51,849 bases of DNA from a virus. The stretch is from the IMG/VR virus record IMGVR_UViG_3300003691_000008, positions 1-51,849 of that record, one strand, 5' to 3'. Below, piece by piece: positions 1-51,849 of this stretch (positions are counted from its first letter, which is position 1; each line of letters starts with the position of its first letter). Position numbers and translations under genes: made by a program. The notes beneath the pieces were generated by a model. That model was not told the origin of the DNA. It worked only from the letters and a program-made list of their open reading frames with translations, and made no database searches.

Positions 1-1
1 A

Positions 2-193
2 GAATCTATAAACGGCTCTTATGTTGTGGCAAGGTTAGAAGATGATAACCAAGCCACGTTTAAGCAGTTGGTTATTGAAGGTAATCAAAAGTTTTTAAAG
101 CCACTTAATAAAGATTGGCCAGATCAACTAATACAGATTAACGCTAATTGCACCATTGTTGGCAGGGTAATTTTTACAGGTAAGGAACTTTAA
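2..193 (+). CDS. C-terminal part of an S24/LexA-like repressor (5' end outside window)
   Basis: The open frame enters from the left edge and ends at TAA 191-193, giving about 63 residues. The segment reads NGSYVVARLEDDNQATFKQL and later GRVIFTGKEL. This is the usual C-terminal half of S24-family autopeptidases (LexA, phage CI/C2 repressors), in which the lysine of the ATFKQL-type motif is the general base of the Ser-Lys dyad. The serine half lies outside the window. Such proteins normally repress a prophage or integrative element and are cleaved on RecA activation. Which element it controls cannot be told from here. It could also be a LexA paralogue, but the sequence looks phage-type rather than housekeeping. 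Confidence 0.75.
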   Translation, partial: ESINGSYVVARLEDDNQATFKQLVIEGNQKFLKPLNKDWPDQLIQINANCTIVGRVIFTGKEL

Positions 194-405
194 TAAATCA
201 AGGAATGCCTGGGATAAAATGTACCCCGTAGATACTTGGGAGTGTACAAGATCCAAGAAGATATCTGGCCTACAAAAAAGTGAGAATAAGGTGGTCAAAA
301 GCCGATGTAATGCTTTGAGAATGTGGTAATGGTGCCAATATCCGACTAAATCAACAATATCCCAATAGTCACTCTGTGCGCATTGAAGACGTTAGCATTT
401 AATTA

Positions 406-431
406 TTTGCCATATGTTTTCTAATGAATTA
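406..431 (+). repeat. Dispersed repeat CCATATxTTTTCTAATGAAT, copy 1
   Basis: One of three copies in the window (also 5707-5730 and 7401-7426). Each copy lies 180-290 bp upstream of a hairpin and of a small membrane-protein ORF. The copies differ at one to two positions. They are visible by direct comparison. The function is unknown. Confidence 0.7.
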
Positions 432-598
432 CGTCTGTTATTTACTTAATTTTATGTACAGCTCCACCAGAGGTTTACACTTTTTGCGAGAAAGAAGGCA
501 TAGCGCCATTTTTGTACTTAGGGTATAAAATCTAGTTCTTGTTAATTTATTGAGAATCATCGAGTTAACCGTTATTATTAAACTCAATAAATTATGAA

Positions 599-640
599 AG
601 GAGGCATGGTGCCTTGTTTAAATAGGGCACCATGCCTCCT
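599..640. repeat. Perfect 15-bp inverted repeat (hairpin) upstream of small ORF
   Basis: Left arm AGGAGGCATGGTGCC (599-613) and right arm GGCACCATGCCTCCT (626-640) are exact reverse complements around a 12-nt AT-rich loop. No T-run follows; instead comes AATAAGCTGTTATGT, like an attC 3' end. It could be an intrinsic terminator remnant, a variable attC stem, or a small mobile hairpin. Confidence 0.75.
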
Positions 641-713
641 AATAAGCTGTTATGTTGCTAATGAAGCTGATTAGTCCTGATGTGAATGTTAAACCAACAA
701 GGAAGTGTTACAA

Positions 714-1238
714 ATGATAGGTATTATTGCTTTTTCTATTCTCTTTATTTTAATTTATATGGTTCATCGCATTGCTAAACGTTTTTCAACTGATTTTTCA
801 ACTGATGATAATCCGAAATTACGGAAGCTTTTATATAGGATTGCACTAGGGTTTCTTATTTTTGTGCTAGTGGGTGATGAAATTATAGGAGGCACACAAC
901 TGGCATATTTTTGTCTTTCAGAACCAAAAAGACAAGTGTTTGTGGATGAACTTGAAGGTCGTACTATTCAAGGACGTAATACTACTTTTATTAAAGAATA
1001 CACGCCACTCGATATAGAAAAAAGGATAACTGAAATATTTGATATTAATAGCCACGAACTAGTGTTTAAAAGGTACTGGTATTCTGCTAAGGGTGGATGG
1101 CTGAGTCGTACAATATCTTTTAATGGAAGTAAAAACCCACTTTTGTTTGATGGTAATTGCTCTAACACTAAAAAACTTAAACAATTAAGATTAACAAATA
1201 AAATGAATTACATACGCACAGAATTGACGGCGTTTTAA
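714..1238 (+). CDS. Small membrane protein of unknown function (cassette-like ORF)
   Basis: I do not recognise this protein. It begins with a hydrophobic segment (IIAFSILFILIYMV, residues 3-16) and has a second one around residues 42-62. A polar C-terminal domain of about 110 residues follows, probably periplasmic or cytoplasmic depending on topology. I chose ATG 714 because an AGGA box sits 9-10 nt upstream (about 700-703). A GTG at 705 is in frame but would overlap that box. Just after the stop, GCAACATAAC (1241-1250) is the reverse complement of GTTATGTTGC (650-659), so the ORF is bracketed by an inverted 10-mer, as expected for a gene cassette between attC cores. Confidence 0.6.
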   Translation: MIGIIAFSILFILIYMVHRIAKRFSTDFSTDDNPKLRKLLYRIALGFLIFVLVGDEIIGGTQLAYFCLSEPKRQVFVDELEGRTIQGRNTTFIKEYTPLDIEKRITEIFDINSHELVFKRYWYSAKGGWLSRTISFNGSKNPLLFDGNCSNTKKLKQLRLTNKMNYIRTELTAF

Positions 1239-1721
1239 CTCGCAACATAACTGTAAATCAATGGGGTCAGAGCGATTGATTTCTTTCCCTCACCAAAAGC
1301 TAACGTCAAAAAAGTGCCTTGAGTTCAAATAGTCAGTGCAACACACCTTAAGCTGACGTTAAGTTTAATGCTGCTATTGGCAACTGTGAGCCTAAAGCAG
1401 TCATTAACTTAATTTGAGTTCAAGGTAACTTTGTGCCAACAATCGTCTTTCGCTAACATATGATAAATATTCCCTTAGTCCGTATTTATATATTCTTTCT
1501 TATCATATTTGGTATTAGTTCCATTAATATAAAAACTGAGTGTTTTTACGTTAAATCAACAGCTTGATGGTTTAGCTATACCAACGGATGATATATCAAG
1601 CTAACTGATTACAAGTCCGCTACGTGGTATAGCTAATCCTACTAGTTATGCGGTTTAACAGTATGAATAATATCTTTAAATACAATAATAGCCCTATGAG
1701 TTTTCAACCCAATTTATTGCA
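1239..1721. other. Intergenic DNA with cassette remnant and 61-bp repeat
   Basis: No gene is seen. The segment contains the 61-bp repeat copy A (1257-1317), a GTCAGTGCAACACA word (about 1330-1343) that recurs inverted near 7344-7357, and a near-inverted pair built on TTGAGTTCAA (about 1319 and 1412). It lies downstream of the ABC ATPase gene of the leftward operon and should hold that operon's transcription end, but I do not see a clear hairpin plus T-run. Confidence 0.45.
1257..1317 (+). repeat. 61-bp direct repeat, copy A (contains ATCAATGGGGTCAGAG)
   Basis: It matches 5620-5680 at 60 of 61 positions in the same orientation. The two copies bracket the leftward three-gene operon. The ATCAATGGGGTCAGAG word is repeated singly three more times near copy B. 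From memory, this word is common next to REP-associated transposase elements in marine gammaproteobacteria. No transposase gene is present here. Confidence 0.85.
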
Positions 1722-3689
1722 CTAATTATATTTTTTCAGCAAAGCATTGGCTTTATTTGGCAAAAATAACACTCTATTCGTTTTTAATGTTTGAGGGTAT
1801 TTATTCAAACCTGTTGCAAGAATTACTTGATAATTCTTTTGATAATCATCAAGAGCTTCAAGTTTATTTATGCACTTAATTAAGTTATCTAGCTCTATTC
1901 CTGCTGTCTCTGGGGTATCAACAATTAAAAACTTAGGAAAAGCCACATCATCATATTTTAATGACATGTTCATCAAAGCAACATAGTACATCATTCTCAT
2001 AGATACTAATGAACTTGCTTCTCGGTATTCACCATCATTAATAAGTGGCAGGTAGTCATCTAAGCTTATACGCGCAGATCTACAATCTGATAATGTATCG
2101 GTCATTAATTCATTGTAAATAGCACTAAAAGCACTTACTTTGGTACTAACTTCTCTTTTTGTTTTTGATTCTAACTCTTTTCTTTTTAATTCTGCATCTT
2201 GCGCTTTAGAACGTTTAGCTTCAAAATCTTTTTGGAGTTTTTGAAGCTTGCCTTCGATTTCAATTAACTGTTCTAGTTTTCCACTATCCTCTCGAATATC
2301 AAGAATTTTATCATCAATATCATTGAGACTATCAATATCAATTTCATCATCAATTTTTTCAAGATTTTTTCTTAGGCCAGACTTTAAACTAGGTAATTTA
2401 GCTGATAATTCTTTAGACTTACCCTTTTCCTGTTGTATATCCAAATTACAATCTGAGATGGCTAACTTTATAGTCGCTAACGTTTTAGTTTTTGATTTTA
2501 ATATTTCTTTATATTCTTGAGATGTATAAAAAAATCTTTCATATTGCTCTTCATTAATATCTGAACCACATACACATTTACCATGTCCTCTATCGACTTT
2601 TACTAAGCAGTATGGACAAGTATCACCAGAAAATAAATTTAATTGATCATGTGTATGTATTATTTTGCTAATTTGATTTATTTCACTGATGGTCTCATTC
2701 TGAATTGTAACTAATTTATATCTTTCATTATAAAGTGATAATAAAATTTCTTTTATATCCCCTAGCTCTAATTCTATTTCTATAATTTGGTTCTTTAAAT
2801 GCTCTATATTGGGCTCAACCGAAACTCGGCAATTTCGGTTCTTCTTAAATGCTTCTCTAGCAGCTTGCAATTTTTCTAACTGAAGATCATTAGCACGCTG
2901 CTCATTTTGAAGGAAATTAATGTTTTTTAGCTCACCATCACCTCTGATTTTGTCGGCTAGTAATGAATATTCATTTACCAAGCTTTTAGCTACATTCTTA
3001 TCTTTATCTTTTGTTTTAGCATCAACGATAGAGTCATAGTATTCAGAAAATGATTTACCGATTAATAATTCAAAAATAGCTTTACGTAAAATTTCAGAAT
3101 CAGACACATGATTTTGCTTGATATCTATTTTTTTATAAATATATTCTGGATCTGGCTGTTGATCGTGATACATCAATCTGAAGAGATCGGTAGAGTTAAT
3201 TTTGAAGGTGGAATACCCTTGATAAATTTCAACTACAGAAATACCAAGCTCTTTTAATAACCAGTCAGAAAAAGTATATGGCGTATTTTCTCTACGATAT
3301 ATTGGTAATATAGAAGTGTTTTGAGCATATTTATCTGTGGAAAATGTAATATTTCCATTTTCGGGATCTATTAATTCATCATATTCTGTAAGTGTTACAT
3401 CATTATCATTCAGATATCTTCGTAATTGGTAGTTTCCAACAGAAACCGATATATATATTTCAACGTAATTATTTGTATCTGAAGTTACTTCTTTGTGTTT
3501 TTTCTTTTCGCTATCTTTACGAAATTCTTCAACTCTACCGCCAAAAGCATAGTAAATTAAGTTACAAAGAGTCGTTTTTCCAGTACCATTATCACCTTCA
3601 ATTAATACAATGTTTTTGTCAAAAATTTCTGACTCAAAATGATATTTGTCTCCAGAATAGATAACTTGATTGACTCTTAAATAACCCAT
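1722..3689 (-). CDS. SMC/RecF-like ABC ATPase of a three-gene conflict system
   Basis: A 655-aa ATPase. The P-loop EGDNGTGKTT is at residues 31-40. A coiled-coil arm (about 220-500) is interrupted near the middle by a cysteine cluster, CPYC at 358-361 and CVC at 372-374, which looks like a zinc hook. A signature-like helix lies around 558-572, and a C-terminal Walker B with catalytic glutamate (LIVDTPETAG, D591/E594) closes the domain. This is the layout of the chromosome-scale ABC ATPases used in three-component conflict systems (ABC-3C class described by Aravind and colleagues). It overlaps the upstream gene by 13 bp, so translation is probably coupled. By inference it senses or handles nucleic acid and gates the partner effector. 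An overcoming-lysogenization-defect or RecN-like protein is less likely given the neighbours. Confidence 0.7.
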   Translation of the reverse strand: MGYLRVNQVIYSGDKYHFESEIFDKNIVLIEGDNGTGKTTLCNLIYYAFGGRVEEFRKDSEKKKHKEVTSDTNNYVEIYISVSVGNYQLRRYLNDNDVTLTEYDELIDPENGNITFSTDKYAQNTSILPIYRRENTPYTFSDWLLKELGISVVEIYQGYSTFKINSTDLFRLMYHDQQPDPEYIYKKIDIKQNHVSDSEILRKAIFELLIGKSFSEYYDSIVDAKTKDKDKNVAKSLVNEYSLLADKIRGDGELKNINFLQNEQRANDLQLEKLQAAREAFKKNRNCRVSVEPNIEHLKNQIIEIELELGDIKEILLSLYNERYKLVTIQNETISEINQISKIIHTHDQLNLFSGDTCPYCLVKVDRGHGKCVCGSDINEEQYERFFYTSQEYKEILKSKTKTLATIKLAISDCNLDIQQEKGKSKELSAKLPSLKSGLRKNLEKIDDEIDIDSLNDIDDKILDIREDSGKLEQLIEIEGKLQKLQKDFEAKRSKAQDAELKRKELESKTKREVSTKVSAFSAIYNELMTDTLSDCRSARISLDDYLPLINDGEYREASSLVSMRMMYYVALMNMSLKYDDVAFPKFLIVDTPETAGIELDNLIKCINKLEALDDYQKNYQVILATGLNKYPQTLKTNRVLFLPNKANALLKKYN

Positions 3690-4204
3690 GTTTTTATGCC
3701 TCGTTCCCTGTAGATTTTACCTAACATAGTATCCAGAGTAAGTGTTGATAGTCGTTTTATATTAGTTTTCAAACTGTTTAAGTTATTATATTCTTTTCCA
3801 AAAACTTTTTTATCAAAGAATGTTTTTGGTAGGTTTTTCTTATTTAATGATACGTTCACTAGCGATGAAATATTTCCTTTTTCCAGAGAGATAAACCCTT
3901 TTTTCTCTAAAGTAAAAAGTAATTTCAGAACCTCACTACGTCTCGTTAACCCATTGGAGTAGCTGTTAAATAAATATTCTTTATCAATATTGTTATGTGA
4001 TTCTGAATCTAAGTTATTTAATATGTACACTAGCCTTTCATCTTTTATAAAATCGATTATAAAAGCGAGCTTTCTGTAATCTTTAAAATATTTACCATCA
4101 TTGCATTTTAATGAATCTAGAGTAATTATTACTGCATAGCAAAATAGATAAAAATCTTCACCGGATAAGTACATTATTCCTTTTTTGACATTAATATTTT
4201 TCAT
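3677..4204 (-). CDS. Putative middle component (winged-helix-like) of the ABC three-gene system
   Basis: A 175-aa protein with no obvious catalytic motif. It contains the pattern YRKLAFIIDFIKD (about residues 43-55) and a helical region RSEVLKLLFTLEKKGFISLE (about 88-107) that reads like the recognition helix and wing of a winged-helix domain. Proteins of this size and shape lie between the effector and the ATPase in ABC-3C operons and are called middle components; I assign it by that context. Its start lies one base from the end of the upstream gene (stop 4205-4207) and its end overlaps the ATPase start, so all three genes form one translationally coupled unit. Confidence 0.6.
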   Translation of the reverse strand: MKNINVKKGIMYLSGEDFYLFCYAVIITLDSLKCNDGKYFKDYRKLAFIIDFIKDERLVYILNNLDSESHNNIDKEYLFNSYSNGLTRRSEVLKLLFTLEKKGFISLEKGNISSLVNVSLNKKNLPKTFFDKKVFGKEYNNLNSLKTNIKRLSTLTLDTMLGKIYRERGIKTWVI

Positions 4205-5431
4205 TTATTTCTCGTCAAACGAAACAAAACAGCTATCAATCAAATCCATGACAACGCCATCAATTGTATTTTTATTAGATATTGTATAATTGTAGTCTTT
4301 TTTCAATTCTTCTATATGCTCAGATGATGCCGCATTTAACCCTTTAATCGTTGAATCTACTTCAGCTATAGAATTAGGCTCTGGAAAATCGTTATCGAAC
4401 AAATATTGATTACAAGCTTCATATGTTCGGTATTTAAGAGAGAGAAAAGACTTGTTGCCTGCTAGCTGTTCTACTTTAGAACGGCTAGCTAGTCGCGCCA
4501 AATGTCCCAGTTTTCGCTCAGGGTAATCAGGGCATACAGATATTATTTTTTCTGATAAGTTACGTTTATCCGTAATTTCTTTCTCTAAGGCTTCAATTGA
4601 ATTCCAAGTTGGATCAGTTGCATGATCTATTTCTTCGGACTCAGCTTCTTTAAAAACTAGCCTTACATCAGATGAATGAACAAACCTACCTGCATAACTT
4701 GAATTATTTTGTCTTTCATCAATAAGTTCCATCAATAAAGAAAATATAATTTCTTCTTTATTTGCTATTCTTGAATTGTATAACTGAGAGTTTCTTATTA
4801 AAGATAGGACAGTAGTTTTTAAATCTACTTCATTTTCTTCACCAAAATGCCATTTAATCCTATCTAAAAAATTTTTAAAATCGTCAGAATTAATAACTTT
4901 TAAAGTCTCAACGTGGCCATCAACTTTTTTATCTTGGTATTGCTTTGTATACTCTTCTAATACAATTGATTTTACGGTGTCAACCAGTTCTAGTGAAGTT
5001 GAATCATTACTCATTAAAATCGACAGGATTGGCTCTTTAGGTAATTTAATAATAGTGCCATTATCGAGCTTTGTCTTTTTTTCCTTTCCTATACCTGAGG
5101 TTGTATAAAAACCGAGGTTTAATTCATCACTAGCACGCCAAGTATTAATGTAAATATCAAAAAAACTGACTAATGTATTTTTAACTTCATTACTGAAAAT
5201 AGTAAAATTAGTCTTTGAATCATAATTTTTATCTTCTTCTACATATTGCGCTGACAATTCACTAGATTCAATTGTGTGGGAAATATCTTCGATGACTTCT
5301 ATTGCAGTGTAGAAAATAGAACTTTTTTTATGGTTTAAAGAATCAAGCATTAACTTGATGGCTCGAATTTTTTGTAGCCTAAATCCTTTTGACTTATCTG
5401 CCGCTTCGCGGTTGATTGTTTTATTTTCCAT
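4205..5431 (-). CDS. Putative restriction-endonuclease-fold effector (DUF4297/Cap4-like N-terminus)
   Basis: The first gene of the leftward operon encodes about 408 residues. The N-terminal 100 residues read GFRLQKIRAIKLML, then AIEVIEDI, then EEDKNYDSKTNFTIFS. This recalls the E...D...(E/Q)xK core of DUF4297/Cap4-type dsDNA nucleases, with Glu-Asp in AIEVIEDI and Lys in EDKNY as candidate catalytic residues. The remaining 300 residues are helical and unrecognised and probably serve as sensor or adaptor. I chose ATG at 5429-5431; a TTG at 5441-5443 is in frame and nearer an AGGG box, so the start is uncertain. Role by inference: nuclease effector held in check by the downstream components. 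The nuclease call rests on motif reading only. Confidence 0.5.
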   Translation of the reverse strand: MENKTINREAADKSKGFRLQKIRAIKLMLDSLNHKKSSIFYTAIEVIEDISHTIESSELSAQYVEEDKNYDSKTNFTIFSNEVKNTLVSFFDIYINTWRASDELNLGFYTTSGIGKEKKTKLDNGTIIKLPKEPILSILMSNDSTSLELVDTVKSIVLEEYTKQYQDKKVDGHVETLKVINSDDFKNFLDRIKWHFGEENEVDLKTTVLSLIRNSQLYNSRIANKEEIIFSLLMELIDERQNNSSYAGRFVHSSDVRLVFKEAESEEIDHATDPTWNSIEALEKEITDKRNLSEKIISVCPDYPERKLGHLARLASRSKVEQLAGNKSFLSLKYRTYEACNQYLFDNDFPEPNSIAEVDSTIKGLNAASSEHIEELKKDYNYTISNKNTIDGVVMDLIDSCFVSFDEK

Positions 5432-5485
5432 AATATATGTCAAGAGCCCTGCGCTAGTAATACTTAATGTTTTTGTTGTTATGTA

Positions 5486-5513
5486 TCAATAATTAATATA
5501 ACACTTATGTCAA
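5486..5513 (-). promoter_or_regulatory. Candidate sigma70 promoter of the ABC-type operon
   Basis: On the minus strand a perfect TTGACA (5508-5513) is followed after 16 nt by TATTGA (5486-5491), about 55 nt before ATG 5431. The -10 is weak, so this is a candidate only. A second TTGACA (5438-5443) lies too close to the gene to act for it. Confidence 0.35.
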
Positions 5514-5619
5514 AATTTTGTCGATAATGAACTAATTAATTATTTGTGAATAAAAAGACCCTTTAGTTAAAAAAACCAATGGGGTCAGAGTAAATCAATG
5601 GGGTCATAAAATCAATGTA

Positions 5620-5680
5620 ATCAATGGGGTCAGAGCGATTGATTGCTTTCCCTCACCAAAAGCTAACGTCAAAAAAGTGC
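5620..5680 (+). repeat. 61-bp direct repeat, copy B
   Basis: The partner of 1257-1317 (60/61 identical, one T/G change). It is preceded by three shorter ATCAATGGGGTCA or AATGGGGTCA units between 5576 and 5620, making a small cluster. It lies upstream of the leftward operon, with copy A downstream of it. Confidence 0.85.
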
Positions 5681-5706
5681 GCATTAGAGACATTAGCCTT
5701 ACTTTT

Positions 5707-5730
5707 TTTGCCATATATTTTCTAATGAAT
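5707..5730 (+). repeat. Dispersed repeat CCATATxTTTTCTAATGAAT, copy 2
   Basis: Near-identical to 406-431 and 7401-7426. It directly follows the 61-bp repeat copy B and precedes a palindrome by 13 bp. Confidence 0.7.
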
Positions 5731-5742
5731 ATTTCATGTCAT

Positions 5743-5764
5743 GTTACTGAGCCGGCTCAGTAAC
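5743..5764. repeat. Perfect 22-bp palindrome
   Basis: GTTACTGAGCC followed by its exact reverse complement GGCTCAGTAAC. Its core TGAGCCGGCTC recurs in the hairpin at 5954-5975. A weaker relative, ACTGAGAAGTCTTAGT, occurs near 7440-7455 after repeat copy 3. It could be an operator, a terminator remnant, or the tip of a small mobile element. Confidence 0.7.
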
Positions 5765-5953
5765 ACACCTAAAGAACACCAATAAACGTATATTTGATTG
5801 ATCTTACTGTAATTAACACCGTTTTTTATAAGGGCTATTACTGCGTGGGCTTAGTAACATCCTATTTTCAATGGAAAATTCCGTTATTGTGGTTTCTAAT
5901 ACTTTGAATTTGTGGGATATTAATGTAAATTAATTTTAAATTATGGAATGGAC

Positions 5954-5975
5954 ATTATTGAGCCGGCTCCATAAT
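5954..5975. repeat. Hairpin sharing the TGAGCCGGCTC core
   Basis: The stem ATTATTGAGCC/GGCTCCATAAT has a single mismatch and is followed by AATAAGCTATTAGCT, which resembles the AATAAGCTGTTATGT that follows the hairpin at 599-640. It sits just upstream of the small ORF at 6013. Confidence 0.65.
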
Positions 5976-6012
5976 AAGCTATTAGCTAGCAAACCCAAAG
6001 GTTGTCCAAATC

Positions 6013-6555
6013 ATGTCATTATATTTATATTTCCTGCCACCGATATTAGCTGTTATTTACAAGTGGCTGGAGTACGCTGGCATAATAGACAAATTAACTG
6101 GTCGAGGTTTAGCTTTAGATGGCCTTAAAAGGCTAAGATCTACATCAGGTTACCCAAAAGCTTGGATTTATAATAAAGATCAAGATGAAAAAATATTTAG
6201 AGCTATAGAGAAGCGAATCTCAAAAAATACAGACCAACCGATTATAATTTCTGCAATAAAAAATGGTTTTAAGCCAAACCTCATTTCAGTTGGCGGAAAA
6301 CCTACTGAGATTGAAGGCTTACCGACTGAGTGGCCACAAGCTGAAAGGTTCTCATACTTACCAAATCAACCTGTACTTTATTTTTTTGAAGTTCCTAAAT
6401 CAAAAACTGGTACAAAATGTGACAGAGCTTGCACGTTAGATGAATTGGATGGTTGGTTAAAAGAAGAAAAAGATAATAGAACCTTTTGGCTCGGTACATT
6501 TCTTTTAGGTGTGATTTCTATCACTTTCCTTTTAGTTAGGCTAAATATTGCTTAG
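6013..6555 (+). CDS. Unknown protein with N- and C-terminal membrane segments (cassette ORF)
   Basis: A 180-aa protein I do not recognise. It starts with a hydrophobic helix (residues 2-18, LYLYFLPPILAVIY) and ends with another (residues 158-177, FWLGTFLLGVISITFLLVRL). Between them is a soluble domain of about 135 residues with paired cysteines (C136/C140). The start at ATG 6013 has only a weak AAAGG about 12 nt upstream. The stop codon is directly followed by an attC-like site, the arrangement expected for an integron gene cassette. Cassette proteins of this kind are mostly uncharacterised. Confidence 0.6.
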   Translation: MSLYLYFLPPILAVIYKWLEYAGIIDKLTGRGLALDGLKRLRSTSGYPKAWIYNKDQDEKIFRAIEKRISKNTDQPIIISAIKNGFKPNLISVGGKPTEIEGLPTEWPQAERFSYLPNQPVLYFFEVPKSKTGTKCDRACTLDELDGWLKEEKDNRTFWLGTFLLGVISITFLLVRLNIA

Positions 6556-6643
6556 CTAATAAGGAAATCAAACGGACACGCAACTGTTGGCTGCGTTTCG
6601 CTACACAATCTTAGCCAACTATTACTTAGCCTGTTATTTAGGC
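6555..6643 (+). other. attC-like integron recombination site
   Basis: The outer arms GCTAATAAGG (6555-6564) and CCTGTTATTTAGGC (6630-6643) pair with the extra bases typical of attC, and the inner arms TGTTGGCT and AGCCAACT (about 6584 and 6613) pair to form the second stem. CAAACGGACA after the left arm and TTAGCCAACTATT before the right arm are words I associate with Vibrio/Shewanella/Pseudoalteromonas attC sites. The core is degenerate, so it may be inactive. No integron integrase is in the window. Confidence 0.65.
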
Positions 6644-6664
6644 TTTATTCATAAGAAGTAGACT

Positions 6665-7285
6665 GTGAGTAAATTTGATATAAAAGTACAAATGAATCCT
6701 GTAATAATGTCCATATTAGCCTTGTTAGTTTCATTCATTGGTTTGTTTTTTTCGTACCAGGCTAATGATTTAGCAAAAGAGCAATACCGACAAAGTAGGT
6801 TAATTGTTTTAAAAGCTGATTTTCTAAAACAAGATGATACCTTTATTCATGTTGAACCTATTGATGGCAATACTCATTTTATACGGGGAACTGCTTATTT
6901 ACCTCCTGTGATTCATAAAGAAGAAGTACCTATTGCCTCTAATGGTAATATTTTACACATGGGTTCTATTAGTTCAGAAATTAAAGATCATTTTTTAACT
7001 TACGTATCTTCTGAGAAAGGTATAACTAAAATATCAGAGGGAGATATCCCTGTTTTAATCAAATCATACTATGTATCGAAAGGTGTCGGATACACAGATA
7101 TATCGTTATATATGCTTGGCATGCAAGTCATATTAACGGAAGAACAACATGCGAGGCCAAAAATACAATTTACGAGCTTGGCATTTATCGAACGTTATAA
7201 CGAACTCAATGATATTAACTATGAAATGCTGGATGCTATGGTTTCAAGTGAAAAAGGATTTCAGTTACCTATCAATAAGCCTTAG
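6665..7285 (+). CDS. Membrane-anchored protein of unknown function (cassette ORF)
   Basis: A 206-aa protein with a GTG start. One N-terminal membrane helix (residues 14-30, IMSILALLVSFIGLFFS) is followed by a short charged helix (NDLAKEQYRQS) and a beta-rich domain. The layout (one helix, then a Q-rich linker, then a beta domain) is shared with the protein at 7750-8307, although the sequences differ. It directly follows the attC-like site at 6555-6643, so it would be the next cassette. I do not recognise a family. It could be a surface-stress or phage-exclusion type protein, but nothing in the sequence proves this. Confidence 0.6.
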   Translation: MSKFDIKVQMNPVIMSILALLVSFIGLFFSYQANDLAKEQYRQSRLIVLKADFLKQDDTFIHVEPIDGNTHFIRGTAYLPPVIHKEEVPIASNGNILHMGSISSEIKDHFLTYVSSEKGITKISEGDIPVLIKSYYVSKGVGYTDISLYMLGMQVILTEEQHARPKIQFTSLAFIERYNELNDINYEMLDAMVSSEKGFQLPINKP

Positions 7286-7323
7286 AACTTATGTATAACA
7301 AGTGACTATGGTGAGTTATCAAT

Positions 7324-7340
7324 ACAAAACCTAATCCGAA
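7324..7340 (+). repeat. 17-bp repeat ACAAAACCTAATCCGAA, left copy
   Basis: Identical to 47765-47781, which lies on the other side of the prophage after another cassette ORF. This supports the idea that DNA on both sides of the prophage belongs to the same cassette array. Confidence 0.65.
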
Positions 7341-7400
7341 AAATTGTGTTGCACTGACCGTTTGAAATCACAGCGCTAAGCGGACTTTAGCATCAAATTT

Positions 7401-7426
7401 TTTACCATATATTTTCTAATGAATTA
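7401..7426 (+). repeat. Dispersed repeat CCATATxTTTTCTAATGAAT, copy 3
   Basis: Third copy of the repeat at 406-431 and 5707-5730, again upstream of a hairpin-rich stretch and a small membrane-protein ORF. Confidence 0.7.
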
Positions 7427-7685
7427 TTCGTGTCATATAACTGAGAAGTCTTAGTAACAGCCCGAAAGTAACACATTTATTTTCTAAGTAATTATTTTAT
7501 ATTTACACTCAATAATAACTGTATAAATACATAGTTTAATCGAGTTTCCCCTATATTCAGGAAAATAAGCAAATTGCGCATTTTCGTCCGTTGATAATTT
7601 TAAAAGTGCTTTAACTAGAAAAGCTATATTGAATTTGCTATTAATAGTGAAAGTAGAAAAGTGCGCGACTTGTCAGCAGAAATAT

Positions 7686-7708
7686 GCGCAACTTGCGCAA
7701 CTTGCGCA
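7686..7708. repeat. 9-bp tandem repeat GCGCAACTT (2.5 copies), self-complementary
   Basis: GCGCAACTT is repeated head to tail and ends in GCGCA. Because TTGCGCAA is palindromic, the array can fold into a hairpin. It precedes ATTATTAAATTGTTATGT, analogous to what follows the hairpins at 599-640 and 5954-5975. Confidence 0.65.
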
Positions 7709-7749
7709 TTATTAAATTGTTATGTTTTTAGTATTCTTCGAGGGAGCTT

Positions 7750-8307
7750 ATGAATAAATCAATATTAATAAATGTGACTGCAGTTGTAATATCAATCTGC
7801 GCATTGACCCTATCCCTTAAACAAGCACAAGAAGCTGAAAAAGTAAGTAGTGTATCTGTGTTTCCTCACATAGATATAACTATGGTTGGAGGTAAAGGTT
7901 CAGGACAAGAAAACGGAATTCGTTTAGATAACGCAGGAACGGGGCCAGCATTAATTGATGACTTTAATTTGTATGTTGATGGCAAAATAATAAAAGGAAA
8001 AAAGCATGAACTTTGGTGGGATGCACTGATAAAACTAGGCTTTACCCCACAAGAGATTTATGACTTCAGAACCTTTTATTTTACGAATACTGCAGCTTTA
8101 AAAGATGGTAATGTGTACTATTTGATAAGACCAAAGTTAATCAATAATGACGAATTTAGAAGCCTAACAGAGTACGAATGGGATAAGTTGCAGAAGCTGA
8201 CTATAAGAATTGATTATCACGGTGCTTTTGGCGACAAATGCTATGTTACTTACACTCCTGCGAATAAAGGGAGTGCTATTGAACGCACCGAGTGTATAAA
8301 AACATAA
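7750..8307 (+). CDS. Membrane-anchored protein of unknown function (cassette ORF)
   Basis: A 185-aa protein. ATG 7750 is preceded by a strong GAGGGAG Shine-Dalgarno. One N-terminal membrane helix (residues 5-24) is followed by a linker (KQAQEAEKVS) and a beta-rich domain beginning FPHIDITMVGG and containing IRLDNAGTGPA, which reads like an Ig-like or lipocalin-type beta sheet. The family is not recognised. The stop codon lies inside the ACATAAC core of an attC-like site, which is typical of compact cassettes. It is the last gene before the prophage. Confidence 0.65.
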   Translation: MNKSILINVTAVVISICALTLSLKQAQEAEKVSSVSVFPHIDITMVGGKGSGQENGIRLDNAGTGPALIDDFNLYVDGKIIKGKKHELWWDALIKLGFTPQEIYDFRTFYFTNTAALKDGNVYYLIRPKLINNDEFRSLTEYEWDKLQKLTIRIDYHGAFGDKCYVTYTPANKGSAIERTECIKT

Positions 8308-8380
8308 CAAGCTAATTAATAAGGATAAAAAACAGTTTGCTGTTTTCGTCCCTCAACATTTTAGCCAACTAAATTTTGCT
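8302..8380 (+). other. attC-like site truncated at its 3' end
   Basis: It starts with ACATAACAAGCTAATTAATA and contains the paired inner arms CAGTTTGCTG (about 8332-8341) and TAGCCAACTA (8362-8371), followed by AATTTTGCT. The expected closing arm (a TTGTTATGT-like sequence) is missing: from 8381 the sequence turns into GATACAGAGAGAG. The break lies within about 40 bp of the inferred prophage end. Confidence 0.6.
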
Positions 8381-8420
8381 GATACAGAGAGAGAAAAGAA
8401 TACAAGAAAACAGAGATAAA

Positions 8421-8450
8421 TGTGAAATTTTGTGAAATTGTGCGGAATTG
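8421..8450. repeat. Three 10-bp repeats at the prophage left end
   Basis: TGTGAAATTT, TGTGAAATTG and TGCGGAATTG follow each other without gaps, one per helical turn. Placement outside the last early gene and beside the truncated attC suggests a transposase end site beginning with TG, as in Mu-type ends. Confidence 0.55.
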
Positions 8451-8467
8451 AATGATTTAGTATTTGC

Positions 8468-8498
8468 AAAAGACTTTCATATGCTGAAAGTCTTTTTT
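8468..8498. terminator. Bidirectional terminator at the end of the early operon
   Basis: The stem AGACTTTCA (8471-8479)/TGAAAGTCT (8485-8493) has a 5-nt loop and is flanked by A4 on the left and T5 on the right. It should stop leftward early transcription after mor and rightward transcription entering from the cassettes. Confidence 0.75.
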
Positions 8499-8508
8499 GT
8501 TGGGGGAT

Positions 8509-8847
8509 TTAGAACAATTGGGGTTGGAGTTTATCCCTTTCTTCTTTACTAGCAATTTTTATAACTCTATAAACATGCGTTGTAGACATATTGAACTCTT
8601 TACCTAGTGCAACATGGTTACTACCCGTAAATGCTTTATATATAGCATGGTGTTTCATTATTGCATTTGTTTTTCTACCATAAGCAAAATAGATATGCTC
8701 GCCACCAAATTGATTACGTAGTTCGTCGCATACCTCAGTTGCCATTTTTTCAGCGTTATCTTTATCAACGCCAAATTTAATCAAGTTCTCCTCTATGTGT
8801 AATAACAATTGAAATACAAACTCGGCAGAACGTTCGGGTAAGCTCAT
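8509..8847 (-). CDS. mor: Mor-type transcription activator
   Basis: A 112-aa protein of the Mor/C family (Mu middle-operon regulator is of similar size). The N-terminal half (IEENLIKFGVDKDNAEKMATEVCDEL) is the dimerisation part, followed by FGGEHIYFAYG, which matches the family's beta strand that enters the minor groove. The C-terminal helix-turn-helix (HHAIYKAFTG...ALGKEFNMSTTHVYRVIK, about residues 67-99) binds DNA. It is the last gene of the leftward early operon. By analogy with Mu it switches on middle/late transcription, and the paired leaders at 21185 and 30312 are natural candidate targets. Confidence 0.85.
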   Translation of the reverse strand: MSLPERSAEFVFQLLLHIEENLIKFGVDKDNAEKMATEVCDELRNQFGGEHIYFAYGRKTNAIMKHHAIYKAFTGSNHVALGKEFNMSTTHVYRVIKIASKEERDKLQPQLF

Positions 8848-8852
8848 AGTAA

Positions 8853-9332
8853 TTAAGTCCTGTATTGATCCTGAATTTTATGAAACATCGCGTTGTTAGC
8901 TTCAGTGCTTTCTTCAAAGCCCCTTTTAATAACAGCTTGTGAGTCTTTAACTTTGGTTGCGCTAGCTGTTGGGTGATGGAATTTCTCTTCAGTAGTTTTC
9001 AGTACCTGGATTAAATAGCTGTGGTTTTTAAACGGCTGTAACGTACCTGATTGGCGTTTAGCTTGAATACTTAATGTAGTTTGTTCCAGGGCTGCACTAA
9101 GCGCTTGCTCATTGCCAGATAGTTCAAGTACTTCATTTATTAACTTAACTGCACGGTCATTGTTTAGATCTGATTTCTCAGGTCGCCACAATGCTACATA
9201 CCCAATAACATGCGTGGCTAGCTTAGGTTTTAACTTAGCTACCAGGGCCAATAGAGATTTAGCGCTACTGTCTTGCACTAACGTATCTAAATTAAGATGA
9301 CCGTGACAACTTGGGCAACGTGCTAGTTTCAT
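8853..9332 (-). CDS. Early phage protein with N-terminal CxxC, unknown
   Basis: A 159-aa protein. It opens with CPSCHGHLNLD (Cys6/Cys9) and has no second Cys pair nearby, so any zinc site would need partner ligands such as H11/H13 or dimerisation. The rest is helical and charged. It lies between mor and the GemA gene with a 4-bp overlap with the latter, so it belongs to the early operon. I do not recognise a family. Candidates are a replication or host-takeover accessory protein. Confidence 0.6.
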   Translation of the reverse strand: MKLARCPSCHGHLNLDTLVQDSSAKSLLALVAKLKPKLATHVIGYVALWRPEKSDLNNDRAVKLINEVLELSGNEQALSAALEQTTLSIQAKRQSGTLQPFKNHSYLIQVLKTTEEKFHHPTASATKVKDSQAVIKRGFEESTEANNAMFHKIQDQYRT

Positions 9333-9784
9333 ACGTTAGATCCTCGCTCTTTTCTTCCTTCTCTTTCAAGCCAGTTTTTCAGTTGCTCAATTGCTTGATA
9401 AAACATATCTGGCGTAAACCATTCGAGCTTAGTTACTGGTACACCATCATTTTGCGCTTTGCAGTTTGACTTTGCCCAGCTCTCCAATGCTGAATAAGAA
9501 CGGTCTTTAACAAACCCAGCGTCAGCCATTTCTTGCCATAAAGAATAAAGCTTGGCATGTGAACCTTTTAATTTAGGCTTAACTTTACTCTGCACTTTAA
9601 ACCCTGATTTTTTCATGTGCTCAAGTACTTTGAACAACTCAGGGATAGTCATTGATGAACAGCTGCGTTTACCGGTTAATTCGTTTAAATTTGCTCGATA
9701 CAAATCATCATCAAGCTGTAACTGGCTTTTAGCTATATGAATGAGTTTAATGTACCAGGACTTAGGTTTGTATTCTGTTCTCAT
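9329..9784 (-). CDS. gemA: GemA/Gp16-like regulator (DUF1018)
   Basis: A 151-aa protein. The N-terminal pattern YIKLIHIAKSQLQLDDDLYR...LTGKRSCSSMTIPELFKVLEHMKKSGFK is characteristic of the DUF1018/GemA family of Mu-like phages. In Mu, gemA (gp16) influences host gene expression and DNA supercoiling. The C-terminal half has the family's second block (LWQEMADAGFV...LESWAKSN). It overlaps both neighbours by 4 bp, consistent with coupled translation in the early operon. Confidence 0.85.
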   Translation of the reverse strand: MRTEYKPKSWYIKLIHIAKSQLQLDDDLYRANLNELTGKRSCSSMTIPELFKVLEHMKKSGFKVQSKVKPKLKGSHAKLYSLWQEMADAGFVKDRSYSALESWAKSNCKAQNDGVPVTKLEWFTPDMFYQAIEQLKNWLEREGRKERGSNV

Positions 9785-9993
9785 GATTTTCTCTCCGCTA
9801 GAAATTTTTTGTCTGCTTCCTGCTCAGCTTCAATTATGAGATGACACTCAGAGCAATATTGGTACTCTTCAGTATCTGCATCATGGTGCCAGTTATGCAT
9901 CGCTAGAAACTGTTCAATAGTATCAGTCCCTGTAGAATCAATGCTTTTGAAGCAATTGAGAGCATCACAGTTAATGGTTGTTTCAATAGACAT
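9781..9993 (-). CDS. Small early phage protein, possible metal-binding
   Basis: A 70-aa acidic protein. Residues 43-55 read TEEYQYCSECHLI, a CxxCH motif, with further Cys at 9 and 14 and a WHH at 35-37, so a small zinc site is possible. The stop overlaps the gemA start (ATGA). I do not recognise the family. Confidence 0.55.
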   Translation of the reverse strand: MSIETTINCDALNCFKSIDSTGTDTIEQFLAMHNWHHDADTEEYQYCSECHLIIEAEQEADKKFLAERKS

Positions 9994-9995
9994 TA

Positions 9996-10241
9996 TTAAT
10001 TCTCACTAAGGTCACGAAAAGAAATTTTTATCCCCTTGATTAGCTCAGGCATAATCAAACCTAACTCTTCAACTTCTTGTTTAATGAATTGATAGTTAGC
10101 CAAAAAACGCATGGCAAAGCCACTACGATCTAAAGCGATAAACATACTTTCAGTTTTACCGCTTTCAGCAACTTTTTTATCCCATCGTTTTTTAGCTTGT
10201 TCAAACGCTGAATCCACTTGTTCTTGACTAATTTCACTCAT
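9996..10241 (-). CDS. Small helical early phage protein
   Basis: An 81-aa protein, mostly helical and charged (SAFEQAKKRWDKKVAESGK). No motif is recognised. It is the first gene after the intrinsic terminator at 10288-10316, so its expression may depend on readthrough or on a promoter in 10242-10287. It is 2 bp from the next gene. Confidence 0.55.
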   Translation of the reverse strand: MSEISQEQVDSAFEQAKKRWDKKVAESGKTESMFIALDRSGFAMRFLANYQFIKQEVEELGLIMPELIKGIKISFRDLSEN

Positions 10242-10287
10242 AATATTCTCTGCTTATATAAGGTATGGCTTTCGCCGTTGTTTCACC

Positions 10288-10316
10288 CAAAAAGCCGCCC
10301 TGAAATCAGGCGGCTT
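10288..10316 (-). terminator. Intrinsic terminator after the HU gene
   Basis: Reading leftward, stem AAGCCGCC and GGCGGCTT (10292-10299/10309-10316) is followed by a T5 tract (plus-strand A5 at 10289-10293). It splits the early operon into a transposition part and a GemA/Mor part. Confidence 0.8.
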
Positions 10317-10334
10317 ACTGGTTATTAGTCAAAA

Positions 10335-10610
10335 CTAGCTGTTTACAGCGTCCTTAAGTCCCTTGCCAACTTTAAACTTCGCCACTTTAGCCGCCGCAAT
10401 TTGAATGGTTGCGCCTGTTTGTGGGTTTCGACCAGTGCGAGCAGCACGGGCACCTAATGAAAACGTACCAAAGCCAACCAACGCCACATCACCGCCTTGC
10501 TTGAGTTCGTCAGTTACCGCGACAGTAAACGCATCTAGTGCGCGACCAGCTGCTGCTTTAGAAATGTCTGCATTGATTGAAATTTTTTCTATTAATTGAG
10601 ATTTGTTCAT
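10335..10610 (-). CDS. HU/IHF-family DNA-bending protein
   Basis: 91 residues, the normal HU length. It starts [28 protein letters not shown] and continues with [25 protein letters not shown], where GFGTF and RNPQTG are the family's signatures, the latter on the minor-groove arm. I chose ATG 10608-10610, preceded by AGGGGAA, over the longer in-frame extension to 10670. In a transposing phage an HU-like protein plausibly helps transpososome assembly, as host HU does for Mu. It is immediately followed by a terminator. Confidence 0.9.
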
Positions 10611-10720
10611 ATTAAATTCCCCTTGAGGATTGAGTGTTAAGCACATTGTCTTTGTTTTTGCCAAAGCCATTGGCGCTGTCGTTTTAGTAACTTTTTATTT
10701 TTTGCTTTCATTGCTTCCCT

Positions 10721-11344
10721 TTAAAGGCTCTTACTAACCAACGGAATTTGCACCCAAGCGCCTTGTATATTGCGCTCTTGAAACGTAATGTACGTTTTAG
10801 AACTACTGCAAATAATGGCTTCGTCTAACGCCTTCATTGCATTGCTCCATTTATCAGACTTATTTGCATCACGGTATTTACGCAACGCTAAGATGCGGTT
10901 TTTGTTGTATTGGCCTTGCTTGTCAGCTTCGAATGCATCACGCATTAGTTGTGATATGAAAGTACTAGTTTCAGCAAGTTCTTCTTCTATAACTTCAGTG
11001 ATAAGTTGTTTAGCAATATCAATCTCAGCACCAAAAGAAATTTGATCTGCAATCCCAACTTGAATCTTCTTCTTTTGGTCAAAGCTTGTTAAAGAAATAT
11101 TACCTTTAGCCCCACCAATGCTCACTTCGTATTCATCAGCGACTAAAGCGATAAGGTCGTTAACCTCGCTGAAGACTCTTCGTTTAAAGTCTTCGTGAGC
11201 TTTGCTTTGCTCTTTTGCTTGCGCGGTTAGCAGCATTACCAAGTCATGCTTTAACAAATCTTGAGGTTTTATTTCGCTAATAGGTGTTTGAAAACCTCGA
11301 CTATTCATTAAAAATTTAGGTTTTTCTATTACTGTTGTCATCAT
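10721..11344 (-). CDS. DUF3164-type phage protein
   Basis: A 207-aa protein. The stretches MNSRGFQTPISEIKP near the N-terminus and EVNDLIALVADEYEVSIGGAKGNISLTSFD in the middle match the DUF3164 family found in the early regions of Mu-like phages next to the transposase and B genes. The biochemical role is not known. It lies downstream of the small zinc-ribbon ORF and the ATPase and is co-directional with them. Confidence 0.75.
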   Translation of the reverse strand: MMTTVIEKPKFLMNSRGFQTPISEIKPQDLLKHDLVMLLTAQAKEQSKAHEDFKRRVFSEVNDLIALVADEYEVSIGGAKGNISLTSFDQKKKIQVGIADQISFGAEIDIAKQLITEVIEEELAETSTFISQLMRDAFEADKQGQYNKNRILALRKYRDANKSDKWSNAMKALDEAIICSSSKTYITFQERNIQGAWVQIPLVSKSL

Positions 11345-11353
11345 TATTTCCTG

Positions 11354-11527
11354 TTAGTAATGTTCGTTAATATCTAAGTCAAAATCTTTCTTGCAAGATG
11401 TGCATTTTATTTCATAGGTTCCAACTTCTATCGCTGTAGTGCAGCCATGCTCATGAGTACCTTGATCGTCTTCACAATGAGGACAATAAAATTCAATGTT
11501 CAAATTTACACTTACTGAAGCAGTCAT
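11354..11527 (-). CDS. 57-aa zinc-ribbon protein
   Basis: A short ORF read from the minus strand: MTASVSVNLNIEFYCPHCED at the start, then HEHGCTT, then EIKCTSCKKDFD near the end. Two CxxC knuckles (C15/C18 and C42/C45) about 24 residues apart form a classic zinc ribbon. It fits neatly between the ATPase gene (9 bp) and the DUF3164 gene (9 bp). Its role is unknown; such ribbons are common small partners in phage early operons. Confidence 0.7.
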   Translation of the reverse strand: MTASVSVNLNIEFYCPHCEDDQGTHEHGCTTAIEVGTYEIKCTSCKKDFDLDINEHY

Positions 11528-11536
11528 CGTGTTCCC

Positions 11537-12970
11537 CTATTTGATCATGCCGATAAGTTCGGCGGTAATTACTGGCTCACAAGCGCTAGCTGCTTCGTTC
11601 ATAGCCTTAACCAGTAAAGTGTTAACCATTAACGGATACGTCATATCTTTACTGCCTTTAGGTTTGTTGATACCGTATTGAACTTCGCCTTGAAGCTTGT
11701 TTTTCATGGCTTCAATAGCATCAGGTGTGATCACGTTTTTATAGTCCACATTGCAACGTCCTAGCTTATGAGCCACATAATCAGTGATTGAAGCGCCCAG
11801 TGGTGGCATGTTCATGATGTTGCAGCGGTAAGAAAATTCACGAATCTCAAAATTAGATAAACTTAATGTGGCTTCAAGCTCAGTTTGACCAACCAAAATA
11901 ACGCTAACCAAACGATTAAAACCATCACGTAACTCACAAATACGTTTCAAATGCTTTAAGGCGGCATTACTTAAATCGTGAGCTTCCTCAATAACCACCA
12001 CATGTTTAAAACCTGCTTTAGCGCTTTGCTTTAACGTGCGCTCAATTTTACGTGCCCGGTTCTCAAGGCCATTAGGCATAGACTTAACATTTAACTCTTC
12101 AGCCAACGCATCAAAAATCATGGCTGCAGTTAAGCGTTTTTTATCTATGATCATAGGCTCAATAATCATCAACTCAGGGTTGTTCTTACTTACATAGTCG
12201 TAAAAGCCTTTACGCAGTTCAGTTTTACCCGCACCACATTCACCAATTACCGCTAAAATACTGCCGTTAAGGCTCGCTTGTACCATGCTTTCACGCACAC
12301 GGTGTTGTGCATGGCTCATGAATAAATCTTCAATGCAATGCACTTCATTTTCAAAGGGGTGACGAGTCAAATTAAAATGACTCATCGTTTTTTGGTAAAG
12401 CATTTCAGGCTCCAATGGCTCAAAAATTACAGTGGGTTTAGGGGTGTTTTTTATTGTTGTTTTGCCTTTTTTCTCTTTTGTTTCATTCCACATAGTTGAA
12501 AGCTCATGCGTACTAACGTGCTCACTCATAAACTTTTCAATAGCGGCTTTTATTAATTCCTCTTCTATTGTTTTTGGCCATATTCCATGGCGCAATAGTT
12601 GACTAACGGCAGAGGGAGAAAGCTTCACGCCTGTTGTTTCCATCGCTCTGCGTAAATCAGCTTGTTGTAATTCATACTTCGTTAATAACGGCAGTACCTG
12701 GTAAGCGGCTGTCGCATTAACACTTGTTGGTGCTGCTTTTAGCATTTCCTCTATTTCCTCATTGTTGTCTTCACCCAATAAGCGGGTAAAGCATTCACGA
12801 ATAGCATTAGGGTTTGTACGTGCTGGCCATTGCTCATACCGAATAAAATTAAGCAATGACGTTTTTGAAATGTGCGACCCGTGGGCATTCATATCAGCGA
12901 CTACGTCAAGTTGATTAATACCGTGCGATTTCAACGTTCTTACAATTAAACTTTTCTGAGCAAGTGCCAT
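11537..12970 (-). CDS. AAA+ transposition ATPase (Mu B / ExeA-like target selector)
   Basis: A 477-aa protein. The N-terminal 140 residues contain two helix-turn-helix-like repeats (about 1-60 and 88-140). The AAA+ domain has Walker A GECGAGKTE (243-251) and Walker B HVVVIEEAHD (323-332), with VGQTELEATL afterwards as sensor-1 region. In Mu the B protein coats target DNA, activates the transposase and gives target immunity. The AAA+ core here resembles the ExeA/TniB branch more than classical MuB, as I recall for B3/BcepMu-type phages. It starts at ATG 12968-12970 with a GGAGATCACC leader, 13 bp after the transposase gene. Confidence 0.85.
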   Translation of the reverse strand: MALAQKSLIVRTLKSHGINQLDVVADMNAHGSHISKTSLLNFIRYEQWPARTNPNAIRECFTRLLGEDNNEEIEEMLKAAPTSVNATAAYQVLPLLTKYELQQADLRRAMETTGVKLSPSAVSQLLRHGIWPKTIEEELIKAAIEKFMSEHVSTHELSTMWNETKEKKGKTTIKNTPKPTVIFEPLEPEMLYQKTMSHFNLTRHPFENEVHCIEDLFMSHAQHRVRESMVQASLNGSILAVIGECGAGKTELRKGFYDYVSKNNPELMIIEPMIIDKKRLTAAMIFDALAEELNVKSMPNGLENRARKIERTLKQSAKAGFKHVVVIEEAHDLSNAALKHLKRICELRDGFNRLVSVILVGQTELEATLSLSNFEIREFSYRCNIMNMPPLGASITDYVAHKLGRCNVDYKNVITPDAIEAMKNKLQGEVQYGINKPKGSKDMTYPLMVNTLLVKAMNEAASACEPVITAELIGMIK

Positions 12971-12983
12971 GGTGATCTCCTTA

Positions 12984-14762
12984 TTAGCTGTTAACGAGTT
13001 TTAATGCTGGAGACTTAACGCGCGTTAACTCGTCTACAATGCGCGGTATATCTTCAACAAAAACTGCTTGGTATTGTGCCAATGCATTAATATCGCGTGG
13101 CTCTAGGTCACGGCCTAAGTTCTGCATTACGGCACGTTTAAGCTCTAACGGGCTTAATGGCTTAGCGGCTGTGGGTACAAACTCGGTTGGCATATCAAAC
13201 TGCGAGCCTTTCGGGGTAATCGCGGCTGGCATATCAATAGCGTTAAGTTGGCTAATGGCTTTAATCTCGCCATTAAACGGGGTGGTTTTTTTCTTCTTAG
13301 CTTTATCGATCTCTTCATCAGTAAGGTTTGGATACGCAACGCGGTCCATCACTTTTTGGTTAGTATCAATAACCGTATCTTGCTTCGTATCAAAACCTTC
13401 ACCAAACACAGGTGAATCGGCTCTAAAGCCAGCTGCATCAAACTCAAGCGGTGCAACTTCATGTAAAACGTTATCACCAGACTTATTAGCTATGGTTACT
13501 AACACCTTGCATTCATCGTTTATAACCAATGGGCTTACAGAAACTTTTAACCCTGCAAAAATACCGTCTAAGTTAGCCAGGCTATACGTGAGTTTCTGCT
13601 TAGCAACCGGATGGCGAAACGATATTTCTAAATCACCTTTAACTAAACGCGTTACAGGCTCATGCGTAAAAATATAACGACAGTAATCTAAGTCAGGTAA
13701 CGCACGTAAATGCTGAATATTCTCGCTTTGCATAATGGTTAGCCAAGCATCAGTACGTGCCATGCCGTGGCGATTATGTTTCGCGTTATAGTTAGGGATT
13801 AAATTAGCGTTGTAAGCATTTTGCCACTGAACAACCGCTTGGTTCAGCTCCTCAACACTATTCACCGCTTCAAGAAACAAACGACCTTCAAAGAGTTTTT
13901 CAACTAAATCATTCGCTTTTTCTACCGCCCCAGTAGCACGTGCTAAATGCGTGGTATGGGCAATATGGTCAACCTTCAAACAACCAAGCGCATGTTTAAT
14001 CGCTTTACTGGTCATGGCGCTACCTTTATCCCAATACACATAGCGTGGCAAACCATGGTATGGCGAGCCAGATAACTTGCTCCAACCAAACAATAAAAAG
14101 TCATAAAGTATTTGCTGATTCTCACCTGCTGATTCAAAATACTTCACTGTGATCAAACCGCTAAAATGGTCAACCATCACATAGCGCCAAACACGTAACC
14201 GCTTTATTTTTTCAAGCATTTCAGGTTTGTTTTTATACTGCTCTTGCATCGTGGTGTACTTTTGAACTTTCATACCCTTCTTTTTACCCGGGGGGTAATA
14301 AAGCACACACATTGACGCATCAGCCAAATGCACATGATTGGCATGTAAGCTTTTAAAATGACCGTGAGTAGTGTCTTGCTTGGCTTTTTTAGCAGTCATG
14401 TTATTGTCTCGCAGCAAACGGTTTACATTGCTAGTGCTGGTAAACTTGTGACCATTTTGAGATAACACACTAATCAGGTTAGGCGTTTCTAACAGTGTTT
14501 TACCATTGGCTCTAGCACTGGCTTTGCTGGCTGCAGCAAGTAAAGTTAACGATGCCATGTCTTGGCTAGTAGTCCCTGCATCAGCACGCGTTTTACGTCC
14601 AGAGCCACCCGTTAAGGTTTTTAATGTGCGGTAAAACTTATCTTTGCCCCAACCCAACTGAGTTAATGCGCGAGATAAAATAGCGCCTTTGGTGCCACTT
14701 TTAGCGTTATCAAGTTGCTGACCAAAATCAAGAACCATAGTGCGAGCTACATCAGAAATCAT
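12984..14762 (-). CDS. DDE transposase (Mu A-like role)
   Basis: A 592-aa transposase. A helical DNA-binding N-terminus is followed by an rve/retroviral-integrase core with candidate catalytic D148 (HLADAS), D245 (YVYWDKGSA) and E281 (ATGAVEKAN), a D-35-E spacing. A beta-barrel-like and C-terminal region follows (residues 370-592) that may contact the ATPase. It performs strand transfer for integration and replicative transposition. The long N-terminus and rve core suggest the Tn552/B3/BcepMu transposase group rather than classical MuA; that placement is from memory. It is followed after 13 bp by the AAA+ gene, the usual A-B order. Confidence 0.9.
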   Translation of the reverse strand: MISDVARTMVLDFGQQLDNAKSGTKGAILSRALTQLGWGKDKFYRTLKTLTGGSGRKTRADAGTTSQDMASLTLLAAASKASARANGKTLLETPNLISVLSQNGHKFTSTSNVNRLLRDNNMTAKKAKQDTTHGHFKSLHANHVHLADASMCVLYYPPGKKKGMKVQKYTTMQEQYKNKPEMLEKIKRLRVWRYVMVDHFSGLITVKYFESAGENQQILYDFLLFGWSKLSGSPYHGLPRYVYWDKGSAMTSKAIKHALGCLKVDHIAHTTHLARATGAVEKANDLVEKLFEGRLFLEAVNSVEELNQAVVQWQNAYNANLIPNYNAKHNRHGMARTDAWLTIMQSENIQHLRALPDLDYCRYIFTHEPVTRLVKGDLEISFRHPVAKQKLTYSLANLDGIFAGLKVSVSPLVINDECKVLVTIANKSGDNVLHEVAPLEFDAAGFRADSPVFGEGFDTKQDTVIDTNQKVMDRVAYPNLTDEEIDKAKKKKTTPFNGEIKAISQLNAIDMPAAITPKGSQFDMPTEFVPTAAKPLSPLELKRAVMQNLGRDLEPRDINALAQYQAVFVEDIPRIVDELTRVKSPALKLVNS

Positions 14763-14796
14763 AAATTTCCCCTACTGAAAATAAAACACGTGAAAA

Positions 14797-15750
14797 TTAG
14801 TCAACTAAACGCTGTTCAGCAGGTTCATCTTCATTTTGCAGATTCAAAAAAGTATCCTCAGCAGATACATCAGGGCGATACTTACCACCCAACACACCAA
14901 ATAATTCGTTAGTAAAGTTATTCACTAAGGCATGAGCTGCTTGCGCTTCGCTTAATAAACTACGCGCAATTAAATCAATGGCTTTATCGTCTAACGATTC
15001 ATCATTCTGTAAGTTGTCAAAAACATCAGCTAATTGATTGATGCCTTGTTCTATGGCTGTTTTTGCATGCATCATGGCAGCGACATTATCTAAGGTTTGA
15101 CGTTGCCAAGGTGCTTGGTTGAAACGGCGTATAGCCTCTATTTCTTTTATTTTATTAAGCTCTTGTTGTGTTTCAGCCGAGTTCTCGCGTACTGCTGAAA
15201 CGGTTTGGTTGGCATCATCTACTTGTTTTTGCAATTCAGCTTTTTCAATCACTTGCTTGAAATTAAGGTCTTCAATAAGCTCTTTAACCGCTTCTTTATC
15301 AGATAAATCAACGGCTTCACTGTTGATGATAAGTTGTTGAGACTCTTCAGGTAATTGGCGTAATTTGCGAAGTTCACGATTGCCAAGGCCCATAGACTGA
15401 GAGGATTCAAAAAATTCTTGACCAAAAGATTCTAGATTTTGTTCGTCCTCTTGCATGGAACGGTAAGAGCGCCCAAAAAACACAGTACAAACATCCTTAA
15501 TATCTGCGACCGTCGCACTTTTCCCATCTTCATCGGTATAGACCAAACCCTTGTATTGCTTGGATTCTTTAATCTTTTTAAAGGTTACTAATTCTGCGAC
15601 AGTCGCATACTTCTTCATGTTGTTAAAAGCTTGTATTTGACCTATTGCCATCAATACATCTTGCTTACTTGCCAATACCGCTTTGGCATCTACAACAGCT
15701 GTTTGCTGTTCTGCAGACAGTTCTGTAACTTTTGTGTGTTCATTATTCAT
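14797..15750 (-). CDS. Coiled-coil early phage protein, unknown
   Basis: A 317-aa protein, acidic and strongly helical, with a probable coiled coil at about 165-215 (VIEKAELQKQVDDANQTVSAV and following). The N-terminal block includes ATVAELVTFKKIKES and FGRSYRSMQEDEQNL. It sits directly upstream of the transposase gene, a position where B3/BcepMu-like phages carry a large unknown early protein. No catalytic motif is seen. It may be a DNA-binding or replication accessory protein. Confidence 0.65.
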   Translation of the reverse strand: MNNEHTKVTELSAEQQTAVVDAKAVLASKQDVLMAIGQIQAFNNMKKYATVAELVTFKKIKESKQYKGLVYTDEDGKSATVADIKDVCTVFFGRSYRSMQEDEQNLESFGQEFFESSQSMGLGNRELRKLRQLPEESQQLIINSEAVDLSDKEAVKELIEDLNFKQVIEKAELQKQVDDANQTVSAVRENSAETQQELNKIKEIEAIRRFNQAPWQRQTLDNVAAMMHAKTAIEQGINQLADVFDNLQNDESLDDKAIDLIARSLLSEAQAAHALVNNFTNELFGVLGGKYRPDVSAEDTFLNLQNEDEPAEQRLVD

Positions 15751-15785
15751 GGGTTTTTTCCTAAGAAATGGCTAGTGTTTGAAAG

Positions 15786-16103
15786 CTATAGCGCCAAGCG
15801 ACTATAGTTGGTTTGATCTTGTTGAAGTTGAAGCTGTGCTTGTGAGAGATTAAGCGCCACAGTATTTGAAAGTTGTACCAGAGCCACGCCTAAGCGGTAG
15901 CGCTTATTATCAGCGGGTAAACGCTCAACAAACTGCTGTGCTTCAAGATTCGCGAGTACGCGGGTAATATTGCTTGCACTTACATTGGCAAACTTGCTTA
16001 ATTCAGTGGGGCTAATGCCGCTAATTTCTTTACCTGCCATGAAGCGAATTACGCGTAAAGTGCGTTGCACCTGGTCTGAAATATAATTTGGTGAGGTGCT
16101 CAT
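15786..16103 (-). CDS. IclR-like winged-helix regulator, early region
   Basis: A 105-aa protein. The sequence QVQRTLRVIRFMAGKEISGISPTELSKFANVSASNITRVLANLEAQQFVERL is the winged helix of IclR-type regulators, without the C-terminal ligand domain. It begins next to the stop of the preceding regulator. It probably modulates early transcription, though host targets cannot be excluded. Confidence 0.75.
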   Translation of the reverse strand: MSTSPNYISDQVQRTLRVIRFMAGKEISGISPTELSKFANVSASNITRVLANLEAQQFVERLPADNKRYRLGVALVQLSNTVALNLSQAQLQLQQDQTNYSRLAL

Positions 16104-16591
16104 TATTTAGCTCCTTGAGAGAACATATCAAATTCTTCTTGCGGCATTTCGGCAACCTTCACATTACGTTGCTGATATGCCAAATCTTGCATCAGCACTT
16201 TAATGCCATCTATTGCCTCTTGTGCTGTGCATTCGCCTTGGTTTGCTTCAATAATTTTGGCAACTACCTTAGCCATGTATAACTGCAATTCATTCAAATC
16301 TTTATGCTCTGCCTTGCGACCAGTTGGTGCAGGTACTAACAAGAACCCTTGGCTTTGAGCAAGGTATTGGGTAACAAAGTTAATACCGCAGGCTTCTTCA
16401 AACGCTATCACCTTGTTTACCGGCATGGTTGCATCGCCCAACCACTTGTATAAACAATCAGGGCTTACCCCTAATCGGTCACCAATACGTTGCACACTTT
16501 GCTGCTTTTTTTCTTTGCCATGGTCTTTAGCTAAGTTAAGCGCCTTAACCATAGAATGCGGAACAAGGCGGTTCCAATATGTCTTAGTCAT
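16103..16591 (-). CDS. Helix-turn-helix early regulator (CII-like)
   Basis: About 162 residues from MTKTYWNRLVPHSM. Residues 34-62 (QQSVQRIGDRLGVSPDCLYKWLGDATMPVN) form a helix-turn-helix; the rest is helical. General build resembles phage CII-like regulators that read early promoters. The in-frame extension to 16612 lacks a better start, and the ATG at 16589-16591 overlaps the end of the upstream ORF, so coupling is likely. Confidence 0.65.
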   Translation of the reverse strand: MTKTYWNRLVPHSMVKALNLAKDHGKEKKQQSVQRIGDRLGVSPDCLYKWLGDATMPVNKVIAFEEACGINFVTQYLAQSQGFLLVPAPTGRKAEHKDLNELQLYMAKVVAKIIEANQGECTAQEAIDGIKVLMQDLAYQQRNVKVAEMPQEEFDMFSQGAK

Positions 16592-16925
16592 TAGAAATGA
16601 CTCCTTGATCACGTTTCCAAAAATGTAGTTCGTTTTGCTCTATACAACCCAACAGCGCTGAGTCTAAGCTGTAATCAATCACTTGAAACGACAGGACACA
16701 GGCATCATGCATAACCAAACGAATACGGGTAGTAATACGTTTAACATTACCTTTAGTATTACTAATGAAGAATTTGGCATCATTAGAGCTTTGTTCGAAC
16801 TGTTGGTTAAATTGCCCAACCACATTCGGTACGACACAATTGCTTGGGCCATTGAGAGAAAGGACCCCACCATGTTGAAGCTCAAGGCGTTGTGCCAATG
16901 TTTGGGCTTGACTGGTTATATTCAT
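16584..16925 (-). CDS. Small early phage protein, unknown
   Basis: A 113-aa protein with no recognised motif. The C-terminal half is beta-rich (KRITTRIRLVMHDACVLSFQVIDYS). It lies between the Ner-like gene and the CII-like regulator and overlaps the latter, so it is most likely real and part of the early operon. A plus-strand ORF overlaps it (16683-17030) but runs against the operon. Confidence 0.5.
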   Translation of the reverse strand: MNITSQAQTLAQRLELQHGGVLSLNGPSNCVVPNVVGQFNQQFEQSSNDAKFFISNTKGNVKRITTRIRLVMHDACVLSFQVIDYSLDSALLGCIEQNELHFWKRDQGVISND

Positions 16926-16977
16926 TATTATTTTTTAACCCCTGATAAATTTAGACAATCGTTGTTTACACCCAAAA

Positions 16978-17247
16978 CTAAGAGGCTAAACGTAGTTGAA
17001 GAGCCTCAATACGTTCTTGGCGTGAGGTAGCAAGATGTTGTTCATCGAGGTAGCCCGGCACATCAGGAAATACTTTTTCAATAGGCAGTTCAAGCGCAGC
17101 AGAAATAGCGGTGGCAACGCGTAGGCTGTTAGTTAAACGTTTAACTACCTGCTGAACATTGACGGGGGAGCAATTCAATGCGGCGGCAATCATAGACAGT
17201 GAATAGCCTTTTTTACGTAATTCGCTTTTAATTGTTTCTCGATCCAT
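16978..17247 (-). CDS. ner: Ner-like DNA-binding regulator
   Basis: An 89-aa protein. RETIKSELRKKGYSLSMIAAALNCSPVNVQQVV and SLRVATAISAALELPIEKVFPD match the Ner/Nlp family (Mu Ner, Nlp/SfsB). In Mu, Ner is the first early gene product and turns down both repressor and early transcription after lytic entry. It is the first gene of the leftward operon, directly facing the rightward repressor gene across about 115 bp, exactly the expected switch layout. Confidence 0.85.
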   Translation of the reverse strand: MDRETIKSELRKKGYSLSMIAAALNCSPVNVQQVVKRLTNSLRVATAISAALELPIEKVFPDVPGYLDEQHLATSRQERIEALQLRLAS

Positions 17248-17256
17248 AGTAGACTC

Positions 17257-17276
17257 GCTTAGTTATGCTTAGTTGG
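17257..17276. promoter_or_regulatory. 10-bp tandem GCTTAGTTAT/GCTTAGTTGG before ner
   Basis: Two 10-bp direct repeats, one helical turn apart, 10 bp upstream of the ner start codon. The TTAGTT word recurs in GGTTAGTAG (17289-17297) and GGGTTAGTG (17313-17321). Likely operator units for Ner or the repressor in the switch region. Confidence 0.45.
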
Positions 17277-17323
17277 TGCTAGGCATTGGTTAGTAGTTCT
17301 TTTATTAAGTTGGGGTTAGTGTA

Positions 17324-17341
17324 GGTGACATATATGTCACC
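17324..17341. promoter_or_regulatory. 18-bp perfect palindromic operator
   Basis: GGTGACATATATGTCACC is fully symmetric and lies 21 bp before the repressor start, with a half site TATGACAC at 17353-17360. Palindromes of this size between divergent repressor and early genes are normally repressor binding sites. Confidence 0.7.
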
Positions 17342-17362
17342 GTCAACACTTTTATATGACAC

Positions 17363-17788
17363 ATGTTGCTATATAACAGATTGAAAAACGACCGGATGCG
17401 CTTAAAGGTAAGCCAAGAGCGCTTCTCTATCGTGTGCGGTGTTTCAAAAAGAACGTATATGCGTTGGGAAAAAGAGGTTGCGATTCCTGCCGACAAGCTT
17501 TCATTACTAGTGAATGAAGGGCTTGATGTTCAATATGTGGTCACTGGCGTACGATCACAAAACTTGAGCGAGATAACACATAAACCACAACGTCGTCATT
17601 TTGATTTTGAAGGAAAACTGAAAAAAATAATTTGTATTTTAGAAGAAGAGCTTGATGCTCAAGGGTTAGAGCTAGACCCCGAGCCTAAAGCACAAGTCAT
17701 TGAAGGCTTATTGATGCAGGCAATAATAAACGAAGAGCAACCTACCAAAGAAAATGTATTGCCATTTTTAAAGGTGGTTGGGTTGTAA
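17363..17788 (+). CDS. CI-like phage repressor (XRE helix-turn-helix)
   Basis: A 141-aa protein. Residues 4-50 (YNRLKNDRMRLKVSQERFSIVCGVSKRTYMRWEKEVAIP) form an XRE-type helix-turn-helix; the C-terminal part (residues 75-130) is helical and probably dimerises. There is no S24 protease domain, so induction would not be by RecA-driven self-cleavage of this protein. The start at ATG 17363 has no clear Shine-Dalgarno and may be leaderless or poorly translated; a later ATG (17396) would cut into the first helix. The first gene of the rightward lysogenic block. Confidence 0.75.
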   Translation: MLLYNRLKNDRMRLKVSQERFSIVCGVSKRTYMRWEKEVAIPADKLSLLVNEGLDVQYVVTGVRSQNLSEITHKPQRRHFDFEGKLKKIICILEEELDAQGLELDPEPKAQVIEGLLMQAIINEEQPTKENVLPFLKVVGL

Positions 17789-17819
17789 CCATTGGATAAT
17801 TAAGATGTAAGGTGTACCA

Positions 17820-18293
17820 ATGACAGAAAAAAATGACATGGAATTTAGGGAACAGGTCAAGCAAGGGTTAAAGCAAGTAAAACCAAGGCAAGGTCGAAGT
17901 CAAAGTAAAGCAGAATCAATACAGCAACCAAACAACATAAGCCAGGTTATTTCTGGAAACAACAATGTAACCTCACTTTTCGGGGGATCAGATAATAATA
18001 TCAATGTCGGCAGTTTTAATTACAAGCCCATATTCAACTATGGCTACCGTGAACCACCACTTGCTTTGGCATCTCAAGAACAAGCGGCTCAACTGCGCAG
18101 CTTACTTGAAGCTGCTGCTGACTGGGAAGAACGTGTGTGCAATCATCCAAAAACCTATACCCAATTATGTGCAGAGCTGAAAGAAAAATTTAAGTTCGTA
18201 CTTTTTGAAACATTACCTGAAGAACAATTTGAGCATGCTATTGCTTACCTAGAGCGAATTATTGGGCGTTTGGCACTAAGTCAAACAACTTAA
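17820..18293 (+). CDS. ORF6C-domain-like phage protein
   Basis: A 157-aa protein. The N-terminal third is low complexity and Asn/Gln/Ser-rich (NNISQVISGNNNVTSLFGG). The C-terminal 75 residues, including YTQLCAELKEKFKFVLFETLPEEQFEHAIAYLERI, resemble the ORF6C domain found at the C-terminus of phage antirepressors and related regulators. No Bro or KilA-N DNA-binding domain is seen. It follows the repressor by 31 bp and may modulate it, or be the remnant of an antirepressor. Confidence 0.6.
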   Translation: MTEKNDMEFREQVKQGLKQVKPRQGRSQSKAESIQQPNNISQVISGNNNVTSLFGGSDNNINVGSFNYKPIFNYGYREPPLALASQEQAAQLRSLLEAAADWEERVCNHPKTYTQLCAELKEKFKFVLFETLPEEQFEHAIAYLERIIGRLALSQTT

Positions 18294-18319
18294 ACACATC
18301 AAGTTACAAGGAAATTAAA

Positions 18320-18877
18320 ATGAAATACTTTTCAATTGTAATGACTCTAATAATGCTTGTGGGTTGCTCATCCTCAGATAAGGCGCTTGAACTAGGTTAT
18401 GTTCTTACTCAAGATGAATTTAAGGACTTTAAACGTTACTCTATGCCACGAGCTGGAAACCTAGAAGGTGGAAATGCTCTTTCTTTCAATACAGTTGAGC
18501 TGGAAATTTATGCTGCTATAGAAAATAAAAAAATAGGTTTGGCGCTAGCAATCATTTTAACAGACGATAGTTGGGTTTTTATTCAGTCGGGAAAGTCACT
18601 GATACTCATGGTTGATGGTGAAAAGGTGCATTTATCCAGCCCTAGAGGCTCTGCTAATTTTAGAAAAGTGATAGGAAGAAGAATAAAAGAAGAAGCCCAT
18701 TACCCTATAACAACTGAACAAATAAAAAAACTAGCATATGCCAAAGAAATAAAAATTAGAATTTATGGCAGTAACGGATATGTAAGTCGTCAGTTTAATC
18801 AAGAATACTTTGCTTCAGTGAAAGGTTTTTATGAAAAGTTTATTTTGAAAAATGGAATTAAAACTATTTCAAAATGA
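18320..18877 (+). CDS. Predicted lipoprotein in the lysogenic block
   Basis: A 185-aa protein with a signal peptide and lipobox (IVMTLIMLVGC, Cys at 16; SSSD after it favours outer-membrane sorting). The mature part is mixed alpha/beta. It is transcribed with the repressor and therefore probably expressed in the lysogen. Prophage lipoproteins in this position often alter the cell surface or block superinfection; that function is inference. The start has GGAAATTAAA upstream. Confidence 0.65.
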   Translation: MKYFSIVMTLIMLVGCSSSDKALELGYVLTQDEFKDFKRYSMPRAGNLEGGNALSFNTVELEIYAAIENKKIGLALAIILTDDSWVFIQSGKSLILMVDGEKVHLSSPRGSANFRKVIGRRIKEEAHYPITTEQIKKLAYAKEIKIRIYGSNGYVSRQFNQEYFASVKGFYEKFILKNGIKTISK

Positions 18878-18960
18878 TTCATATAAGGAAAATATATCAT
18901 AGGAGTAACGCCATCCTTGGCCTCCTTGCTAGATGTATGACTAAAGATTAGAACAATAAT

Positions 18961-18987
18961 AAACAAAAGCAAGCATGGGCTTGTTTT
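18961..18987. terminator. Possible weak terminator between lipoprotein and three-gene cargo
   Basis: AAAGCAAGC/GGCTTGTTTT can fold with G-U pairing across a short loop and ends in T4. It would separate the repressor transcript from the 19025-21165 genes and suggests these have their own promoter in 18878-19024, which I could not define. Confidence 0.3.
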
Positions 18988-19024
18988 CAGTAAAAACAAA
19001 AGATTAAGAAATAAAGGGAAAATA

Positions 19025-20092
19025 ATGACACCAGTAGAACTTTTAGAGCATTGTGAAAAACGCATTCCTTTTAATACTATGCGCAGCATTTTAAAGGGTA
19101 AAGATATGCCTACTCATGGAGGTTGGTCTAAAACAGTGAGTGCCTATAAAGATAAGTTAGAGGAAGATCCAAACTTTGAAAGTAAAGTGATGTCATTAGA
19201 AAGCACATATAAGCATTATCTTCTAGCGGGTGATAAAGTTGTTTCTATTTATAAAGTAACTGATGATATTACTGATGCTATGTTACGTTTTACAAATGCC
19301 TTTGATATTAATAACGTTAGAAAAGAAGACTGTGTTTATGAAGATGACTATCCCTTTCCTGTTAAAGATCTTACCGGGATAAATTCTGATGTAGAAATTG
19401 TTTACAGTAAAAGTATTAATGGCAAGTTAACCCTTGGCTTTTGTTCAACCAGAAAAATAGAAGAGCATGTAAAAGTTGCTATTGAAGAATTGGACACCAA
19501 TACCCAAGCCAGTTTTTCTGATTATACAGAGCTGTTTGGTACTAAACGTTATCGAAGACAGTTATTTGACTTTGTTGTTATTGATACGATTAATAATTAC
19601 GTTGAGTATCGAATTGACGCTTCCAATGGTCTGTCAGTTAAAGATATAGAAAAGTCATTATCACGTGTAAAAGCTACTTTTTTAACTATGCTGCATGGCA
19701 CTGATGTTGATGAGCATAAATTACTAGCGCATAACTTGTACCCTAAAATAGGTACTTTATATGATAGTAATGAAGGACGTGTATGTGAGCTATCTTTTAC
19801 CGTTGACAGCGGTGGTACCTTTAATGAAAGAATGAGAGGGACCACTGTAGATATACGTAATGAAGAGTTTCACAGTGCTGGTATGCGAGCGGTAGAAAAG
19901 ATTAATACTTATAAAATTGCCGTACGATGGCCTGTAGATGCAAATAATGAAGAAAATAAATTAGAGCTAGAATTACTGCTTAATAGCAGTATGAACGAAA
20001 CCTATAATACAAGACCCACACTGTTTAGTGCATCTATCTTAAAGTGCTATACTGTAGATCAATATAATGCACTTTTAGACAAAATATTATAA
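19025..20092 (+). CDS. Unknown protein, first gene of prophage cargo triad
   Basis: A 355-aa protein I do not recognise. Start ATG 19025 has AAGGGA 7 nt upstream. The first 50 residues are helical (ELLEHCEKRIPFNTMRSILKGKDMP); the middle (residues 85-250) is mixed and includes YTELFGTKRYRRQLFDFVVID; the end is beta-rich (TYKIAVRWP, KLELELLLN). No nucleotide-binding or catalytic signature is evident. It lies 9 bp before the next gene and in one run with a PD-(D/E)XK nuclease gene. In this prophage position (between repressor and lysis genes) defence and exclusion genes are typical, so a sensor or specificity role is plausible. Confidence 0.6.
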   Translation: MTPVELLEHCEKRIPFNTMRSILKGKDMPTHGGWSKTVSAYKDKLEEDPNFESKVMSLESTYKHYLLAGDKVVSIYKVTDDITDAMLRFTNAFDINNVRKEDCVYEDDYPFPVKDLTGINSDVEIVYSKSINGKLTLGFCSTRKIEEHVKVAIEELDTNTQASFSDYTELFGTKRYRRQLFDFVVIDTINNYVEYRIDASNGLSVKDIEKSLSRVKATFLTMLHGTDVDEHKLLAHNLYPKIGTLYDSNEGRVCELSFTVDSGGTFNERMRGTTVDIRNEEFHSAGMRAVEKINTYKIAVRWPVDANNEENKLELELLLNSSMNETYNTRPTLFSASILKCYTVDQYNALLDKIL

Positions 20093-20101
20093 TATAAAAA
20101 C

Positions 20102-20509
20102 ATGTTTATTATCGATAATGTCATTGAACAGGCTTCAGCAGACTTGCCCAATAAAGAACTTTATAGGGCATGTTTTAATGTGTGTGAATATATTAAAAAT
20201 ACTAAACCATCATTACTTCAGCATATTAACTACTCTACGCTATATACAGCGTCTAAAGCTGAAAATACCGAGCTACTACTTCAAACCATTCAATACCTAA
20301 CCGGCGGTAGAACGCAGGTTCTTGACTCGGCTTATGAGCTTTTTTATGGTGATTTTCCTATTCAAATAGAAAAGTCTTATTTAGCTGAAGCAGATAGAGA
20401 TGGTGTATTTATACACCCTGAAACAGGTGAAACAATAGATAACTACCAATCTTTCATAGAAGTCTATTTTAAGCTTTCTGATAAAGTATCTAAGGCTTGG
20501 AATCTGTGA
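20102..20509 (+). CDS. Unknown small protein, second gene of cargo triad
   Basis: A 135-aa, mostly helical protein (ELYRACFNVCEYIKNTKPSLLQHINYSTLY). The C-terminal half carries an acidic stretch (AEADRDGVFIHPETGETIDNYQSF). No family is recognised. The start at ATG 20102 lacks a good Shine-Dalgarno. The stop (TGA 20507-20509) is interlaced with the GTG start of the nuclease gene, so the two are translationally coupled and probably act together, for example as an inhibitor or adaptor of the nuclease. Confidence 0.55.
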   Translation: MFIIDNVIEQASADLPNKELYRACFNVCEYIKNTKPSLLQHINYSTLYTASKAENTELLLQTIQYLTGGRTQVLDSAYELFYGDFPIQIEKSYLAEADRDGVFIHPETGETIDNYQSFIEVYFKLSDKVSKAWNL

Positions 20510-21165
20510 GTAGAGAAGAAGAAATAGGAAAGCTAACTTTAGCAACACTCCAATTATCGTCAGCTAATGATCCTTTGATAAAAAGTATCTACAAAAAATT
20601 GCTTGTTCATGATTACAATTCTTTTGTTGATTACGTAGAGGATGAATTATCTACTTGTATTCAGCAACTAGAGTCCAACCCAGAACACCATTGTAATAAA
20701 GGGGAAGATGAGGTCACTATTTCTCTTCGGGATATGTTAGTGATGAAAGGAGTAGATGCGGAACATGATGTACAGCATGGTGGTCATGTGGATTTGTTTA
20801 TTAAGCAAGCCTCTTGGAAGTATCATGCTGAAGCTAAAATTTACAAAGGTAACGTTAATAGTTATGAAGGTTGGCTGCAATTAACCACGCGCTATGCATC
20901 AGGCAACCCTTGTAATAAAGGCTGTATTTTATTGTACCTCCAAGAACACGCTGGCACACTGGATGTGATGAAAGGCTGGAAAGTACATGTTGAAGATAAA
21001 GTTGACGATATAAGTGTTAATTTTTGTGGAAAAAACCCTTTAGCTTTAGTGTCTACCCATACATTGTTAAGAACAGGTTTGCCTTACCATATTAGGCATC
21101 TACCAGTATCATTATATTTTAAACCTTTAGATAAAAGCGGTCGAAATAGCAAGAAGTACAATTAG
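20506..21165 (+). CDS. PD-(D/E)XK-type nuclease, third gene of cargo triad
   Basis: About 219 residues from GTG 20506, which overlaps the previous stop as GTGA and has AAGG 9-10 nt upstream; a TTG at 20497 is a worse choice. The core reads GGHVDLFI (D96) then KYHAEAKIY (E109-x-K111), with E66 or E68 (GEDEVTISL) on the preceding helix and EGWLQLTTRY afterwards: the order E...D...ExK...Q of PD-(D/E)XK restriction-like nucleases. The N-terminal 60 residues are helical. The active-site set looks intact. Likely a DNA-cleaving effector; it could also be a simple restriction endonuclease, but there is no methylase in the neighbourhood. Confidence 0.65.
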   Translation: MSREEEIGKLTLATLQLSSANDPLIKSIYKKLLVHDYNSFVDYVEDELSTCIQQLESNPEHHCNKGEDEVTISLRDMLVMKGVDAEHDVQHGGHVDLFIKQASWKYHAEAKIYKGNVNSYEGWLQLTTRYASGNPCNKGCILLYLQEHAGTLDVMKGWKVHVEDKVDDISVNFCGKNPLALVSTHTLLRTGLPYHIRHLPVSLYFKPLDKSGRNSKKYN

Positions 21166-21184
21166 TAAGAAGAGCTTTATTTTT

Positions 21185-21237
21185 ACTAACTCAGGTTAAT
21201 ATTACCTAGCCCCACATGCTGTCACTCTGGCAGCATG
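21185..21237 (+). promoter_or_regulatory. Late leader 1: conserved element plus start-codon hairpin
   Basis: The first 19 bp (ACTAACTCAGGTTAATATT) are identical to 30312-30330 and the spacing to the ATG is 50 bp in both. TAAC and GTTA form a small dyad and TAATAT is a plausible -10. The 3' part, ATGCTG (21217-21222)...CAGCAT (21231-21236), folds into a hairpin that contains the ATG. Probably a Mor-activated late promoter with a structured leader. Confidence 0.7.
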
Positions 21238-21852
21238 AAAAAATTAAACTCCCAACTCGCAACACTCACTGTCTCAATACGAAACAGTATTCCTAAAAAC
21301 GCCTTGCGCGCCATTGAATTAATCCTTGGTGTTGAGGGCGGCAACGTTAACGACCCTGACGACCATGGCGGTAAAACCAATTTCGGTATCTCTGATTTAC
21401 GTGACGGTAAAGAAGATGGCTTAATTGATATTAACCTTGATGGCATTGGTGACGTTGACCCTGAAAACCTAACCCGTGACCAAGCCATTGTTATTTTCTT
21501 TACCGACTACTGGTTAGCCAATAAGTGTGACCAGCTGCCCGAACCCATTGCGTTTATCATCTTTGATATTGCAGTTAACCAAAGTGCGGCATTTGCCCGC
21601 AAAAGCTTACAGCGCATCATAGGTGCAAAACCTGATGGTTTCATCGGTAAAAAAACCCTTAAGTCCCTGCAAAATGCAGACATAACCGATGTAATGCATG
21701 AGCTAACCAAGCGCCGTAGCCTACGTTACGCCAAAAAAGTCAAAGGCAATCCCACGCAAATAAAATACCTCAGCGGCTGGTTAGACCGTGCCTTTACTGT
21801 TTGGTATGAAGCCCATCACCTTTATATTTTTGGTGACAACAATGCCAAATAG
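21235..21852 (+). CDS. Endolysin, GH108 N-acetylmuramidase
   Basis: A 205-aa protein. The catalytic region LGVEGGNVNDPDDHGGKTNFGIS (residues 31-53, with E34 as general acid) is the glycoside hydrolase 108 signature, and TDYWLANKCDQLP plus the C-terminal peptidoglycan-binding part (IIGAKPDGFIGKKTLKSL) completes the family layout. It cleaves the glycan strands of peptidoglycan at the end of infection. No signal peptide is obvious, so release would rely on the holin (here at the far end of the late region, 46459). The first gene of the rightward late block. Confidence 0.88.
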   Translation: MKKLNSQLATLTVSIRNSIPKNALRAIELILGVEGGNVNDPDDHGGKTNFGISDLRDGKEDGLIDINLDGIGDVDPENLTRDQAIVIFFTDYWLANKCDQLPEPIAFIIFDIAVNQSAAFARKSLQRIIGAKPDGFIGKKTLKSLQNADITDVMHELTKRRSLRYAKKVKGNPTQIKYLSGWLDRAFTVWYEAHHLYIFGDNNAK

Positions 21853-22087
21853 AACCCAACACAATAAGTTAACGGCCACTCAAAATCGCCACAGGCTTGG
21901 CCGCCATGCCCGATTACGTGCTGAAGTGGCTTACGCCCTTCATAGCACACCTATTCAGTATGCCTGCATTTACCGACGTATAGAGCAAGCCAACCAGTTT
22001 AAGCGCGGCTGGAATAGCGTTACTGACATAGATATTGATGTAGCTGTTAAACGAACACAAATAGAGGAGATACACCATGAGTCGTAA
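21842..22087 (+). CDS. Small basic phage protein, unknown
   Basis: 81 residues from ATG 21842 (MPNRTQHNKLTATQN), preceded by GGTGA and overlapping the endolysin stop. A longer in-frame extension to 21788 lies inside the endolysin gene and is unlikely. Basic N-terminus, helical middle with Arg-rich stretch. The position after the endolysin may suggest a lysis accessory role, but no membrane segment is present. Confidence 0.55.
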   Translation: MPNRTQHNKLTATQNRHRLGRHARLRAEVAYALHSTPIQYACIYRRIEQANQFKRGWNSVTDIDIDVAVKRTQIEEIHHES

Positions 22088-22451
22088 ACAAGTTTTACCC
22101 GTTTTTATCGGTGAGGTTTTTACTTGCTGGTTGCCAAGAGAGCCGCGAAAAATGAAGTTAACACAAGACTTCTCTTTTATTGATAAACGCGGAGTCACTT
22201 GGCTGGCCCCAGCAGGTGCAATTATTGACGGTGCAAGTATCCCACGAACTTTCTGGGGTGTTATCGGCACACCGTTCTTTGGTCATTATCGCAGAGCAAG
22301 CGTTATCCATGATGTTTATTGTGTCAACAAAAGCCGACCACATAAGCAAGTTCACCGTATGTTTTACGATGCTATTAGAGCTGATGGTGTTGGAAAATAT
22401 AAAGCAAAATTAATGTACTTTGCCCTAAAAGTTGGAGCACCAAAATGGTAA
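22077..22451 (+). CDS. DUF1353 phage protein
   Basis: A 124-aa protein. The stretch FIDKRGVTWLAPAGAIIDGASIPRTFWGVIGTP and ASVIHDVYC are the conserved core of DUF1353, a small family common in phage lysis or tail-end regions. The function is not established. The conserved His/Asp (IHD) and Asp (IIDGAS) could be catalytic or metal-binding. It overlaps both neighbours, so it is translated from the late transcript. Confidence 0.8.
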   Translation: MSRKQVLPVFIGEVFTCWLPREPRKMKLTQDFSFIDKRGVTWLAPAGAIIDGASIPRTFWGVIGTPFFGHYRRASVIHDVYCVNKSRPHKQVHRMFYDAIRADGVGKYKAKLMYFALKVGAPKW

Positions 22452-22699
22452 ACGCAAAACTGAAAGTCAAAATAGTATTAACTGTCATTGTCTTAATGGC
22501 TTTAGCACTGAGCGCTTGCTCAAACTATCAATTTGGTGATGTATCTAGCATTTATTGTGGCTCTACTAACCGAGAAATACGCGCTGAAATCAAACTGACA
22601 CTTCAAGACAACGGTATTGATATTGGCGTTGATTACTGTGCCAGTGTCGGTTTGGTTGATGCGCTTGTATTAGCGCCAATGAGAAATAAAAAGCCGTAA
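22445..22699 (+). CDS. Small lipoprotein in the lysis region
   Basis: An 84-aa protein with a signal peptide and lipobox (LMALALSAC, Cys at 25). The mature part is about 60 residues with two more Cys. Position next to the endolysin suggests an Rz1-like outer-membrane spanin subunit, but it lacks the proline-rich tract usual for Rz1, so that remains a guess. Confidence 0.55.
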   Translation: MVNAKLKVKIVLTVIVLMALALSACSNYQFGDVSSIYCGSTNREIRAEIKLTLQDNGIDIGVDYCASVGLVDALVLAPMRNKKP

Positions 22700-22716
22700 C
22701 CGGAAAGGATAATACT

Positions 22717-22947
22717 TTGGACATTACAGACAGAGCAAGTGCCGCTGAAGCATTAGATCGTGAACAAGCATTAGCTGCAAATAAGCCCGTAATTGAAAAG
22801 CCTGTTGAATTTCATGGCCACCGTTATTGCAAAGACTGCAGCTGTGAATTAACCACACAGCGTTTGCTAGTAGTACCAACAGCGGTGCGATGTGTTACGT
22901 GCCAAACATGCAGTGAGCATTTAGCTAAACAGTTCAGGAGTCGTTAG
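22717..22947 (+). CDS. TraR/DksA-like zinc-finger protein
   Basis: A 76-aa protein with a TTG start at 22717, decided by the strong GGAAAGGA at 22702-22709. It opens MDITDRASAAEALDREQAL, as phage TraR/DksA proteins do. It carries a four-Cys finger (CKDCSC..., then CVTCQTC, residues 38-66). Such proteins bind RNA polymerase through the secondary channel and mimic DksA with ppGpp. It could retune host transcription during the late phase. Confidence 0.85.
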   Translation: MDITDRASAAEALDREQALAANKPVIEKPVEFHGHRYCKDCSCELTTQRLLVVPTAVRCVTCQTCSEHLAKQFRSR

Positions 22948-22949
22948 TG

Positions 22950-23231
22950 ATGGATTGGCTTTTAAAATACTGGCCTATATTGTTTTGCTCTTTCAACTTT
23001 GTCGGCGTGTTGATTATTTGGTCTTTGCATAAAACCTACGCAAAAACCGAAGCAGTAACAGAGCTTGATAAACGACAAACAATCACTGAAAAACAACTGT
23101 CAGAAATGGACACACATAGCATAGAACTACAGCTTAAAGAGCTTAAAGGTGAATTTGACGGCATGAATCGCCTACTCAATCGCGCCGCAAATCAGCTTGA
23201 CATGTTAGTAGAAAACGAACTTAAGGGATAA
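22950..23231 (+). CDS. DUF2730-type phage membrane protein
   Basis: 93 residues. One N-terminal membrane helix (residues 8-25, YWPILFCSFNFVGVLIIWSL) is followed by a coiled coil (KRQTITEKQLSEMD and following). DUF2730 proteins occur at this place in Mu-like phages, just before the terminase genes. A GTG at 22947 is an alternative start overlapping the previous stop; AGGAG at 22935-22939 suits either. It may be an inner-membrane spanin-like protein given helix plus coiled coil, but the family role is unproven. Confidence 0.7.
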   Translation: MDWLLKYWPILFCSFNFVGVLIIWSLHKTYAKTEAVTELDKRQTITEKQLSEMDTHSIELQLKELKGEFDGMNRLLNRAANQLDMLVENELKG

Positions 23232-23234
23232 ACG

Positions 23235-23522
23235 ATGGCACTTCAAGATATACAAAATGAGCATACGCGGCGGTCTATTTTACTTGCCTTAGCAGCGCTT
23301 AATTACACCAGTAATGACAGTGTAATTAAAGACTCTTGCGAGTTGTTCGGTAATGCAATGAGCAGCGACCAGGTACGAACGCAATTGGGTTGGTTAGCTG
23401 AACAAGGCTTAGTCACTATTGAGCGTAAAACCAGTTACATGATTGCTACGCTAACCAGTCGTGGTCAAGACGTTGCCAATGGCCGTAGCTTTGTCGATGG
23501 CGTTAAACGCCCAAGCGCTTAG
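23235..23522 (+). CDS. Winged-helix phage protein (VpaChn25_0724-type)
   Basis: A 95-aa protein. RRSILLALAALNY... and SSDQVRTQLGWLAEQGLVTIERKTSYMIATLTSRGQDVANGR have the helix-turn-helix plus wing of an ArsR-like fold. Small proteins of this type lie just before the terminase genes in Mu-like phages. Likely structural or regulatory for packaging, not proven. Confidence 0.7.
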   Translation: MALQDIQNEHTRRSILLALAALNYTSNDSVIKDSCELFGNAMSSDQVRTQLGWLAEQGLVTIERKTSYMIATLTSRGQDVANGRSFVDGVKRPSA

Positions 23523-23531
23523 GAGAACATC

Positions 23532-23819
23532 ATGGCTAAAGCGAAAACCAAACCTTATACAGCGGGTGAAAAATGTATTATTCATCAACTGGGCTTAGCC
23601 CTTGTTTGTGCTGAAATTGAAACGCAAGTAATCAAACCGTTTTTTGAAAAAGACAAAGGTATCCCCTATCAATCTAAAGGCGGTTATCTTGATATATATC
23701 TTGCTTCGGATCCTAAAGTTAAACGTGCATGGAAAGCGTTGCAAAAAGATGTAAAACAAATTCGCAAGGATTTTTTAGCACATTCAAAAAATGAGGCTAA
23801 GCAGGATGAAAGACCGTAA
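23532..23819 (+). CDS. Small phage protein, unknown
   Basis: A 95-aa basic protein, with AGGAG at 23521-23525 before ATG 23532. The middle (LGLALVCAEIETQVIKPFFEKDKG) is helical and the C-terminus is Lys-rich. No family is recognised. It overlaps the small terminase gene start by 14 bp. Confidence 0.55.
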   Translation: MAKAKTKPYTAGEKCIIHQLGLALVCAEIETQVIKPFFEKDKGIPYQSKGGYLDIYLASDPKVKRAWKALQKDVKQIRKDFLAHSKNEAKQDERP

Positions 23820-24381
23820 GAAACGTGGCAAGCCGTCCAAGGTAGATTTATTACCTGCAGCAATAAAAACCCAACTTGATCAATTGCTGCGTGATAACAA
23901 GATGCAGCAAAAAGACATTCTAAAAGCGGTTAATTTGCTTATTGATGATGCGGGCTTAGGCAAGGAAGTAAAGCTATCAGCATCGGGTGTTAATCGATAC
24001 TCAACGCAAATGGAAACTATAGGCCATGACATTCGCCAGGCACGCGAAATGGCTGAAATGTGGGTAGCTAAGTTGGGCACAGCGCCAACGGGTGATGTAA
24101 GTCAGTTACTGATGGAAATGCTACGTACGCAGTCGTTCAGATTGTTAGTTAAAGCTAATGAAAACCCTGACGATGTACTCGACCCGAAAACCATCGGCGA
24201 GCTAGCATTGGGTATTCAGCGTATTGAAAAAGCCGCCATGTTGAACATGGAAAAAGCAAAGGAGATCAAAAAAGCCTTTGCTGAAGAAGCTGCTGGTGCT
24301 ATTGATAAAACAGCCAAACAGGCAGGTTTAACAAGTGAAGGCGCAATGTTGATTAAGCAACAAATTTTAGGACTTGCCTAA
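23806..24381 (+). CDS. Terminase small subunit-like protein (DUF3486)
   Basis: About 191 residues from MKDRKKRGKPSKVDLLP (ATG 23806), which is the typical opening of DUF3486 proteins (Mu gp27 equivalent). An N-terminal helix-turn-helix region (NKMQQKDILKAVNLLI...LSASGVNRYS) is followed by a long helical part. It probably recognises phage ends and loads the large subunit for headful packaging of transposed copies. The stop overlaps the large subunit start by 1 bp. A start at 23791 is possible but less usual. Confidence 0.85.
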   Translation: MKDRKKRGKPSKVDLLPAAIKTQLDQLLRDNKMQQKDILKAVNLLIDDAGLGKEVKLSASGVNRYSTQMETIGHDIRQAREMAEMWVAKLGTAPTGDVSQLLMEMLRTQSFRLLVKANENPDDVLDPKTIGELALGIQRIEKAAMLNMEKAKEIKKAFAEEAAGAIDKTAKQAGLTSEGAMLIKQQILGLA

Positions 24382-26021
24382 TGAAGTTGCCCCCAACGCC
24401 AGTTATTGAGCAAACAAAGCCTGAGCTTAAGCTTTCTAAGTATCAGAAAGCGATTAACGATTGTGACAATATCGAGAAGCGCTTTGGTTTGCCTGTTTTC
24501 ATTCCTTTTGATCCTGATGAAGTTTTATTGGGTTATCAAAAGCGTTGGATGGCTGACGATTCCACCTTAAAAATTGCCGAGAAATCACGCCGTACCGGTT
24601 TAACCTGGGCAGAAGCTGCCGATGCTGTTTTAGAAGCCAGTAAAAGTAAAGTTGCTTTTGGTACCAACCATTTTTATGTTGGCTCAACCAAAGACATGGC
24701 GCGTGAGTTTATTGATGCTTGTGCCATGTGGGCTATGGCATTTGATAAAGCGGCAGGAGATATTCAAGAAGAAATATTTGTAGATGAAGGTCAGGAAGGA
24801 AAAGAGATCCTTACCTTTACCATCAACTTTGCTAGTGGCTTTAAAATACAAGCGCTAAGCTCTAACCCGTCAAATTTACGTGGTATGCAAGGCAATGTAA
24901 CTATTGATGAAGCCGCATTTCATGACCGTTTAGCCGAAGTACTTAAAGCCGCCAGTGCCTTAACCATGTGGGGCGCTAAAGTGAGATTAATTAGCACTCA
25001 CAATGGCACAGACAATCTATTCAATACCCTTATTCAAGATAGTCGCGCAGGTAAAAAAGCCTATTCAGTACACCGCATTACCCTTGATGATGCTTGTGGG
25101 GAAGGACTTTATCAGCGTATTAGTCAAACACGCCGTAAAGAGTGGACTCAAGAAGTTGAGGATATGTGGAAGGCTGCATTACTTAACCAAACAGCCACTG
25201 AAGAAGATGCGTTAGAAGAATACGCTTGTGTGCCTAAGCAAGGTGGTGGTGTATATATCAAACGTGTGCTTGTAGACCAAGCCATGAAAAAAGATATTCC
25301 CATTATTCGCTTTACTGCCCCTAAAGATTTTTTAGAGTGGTCGGCAAGACATAAAGAAATTCAAATTAAAGAATGGCAAGACGAGTTAAAGCCTCATTTA
25401 GCCAAACTTCATAAAGACTTAAATCACGCGTTTGGTGAAGATTTCGCTCGCAAAGGTGATTTATCGGTATTTGTACCACTGCAAATAAATAAAGATTTAA
25501 CCAAGCGCGTACCGTTCTTGCTTGAAATGAGTAATTTAACCTATGACGCTCAGCGTGAAATACTGTTTTATTTGTGTGACCGTTTACCACGATTACAGGG
25601 CTTAGCGTTTGATGCCACAGGCAATGGCGGTTACTTAGCTGAAACTGCTGCCTTACGTTATGGCACCGACATGGTTGAACAAATTGATTTAAGTGAAAAA
25701 TGGTACCGTGAATGGATGCCAAAATTAAAAGCTGAGTTTGAAGACCAAAACTTAGAAATACCACGTCATCAAGATGTTCAAGATGATATGGGACAAATCA
25801 AAGTAATTAACGGCACCCCAAAAATAGACAAAGGTAGCACTAAAGGCACTGACGGCAGACAACGCCATGGCGATGTTGCAGTAGGTCTTGCTATGGCTGT
25901 TAGAGCAAGTTGGATGGAAGGTGCACCCATTGAATTTACCCCATTACCCAATAAACGCGACAGCTTTGAAGGTCGCGATGATAGCGACTACGGCGGCAAT
26001 TATTCACAAGGTTGTTTTTAA
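24381..26021 (+). CDS. Terminase large subunit (Mu gp28-like)
   Basis: A 546-aa packaging motor. ATPase domain: P-loop variant SRRTGLTW (residues 69-76), Walker B NVTIDEAAFHD (about 172-182) and coupling motif STHNGTDN (about 210-217). C-terminal RNase H-like nuclease domain: ARKGDLSVF and GLAFDATGNGGY as acidic clusters. It cuts and pumps phage DNA into the head; in Mu-type phages it packages host-flanked copies by headful. The gene overlaps the portal gene start. Confidence 0.92.
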   Translation: MKLPPTPVIEQTKPELKLSKYQKAINDCDNIEKRFGLPVFIPFDPDEVLLGYQKRWMADDSTLKIAEKSRRTGLTWAEAADAVLEASKSKVAFGTNHFYVGSTKDMAREFIDACAMWAMAFDKAAGDIQEEIFVDEGQEGKEILTFTINFASGFKIQALSSNPSNLRGMQGNVTIDEAAFHDRLAEVLKAASALTMWGAKVRLISTHNGTDNLFNTLIQDSRAGKKAYSVHRITLDDACGEGLYQRISQTRRKEWTQEVEDMWKAALLNQTATEEDALEEYACVPKQGGGVYIKRVLVDQAMKKDIPIIRFTAPKDFLEWSARHKEIQIKEWQDELKPHLAKLHKDLNHAFGEDFARKGDLSVFVPLQINKDLTKRVPFLLEMSNLTYDAQREILFYLCDRLPRLQGLAFDATGNGGYLAETAALRYGTDMVEQIDLSEKWYREWMPKLKAEFEDQNLEIPRHQDVQDDMGQIKVINGTPKIDKGSTKGTDGRQRHGDVAVGLAMAVRASWMEGAPIEFTPLPNKRDSFEGRDDSDYGGNYSQGCF

Positions 26022-27646
26022 TGACTACTCAAAAAAGTAAAAGCGAAAATAAAATTCATGACATTAATGGTGTTCGATTTCGTATTAAGGAAATCACAAA
26101 GCCCCAAAGTGAAGACAACGCCCAGGTTGCTCAGTTAAAACGTGAGTTTGCTGAACACCCCAGTGCGGGACTTACCCCTGCTAAACTGGCTAGTATTACC
26201 CTTGAAGCTGAAAGAGGTAATTTAATGGCGCAGTCTGATTTAGCCGAAGATATGGAAGAAAAAGACAGCCATATTTTTGCTGAGTTAGCTAAGCGTAAAA
26301 ACGCCTTGCTTACCGTGCCTTGGTCTATTGTGCCACCCCGTAATGCTAGTGATGCAGAGAAGAAAGACGCTGAACTAATTGAAGAGATATTGCGTGATGG
26401 TAACTTTATTGATGACACCATCTTTGATATGGCTGACGGTATTTTAAAAGGCTTTAGTAATTTAGAAATGGCTTGGGAACGCCGCGATGCTTTATGGGTA
26501 CCTGAAAAAATTGAACATAGGCCAGCACGTTGGTTTATGGTTGACCCCGAAGACCAAAACATTTTGCGTTTACGTGACCAAAGTTTTAACGGTGCTGAGC
26601 TGCGCCCGTTTAATTGGATACAACATCAACATAAATCTAAGTCTGGTTACATTGGCCGAGCTAATCTAATCCGAGTATTAGCATGGCCCTATTTATTTAA
26701 AAATTACAGCGTACGTGACTTAGCTGAATTTCTTGAAATATATGGCATACCTGCCCGTATAGGTAAATATCCTACAGGTGCAGGTACTGCTGAAAAAGCC
26801 AGTTTGTTACAAGCTATTATGTCAATCGGACACAATTCAGGCGGTATTATTCCCAAAGGAATGGACATTGAATTTGCTCAAGCTGCAGGTGGACAAGGTG
26901 ACCCATTTGAAATAATGATCTCCTGGTGCGAACGTAGTCAGTCTAAAGCTATTTTGGGTGGCACCCTAACCAGCCAAGCCGACGGTAAAAGCTCTACTAA
27001 CGCATTAGGTAACGTTCATAACGAAGGCCGAATAGAATTGCGTAATAGCGATTGCCGTCAAATTGCCAACACATTAACGCGGGACTTGGTCAAAACTATT
27101 TATATTTTAAATGGAAAAAGCTATAAAAGTGATCGTCGTTTCCCTCGTTTTGAATTTGATATTCAAGAGCCTGAAGACTTAAAATTATTTTCTGAAGCTC
27201 TGCCTGTACTGGTCGATTACGGCTTTAAAATTCCCCTTGCTTGGGCGCAAAACAAAGTGCAAATACCGTTAGCTGAAAAAGATGAAGCGGTAATGATGTT
27301 AGCTAACCAACCGCCTGAGCCTGAAAAAGAGAAAGCTAAGTCGCAAAAAATGGCCATCACTAAGTTAGCCGCTTTAAAAGCTAAGTCAGCAAAACCAACG
27401 ACTGATGAATTGGACGGTTTAACTAACCAGTTAAGCTCAAATATGTCACCTGTGTTAGCGAGCTTTACCAATGAAGTGCAGCAGCTGGTAGAGAACGCAA
27501 CCTCTCTTGAAGAGCTTAGTGCGGCACTAGCTAGTTTAGATTTAACTGTTGATGAAGCCAGCGAGGTAATGCAACAAGCATTTTTTGCCAGTGAATTAAG
27601 TGGCATGTATGACGTTGACATGGATGCAACAAAGGAAAACGAATAA
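26021..27646 (+). CDS. Portal protein (DUF935, Mu gp29-like)
   Basis: About 541 residues from MTTQKSKSEN (ATG 26021, overlapping the terminase stop as TAATG). The core includes FSNLEMAWERRDALWVPEKIEHRPARWF and YLFKNYSVRDLAEFLEIYGIPARIGKYP, the hallmark stretch of DUF935 portals. The C-terminal 120 residues are helical and acidic. It forms the dodecameric head vertex for DNA entry and tail joining. Confidence 0.92.
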   Translation: MTTQKSKSENKIHDINGVRFRIKEITKPQSEDNAQVAQLKREFAEHPSAGLTPAKLASITLEAERGNLMAQSDLAEDMEEKDSHIFAELAKRKNALLTVPWSIVPPRNASDAEKKDAELIEEILRDGNFIDDTIFDMADGILKGFSNLEMAWERRDALWVPEKIEHRPARWFMVDPEDQNILRLRDQSFNGAELRPFNWIQHQHKSKSGYIGRANLIRVLAWPYLFKNYSVRDLAEFLEIYGIPARIGKYPTGAGTAEKASLLQAIMSIGHNSGGIIPKGMDIEFAQAAGGQGDPFEIMISWCERSQSKAILGGTLTSQADGKSSTNALGNVHNEGRIELRNSDCRQIANTLTRDLVKTIYILNGKSYKSDRRFPRFEFDIQEPEDLKLFSEALPVLVDYGFKIPLAWAQNKVQIPLAEKDEAVMMLANQPPEPEKEKAKSQKMAITKLAALKAKSAKPTTDELDGLTNQLSSNMSPVLASFTNEVQQLVENATSLEELSAALASLDLTVDEASEVMQQAFFASELSGMYDVDMDATKENE

Positions 27647-27783
27647 TGCTTACCCGATTCATTAAGCGTTATGAGCGTTGGTACAACCGCTATCAATTTA
27701 ATCGCTTGTCAGAAACAGATAGAAAGATTTTTCGTTTTCTTGAGTTAGATCCCGATTCATTAATTAAACGTGGTGAGATATGA
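27646..27783 (+). CDS. 45-aa ORF between portal and MuF genes
   Basis: A small basic ORF starting MLTRFIKRYERWYNRYQFNR and ending in DSLIKRGEI. It begins on the last base of the portal stop codon (TAATG) and its stop overlaps the next start (ATGA), so it is tightly coupled on both sides. Unknown. Mu has no gene here, so it is part of a small insertion with the next ORF. Confidence 0.5.
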   Translation: MLTRFIKRYERWYNRYQFNRLSETDRKIFRFLELDPDSLIKRGEI

Positions 27784-28079
27784 CCGAATTTATTATGTTA
27801 GATATAAGTTTTCAAGATTTCGTTTTTTATCTTTTTTTAATTCCTCTTTCTTCTGTTGTTGGTATGTTTTGGACTACACGTATTTTATATGTGTGCATGC
27901 TGATAAGAGATATTTACGCTTGTTGTTTTTATCAATGTTTAGGCTTTGGAACTAAAAAAGGTAAAAATGGCGAAAAAGATAAAGAAGTTCCCATATTCAA
28001 AGTAAAAACTAATGTTGTGTATTTAGGGTTAACGTTTATCAGCCATCGTAAAGCGAGGAAAGCTAACAATGACAGCTAG
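27780..28079 (+). CDS. Small membrane protein inserted between portal and MuF genes
   Basis: A 99-aa protein. Two adjacent hydrophobic segments (FVFYLFLIPLSSVVGMFW, residues 14-31, and a Cys-rich ILYVCMLIRDIYACCFY, 35-51) are followed by a basic tail. Five Cys cluster around residues 38-54. No family recognised. It sits inside the normally conserved portal-MuF pair and may be a late-expressed cargo gene acting at the membrane. Confidence 0.5.
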   Translation: MTEFIMLDISFQDFVFYLFLIPLSSVVGMFWTTRILYVCMLIRDIYACCFYQCLGFGTKKGKNGEKDKEVPIFKVKTNVVYLGLTFISHRKARKANNDS

Positions 28080-29469
28080 ATATGGCTCAGTACCTTTTAC
28101 TGAAGCAATAGACTTCTTTCAAACAAAGTTAAACATACCAACAGAGCGTTGGAATGATTTGTGGCAAGGTGCCCATAATACGGGTTTTATGGTTGCCGGA
28201 GCCATGAAAGATGATTTACTCAATGACTTTAGAAAAGCCGTTGATAGTGCCATAGCGGAAGGTAAATCACTTTCATGGTTTAAAAAAGAGTTTCAAATAA
28301 TAAAAGAACGCCATGGTTGGGATCATAACGGTAGTGCTGATTGGCGCAGTAAAGTTATTTACGATACCAACATGCGTCAAGCATATAACGCGGGGCGTTA
28401 TGAACAACTGCAGCACTTTGACTTTTGGGAGTATCAACACGGTGACAGCATGTCACCGCGTCCTATGCATTTATCCTGGCATGGTTTGGTATTACCCAAA
28501 GCAGATTCATTTTGGGGAACTCACTTTCCGCAAAACGGCTGGGGCTGTAAATGCAAAGTACGTGGCCGTACCCAAGATTACATAGACCGTAAAGGCATTA
28601 AGGTAGGTAAATCGCCTAAAAAGGAACTTATTGATTGGACTGATAAAGTGACTGGCGAAGTACATCAAATACCAAAAGGCATAGACCCTGGTTTTGATTA
28701 TGCCCCGCAAAAAAGTGCAGTTAAACAAAAGCAAAAGAAAGTAGCTACCCAAAAAGCTAAGCCCTATGAGCCACCACCACGCATTGCGCCAACCGCTTTT
28801 AGTACAGTGCCCGGTGCAGACATTCATGCCTTAAATAAAAAGCTTAGCGAGTTTGCACCGGCTAAAGCCCGTTTAGATCTTCTTGGTCAATTTTTAAATA
28901 AACACGACATTAAAACCTTGTTTCTCAAACAAGCTGAAATGGGCGCTAAAACCAAAGCATCACGTAACTTAGCACCACAAGTTCAGCCGTACTTAAATTT
29001 GGGTAGTGCAACGCATAGCTATTTCACCACCCGTAATGCATCAAGAACAAATGGCTTTACCTGGCGCAATAAAAATCATGTGGTTGTTAAAGTGAAAGCA
29101 TCAACCCGATTTAATAAAGTGGTGTTTGAAGAACTCAGCGAAGCAGTAGAAAATGCTATATTATTAATGCGTGAAGGTGATAAGCAATGGTCACTTTCTC
29201 ATATTGTAAGAGTAGCCAGTGAAAGCCGTGAACATGGTGGCGCTTTGGTGACTTGGCTACATGAAATTGGCCACCAAGTACATTACAAAGCGGGTAAGCC
29301 GAAAATGCCAGTGCCCTATGGTTATGGTGTTACCCAGTATAGTTTAATTAATGATTTTGAATGGCACGCAGAGCACTTTGCCATGTGGTTACTCAATCGC
29401 GAAGCTTTAGCCAAGTGGGATGAAGGTATCGCAGTATATTTTGATAAATTAATGAAGGCAGCACTTTAA
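28069..29469 (+). CDS. MuF-type head protein with C-terminal zincin-like (HEIGH) domain
   Basis: A 466-aa protein. The N-terminal 200 residues are the Mu F/SPP1 gp7 minor-head domain, with the diagnostic PRPMHLSWHGLVLPKADSFW and FPQNGWGCKCKVRGRT (about 131-167). A linker rich in Lys/Gln/Pro (214-240) leads to an extra domain of about 220 residues that contains LHEIGHQVHY (H398, E399, H402) and DFEWHAEHFAMW (about 429-440, E431/E435 as possible third ligand). This is a gluzincin-like metallopeptidase arrangement. MuF proteins with variable C-terminal effector domains are known as phage-encoded polymorphic toxins. The domain is probably packaged in the head and delivered or acts on head maturation. 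Confidence 0.75.
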   Translation: MTARYGSVPFTEAIDFFQTKLNIPTERWNDLWQGAHNTGFMVAGAMKDDLLNDFRKAVDSAIAEGKSLSWFKKEFQIIKERHGWDHNGSADWRSKVIYDTNMRQAYNAGRYEQLQHFDFWEYQHGDSMSPRPMHLSWHGLVLPKADSFWGTHFPQNGWGCKCKVRGRTQDYIDRKGIKVGKSPKKELIDWTDKVTGEVHQIPKGIDPGFDYAPQKSAVKQKQKKVATQKAKPYEPPPRIAPTAFSTVPGADIHALNKKLSEFAPAKARLDLLGQFLNKHDIKTLFLKQAEMGAKTKASRNLAPQVQPYLNLGSATHSYFTTRNASRTNGFTWRNKNHVVVKVKASTRFNKVVFEELSEAVENAILLMREGDKQWSLSHIVRVASESREHGGALVTWLHEIGHQVHYKAGKPKMPVPYGYGVTQYSLINDFEWHAEHFAMWLLNREALAKWDEGIAVYFDKLMKAAL

Positions 29470-29699
29470 TGAATATGCTTGAGAAGTTAAGACAACAAAA
29501 AGTTAGTCGTGAAAATGCGAATGAAGCGGTAAGCGTAATTAACGATAAGTCGCTTAGCTTTAGTGAAAAGGTTAAGCGTGTGCAAGCACTTGAAGCCGAA
29601 TCTTCTGCAGCTGAGCAAGTGCTTTTTGCTGAGGTTTATTCTAGTTTACATGGCATGGCCATCACACCAGAAGACATTAATTTAATGGCGGGTGTTTAA
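29469..29699 (+). CDS. Small phage head-region protein, unknown
   Basis: A 76-aa helical protein (RENANEAVSVINDKSLSFSEKVKRVQALEAES). It overlaps the MuF stop and the gpG start by one base each. A small ORF of this kind next to MuF toxins could be an immunity or chaperone protein for the C-terminal domain; that is inference from position alone. Confidence 0.5.
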   Translation: MNMLEKLRQQKVSRENANEAVSVINDKSLSFSEKVKRVQALEAESSAAEQVLFAEVYSSLHGMAITPEDINLMAGV

Positions 29700-30133
29700 T
29701 GGCTGGTGGTTTTGTTTCAGTTGATGTCATTGGCACCAAGTCGATAGCCAATGCATTAAACCGACTGTTAAGACAAGGCAGTGATTTAAGTCCAGCTCTT
29801 CGAGAAATAGGCGAACAGGTACTTGAGTCAACCCAACAACGTTTTACTGAAATGGTATCACCTGATGGTGAAGCATGGGATCCATTATCACCCCGCACCT
29901 TAGCCAAGAAGAACCGTCCAGACCGAATACTGACCGAAACAAGCATCTTAGCTGATACCTTAAACTTCCAACTGGGTAACGACCAAGTAATGATCGGCTC
30001 TAATCTAGACTATGCCGCTACCCATCAATTTGGCCGTGAAGCCGATGGTATTCCCGCCCGACCTTTTTTAGGACTTGCGCCATTCGAGCGTGTTGAAATT
30101 TTAGAGATATTACAAGCACACTTAATCGATTAG
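29699..30133 (+). CDS. Virion morphogenesis protein (Mu gpG / tail completion)
   Basis: A 144-aa protein. GGFVSVDVIG... and RFTEMVSPDGEAWDPLSPRTLAKKNRPDRILTETSILADTL plus YAATHQFGREADGIPARPFLGL match the phage virion morphogenesis family (Mu gpG), which acts late in joining heads and tails. The last gene of the first late unit; the following 228 bp contains the second leader. Confidence 0.9.
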   Translation: MAGGFVSVDVIGTKSIANALNRLLRQGSDLSPALREIGEQVLESTQQRFTEMVSPDGEAWDPLSPRTLAKKNRPDRILTETSILADTLNFQLGNDQVMIGSNLDYAATHQFGREADGIPARPFLGLAPFERVEILEILQAHLID

Positions 30134-30311
30134 TTAACAGCGCCTAAAACGCCTTTTTAGCGATTAAACGCTATAAGTCGCCTAATGATATTCAAATTGA
30201 ACTTTAAGCGCTGTATGCGTTTTATAAAAACTTTATAAAATAGCTCTATGGCTGATTTTAGTCTGTCAAAACCACTACTAGCATTTACCCCTCTCAAAGC
30301 AGTTGAAAATT

Positions 30312-30364
30312 ACTAACTCAGGTTAATATTTAAAACCGCTCGATGTTGTCATTCTGGCAGCATG
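30312..30364 (+). promoter_or_regulatory. Late leader 2: conserved element plus start-codon hairpin
   Basis: Same 19-bp block as 21185-21203, same 50-bp distance to the ATG and the same ending TCTGGCAGCATGAAAAAA. The 5' arm is ATGTTG (30344-30349) instead of ATGCTG; in RNA the changed base still pairs (G-U) with CAGCAT, so the hairpin is kept. Starts the capsid/tail unit. Confidence 0.7.
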
Positions 30365-31531
30365 AAAAAAATACTTAACACAAAAATCAAACTACACCCC
30401 ATTGCCGTTTTATCTGCGTCTAATGTTGGCGCTCAAAATATCGCTATTTTGGGTGCTGAACTTATTACGCAAGAAAGCGGTTTGGTTCAATTACTTCCTT
30501 CAGGAAAATTTAATGCTGTTGATGGTCGTCCTGCAGACGTAGCCGATAATCATTGGTTAATGGATGAAATTGCTTTTCAAGCATTAAAAGCCAATACACC
30601 ACACCAAGAAGGTGATTTGGTTATTGACTATGAACACCAAACTCTTAAAGCCCCGGTAAACGGACAACCTGCAATCGCGTCGGGCTTTTTTAATATTGAC
30701 GATGTGCGTTTTATTGAGGGTAAAGGTTTATTCATAAAGCCTAAATGGACTGAAAAAGCACAAGCGCATTTGAGCGCCGGTGAATACAAATATATTTCTG
30801 CCGTGTTTGGTTATGACGCAACCACTGGCCGACCTACCTATTTACATTCTGCTGCATTGGTTAATCGCCCAGGCGTTGATGGCATGAAGCCATTAACACT
30901 GCTTGCTGCAGATTTGTACTTAAAAAAAACCAATACCAACAACCAAAAGGACACTGCCGTGAATCCAATATTACTGGCGATATTACAAGCCTTGGGAATT
31001 AAAGTGGACGGTGATTTACCCACCGAGCCTGCTGCCCTAAGTGCACTAAACACACAAGTAACAACTGCCTTGGCAGCGTTACAAGCAGATGCAGGCAAAG
31101 TTGCTTCACTTAATGACCAAGTTGCTGTGTTAAGCGCAGGTCAAGCGAACCCTGCCACACATGTTCCAATTGCGGCGATTACTGAATTGCAAAACACAGT
31201 TGCTGCGCTACAAGCACAAGTAAGTGGTGGCGAAGTTGAAAAACTGGTTCAGCAAGGCTTAGCCGATGGTCGCATCATTGCTTCAATGGAAGGTTGGGCT
31301 ACAGAGTTAGGCAAGCAGTCTGTTGCACAGCTTCAAGCTTATTTAGATAAATCAGCACCTATTGCCGCGTTAAGCGGTAAGCAGACAAAAGACTTAAACC
31401 TTGATGCTGAAGGCAACAAGTTAACGGGCGTTGCAGCACTGAGCGCCGAAGACAAAGATGCAGCAACTGCGCTTGGTATTTCTCATGAAGATTTTGCCAA
31501 GCAAAAAGATGCTGAATTAGGAGCTAAATAA
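30362..31531 (+). CDS. Prohead protease with C-terminal scaffold (Mu gpI/gpZ-like)
   Basis: A 389-aa protein. The N-terminal half (residues 1-190) is the Mu I protease type, with DNHWLMDEIAFQALKANTPHQEGDLVIDYEHQTL and SAGEYKYISAVFGYD carrying the usual His and Ser candidates. The C-terminal half is an Ala/Gln-rich coiled-coil scaffold. An internal GTG at 30959 (residue 200, VNPILLAILQALGIK) has AAAAGGA upstream, so a separate scaffold protein is probably made, as Mu Z is. Cleavage of scaffold and capsid matures the prohead. Confidence 0.88.
   Translation: MKKILNTKIKLHPIAVLSASNVGAQNIAILGAELITQESGLVQLLPSGKFNAVDGRPADVADNHWLMDEIAFQALKANTPHQEGDLVIDYEHQTLKAPVNGQPAIASGFFNIDDVRFIEGKGLFIKPKWTEKAQAHLSAGEYKYISAVFGYDATTGRPTYLHSAALVNRPGVDGMKPLTLLAADLYLKKTNTNNQKDTAVNPILLAILQALGIKVDGDLPTEPAALSALNTQVTTALAALQADAGKVASLNDQVAVLSAGQANPATHVPIAAITELQNTVAALQAQVSGGEVEKLVQQGLADGRIIASMEGWATELGKQSVAQLQAYLDKSAPIAALSGKQTKDLNLDAEGNKLTGVAALSAEDKDAATALGISHEDFAKQKDAELGAK
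30959..31531 (+). CDS. Probable internal-start scaffold protein (Mu gpZ-like)
   Basis: In frame with the protease gene. GTG 30959 is 9-10 nt after AAAAGGA (30943-30949). The product would start MNPILLAILQALGIKVDGD, a sequence that looks like a natural N-terminus in this family, followed by an Ala/Gln-rich coiled coil and an alpha-helical tail (190 aa). Mu makes its scaffold Z the same way from gene I. Internal starts of this kind are not found by standard gene callers. Confidence 0.6.
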   Translation: MNPILLAILQALGIKVDGDLPTEPAALSALNTQVTTALAALQADAGKVASLNDQVAVLSAGQANPATHVPIAAITELQNTVAALQAQVSGGEVEKLVQQGLADGRIIASMEGWATELGKQSVAQLQAYLDKSAPIAALSGKQTKDLNLDAEGNKLTGVAALSAEDKDAATALGISHEDFAKQKDAELGAK

Positions 31532-31533
31532 TC

Positions 31534-32451
31534 ATGATTGTTACTTCAACAACACTTAACGCTTTGCGTACTGGTTTTAGTAAACATTTTCAAGACGGTA
31601 AAAATGGTGTTAAACCACAATTTACTAAAATTGCCACAATTATACCTTCAACAACAGCCACTAATACTTATGGCTGGTTAGGTGAATGGCCAGGCTTTAG
31701 AGAATGGATTGGTGATCGTGTTCACAAGTCAATGAAAGAGCGAGATTACACCATTGCTAACAAAGACTGGGAAAGCTCAGTAGATGTACAACGTAATCAT
31801 ATTGAAGATGACCAGCTGGGCATTTACGACCCTATGTTTAAAGAAGCTGGCCGTGCAACTGAATTGTTTCCTGACGAATTGGTATTTCCACAATTGGCAT
31901 TAGGTGAAACAACCACTTGTTACGACGGTCAGTTCTTCTTTGATTCAGACCATCCAATCAATGCAGAAGTTGATGGTAGTGGCGCTGATGTTAGCGTGAC
32001 AAACATGATAGTTGATGTCGTTTATACAGGCGACACCTGGTACATGATGTGTACTAGTCGTGCTTTAAAACCAATTATTTATCAAGAACGCAAAAAGCCA
32101 CAATTTACAGCGATGACAGCCTTAACTGATGAAGCCGTTTATACAGCGAAAAAGTTCCGTTATGGCATTGATTTACGCAGTAATGCTGGTTTTGGTTTTT
32201 GGCAAATGGCTATCGCAATCAAAGCCGCACCTACGCCTGATGTTATTTGGCAAGCGATGGAGTTGATGAAGTCTTTCACTGCTGATGGTGGTCGTAAGCT
32301 TGGTCTAGTGCCTGATTTAATTGTTGCTCCATCATCTATTGAAAAAACACTAACACGCATTTTAGAGCGAGAGCTTTATGAAGAAAATGGCGCAGCAGTA
32401 ACTAATGAGCTTAAAGGTAAGTTTGAATTGCTTGTAGCACATCAACTTTAA
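31534..32451 (+). CDS. Major capsid protein (Mu gpT-like)
   Basis: A 305-aa protein. STTLNALRTGFSKHFQDGKNGVKPQFTKIAT near the start, TYGWLGEWPGFREWIGDR, and FFDSDHPINAEVDGSG are conserved gpT signatures. HK97-like fold by family knowledge. It lies 2 bp after the protease/scaffold gene and before a strong terminator, consistent with high expression. Confidence 0.93.
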   Translation: MIVTSTTLNALRTGFSKHFQDGKNGVKPQFTKIATIIPSTTATNTYGWLGEWPGFREWIGDRVHKSMKERDYTIANKDWESSVDVQRNHIEDDQLGIYDPMFKEAGRATELFPDELVFPQLALGETTTCYDGQFFFDSDHPINAEVDGSGADVSVTNMIVDVVYTGDTWYMMCTSRALKPIIYQERKKPQFTAMTALTDEAVYTAKKFRYGIDLRSNAGFGFWQMAIAIKAAPTPDVIWQAMELMKSFTADGGRKLGLVPDLIVAPSSIEKTLTRILERELYEENGAAVTNELKGKFELLVAHQL

Positions 32452-32497
32452 ATACGGTTGAGTTAACTGGGTTAGATATACCTTTCCCTGGGTGTTT

Positions 32498-32528
32498 GGC
32501 CACCAACGAGTGTGGTGGCCTTTTTTTT
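32498..32528 (+). terminator. Intrinsic terminator after the capsid gene
   Basis: Perfect 8-bp GGCCACCA/TGGTGGCC stem with a 7-nt loop and a T8 tract. It probably lowers expression of downstream joining and tail genes relative to capsid; some readthrough or an extra promoter must feed them. Confidence 0.88.
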
Positions 32529-32549
32529 AATATTAATTGAGTACACAAA

Positions 32550-33158
32550 ATGACTAAATTAACACTGGTTGCTATAGCTGTTATTTGTTCAAGACCTTCA
32601 GGTTATCGTCGAGCAGGTTTTTCCTTAAATCAAGGTGAGAACTTAATAGATGCTAACAAAACACAATATGACGCATTAGATGCTGATAAACACTTAACAG
32701 TTTCAATGGTATCGGACAACGTAGAGTTTGATGATGCCCCTCTTAATAATGGTGATTTAGAAGACCAAATTACAATCTTGAAAAATAAAGTGACCGAGTA
32801 CTCATCGATGTTGTCAACCGCATATGACGACATTAAAGAACTTGAAGAGCAGCTTGCCACTGCTTTAGCGGCTAACAGTGATCATAAAGTGAATGTTGGT
32901 GAAATCGGTAAGGTTGTCGAAATGGATTTTTCTTGGGCACCTGAGCCATTAGCGCCTTGGATTGCAGCTCTCCATGAAATGCACACACAAACGCCTTTAA
33001 CTAAACGCCCTACGGTTGCAGAGCTAGAAGTTGAAGTACCTGGTGATGGTGAGCGTGAAGCTTTTATGCATAAACCAACTGCAGCTCAAGCTGATGAAGC
33101 TTGGGCTTACTACTCAGATAACGTTATTAATCACGTTCCTGATAGCGCTAAAGGTTAA
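32550..33158 (+). CDS. HI1506-like Mu-family structural/joining protein
   Basis: A 202-aa protein. The N-terminal part, VICSRPSGYRRAGFSLNQGENLIDANKTQYDALDADKHLTV, matches the HI1506 family that follows gpT in Mu-like prophages. A coiled coil is present at about 70-105. The C-terminal region (residues 115-200) is acidic and helical. Function unknown; possibly a head decoration or joining protein. Confidence 0.7.
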   Translation: MTKLTLVAIAVICSRPSGYRRAGFSLNQGENLIDANKTQYDALDADKHLTVSMVSDNVEFDDAPLNNGDLEDQITILKNKVTEYSSMLSTAYDDIKELEEQLATALAANSDHKVNVGEIGKVVEMDFSWAPEPLAPWIAALHEMHTQTPLTKRPTVAELEVEVPGDGEREAFMHKPTAAQADEAWAYYSDNVINHVPDSAKG

Positions 33159-33163
33159 TCACT

Positions 33164-33583
33164 ATGTTGTATTGCAGCAAGCAAGGTTTAATTGACCGCT
33201 TTAGTGAAGATGAATTAGTTCAACTTACTGACCGTGACAGTTTAGGCGTTATCAATGATGAAGTACTAAACAGAGCGATTGAAGATGCCAGCACTGAAAT
33301 GGACGCGTATTTATCGCGCTTCAATTACAGTGCTGACAACTTGCCCAAGTCACTTAAACCGCTTGCTTGCGATATTGCTCGTTATCGTTTGTACGATGAA
33401 GAGCCAATTGAGCATATAACTACTCGCTACAACAACGCCATTAAGTTTTTAAAAGCCGTTAATAAAGGTGAAATCACTATTGGTACCACCGATGCTGATA
33501 CTGAAGTAACCAGTACTGATTTAGCTGAAATGCAAAGTGCTGGCACTGTGTTCTCTCGTGACAAATCCAGCGGTTTTATTTAG
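33164..33583 (+). CDS. DUF1320 head-tail joining protein (Mu gp36-like)
   Basis: A 139-aa protein. YCSKQGLIDRFSEDELVQLTDRD, AIEDASTEMDAYLSRF and KPLACDIARYRLYDE are the DUF1320 hallmarks. In Mu-like phages this protein is thought to act as the head-completion/adaptor protein between portal and tail. It is placed as in Mu after gpT. Confidence 0.88.
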   Translation: MLYCSKQGLIDRFSEDELVQLTDRDSLGVINDEVLNRAIEDASTEMDAYLSRFNYSADNLPKSLKPLACDIARYRLYDEEPIEHITTRYNNAIKFLKAVNKGEITIGTTDADTEVTSTDLAEMQSAGTVFSRDKSSGFI

Positions 33584-33593
33584 GGGCTAAGCA

Positions 33594-34028
33594 ATGATTG
33601 ATGAAATTATTACTCAGTTAACAGCCGCCACCTTAAATGATAAGCCTTTATATAAAAACGTTGAAGAAGCCATCGATTTAGCGACAGCAATGAAAGGCAG
33701 CATAAAAAATTCACCGGTTGCTTATGTTATTGAGATAAACCGTCGCCCTGGTAAAAATGCTCGGGACATGGGGCCAGCTTTACAAAAAATAAGCACCACC
33801 ATTGGCGTAGTTGTCGGCATTAGCAAACGAAATGATGTTAGCGGACTGAAAGCGAAAACGATGGCTGAGCCAATACTCAAAGAAACCCGTAACGCCTTAT
33901 TTGGTTTTACCCCCAATGGCGCTGAGCCACTGTTACTTGGTGCTGCAGATATCATCGGTACAACTGACCATGCACTGTGGACGTTAGAGCGATTTACCAC
34001 TGAACATTTTGAGGAAGCAAGCCAATGA
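33594..34028 (+). CDS. DUF1834 tail-completion protein (Mu gp37-like)
   Basis: A 144-aa protein. VAYVIEINRRPGKNARDMGPALQKISTTIGVVVGI and PLLLGAADIIGTTDHALWTLERFTTEHFEE match DUF1834. By position it is a head-tail connector or tail terminator. GGGGC upstream of ATG 33594 supports the start; the stop overlaps the next gene (ATGA). Confidence 0.85.
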   Translation: MIDEIITQLTAATLNDKPLYKNVEEAIDLATAMKGSIKNSPVAYVIEINRRPGKNARDMGPALQKISTTIGVVVGISKRNDVSGLKAKTMAEPILKETRNALFGFTPNGAEPLLLGAADIIGTTDHALWTLERFTTEHFEEASQ

Positions 34029-34207
34029 GCAAACCAACACTATTAAACAAACGCCAAGGCGGCAGCTATACCAAAAACCCCGAAACGGGTGAAATCAACT
34101 TGATAGAGCAAACCACGCATCAAGAAATCACCGGTTTTGAAAATGTAGGTTCGACTTCAGTCGTACAAGCCGTCAAATCACCAGCTAAAAAAGCCCAGGC
34201 TAAATAA
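34025..34207 (+). CDS. Small phage protein before the tail tube gene
   Basis: A 60-aa protein starting MSKPTLLNKRQGGSY. Position equals the small ORF (DUF2635 in Mu, gp38) between the connector and the tail protein, but the match in sequence is weak, so only a positional guess. Lys/Ala-rich tail. Confidence 0.55.
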   Translation: MSKPTLLNKRQGGSYTKNPETGEINLIEQTTHQEITGFENVGSTSVVQAVKSPAKKAQAK

Positions 34208-34218
34208 GGACGCTAACC

Positions 34219-35139
34219 ATGAAATTTAGTGAAAAATTATTACTCGCAAAAATTGAAGCCACTTATGGCGTAGATTCGTCACCCGGTGCAACCAATGCCA
34301 TTTTAGCGAAAGACGTTGAGCTAACACCGCTTGAAGCGGAAGCCTTAGAACGTGGTTTAGTTAAACCGTATTTGGGCGCTGATGAATCTATTATCAGCGG
34401 TGAGCATGTGCTTATTAGCTTTAAAATCGAATTTCAAGGCAGTGGCACAGCGGGAACAGCTCCCGCATGGGGGCCTTTAATCCGCGCCTGTGGTTTTGCC
34501 GAAACGATTGCGGCAGTAACGTCTGTTGAATATGATTTAGCGGCAAGTAATTACGAAAGTGCCACGCTGTATTTCAATATGGGCAAGAACCTACACGCCA
34601 TGAAAGGTGCACGCGGTAATGTCAAAGTTAGTTTAGAAAAAGGCATTCCGTACCTAGAATTTAATTTTATTGGCCTTTGGGTAGATCCAACCCAAGTTGC
34701 TGCAGTAACGCCAAATTGGTCACTTTGGCAAAAACCGACACCAACGGGTGTTGGCCGCACTTCAGGTTTTAGCATCAATGGCTTTGCCGCTAAACCTTAC
34801 AAACTATCGGTTGATGTGGGTCAAGACGTTAAATTTATTGAAACATTAACGACGCAAAGCGTTGATATTAATGAGCGTAAAGCCAGCGGTTCAGTCAGCA
34901 TTGAAGCGCCTGACTTGTCAGTTAAAGATTTCTTTAGTGATGCTAAAAACTCCACTACGGGTGCCTTGGCTATTCAACACGGCCAAGTGTCTGGTCTTAT
35001 CTGCAAAATTGATTGCCCTAAAGTACAAGTTAAAGCCCCGAAATATGGCGATAACGAAGGCACGGCCAGTTTAGATATGGATTTGATCTTAATTCCGACC
35101 AGTGCCGGCAACGACGAAATAAAATTGACCTTAACTTAA
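34219..35139 (+). CDS. Tail tube protein (siphovirus-type)
   Basis: A 306-aa, beta-rich protein. KFSEKLLLAKIEATYGVDSSPGATNAILAKDVELTPLEAE at the start and LIRACGFAETI... are typical of the long-tail tube proteins of B3/D3112-like transposable phages and other siphoviruses. It replaces the sheath plus tube pair of Mu: no contractile sheath gene (gpL-like) is present, so the virion should have a long, flexible tail. Followed by a palindromic terminator. Confidence 0.82.
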   Translation: MKFSEKLLLAKIEATYGVDSSPGATNAILAKDVELTPLEAEALERGLVKPYLGADESIISGEHVLISFKIEFQGSGTAGTAPAWGPLIRACGFAETIAAVTSVEYDLAASNYESATLYFNMGKNLHAMKGARGNVKVSLEKGIPYLEFNFIGLWVDPTQVAAVTPNWSLWQKPTPTGVGRTSGFSINGFAAKPYKLSVDVGQDVKFIETLTTQSVDINERKASGSVSIEAPDLSVKDFFSDAKNSTTGALAIQHGQVSGLICKIDCPKVQVKAPKYGDNEGTASLDMDLILIPTSAGNDEIKLTLT

Positions 35140-35218
35140 AGTAATCAAGGACGTTGAAGGCGTAGCTTCGCTGGAGTCAGGTTTCTTTGGCAAGGATGCC
35201 ACCTTAATCCCTTTTAAT

Positions 35219-35237
35219 GGCTGTTTAAACAGCCTTT
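35219..35237 (+). terminator. Terminator/attenuator after the tail tube gene
   Basis: The 16-bp perfect palindrome GGCTGTTTAAACAGCC (35219-35234) is followed by TTTAATTTTAT. A moderate intrinsic terminator, probably leaky, reducing expression after the abundant tube protein. Confidence 0.7.
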
Positions 35238-35256
35238 AATTTTATAGAGAGTTCCC

Positions 35257-35580
35257 ATGTTTACAATAATGAATAATCCCATTGTGTGGTGGCCTGTTGT
35301 TATTAACATGCCAATTGATGGTGGTGAAACATCAAAGCACGAAGTCAGTTTGCAGTTCGAAATTTTAACCGAAGATGAATATGACGAGATAGTAGTAAAG
35401 GGTGAGAAAGCTATTTTAAAACGTGTCATTAAAGCGTGGAAACATATTGATGATATTGACAAAAAGCCCCTTGAATTCACCGTTGATAATCTGGATATGT
35501 TATTGAAAAAAAGCTTTGTACATCGTTCATTTATGGTTGGTTATCTCAACGCCGCTATTGGTGAAGTAGTAAAAAACTAA
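35257..35580 (+). CDS. Tail assembly chaperone G (zero-frame product)
   Basis: A 107-aa protein located between the tube and tape-measure genes, where the chaperone of long-tailed phages always lies. The last codons are GTA AAA AAC TAA, giving the slippery heptamer A AAA AAC at 35571-35577 in exactly the frame needed for a -1 slip. GCCGCTGC/GCAGCGGC (35583-35590/35601-35608) forms a GC-rich 8-bp hairpin 5 nt downstream. Most ribosomes stop at TAA, some continue into the next ORF. An in-frame ATG at 35269 is an alternative start. Confidence 0.8.
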   Translation: MFTIMNNPIVWWPVVINMPIDGGETSKHEVSLQFEILTEDEYDEIVVKGEKAILKRVIKAWKHIDDIDKKPLEFTVDNLDMLLKKSFVHRSFMVGYLNAAIGEVVKN

Positions 35581-35608
35581 CAGCCGCTGCTAAAGACTGG
35601 GCAGCGGC
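35571..35608 (+). promoter_or_regulatory. Programmed -1 ribosomal frameshift signal
   Basis: Heptamer A AAA AAC (35571-35577), 5-nt spacer, then a perfect 8-bp GC-rich stem with a 10-nt loop. After slipping, translation proceeds LTAAAKDWAAAP... and is open straight into the ORF ending at 35918. All elements of a lambda G/GT-like frameshift are visible. Confidence 0.87.
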
Positions 35609-35918
35609 ACCTCTTGTAGAGAGCAGCACAATTAAAGAGATGAAAGCCCACGGTGCACCCAAGGAAATTATCGACGAGTTAACCAAAGTGAAAAACTTTG
35701 GCGTGTTCCCACAAAATTGGCCCGTTGTTGTGTGGTTTGTTCAAGTTTGCGATTTGATGCGCTATCGCAGTGACGGTGCATGTTTAGGGCTTGATTTACC
35801 ACAAATTGAGTCAGACGCAAAGCTAAGTGAACGATGCTTTACCAAAGCACATTACAACGGTTTGCGCATCATGAGTAGGGCAGCCGCTAGAGCATTAAAT
35901 AAGGTAAATGATGACTGA
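35577..35918 (+). CDS. T extension of tail chaperone GT (DUF1799-like, made by frameshift)
   Basis: Read in the -1 frame from CTA at 35577. About 113 extra residues; the segment KNFGVFPQNWPVVVWFVQVCDLMRYRSDGACLGLD matches the DUF1799 type seen in the same position in other siphoviruses. The ATG at 35640 has no Shine-Dalgarno and lies inside the open -1 frame, so I treat it as part of a G-GT fusion rather than an independent gene. GT is thought to bind tape measure and tube protein during tail assembly. Confidence 0.78.
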   Translation, partial: LTAAAKDWAAAPLVESSTIKEMKAHGAPKEIIDELTKVKNFGVFPQNWPVVVWFVQVCDLMRYRSDGACLGLDLPQIESDAKLSERCFTKAHYNGLRIMSRAAARALNKVNDD

Positions 35919-38900
35919 TTTAAAACTAGGTATTGTTTTTGATGTTAAGAACGGCAGATTCAAGTCTGAAGTTAAAGAAAATACTCAAGCGTTCGATAAG
36001 TTCAGCGTTTCTACCGAACAAGCGTCAACAACGACCAAGCATTTTGATAAAAGCTTAGGCCTTTCAAATTTTACCTTAGCGAAAACTAATAAAGTCACTC
36101 AAGCCGTCGGTCGCGGTATAGAGATGATGAAAAAAGAGGTCAAACAAAGCGCCTCTGTTGTCAATGTGTTTGCTAAAGAAGCTCAAGGTGCGGCAACTAA
36201 AGTAAACCAGTTTGATCGTAACACTAAGCAAGTCACGCCTAAGGTTCGAAGCCTAGGTTCATCAACGCAAAAAGCAGCTGGTCAAGCCCGTCAGTTTAAT
36301 GCCGCCATTGACGACACCAATACCAAGTTATTTAAAACCAATAAAGTTGCCACAGGTGTTAAAAACGCTATTGCGGGTCTAGCAGCTGGTTTTGGTGCCA
36401 TTCAACTTGGCAAAGGCTTAGTAACCGAACTCGCTGCCTTTCAAGACATTCGTACCCGTTTACAAGGTCTTTCTACCGATGCATCAGATTATGCCGATAA
36501 AGAACGCTGGTTAATTGATTTAGCTACCGAACATCATAAAGAATTAAACGGCCTAGCTGATGGTTATAGTCGCTTATCGACATTAACCCAAGAAAAAATC
36601 ATCACTGATGGCCAAGCCAGAGACATGCTGGAGGGCTTATCAAATGCAGCGGCACAAAATGGTGCTGGAACGGCTGATTTAGAGCGAGTTTATTACGGTT
36701 TAGCCCAAGCACTTGGCCAAGGCGTAGTGCAAATGCAAGAAGTTAATCAGGTGGTTGAACCCTTACCAGGCTTAATGACTAAATTAGCTCGTGCTGCAGG
36801 TGAAGAGACTGGCGCAGGATTTAAAGCCCTTATTGCTTCAGGCACCATAACCTCTGAAGTGTTCGGCACTTTATTAGTTAAAGCGTTAAGCGAATACGAT
36901 GGCGCTGCCGCTAAAACCGCAGATAACATTAATGCCAAATACCGTGACATTAAACTTGAATATCAATTATTAGCCGTTGAATTAGAACAACCAATTAATG
37001 GTGCCTTATTGCCAACGCTTGATGGTTTAGCTTCGGGGCTATCATTCCTTAAAGACCATGCGACAGCTGTTATTACCATTTTACAAGGGGGTCTTGTTAT
37101 TGCTGCTGGTCATGCGACCACCGCAATTATAGCGAAAACATCGGCTACCGCTAAAAGCATCATTGCTGCACGTATTAGTACGCGAGCATCAAGGCTACAG
37201 GCACAAAGTGAGTACAATTTAGCAGTGGCTTACAAAGCATCTGCTGTAGGTAGTGTACAAAATTCACTTGCAGACAAACGATTAATTGCCAGTAAAACGG
37301 TATTAACTGCTGCAACGAATAAAGCAAACTTCGCCCTTAGAGCGGGTGGTGGTGCGATGGCATTACTTGGCGGTCCAGTGGGTGTTGCTATGTTAGCGGC
37401 TTTTGCTGTTGGCACTTATGCCATGAGCGCTGCTGATGGCGCGAGAGAGAGTACCAACTTAGCCAATAAAGTCAGCTTAGCGAATAAAAAACTGACCGAA
37501 TTAACTACTAAACAATTACGCTTAAGATTGTTCGAACTTGAAAATGATCCCGCGGCAGAAATTGACAAAGTTCGCTTAAAAGCCCTTAAAGCCCAAGAAG
37601 AATATAATAAGGTTCAAGCAGCGCGTGGTTTTAAAAATCCTAATAAAGAATCTGAAAAAACAGTATTGAATCGTGATGTTGAAATTGAAGCATTAGAACT
37701 TAAGCTATCAAAAATAACCACCTTAAAATCCAAAATAGAGACATTACTAGCCAAGCCATCAGAAGGACAAAAGCCAGAAGCACCCACTACCCAAAGCGGC
37801 AAAGTATTAGACGTATTTAAAGACCAAGAAGCCGCTTTTAAAAGACAGCTGAGTTTACTCGGTAAAACCACAGAATTGGCCAAAGCCGAGTATGAAACTC
37901 AGCTAGGTAAGTACAAAGACTTACTCCCAGGTCAAAAAGAAACGATCGTTAATTTGGCTAAAGAAGTTGATGCTAAAAAAGCAAGCATCGCAGCGGATAA
38001 ACAAGCGCTTCAACAATCTGAACAACTTGAACAATCTGCACAAAGTTATGCCGAGACACTCCAGCGAAAATTATCTCTTTCAGGTGAAGTGACTAATGTT
38101 CAACAACTGGCTTATGAGCTAGAGAATGGCAGTTTAATTGGCATTAACGACCAATTAAAAGAGCAATTAATGTTAAAAGCTCAGCTTGCAGATAGAGTTG
38201 AAGCCGATGCCGAAAAACAGTTGCCTTTTTGGGAGCAGATGAATGAGCACATTGCGAGTACTACTGAAAATTTTGATGTGATGTGGGGTAATTCATTTGA
38301 CCGTTTTGCTCAAGGTATTGGTGATGCGACAGCAACGTCAATAATGGAAGGTCAGAGTTTTAGTGATGCCATGAAAAATATTGGTCGCTCAGTTATTAAA
38401 GAAGTAATCTCAGGCATTGTACAAATAGGTGTTAAAAAACTCGCTCTATTTGCCATTGAGAAAGTCATTAATAAAGGCACTGCTACTTCAGCAGCTATGG
38501 TGATGTCGGCTAATGCTTCAGCAACTGCCATGCAGGCTGGTTTAGCTACTTTTGCATCTATTTCGGCTATTCCTGTTCTTGGCCCTGCTGCAGCTCCTGC
38601 TGCCATGACGGCAGCATTAGCGGTGGCAGGCCCTATGGCTGGTGCTATTACCGCTGCTTCAGCAGGTATGGCAGGCATGGCTCACGATGGTATTGACGAA
38701 ATCCCTCGCGAAGGTACCTGGTTACTTGATAAAGGTGAACGCGTAGTTGATAGCCGCACCAACCAAGATTTGAAACAAGCTTTAAAATCTGGAAACAACT
38801 TAGGCGGCTCAAAGGTCACGGTAAACCTTATCGAAGATGCGTCGAAAGCTGGCCAAGTTTCGCAAAGCAAAGGCTTAAACAATGAAGACGTTATCCGCAT

Positions 38901-38982
38901 TTTTGTCGCTGATATTCGTCAAGGTGGTGATAGCGCCGACGCTGTAGAAATGACCTATGGACTACAAAGGGCGGGAACGTAA
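35908..38982 (+). CDS. Tape measure protein
   Basis: A 1024-aa protein, by far the longest in the assembly block. Long helical stretches are seen at 1-170 and 520-760. The conserved tape-measure domain lies at about 160-365 (DLERVYYGLAQALGQGVVQMQEVNQVVEPLPGLMTKLARA). Hydrophobic, Ala/Gly-rich segments at 390-410, 480-505 and 885-935 could enter the inner membrane during DNA ejection. Counted at about 1.5 angstrom per residue, the tail would be roughly 150 nm. ATG 35911 is an alternative start. Confidence 0.92.
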   Translation: MMTDLKLGIVFDVKNGRFKSEVKENTQAFDKFSVSTEQASTTTKHFDKSLGLSNFTLAKTNKVTQAVGRGIEMMKKEVKQSASVVNVFAKEAQGAATKVNQFDRNTKQVTPKVRSLGSSTQKAAGQARQFNAAIDDTNTKLFKTNKVATGVKNAIAGLAAGFGAIQLGKGLVTELAAFQDIRTRLQGLSTDASDYADKERWLIDLATEHHKELNGLADGYSRLSTLTQEKIITDGQARDMLEGLSNAAAQNGAGTADLERVYYGLAQALGQGVVQMQEVNQVVEPLPGLMTKLARAAGEETGAGFKALIASGTITSEVFGTLLVKALSEYDGAAAKTADNINAKYRDIKLEYQLLAVELEQPINGALLPTLDGLASGLSFLKDHATAVITILQGGLVIAAGHATTAIIAKTSATAKSIIAARISTRASRLQAQSEYNLAVAYKASAVGSVQNSLADKRLIASKTVLTAATNKANFALRAGGGAMALLGGPVGVAMLAAFAVGTYAMSAADGARESTNLANKVSLANKKLTELTTKQLRLRLFELENDPAAEIDKVRLKALKAQEEYNKVQAARGFKNPNKESEKTVLNRDVEIEALELKLSKITTLKSKIETLLAKPSEGQKPEAPTTQSGKVLDVFKDQEAAFKRQLSLLGKTTELAKAEYETQLGKYKDLLPGQKETIVNLAKEVDAKKASIAADKQALQQSEQLEQSAQSYAETLQRKLSLSGEVTNVQQLAYELENGSLIGINDQLKEQLMLKAQLADRVEADAEKQLPFWEQMNEHIASTTENFDVMWGNSFDRFAQGIGDATATSIMEGQSFSDAMKNIGRSVIKEVISGIVQIGVKKLALFAIEKVINKGTATSAAMVMSANASATAMQAGLATFASISAIPVLGPAAAPAAMTAALAVAGPMAGAITAASAGMAGMAHDGIDEIPREGTWLLDKGERVVDSRTNQDLKQALKSGNNLGGSKVTVNLIEDASKAGQVSQSKGLNNEDVIRIFVADIRQGGDSADAVEMTYGLQRAGT

Positions 38983-39459
38983 ATGTCACAATTAATATTA
39001 ATTAAATACCCAAGTAACTTACCTTCTCCTTTATTAAGTACACATAGCTTAAAGCAGCAATCAAACCTACTACGGACAAAAATGGACTCAGGCCACGCCA
39101 GAGTTCGCCGTCGTTTTAAATCAGTACCCACCATTATGGCTGCTAGTTGGCGCTGTAAAGCAGAAGAAGCGGCAGTCTTTGAAGGATTTATTACCCACGC
39201 TTTGGGCGGTGGTGTTTCTCGCTTTTTAATGAATGTATTAACCCCACTTGGCGTGATTGAACATGAGGTTAGATTTATTACTAGCCCGTTAGAAGACTAC
39301 CAACCCATTAGCGCCACTTGGTGGGAGTACAAAGCAAAAATTGAAATTAAACGCGTAGTGCTTAATGAAGAGCAAACCGCAAGCGCGTTATTAACGCCAC
39401 AAACAACAGCCCAATTCACCGACGGCGTAAAAGCGTCGATTGAAAGTTATCAGGAGTAA
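38983..39459 (+). CDS. Minor tail protein (distal tail region)
   Basis: A 158-aa protein directly after the tape measure. The stretch MDSGHARVRRRFKSVPTIMAASWRCKAEEAAVFEGFITHAL resembles the small minor tail proteins that follow tape measure in siphoviruses (lambda M-like position). Starts right after the tape-measure stop with no gap. Likely part of the distal tail or tip. Confidence 0.65.
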   Translation: MSQLILIKYPSNLPSPLLSTHSLKQQSNLLRTKMDSGHARVRRRFKSVPTIMAASWRCKAEEAAVFEGFITHALGGGVSRFLMNVLTPLGVIEHEVRFITSPLEDYQPISATWWEYKAKIEIKRVVLNEEQTASALLTPQTTAQFTDGVKASIESYQE

Positions 39460-39465
39460 AAGAGA

Positions 39466-42400
39466 ATGTCAGATTTTTTTGATTTGGTGGCAAGCTTACA
39501 AGCAAGCGTTGACGATTTAGACAGTATTGTCTCGGGTGGCGATACTGAAACGGTGAGTGTTAATGGCGTGAGTAAGGACACTATCTCCAAAGCAATCAAA
39601 GATAAATTTACAGAATTGCTGACAGGTCAGCGTAGCGGCGTTATTAGTTTTACTACCTATGCCTTATTAGATGCGTATACACCAACAATCGAGCAACGAA
39701 CGGCCTCATTCAAAGTATCTAACGATACCAATACCTCACTTAACGGTTTTTACCATTGGGTAAGCGGTACTGCTTATGTTAAAGATGAAGATTTAGCTAA
39801 TGGAGTTGTTGTGTCTGACAACCTCGATGCAACAAGTGGTGATACTGTATTTACTGCAATAAATAACAGTGAAAGATCGATAGGTATTTTCGCAACAAAT
39901 TTAATGAATAACGGTATCTTTCAAGAAGGGCATTCGGGATGGAATAGCCAACGGTGGACAAGTTTTACGGTAAATGGGGTGTTTATAGGCGAGTCGAGTG
40001 GTGTTGGTTCGTGGTCATATACTCGAAGATACCCACCAATGAGCATCGGAAATCATTACTACTATAGTTATCACATACACACATCAAGAGCGTTGGAAGC
40101 TAGAGTTATTATACAAGGTGCTGAGGATTTACAGGCTATTGATGCGGGTATTTGGACTAGGGTGTCAGGTATTGTGGTTGGCACTAGTGCCACAGGTCAG
40201 GCTTTATTTGGGGCGTACGGTACAGCAGCAGGCGATATTATTAAAATGGATAATATCGTGTTACTCGATTTAACCGCTACCTTTGGCGTGGGTGTTGAGC
40301 CTAGTGTATTAGAAGTTGATACGCTAATGAAAGCATACCAAAATCATTACTTTGATGGTGATGCATCGTTGGTGAATAGTAAAAGTATCATGCCACTCAA
40401 TGATATTAATCGAACTAACTCGATTAATATCACTAAACTAATACCGTTAGCCTCTGGATATTATGACAGTGGCAGTGCCAGGTTGGCAGTGCCACAAAAT
40501 TTGAGAGTGGGCGGTATCAGTGTTTCATACCAAACATGCTTGAACCAATGGCGAGAAGATAGATTTATTTCAAATGACACCGCAAACTGGGATATGGCAA
40601 AATACTGGTTAAGCGAAATAAATAACGTAGACTTATATAAACAAAACACAGGTTACGGTGTAGTAGGCTCAGGCCTATACGTTGACTTGGGTACTGAAAT
40701 TATTGAGTCTTATTCGGGAGATGTGTACTTTGAATTTGTCATGAAAGCATCATCTAATAATCCAACACCTGATTTAACACAGTTATATGGTGTTGGACTA
40801 ACTTCACCATCATCTTTTAAAACTTATCTAAGACGAAGATTTGCCTCACGGTTTGAATTTACAGTATATGACAGCAACGGCACTAGACATATTGCACAAA
40901 TGGATACTGAAGTTGATAAACCAACTCACATGATTATTTTTATTGTTGGGGAAGTGCTTACTTATTGTGTTAATGGCGTGATAATCGGTACCATGCCGAT
41001 AGTCGGGGGCATGAAAGAATACCCAGGCCAATCGGCATGGTTAAGAACACTAGAAAGTACCTACTTATTTAGAGTGGGGAGCACTACCAACATAAACCCA
41101 GAAGAACGCTTTAACAACGGTAAACCATTGGAGTACGTTGCTACAGATGCCATTTATGAAACTAAAACAGACGGTATTAATCCTGAATATTTAAAGGATA
41201 ATGTCAGTAAATTATATTTAGATTATATTGATGCAAGCGCTACGTTAATCACTGAAAACCCATACCCTAATGAGGTTATAGGCTCAGGCCCACCGAGTAT
41301 TATTCCTCAGTTTATCAGGCAACGTTATTTCGACACCTTATCGAAGGTAGAGCACATAGCCTTTGGCCGTGGTACTTTAGCCGATTGGTATTCATTAAGC
41401 ACATCGAGAGAAGTCGATAACAAACAGGAAATACTTGTATCAGGCGCTAATATCAAGACGATTAACAATGTGTCTGTTCTCGGTGGAGGTAATCTTACAG
41501 TCGGTGATGGTGGTGTGTCAGTTGAAACCAAGGAAGCCGAAAATGTCACCGCTTACGGCGCGGTAGGTAATGGCATTGTCAACGATACCGTAGCTATTAA
41601 AGCGGCACAGGCAGTAGCAAAAGTGAGTGGTGTCCCCGTAGTATTCCCCGGTAATAAAGAATACCTTATTACTGAGGGGTTAATTCTGGAAAACGGTATG
41701 GAGCTACTTGCGTTTAGTGGCGCTAAACTTAAAAGACCTGTGCCGGTTACTCAATATTTAGCGGCTGATATGGTTATTGGGCAAACTTTTGCCATTGTTT
41801 CTAACGGCTCTGCCTATGCTGTAGGTGTTGAGTTGGCAATACTCAAGCTAATTAGTGGCGGCGTAACTCACGGAATAATTAATGATATTGTCGGCAATAC
41901 TTTATATTTTACACCGCGGCCTGGCTATTCTGGTGCTGTTGCAAATCACAAAGTCGCAGAAGGTGCGATGGTAACAACTGCTTTTTCGATGGTTACGACA
42001 AACAAAACAGTCGACACAGTAAACAATATTGTTGATGGTTTCAGTTTTGTTACTCAATCACAACCATCTGATCCTGATTATTATTTTTTAGCTATTATTC
42101 ACTTTAATGCTGAAAGTGCCAATGCAACCATTCAGAATAATAAAATAGATGGCTCAGGCTCAGATGGTATATCACTGCAATGTCGTGACCGTATGATATT
42201 TAGGAATAATGAATTAACTGACATTAACACTAATGCAATACATTTTGGCTCAACCGGTACTGAAATTATCATTGATGATAACAAAATAACGAGAGCAGGT
42301 CGAAACGGCGTATTTCATTGCTACAATAACGACAGGGTTACCATTACTAATAATCATTTTACTGAGTGTAAGTGGGGTGTTGCTGAAATGGATTCGCAAG

Positions 42401-42915
42401 ACTTTCTTGGTGATAGGAACTCAATTATTGCTCACAACACTTTTGAAAATTGTGAGTTGGGTATAGGTATCAATGGTGGTTACGGTATAACAATTGACAC
42501 TAATATATTCACAAAAATGGAATTAAACGCGAGAGGTGTAGAAATATCAAGTTCGTATAAAGGTGCTGTAAATGTAAAAGGTAATACTTTTTCTGAGTTT
42601 AAGGCTAACTATGTTGGTGATTGTATTACAGTTAATGATGCTGCGAACTGTAATATTAACGGCAACATAATTAGTGAATTTGTCGGCTCGGGTATACCTA
42701 TTCATTTACAAGATACTAATGGCCAGTGTGACCGCATTATGGTTAGTGGAAATAATATTGAAAGTTCGGGATTGATTGGTATTAAAGCATCAAACACGTT
42801 GAACTGTATGATTTCCCCTAACATCATAAAAGTAGCCACAGGCGGTACACCTGTATTATTAACAGGAACAAACTCAGGCTTGGTAGATTTGGGTAGTGTA
42901 AAAGTAAACTCTTAA
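39466..42915 (+). CDS. Tailspike/tail fibre with C-terminal beta-helix
   Basis: A 1149-aa protein. Residues 1-130 look like a fibre attachment region. The middle (about 150-600) contains a concanavalin/LamG-like stretch (GDVYFEFVMKASSNN, FTVYDSNGTRHIAQMD). The part from about 690 has the pectate-lyase-like opening VTAYGAVGNGIVNDTVAIKAAQ, followed by many Asn-rich rungs (TIQNNKIDGSGSDGI, IIIDDNKITRAGRNGV, VTITNNHFTECKWGV): a right-handed parallel beta-helix, as in depolymerising tailspikes. It probably binds or cleaves surface polysaccharide. Its place between the minor tail protein and the tip genes is unusual; fibres mostly follow J. Confidence 0.82.
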   Translation: MSDFFDLVASLQASVDDLDSIVSGGDTETVSVNGVSKDTISKAIKDKFTELLTGQRSGVISFTTYALLDAYTPTIEQRTASFKVSNDTNTSLNGFYHWVSGTAYVKDEDLANGVVVSDNLDATSGDTVFTAINNSERSIGIFATNLMNNGIFQEGHSGWNSQRWTSFTVNGVFIGESSGVGSWSYTRRYPPMSIGNHYYYSYHIHTSRALEARVIIQGAEDLQAIDAGIWTRVSGIVVGTSATGQALFGAYGTAAGDIIKMDNIVLLDLTATFGVGVEPSVLEVDTLMKAYQNHYFDGDASLVNSKSIMPLNDINRTNSINITKLIPLASGYYDSGSARLAVPQNLRVGGISVSYQTCLNQWREDRFISNDTANWDMAKYWLSEINNVDLYKQNTGYGVVGSGLYVDLGTEIIESYSGDVYFEFVMKASSNNPTPDLTQLYGVGLTSPSSFKTYLRRRFASRFEFTVYDSNGTRHIAQMDTEVDKPTHMIIFIVGEVLTYCVNGVIIGTMPIVGGMKEYPGQSAWLRTLESTYLFRVGSTTNINPEERFNNGKPLEYVATDAIYETKTDGINPEYLKDNVSKLYLDYIDASATLITENPYPNEVIGSGPPSIIPQFIRQRYFDTLSKVEHIAFGRGTLADWYSLSTSREVDNKQEILVSGANIKTINNVSVLGGGNLTVGDGGVSVETKEAENVTAYGAVGNGIVNDTVAIKAAQAVAKVSGVPVVFPGNKEYLITEGLILENGMELLAFSGAKLKRPVPVTQYLAADMVIGQTFAIVSNGSAYAVGVELAILKLISGGVTHGIINDIVGNTLYFTPRPGYSGAVANHKVAEGAMVTTAFSMVTTNKTVDTVNNIVDGFSFVTQSQPSDPDYYFLAIIHFNAESANATIQNNKIDGSGSDGISLQCRDRMIFRNNELTDINTNAIHFGSTGTEIIIDDNKITRAGRNGVFHCYNNDRVTITNNHFTECKWGVAEMDSQDFLGDRNSIIAHNTFENCELGIGINGGYGITIDTNIFTKMELNARGVEISSSYKGAVNVKGNTFSEFKANYVGDCITVNDAANCNINGNIISEFVGSGIPIHLQDTNGQCDRIMVSGNNIESSGLIGIKASNTLNCMISPNIIKVATGGTPVLLTGTNSGLVDLGSVKVNS

Positions 42916-42965
42916 TGTTATATCTTTTATCGTACACAAAATAACGCAATTCATAAGGTTTTAAC

Positions 42966-43478
42966 ATGAGTAATGTACTTCAAACCCTTTACGCCTCTGC
43001 CCCAGTAAATGATTTAATCATTCACACATTGGAGCTAAAAAACCCTGATTTTAACGTTGAGGGACATGTTGTCGGCTCGGTTCATTTAGTGCAAGGTTTT
43101 GATGATGTGACCGCCACGTTGGAAGATGCTACGAGCGCCACATTTAAATCGTCAGGGTTTGGTGTGTCATTGCCGCAAAAATCAATTAAAGGTCGTCAAG
43201 ATTTAAACTTTTCAATTGATAATGTCACCGGTGAAGTGCTTAAAGCCATTGATGCCGCCATTGAGGGAGGTAATAAAATCATTGTTATTTATCGCGCTTA
43301 TGCGGGCAGTGACTTAAGCGCACCAGGGCAACCCCCCATCGTTATGACAGCAACAGCAATTAAAGCGGATTTTTCTTCCGTTAGTATTAGTGCAAGCTTT
43401 CATGATTTAGTGAATAAAGCATGGCCGTTTCGTCGTTATACGCCCAACTTTGCACCGGGGCTTAAATATTATGGTTAA
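42966..43478 (+). CDS. DUF1833-type minor tail protein
   Basis: A 170-aa protein. NVLQTLYASAPVNDLIIHTLELKNPDF is the common opening of DUF1833 proteins, found before the NlpC/P60 gene in tail modules (the position of lambda L). AAGGTTTTAAC upstream of ATG 42966 is a moderate Shine-Dalgarno. It probably forms part of the tail tip. Confidence 0.8.
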   Translation: MSNVLQTLYASAPVNDLIIHTLELKNPDFNVEGHVVGSVHLVQGFDDVTATLEDATSATFKSSGFGVSLPQKSIKGRQDLNFSIDNVTGEVLKAIDAAIEGGNKIIVIYRAYAGSDLSAPGQPPIVMTATAIKADFSSVSISASFHDLVNKAWPFRRYTPNFAPGLKYYG

Positions 43479-43908
43479 TGTTGTTAATAATGTAGTTAAC
43501 AATAGTTTTGTTAGCCAACATTGGGCGGATAGTTACTTAACTATCCCTTATGTTGATGGTGGACGCGATCCTGTTATTGGTCTTGATTGTTGGGGCTTAG
43601 TGCGCGATGTATTGTACCAACATTTCAAATTACCTTTGTTAAAGGACTTTGGCGGTATTCATGCAGATGACAAAGCCAGTATGACGCGTGCTTATCGTCA
43701 CCTTAAAAACGCCTTTTCGCCTTGTAATCCAATAGAGGGGGCTATTGCGGCGGGGTTCAATGGTGACGCGTTAATTCATGTAGGCGTAGTTGTTGAAATT
43801 AACGGCTTGCATGTACTCCATACCAGCTCGAAGCATGGCATGAGTAAATGCAGTGTGCGCCGTTTTAATCGTTTATTCTCAAAAGTGAAATATTATGCTT
43901 ACAAGTGA
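43471..43908 (+). CDS. NlpC/P60-type tail tip peptidase (lambda K-like)
   Basis: 145 residues from ATG 43471, which overlaps the preceding stop (ATGGTTAATG). Candidate catalytic Cys40 in GLDCWGLVRDVL and His103 in ALIHVGVVVE match the NlpC/P60 cysteine peptidase pattern. Such proteins at the tail tip cut peptidoglycan cross-links for DNA entry. An in-frame start at 43450 would lie within the previous gene and is unlikely. Confidence 0.87.
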   Translation: MVNVVNNVVNNSFVSQHWADSYLTIPYVDGGRDPVIGLDCWGLVRDVLYQHFKLPLLKDFGGIHADDKASMTRAYRHLKNAFSPCNPIEGAIAAGFNGDALIHVGVVVEINGLHVLHTSSKHGMSKCSVRRFNRLFSKVKYYAYK

Positions 43909-46399
43909 AACCACAATATTAAAAAAAACTGTTAAACCGCAAATATTGGTTTTCCCAAACAAGTTGGATAATGAACTTTTTGAAACAAATAGTGGTGAAG
44001 TTGGGCAAACATTGCATAGCTGGTTAATTGATAACGTGCCTGCCTATATTGTGCAAGCAGTGCCATTATTTAGCGCTACGTTAAATAACCAGGCATTTGA
44101 GCAGACGCAATGGACGTCATATCAATTAAAATGCGGTGATACGTTAGCGTTAACGGTTGAAGCTAAAGGTTTAGTCATTTCCATGGCCATCATTGCCGTT
44201 ATTGCCGTTGGTGCGGCAGTGTATATGTCAAGTCAAATACCCGACAATTACAACAGCACAACGCCTGATGGCTCCTCTATTTATGATTCAAATGTACAAG
44301 GGAATAGACCACGTTTAATGGGGGTTATTCCTGAATTAGCCGGAAGACATAAAATATTCCCCGACCATTTAAACATGCCACGACGTGAATTCATTGATAA
44401 CGAACAATGGGTTTTCTTAATGTTAGCTGTGGGTGTTGGTGAGCATGAACTGAATGCAAATGAAATTTTTATAGGCGATACACCTGTTATAAATTATGCA
44501 GGTGATATTTTTTATGACATATTCCCACCAGGCGTAGATGTCACTAGCCATGAAGCCTTTAGAAATGTTTATACCAGTGCAGAGGTTGGTAGCACGTCGG
44601 GAACAGCTGGGATTGAATTGAAAGGCATAGTCTCAACCACCGGCGAAGGCTTTATTTGGACGTTTAATGGCAATACTATTACATGTTATAAAAAGCACAG
44701 TATACGCGGCTTAACTATGTTAAGAACCGAAACGTTCCCTTTTCCCGCAGGTAACATGATTACTATTACGGAAAGCGCCGCTAATAATGGCGACTATCGC
44801 GTAGTATCTGATGATGATTATAACGCCACGCTGCAAAAAGTAGATGCGCAAGGTGATGATGATAATTCGTGGACGTCATTTACTACCGCCTCTAAAGTTA
44901 CTGCGGTAATAAATGTTTCGGCGGGTGTAGGTGATGGCGAGTATAACGGCCCTTTTTATTCATGCCCTAAAAACGAAACCACTAACACTATTTGGTTAGA
45001 TTTTAAGTTGCCGCAAGGGTTAGGGGAAATATCAGACGAGGGTGATTTTTTAAGTCGAACTGTTAACATAAACATTCAATACCGAAAAGAAGGTGATATA
45101 GCGTGGACTGATATACCGTATTCCTTTACTAATTCAACCAATGACGAATTAGCTGAAACACTAAAAATTGATTTACCCAGTGCTATTCGCCCCGAAGTGC
45201 AGATAAAACGTGCTACAGGCGCAGAAGATGACACCCGTATTTATGACAAAGTTGAATGGACAGCGCTCAAGTCAGAATTAGATAGCGCCACCAGTTATGT
45301 AGACGTCACAACAATAGCGATTAAAGTTCGCGGCACTAATTCGTTATCAAACTCATCTGAGAATAAATTCAATGTAATTGCTACCCGTAAACTACCTATT
45401 TATATCGGTGGTGAGCAAAATGGCGGATGGACAGCGCCCCAAGCAACCACAGACATTGCCCCATTTTTCGCCCATGTTATTAAAGATGTAGGGCATAGTG
45501 ATCAGCAAATAGGGCTTGATGAAGTATCACGTTTACATAGTGTGTGGCAGGGCCGCAACGATGAATTTAACGCGGTCTTTGATAATGACAGCACCTTGTT
45601 TAATGTCTTAAAAAGAGTGTTGTCGGCAGGCTTTGCTGAGCCAACACTCGACTATGGGCAAATAATCCCCGTACGTGACGAGCCGCGTACGGGCTTTGAT
45701 TACATGTATCAGCCTGAGAACATGAAAACCCCGCTTAAGCGTGAAACAAAACTGTTTGACCCCGACGAGCCTGACGGTATTGAAGTCGAATATTTTAGTC
45801 ATATAACCTGGAAACCTGAAACCGTACTTTGTTTGCTGGGTGATGAATTAGGCATTAAACCTAAAAAAGTGCGTGCTTTTGGTATCACCAATAAAGCTAA
45901 AGCGTGGCAATTCGGTATGCGTAAACGCCGAGAAATACGTTATCGCCGCACTAAATATAATTTCACCACTGAAATGGATGCGCTTAACAGTAGTTATTTA
46001 AGTTATGACGCATTGGCCGACGACATACCAGGTTATTCGCAAACGGGTAAAGTGATTGGTGTTAAGGGTAGAGAACTTGCACTAAGTGAGCCGCTTGAAT
46101 GGAACAGTGGGACACATTTTATATCACTACGAAAACCCGATGGTACGTTATCAGGACCCTATATTTGCACCGTGAATAGTGTTGAAGACAGCGTACTACT
46201 AACAACCGACTTAGACTTTACCCCAGATTGTTCGGGCCGGATGGAATTATCAATCTTTCAATTTGGTGTGGCTAATAGATGGTGTTTACCTGCGCTAATC
46301 ATGGACATTAAACCCAGTGGCACAGAGAAAGTGAGCGTAACAGCCGTTAATTATGATGCTCGGGTTTATGCGGATGATGATAATTCGCCGCCTGTGTAA
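43895..46399 (+). CDS. Tail tip/host-specificity protein (lambda J-like)
   Basis: An 834-aa protein. Residues 1-90 resemble a lambda I-type/ubiquitin-like N-terminus fused to J, followed by a hydrophobic stretch (residues 88-108, LVISMAIIAVIAVGAAVYM). The mid region with NRPRLMGVIPELAGRHKIFPDHLN and LAVGVGEHELNANEIFIGDTPV matches the tail-tip J family; YFSHITWKPETVLC is also J-like. It lacks the long C-terminal fibronectin repeats of lambda J, consistent with receptor binding being done by the separate spike at 39466. Confidence 0.82.
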   Translation: MLTSETTILKKTVKPQILVFPNKLDNELFETNSGEVGQTLHSWLIDNVPAYIVQAVPLFSATLNNQAFEQTQWTSYQLKCGDTLALTVEAKGLVISMAIIAVIAVGAAVYMSSQIPDNYNSTTPDGSSIYDSNVQGNRPRLMGVIPELAGRHKIFPDHLNMPRREFIDNEQWVFLMLAVGVGEHELNANEIFIGDTPVINYAGDIFYDIFPPGVDVTSHEAFRNVYTSAEVGSTSGTAGIELKGIVSTTGEGFIWTFNGNTITCYKKHSIRGLTMLRTETFPFPAGNMITITESAANNGDYRVVSDDDYNATLQKVDAQGDDDNSWTSFTTASKVTAVINVSAGVGDGEYNGPFYSCPKNETTNTIWLDFKLPQGLGEISDEGDFLSRTVNINIQYRKEGDIAWTDIPYSFTNSTNDELAETLKIDLPSAIRPEVQIKRATGAEDDTRIYDKVEWTALKSELDSATSYVDVTTIAIKVRGTNSLSNSSENKFNVIATRKLPIYIGGEQNGGWTAPQATTDIAPFFAHVIKDVGHSDQQIGLDEVSRLHSVWQGRNDEFNAVFDNDSTLFNVLKRVLSAGFAEPTLDYGQIIPVRDEPRTGFDYMYQPENMKTPLKRETKLFDPDEPDGIEVEYFSHITWKPETVLCLLGDELGIKPKKVRAFGITNKAKAWQFGMRKRREIRYRRTKYNFTTEMDALNSSYLSYDALADDIPGYSQTGKVIGVKGRELALSEPLEWNSGTHFISLRKPDGTLSGPYICTVNSVEDSVLLTTDLDFTPDCSGRMELSIFQFGVANRWCLPALIMDIKPSGTEKVSVTAVNYDARVYADDDNSPPV

Positions 46400-46458
46400 T
46401 GGCGTAATAAATACAATGTATTTACTAAGTAAGTATTAAATAACTCTTTGGAGGGTTT

Positions 46459-46878
46459 ATGGGTTTTTTTGATGGTTGGTTATCTGGCCCCGCTTCACCT
46501 ATTGAGGCAATAGGCAAAGCGGGTGATTCTTTATTTACTTCCGACGAGGAACGTTTGCAGTTAAGTAATGATTTAGAAGAGATAAAGCAAAAGCCGCATT
46601 TAATGCAAGCTTTAGCGAATGTTACCGCCGCAAATCATAGAAGTGTTTTTGTTGCGGGTGGCCGTCCGGCGCTTTTATGGGTTGCTGCGCTCGGGTTGTT
46701 TTTCTTTTTTCCTGTCAAATATGCTTTTGGCACTATGTTATGGATAAGGCATTCTTGGGATGCTGATAAGTTGTTAGCTTTTCCGTTTTCGGGGGATGGA
46801 TTAATGGAGTTGGTTGGCATGTTGTTGGGGCTTGGGCTTATGCGAACAGCCGAAAAATTAACAGGTAAAGCTAAGTAA
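46459..46878 (+). CDS. Holin, three-TM GTA/Mu-like type
   Basis: A 139-aa protein. A soluble N-terminus with SDEERLQLSNDLEEIKQ is followed by NHRSVFVAGGRPALLWVAALGLFFFF and two more hydrophobic segments (about 82-95 and 117-131): the 3TM holin type (GTA_holin_3TM). GGAGGG before ATG 46459. It would make the membrane lesion through which the GH108 endolysin, encoded 25 kb upstream, escapes. The separated placement is unusual but was chosen by motif. Confidence 0.82.
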   Translation: MGFFDGWLSGPASPIEAIGKAGDSLFTSDEERLQLSNDLEEIKQKPHLMQALANVTAANHRSVFVAGGRPALLWVAALGLFFFFPVKYAFGTMLWIRHSWDADKLLAFPFSGDGLMELVGMLLGLGLMRTAEKLTGKAK

Positions 46879-46914
46879 CCAAGCAGTGCATTGTCATTGA
46901 AAACAGTGGGGTTT

Positions 46915-47142
46915 ATGATCAGCAAAGATTACATTAACCACGAATTGATTTTCACAGGCTTTGGTTCAGATGGCATACACCTACTTTATAGAGAGTACAC
47001 GTTTAATGACATGGCTCGCACCGCATTTCAGCAAGAGTTGGTATACCCTATTAACTCAAAAGAAATAAGATTCAGGAATTACAATATTAAAGTAGCACCC
47101 AAACTACCATCAGAACTAACATACACGGTAATGTCTGAATAA
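46915..47142 (+). CDS. Small terminal late protein, unknown
   Basis: 75 residues from ATG 46915 (MISKDYINHELIFTG) with GTGGGG 6-7 nt upstream; a TTG at 46891 is in frame but lacks a Shine-Dalgarno. The family is not recognised. The last gene of the prophage, at the place where Mu carries its mom/com modification genes; it resembles neither in size nor motif. Confidence 0.55.
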   Translation: MISKDYINHELIFTGFGSDGIHLLYREYTFNDMARTAFQQELVYPINSKEIRFRNYNIKVAPKLPSELTYTVMSE

Positions 47143-47176
47143 GAATAAACCTGGGAAGCTGTTCAAAGATTAATTA

Positions 47177-47209
47177 AAAAGACCATCGAGCGTAAGCAAG
47201 ATGGTCTTT
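47177..47209 (+). terminator. Terminator at the end of the late operon
   Basis: AAAGACCATC (47178-47187)/GATGGTCTTT (47200-47209) is a perfect 10-bp stem with a 12-nt loop. The T-run is short (TTTC), but flanking A5 and T3 allow either direction. It marks the end of prophage transcription. Confidence 0.75.
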
Positions 47210-47241
47210 CATTATGTGCAAAAGTGTTTCATTATACGCAA
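47207..47241. repeat. 15-bp repeat pair at the prophage right end
   Basis: TTTCATTATGTGCAA (47207-47221) and TTTCATTATACGCAA (47227-47241) are 13/15 identical and 20 bp apart (two helical turns). Read inward from the right, the end is TGTTGCG..., i.e. ends in CA on the plus strand, as expected for TG...CA termini. The most likely right end of the element is about 47243. Confidence 0.55.
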
Positions 47242-47293
47242 CAATTAGTTTTCTCAGTTATCGCAGTTTTATAACTAAGTTTTCGCGCTCGGC

Positions 47294-47333
47294 ATCATTT
47301 TGCCCCTTAACGAGGGCTTTAGCATTACTTGGA
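47294..47333 (+). other. 3' half of an attC-like site right of the prophage
   Basis: CATTTTGCCCCTTAACGAGGGCTTTAGC ends in a core one base from the GTTAGC of canonical attC sites and precedes the next small ORF by 12 bp. No matching 5' half lies between it and the prophage end, so the site is a partial one. Confidence 0.5.
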
Positions 47334-47339
47334 ACATTT

Positions 47340-47750
47340 ATGGAAGAATCTAACTTTTTATGGGAGCACTTTAAGCTTCACGCAGATCAAAGAATTAAAG
47401 CATTTAATTTTTTTGTTATATTATCAATTTTTGCAGATGGTGGTGTGTTCACTGCTATAGCTAAAAGCTTCCCCCCATATTTGTTGATTGTCTTAGGTTT
47501 TTTTATAATCGTATTATCAGGAATTTTTTGGATACTGGATATCCGCTCTCATAACTTGGTAAAGCTCTCTTATAAAGGGCTTAAAAAATATGAATCATCA
47601 TTGGCTATTGAAAGTAGACTTTTTACTTTAGATTCAAGAAGGAAAAAAGGAATTTTCAGTTACACGAAAGCATTTGCACTTTTATTTAGCCTTCAAACTG
47701 CATTCGGCTTATTTGTTATGACACTAGGCTTGGTTAAAGCGTTATGCTAA
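47340..47750 (+). CDS. Small membrane protein (cassette ORF right of the prophage)
   Basis: 136 residues from ATG 47340 (MEESNFLWEHFKLHADQR). The open frame extends upstream to 47214 but that part is prophage end and attC-like sequence. Three hydrophobic segments are seen: residues 24-40, 47-67, and 112-132. No family recognised. It is followed by GCTAAGCACTTCAAACGGA, an attC-like 5' half, then the 17-bp repeat shared with 7324-7340. It most likely is another integron-type cassette. Confidence 0.6.
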   Translation: MEESNFLWEHFKLHADQRIKAFNFFVILSIFADGGVFTAIAKSFPPYLLIVLGFFIIVLSGIFWILDIRSHNLVKLSYKGLKKYESSLAIESRLFTLDSRRKKGIFSYTKAFALLFSLQTAFGLFVMTLGLVKALC

Positions 47751-47764
47751 GCACTTCAAACGGA

Positions 47765-47781
47765 ACAAAACCTAATCCGAA
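47765..47781 (+). repeat. 17-bp repeat ACAAAACCTAATCCGAA, right copy
   Basis: Identical to 7324-7340. It lies between the last cassette ORF and the convergent integrase gene. AAACGGAACAAAAC directly before it looks like an attC 5' half. Confidence 0.65.
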
Positions 47782-47872
47782 GTCTCGATTGTCTTTAAAA
47801 GCTAATGTCTCGAATGTGGTAAATGTGATCATTAGCAATGTGCAATACATCCAACTATGAGAGGGATTAATT

Positions 47873-49120
47873 TTACTCTGTTTTCGTTATTACTTTGTCC
47901 ATTAAAAATGTTGTCCAAATGTCCATTGCTTGCCGTTTTTCATTAATATAGTTATATCTGTCGTAGTGAATCGTTGATACGTCTGATTTATCATGCTGCT
48001 GCAGTATATCCCGCATTTCTTTACTAATACCCGCCGCCCCCATTAATGTTTTACATGTTCTCCTAAAATCACGCGGGGCAAATATTGGCATATCATGCTT
48101 TTTACACCAACGTTGCAGTGACATTCTTAACGTTGACAAACTTGCATGTTCGTTAGCATTATCTCGATGCGGCCACAAGTGCCCTACTTTGTTTCTCATT
48201 AACGCGAGTTCAGTTATTAACTCTTTACCTAACGGTGAAATAGGTACCAGGTGATCACCACGTTTTCTCATTTTAATACGGTCTTTGGGTATGGTAAAAA
48301 TACCACTCTCTAAATCAAACTCGCTTAGTTTGCTGTAATAAAGTTCACAAACACGTTGACCACCAAATGCTAACGCAGCTTTAAAATAAAGTTGCGACAT
48401 TTTAGGTAAGTCGTCGGCGTGCCAAACTTTGTATAGTTCGTCAGTTGTTAACCAACGTTCACCGGCATTTTTAGGGATTTCATAGGTAATATCACGAATA
48501 GGGTTATTCGATAGGCCGTAACGGTTTTCTTCTTTAAATTGCTCTGGTGAATTGTCAAACTCGATGGCGAATTTACACATAGACATTAAAGCGCTACGTA
48601 CAGCCCAAGATTGTTGCTTAGCGCCACGATTATAAACGCGGTAAATTAATTCACGGGCAAAATCAGTGGTAAAGTCTTGCGGTTGCATAGATGAAGTAAT
48701 AAATGGGGTAACGTCACTTTTGTATATATTTACAGTACGTTTTATTGTTGTATCTGCCCAATTTTTCTTTACAAATAAAATGAAGTCTTCAATCAGTTCT
48801 AATAAAGAACGCTGTGCCACGGCTTGTTGCTTTTCCACTTTTATTTGAATTTTATCTGCAGCAGGGTTTCCGCCCCTTTGTACTAATTCAGATAGCGCTA
48901 AAAACTTCTTTCTAGCATCAGCTAACGAAAGTGCCCCATACGGGCCAATCTCTATTCGTCTGCGGCCATTGAGAAAATATTGAAATTGAAACTTTTTAGT
49001 ACCCGTTGGATACACTTTTAATTGTAAGCGGCCAACGCCCCGCGCATCACTATCAGCGGTGATTACATAAGGCTTATCTTTAGGTTTAAGCGCTTTAATA
49101 CTTTTATCGGTAAAGTGCAT
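47873..49120 (-). CDS. Tyrosine integrase, DUF4102/P4-like
   Basis: 415 residues from ATG 49118-49120 (MHFTDKSIKALKPKDKPYVI). The upstream extension to 49183 is not typical of the family. The N-terminal arm-binding DUF4102 domain (1-90) is followed by a core-binding region (100-200) and the catalytic domain with R256 (GGQRVCEL), R353 (APRDFRRT), H376 (LQQHDKSD) and Tyr386 (HYDRYNY). The usual His of HxxR is Arg350 here, as in several relatives. It would integrate the island by site-specific recombination. It is at the island edge, directed inward, 320 bp from the core gene fadE. No tRNA is seen beside it. Confidence 0.88.
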   Translation of the reverse strand: MHFTDKSIKALKPKDKPYVITADSDARGVGRLQLKVYPTGTKKFQFQYFLNGRRRIEIGPYGALSLADARKKFLALSELVQRGGNPAADKIQIKVEKQQAVAQRSLLELIEDFILFVKKNWADTTIKRTVNIYKSDVTPFITSSMQPQDFTTDFARELIYRVYNRGAKQQSWAVRSALMSMCKFAIEFDNSPEQFKEENRYGLSNNPIRDITYEIPKNAGERWLTTDELYKVWHADDLPKMSQLYFKAALAFGGQRVCELYYSKLSEFDLESGIFTIPKDRIKMRKRGDHLVPISPLGKELITELALMRNKVGHLWPHRDNANEHASLSTLRMSLQRWCKKHDMPIFAPRDFRRTCKTLMGAAGISKEMRDILQQHDKSDVSTIHYDRYNYINEKRQAMDIWTTFLMDKVITKTE

Positions 49121-49441
49121 AGTGTCAGTAACCGAGTCAGTTAGTCTTAATATAAGTGTAACTGAGTGAGATAGCACAAACAAGGAATGTGATTAAGAGG
49201 CCGTATTATATAGGGTTTTAGAGATTATATGGTGTTATTTAAGAAAGGCCGTTAAGTCATCGCTAAAAGCTCACACATTTTTTAACCTCTTAAAACCACC
49301 AAACACTTAAAAGTAAAATGAGCTTGGCTAAACTTACAATTTATTCTATAAATAGAGTATATCATTGACTAAAAATTATTTTAAATTCAAATACTTTTTC
49401 TCTCTACGTTTCACATAAAACATACACTAAAAGGAATCCTT
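49121..49441. other. Island edge and fadE upstream region
   Basis: About 320 bp with no gene. It must hold the integrase promoter, the fadE promoter and probably one attachment site. I found no clear repeat of it elsewhere in the window. AT-rich tracts at 49330-49400 and AAAGGA (49429-49434) before fadE are visible. A fatty-acid regulator site (FadR/PsrA) could lie here, but no convincing palindrome was found. Confidence 0.4.
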
Positions 49442-51849
49442 GTGGATATTATTATTTGGTTATTTGTCGCAATATCCTTAACTTGGTTTATGAGCTATAC
49501 AAGAGCATCATTATCAAGTTTTACCTTGAGCTTTGCTGCTCTGATGGCGTTAGGGTCATTATTCAACATAATTGGCATAGTTTCTTGGCTACTTTTTGCT
49601 GTCATCGCTTTGCCGATAAATATAGATACTATTCGCCAGCAGTTTATCAGTATGCCTTTGTTGGCGATATTTAAAAAAATAATGCCACAAATGTCCTCGA
49701 CTGAACAAGAAGCTATCGATGCTGGTACCACATGGTTCGATGCCGATTTATTTCGTGGTGACCCTGACTGGCAAAAACTTCATAATTATCCAAGACCGAG
49801 ACTGAGCTCTCAAGAAAAAGCATTCTTAGATGGCCCTGTCGAACAAGTTTGTGCCATGGTTAACGATTGGCATATTACGCATGAAATTGCTGATCTTCCA
49901 CCAGAAATATGGCAGTTCTTAAAAGAAAACAAATTTTTTGCCATGATTATCAAAAAACAATACGGTGGCTTAGAATTCTCTGCTTATGCCCAATCACGGG
50001 TTTTACAAAAACTCACCGGGGTTAGCTCGGTTCTTGCCAGCACTGTTGGCGTTCCAAACTCTTTAGGTCCAGGAGAGTTGCTGCAAGAATATGGAACCAA
50101 AGAACAGCAGGATTACTACTTACCTCGCCTAGCGAAAGGTGAAGAAATACCTTGTTTTGCGCTAACAAGTCCTGAGGCAGGATCCGATGCAGGATCTATC
50201 CCTGATGTTGGCATTATTTGTCATGGACAATTTAATGGCAAAGTTGTGCTTGGGATGAAACTGACTTGGGATAAACGTTATATCACCCTTGCCCCTATTG
50301 CTACGGTTTTAGGATTAGCATTTAAATTACAAGACCCTGAGCAGCTACTATCTGAGCAACAAGAGTTAGGTATTACTTGTGCTCTCATTCCAACTGATTT
50401 ATCAGGTATTACCATTGGCCGCAGACACTTCCCGCTCAATATCCCTTTCCAAAATGGTCCCACGCAAGGTAGTGATGTTTTTGTACCACTAGATTTTATT
50501 ATTGGCGGCCCTGATATGGCGGGCCAGGGTTGGCGCATGTTAGTTGAGTGCCTTTCTGTTGGTAGAGCGATTACATTACCATCAAACAGTGCTGGGAGTA
50601 TTAAAGCCACGGCTCTAGCAACGGGTGCATACAGCCGCATAAGACGTCAATTTAAAATGCCCATAGGTAAAATGGAAGGTATCGAAGAACCACTCGCCAA
50701 AATCGGCGCCAATGCCTATTTAATGGATGCTGTCACAACGATGTCAACAGGTGCAATCGACTTAGGCGAAAAGCCCTCGGTTATTTCGGCGATAGCTAAA
50801 TACCACCTTACAGAAAGAATGCGATCTTCCATCATCGATGCAATGGACATTCATGGCGGTAAAGGTATATGTATGGGGCCAAACAATTATCTAGCAAGAA
50901 CTTATCAGGGCGCCCCCATTGCCGTGACGGTTGAAGGTGCCAATATCCTTACCCGCAGTATGATAATTTATGGTCAAGGCGCCATTCGTTGCCATCCATA
51001 CGTATTAGCAGAATTAGAGGCAGCAAATAATAGTGATAATGAACAAGCTCTCAATGACTTTGACCATGCCCTTTTTGGTCATATAGGTTTTAGCATCAGT
51101 AATATTAGTCGTAGTTTGTGGTGCTCAATTACTGGTTCACGTTTCTTAGGCAGTCCATATAATGATGAGACTTGCCGATATTATCAATTACTGACGCGCT
51201 TTAGTGCCAACCTAGCCATGCTTTCAGATATTTCTATGTTATCACTTGGTGCAGATTTAAAACGTAAAGAGCGAATCTCAGCAAGGTTAGGCGATGTGCT
51301 AAGTCAACTGTATTTAGCTAGCGCGACCTTGAAACGTTATAATGATGAAGGAAGAAATACTGCTGATTTTCCTCTAGTACAATGGGCTGTAGAGGATTGT
51401 CTCTACAACATTCAGCATGCTATTGATGAGTTGATTAGTAATTTTCCTAACAAAATTGTTGGAAAAGTATTACGCGTGGTCATCTTCCCTCTAGGTACTT
51501 GGTTAAAAAAACCTAACGATGAAATATCACATAAAGTAGCACAATTATTACAAACCCCTGGTTCCGCACGTACTCGATTAGGTCAAGGACAATACCTAAC
51601 CCGCGATGGTTGTAATATTTTTGGTCGATTAGAGCAAGTACTTGAAGACATAATTAACTGTGAGCCAATTTATGAAAAAGTTTGTCGTGAACTAAATAAA
51701 AAATTACCTTTTTATCATCTCGATAAGGTAGCAGAACTCGGCCTTACTAATAATATCATTTCAAAAGTAGAAGCTGAGTTATTAACCACTGCCGAGATTG
51801 GGCGTCAGTGGGTGATTGCCGTGGATGATTTTGATAATAAGGATATGAC
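49442..51849 (+). CDS. fadE: Acyl-CoA dehydrogenase FadE (3' end just outside window)
   Basis: About 802 residues are present; E. coli FadE is 814. Starts at GTG 49442 (7 nt after AAAGGA). The N-terminal hydrophobic region (1-60) is followed by [75 protein letters not shown] and the active-site region [11 protein letters not shown] (catalytic Glu in VEGAN), all almost word for word as in E. coli. It carries out the first step of beta-oxidation at the inner membrane. A normal core gene; its intactness shows the island inserted upstream and not into it. The last bases (GATATGAC) lie in the VDDFD-like C-terminus. Confidence 0.97.

Follow-up and report, generated by a model that had tools for sequence, protein, structure and literature searches.

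A programmed −1 frameshift probably fuses two tail genes

In the tail module of the window (the whole 51,849-nucleotide stretch of viral DNA analyzed here), the sequence very strongly suggests a programmed −1 frameshift at positions 35571–35577, aided by a hairpin, which would make two proteins from one start: a tail assembly chaperone, G, and a G-T fusion. Most ribosomes would stop at the abutting TAA and release G (107 aa), while a smaller share, probably of a few per cent, would slip back one base and read on to 35918, producing G-T (220 aa).

The ORF encoding G (35257–35580, + strand, as are all the features of this locus) ends with GTA GTA AAA AAC TAA. Direct reading of the sequence places the slippery heptamer A_AAA_AAC at 35571–35577, in phase with this ORF, and the 0-frame stop TAA (the “intercodon”) directly 3′ of it at 35578–35580. 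A spacer of 5 nt (35578–35582) separates the heptamer from a putative stimulatory hairpin (35583–35608), in which 35583–35590 pairs with 35601–35608 through 8 Watson-Crick pairs (G-C/A-U) and a closing U-G pair. The hairpin has a predicted stability of about −18.8 kcal/mol (z of −4.2 against dinucleotide shuffles) and none of 200 shuffles was as stable. Open from 35565, the −1 frame reads LTAAAKDWAAAP... and ends at the stop 35916–35918. As the upstream −1 stop leaves just 6 nt ahead of the heptamer, the frame switch is confined to the heptamer spot. An earlier note on this DNA had described an in-frame heptamer, a 5-nt spacer, an 8-bp GC-rich hairpin, a zero-frame stop right after the heptamer and an open −1 frame leading to a DUF1799-like ORF before the tape measure gene; our analysis agrees with it base for base, adds the U-G pair and places the ORF in DUF1799 through its relatives.

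The abundance of the heptamer was rejected as evidence in itself, AAAAAAC being found 33 times in the window for 35 expected. The excess over chance lies in the heptamer's phase, in the stop abutting it, in the hairpin and in how well the site is conserved.

G and T lie between the tail tube and tape measure genes

The tail genes are ordered as tail terminator (33594), tail tube protein (34219–35139; Phage_tube_2, 3.2e-9), G (35257), T and tape measure protein (35908–38982; TMP_3, 1.9e-34). G matches the profiles phrog_313 (“tail assembly chaperone”) and phrog_569. Window G itself has no match to PF08748 (Phage_TAC_4), which is matched by 25 of 55 aligned homologues (best 8.4e-35). The fold predicted for G (pLDDT 88) is similar to BFVD models of “tape measure chaperone” proteins, themselves predictions; a search of the PDB with the same model returned nothing significant. 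A match of G to the alkaline phosphatase PhoD (NCBIfam, E 0.002) was dismissed, as it falls far below the cut-off of that family.

The T domain occupies the −1 frame at 35577–35918 (113 aa, starting LTAAAKDW). Window T scores 17.4 bits against PF08809 (DUF1799), for a Pfam cut-off of 26, and 56 of its 57 aligned homologues match DUF1799 at E ≤ 0.01; on the sequences of these relatives, T is assigned to DUF1799. Structure prediction gives a confident helical domain for T. The identification of G as a gpG-type tail assembly chaperone and of the −1 ORF as a DUF1799 “T” domain is supported. The predicted fusion is correctly defined as join(35257..35577,35577..35918), a 0-frame read followed by a −1 read, which gene callers split and truncate.

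PHROGs 569 and 680, and likewise RefSeq phage records, give both halves the label “tail length tape measure protein”. Given the G/T arrangement at 35257–35918 this label is misleading, apparently an annotation error. The ATG of the tape measure gene overlaps the end of T (35908–35918), so there may be coupling between its translation and the ribosomes that complete GT.

The slippery heptamer is conserved among relatives

A first set of 82 loci was collected from the T alignment (80 viral contigs and 2 genome contigs). The pattern X_XXY_YYZ was present in the right register in 81 of them, the remaining locus being cut by the contig end. Clustering at 85% left 43 sequences, window included. As the window's own protein had served as the seed here, we drew a second set from 398 bacterial genomes using the PF08809 profile alone, and the heptamer was found in all 29 loci obtained. 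In the combined set, 72/72 non-redundant relatives carry the heptamer in register (58 A_AAA_AAC, 13 G_GGA_AAC, and 1 A_AAA_AAG); as many of these loci share ancestry with one another, the counts are not independent events and overstate independence. The stop abuts the heptamer in 66 of the 72 and lies 3–105 nt further in the others. At 355 control ORF ends from the 43 viral-contig loci, A6C or GGGAAAC was never found against the stop, and any X_XXY_YYZ was found once.

Heptamer and abutting stop are also present in 18 of 20 named phages. The two exceptions, ST22 and Taid, both lack the heptamer: ST22 (L167, about 690–704) has CAA AAG CCC|TGA and Taid (L170, about 678–692) has CAA AAG|TAA, in which the shift tetramer A_AAG abuts the stop, and neither contains X_XXY_YYZ. 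Their sequences suggest that they slip on A_AAG instead. Together with the synteny and the profile matches of relatives, the presence of the heptamer in these two collections supports a programmed −1 frameshift producing a G-T fusion.

T coding sequence extends upstream of start codons

A standard gene caller would start T at the in-frame ATG 35640 (truncated ORF 35640–35918), and callers choose such starts in relatives. If T were translated independently or by termination-reinitiation from this codon, the heptamer would be incidental. We consider this very unlikely, and ATG 35640 is probably not the real T start. A functional ribosome binding site at this ATG was part of what the earlier note had set against a frameshift; the ATG is there, but its Shine-Dalgarno-like stretch (AGAGAG, 13 nt away, −2.9 kcal/mol) is weak and badly spaced, whereas those within the operon reach −7.5 kcal/mol. 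Moreover, residues 1–8 of T lie ahead of any start codon and yet are conserved. In most loci T opens right after the slip with LxxAA..W or a close variant, and its first residue, L1, is kept in 90% or more of A5. ATG, GTG, and TTG are absent from the first 8 codons of the −1 frame in 66/72 relatives, and no start codon occurs anywhere between the upstream −1 stop and codon 8 in 44/72. As these residues usually precede any start codon, they would normally be reached by slippage alone. The heptamer, kept throughout the combined set, also argues against independent translation of T.

A −1 product could otherwise arise at the RNA level, if RNA polymerase added one A in the A6 run so that part of the mRNA carried G and T in frame. 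The window and most relatives do have six consecutive A, which is short for slippage by a bacterial polymerase. However, GGGAAAC, found in 13/72 relatives and in several named phages, contains no run of more than three G or three A and retains the tandem-slip logic of X_XXY_YYZ. These members favor tandem tRNA slippage over polymerase slippage on an A run, and we give the latter next to no probability.

As the earlier note anticipated, gene calls split the two halves. A joined CDS is annotated in one of the 20 named phages (Serratia phage Smarc2); the other 19 either list G and T as two genes or have no T gene. The note had also proposed the junction peptide VVKNLTAAAK as a target for mass spectrometry. 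This peptide does span the junction but contains a tryptic site, and the diagnostic pair is NLTAAAK versus LTAAAK (after ...VVKK); the former would arise if AAC were decoded before the slip, the latter if the slip came first.

RNA folding downstream of the slip site is under selection

The 36 nt following the site were compared with recodings in which the −1 protein and the codon usage stayed unchanged. The fold was more stable than these synonymous recodings, with a mean z of −1.25 at the 72 loci versus −0.29 at 432 control stretches (p 5e-8). The window hairpin alone gave a z of −2.16 against recodings of the same −1 peptide (p 0.03). In the 72 relatives, the first paired base lies most often 4–5 nt from the heptamer. 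Since the stem is identical in the four sequences closest to the window, no covariation signal is available there; covariation was set aside as uninformative and replaced by the recoding test.

From this anatomy and by analogy with lambda gpG/gpGT, we infer the slippage itself, its efficiency and the roles of the proteins. G would coat the tape measure protein while the T domain would recruit tail tube subunits, in which case slippage efficiency would set the G:GT ratio. This ratio is 30:1 in lambda (PMC5009743), and 6–7% slippage was measured in an HK97-like chaperone cluster (PMC3711429). Some observations speak against a hairpin-aided programmed frameshift: in E. coli, A_AAA_AAG is far more slippery than A_AAA_AAC (PMC5009743), the stem, being identical in the window's close relatives, gives no covariation among them, and no good hairpin is predicted in some relatives (L053, L091). 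Low slipperiness of A_AAA_AAC would nevertheless fit a need for little GT.

The abutting stop codon as a possible working part

Without excluding the main reading, the stop may itself be a working part of the site. Slippage would then occur post-translocation, when the A site holds the stop and the E and P sites hold the AAA and AAC tRNAs, so that the release factor would compete with slippage and set the G:GT ratio. We think this less likely than not. That the abutting stop is selected and functional across the whole DUF1799 chaperone family, with termination tuning the G:GT ratio and tail assembly, seems to us just as doubtful. The stop abuts the heptamer in 66/72 relatives where 36 were expected, with a maximum of 53 in 100,000 simulations that took Leu (CTN) at T position 1, codon usage and the observed next base as inputs and ignored shared ancestry. 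By comparison, the distance from slip site to 0-frame stop, which is zero in these 66 relatives, averages 26 nt in SEA-PHAGES genomes (PMC10885494). Taid, which lacks the heptamer, still keeps its A_AAG tetramer against the stop. In addition, E/P-site slippage with stop intercodons has been proposed for bacterial ribosomes, and a response to release factor is reported in PMC4373837, which cites Horsfield 1995 for it.

On the other hand, all three stops are used (39 TGA, 15 TAA, and 12 TAG), the simulation is blind to shared ancestry, and a stop placed at this position reduces HIV-1 frameshifting (PMC4373837). The stop may also do no more than terminate G at the earliest point, or be a consequence of the conserved Leu. 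As sole cause, Leu at T position 1 was found insufficient by the same simulation, with the same phylogenetic caveat. If the stop does work in this way, termination itself would tune how tails assemble across a very large phage group.

Comparison with known systems

The lambda heptamer is G_GGA_AAG. The window differs from lambda in its heptamer (A_AAA_AAC), in its directly abutting stop and in having T in DUF1799. The likeness to lambda gpG/gpGT lies in the position between the tail tube and tape measure genes, the −1 direction, and a short chaperone accompanied by a longer fusion for which low-level slippage is expected. The window has the features used to recognize gpG/gpGT pairs, namely the placement of the ORFs, T in the −1 frame, an in-phase X_XXY_YYZ in the overlap and a suitably spaced RNA structure. 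The lambda frameshift is outlined in the review PMC5009743 (Levin 1993; Xu 2004, 2013, 2014).

Burkholderia phage KL1 carries GGGAAAC directly before the TGA of gp18 (PMC3483164). Its gp18/gp19 pair shares with the window RRR_AAA_C right before the 0-frame stop, a predicted stem-loop and a −1 fusion, but KL1 has GGGAAAC instead of AAAAAAC and an extra gene between the chaperones and the tape measure gene (PMC3483164). T1-like and related coliphages (such as Sfin-3, Sd1, PaulFeyerabend, and HK639; Phage_TAC_4 and DUF1799) have the same T family, the same heptamer-stop layout and a similar start of T (the G-T junction of PaulFeyerabend reads ...KN|LIEAAR); in these phages T is annotated separately or left unannotated, and the likeness rests on the tail chaperone genes. 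The P. aeruginosa D3112-group Mu-like siphophages and PaMx73 resemble the window in their Mu-like head and replication genes and flexible tail (PMC4378225). PaMx73 also has a proposed −1 frameshift in its tail chaperones, but at a T_TTT_TTC site 43 codons before the stop (PMC4378225), so the likeness drawn here is one of layout. The −1 sites of Rous sarcoma virus and barley yellow dwarf virus likewise have a heptamer directly followed by the 0-frame stop (PMC4373837), although they involve eukaryotic ribosomes and unrelated genes.

The frameshift mechanism is textbook, abutting-stop cases have already been published (KL1, PMC3483164), and the window site is a new example. A possible novelty is the family-wide rule that DUF1799 is a frameshift-made domain, with RRR_AAA_C and an immediate stop, usually left unjoined in annotations. 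No such statement was found in the literature searched, in which one paper on DUF1799 turned up, with no frameshift in it; key older papers lay outside the search, so we do not claim priority. Under the rule, DUF1799 would gain a concrete identity as the T half of a tail chaperone, made by frameshifting. DUF1799 T occurs in more than 1,000 phage records (roughly 1,100), many labeled “tape measure” or “hypothetical”. A strict heptamer-stop rule would also offer a natural system, in ordinary coliphages of K-12, for bacterial −1 slippage with an A-site stop and release-factor control.

Phage context

Mu-like genes for the head (Mu F-like at 28069, gpT at 31534, and gp36 at 33164) are present on this 51.8-kb virus contig, together with a tail module of the non-contractile type. 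The opposite strand encodes a transposase-like protein, which has an integrase core and adjoins an AAA ATPase, an arrangement resembling MuA/MuB, on which we infer the Mu assignment of this pair. The nearest relatives are found in Colwellia psychrerythraea ND2E and in a gammaproteobacterial assembly.

Between the tail tube gene and G, a terminator-like hairpin (GGCTGTTTAAACAGCC and TTTAATTTTA; 35219–35234, + strand) is kept in close relatives, and HK639 and phiPMW have annotated terminators at the matching position in the tube-G gap. This hairpin may lower transcription past the gene of the abundant tube protein.

Three consecutive ORFs at 19025–21165 (+ strand; 355, 135, and 222 aa) found no match in Pfam or NCBIfam and no convincing one in PADLOC, and possibly form a cargo module. 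A three-gene cluster at 1722–5443 (− strand) encodes a 655-aa ATPase with a match to Lamassu LmuB profiles (E 7.7e-61), a 175-aa wHTH-like protein and a 412-aa protein without match; it looks like a Lamassu-type anti-phage defence system on a Mu-like phage record.
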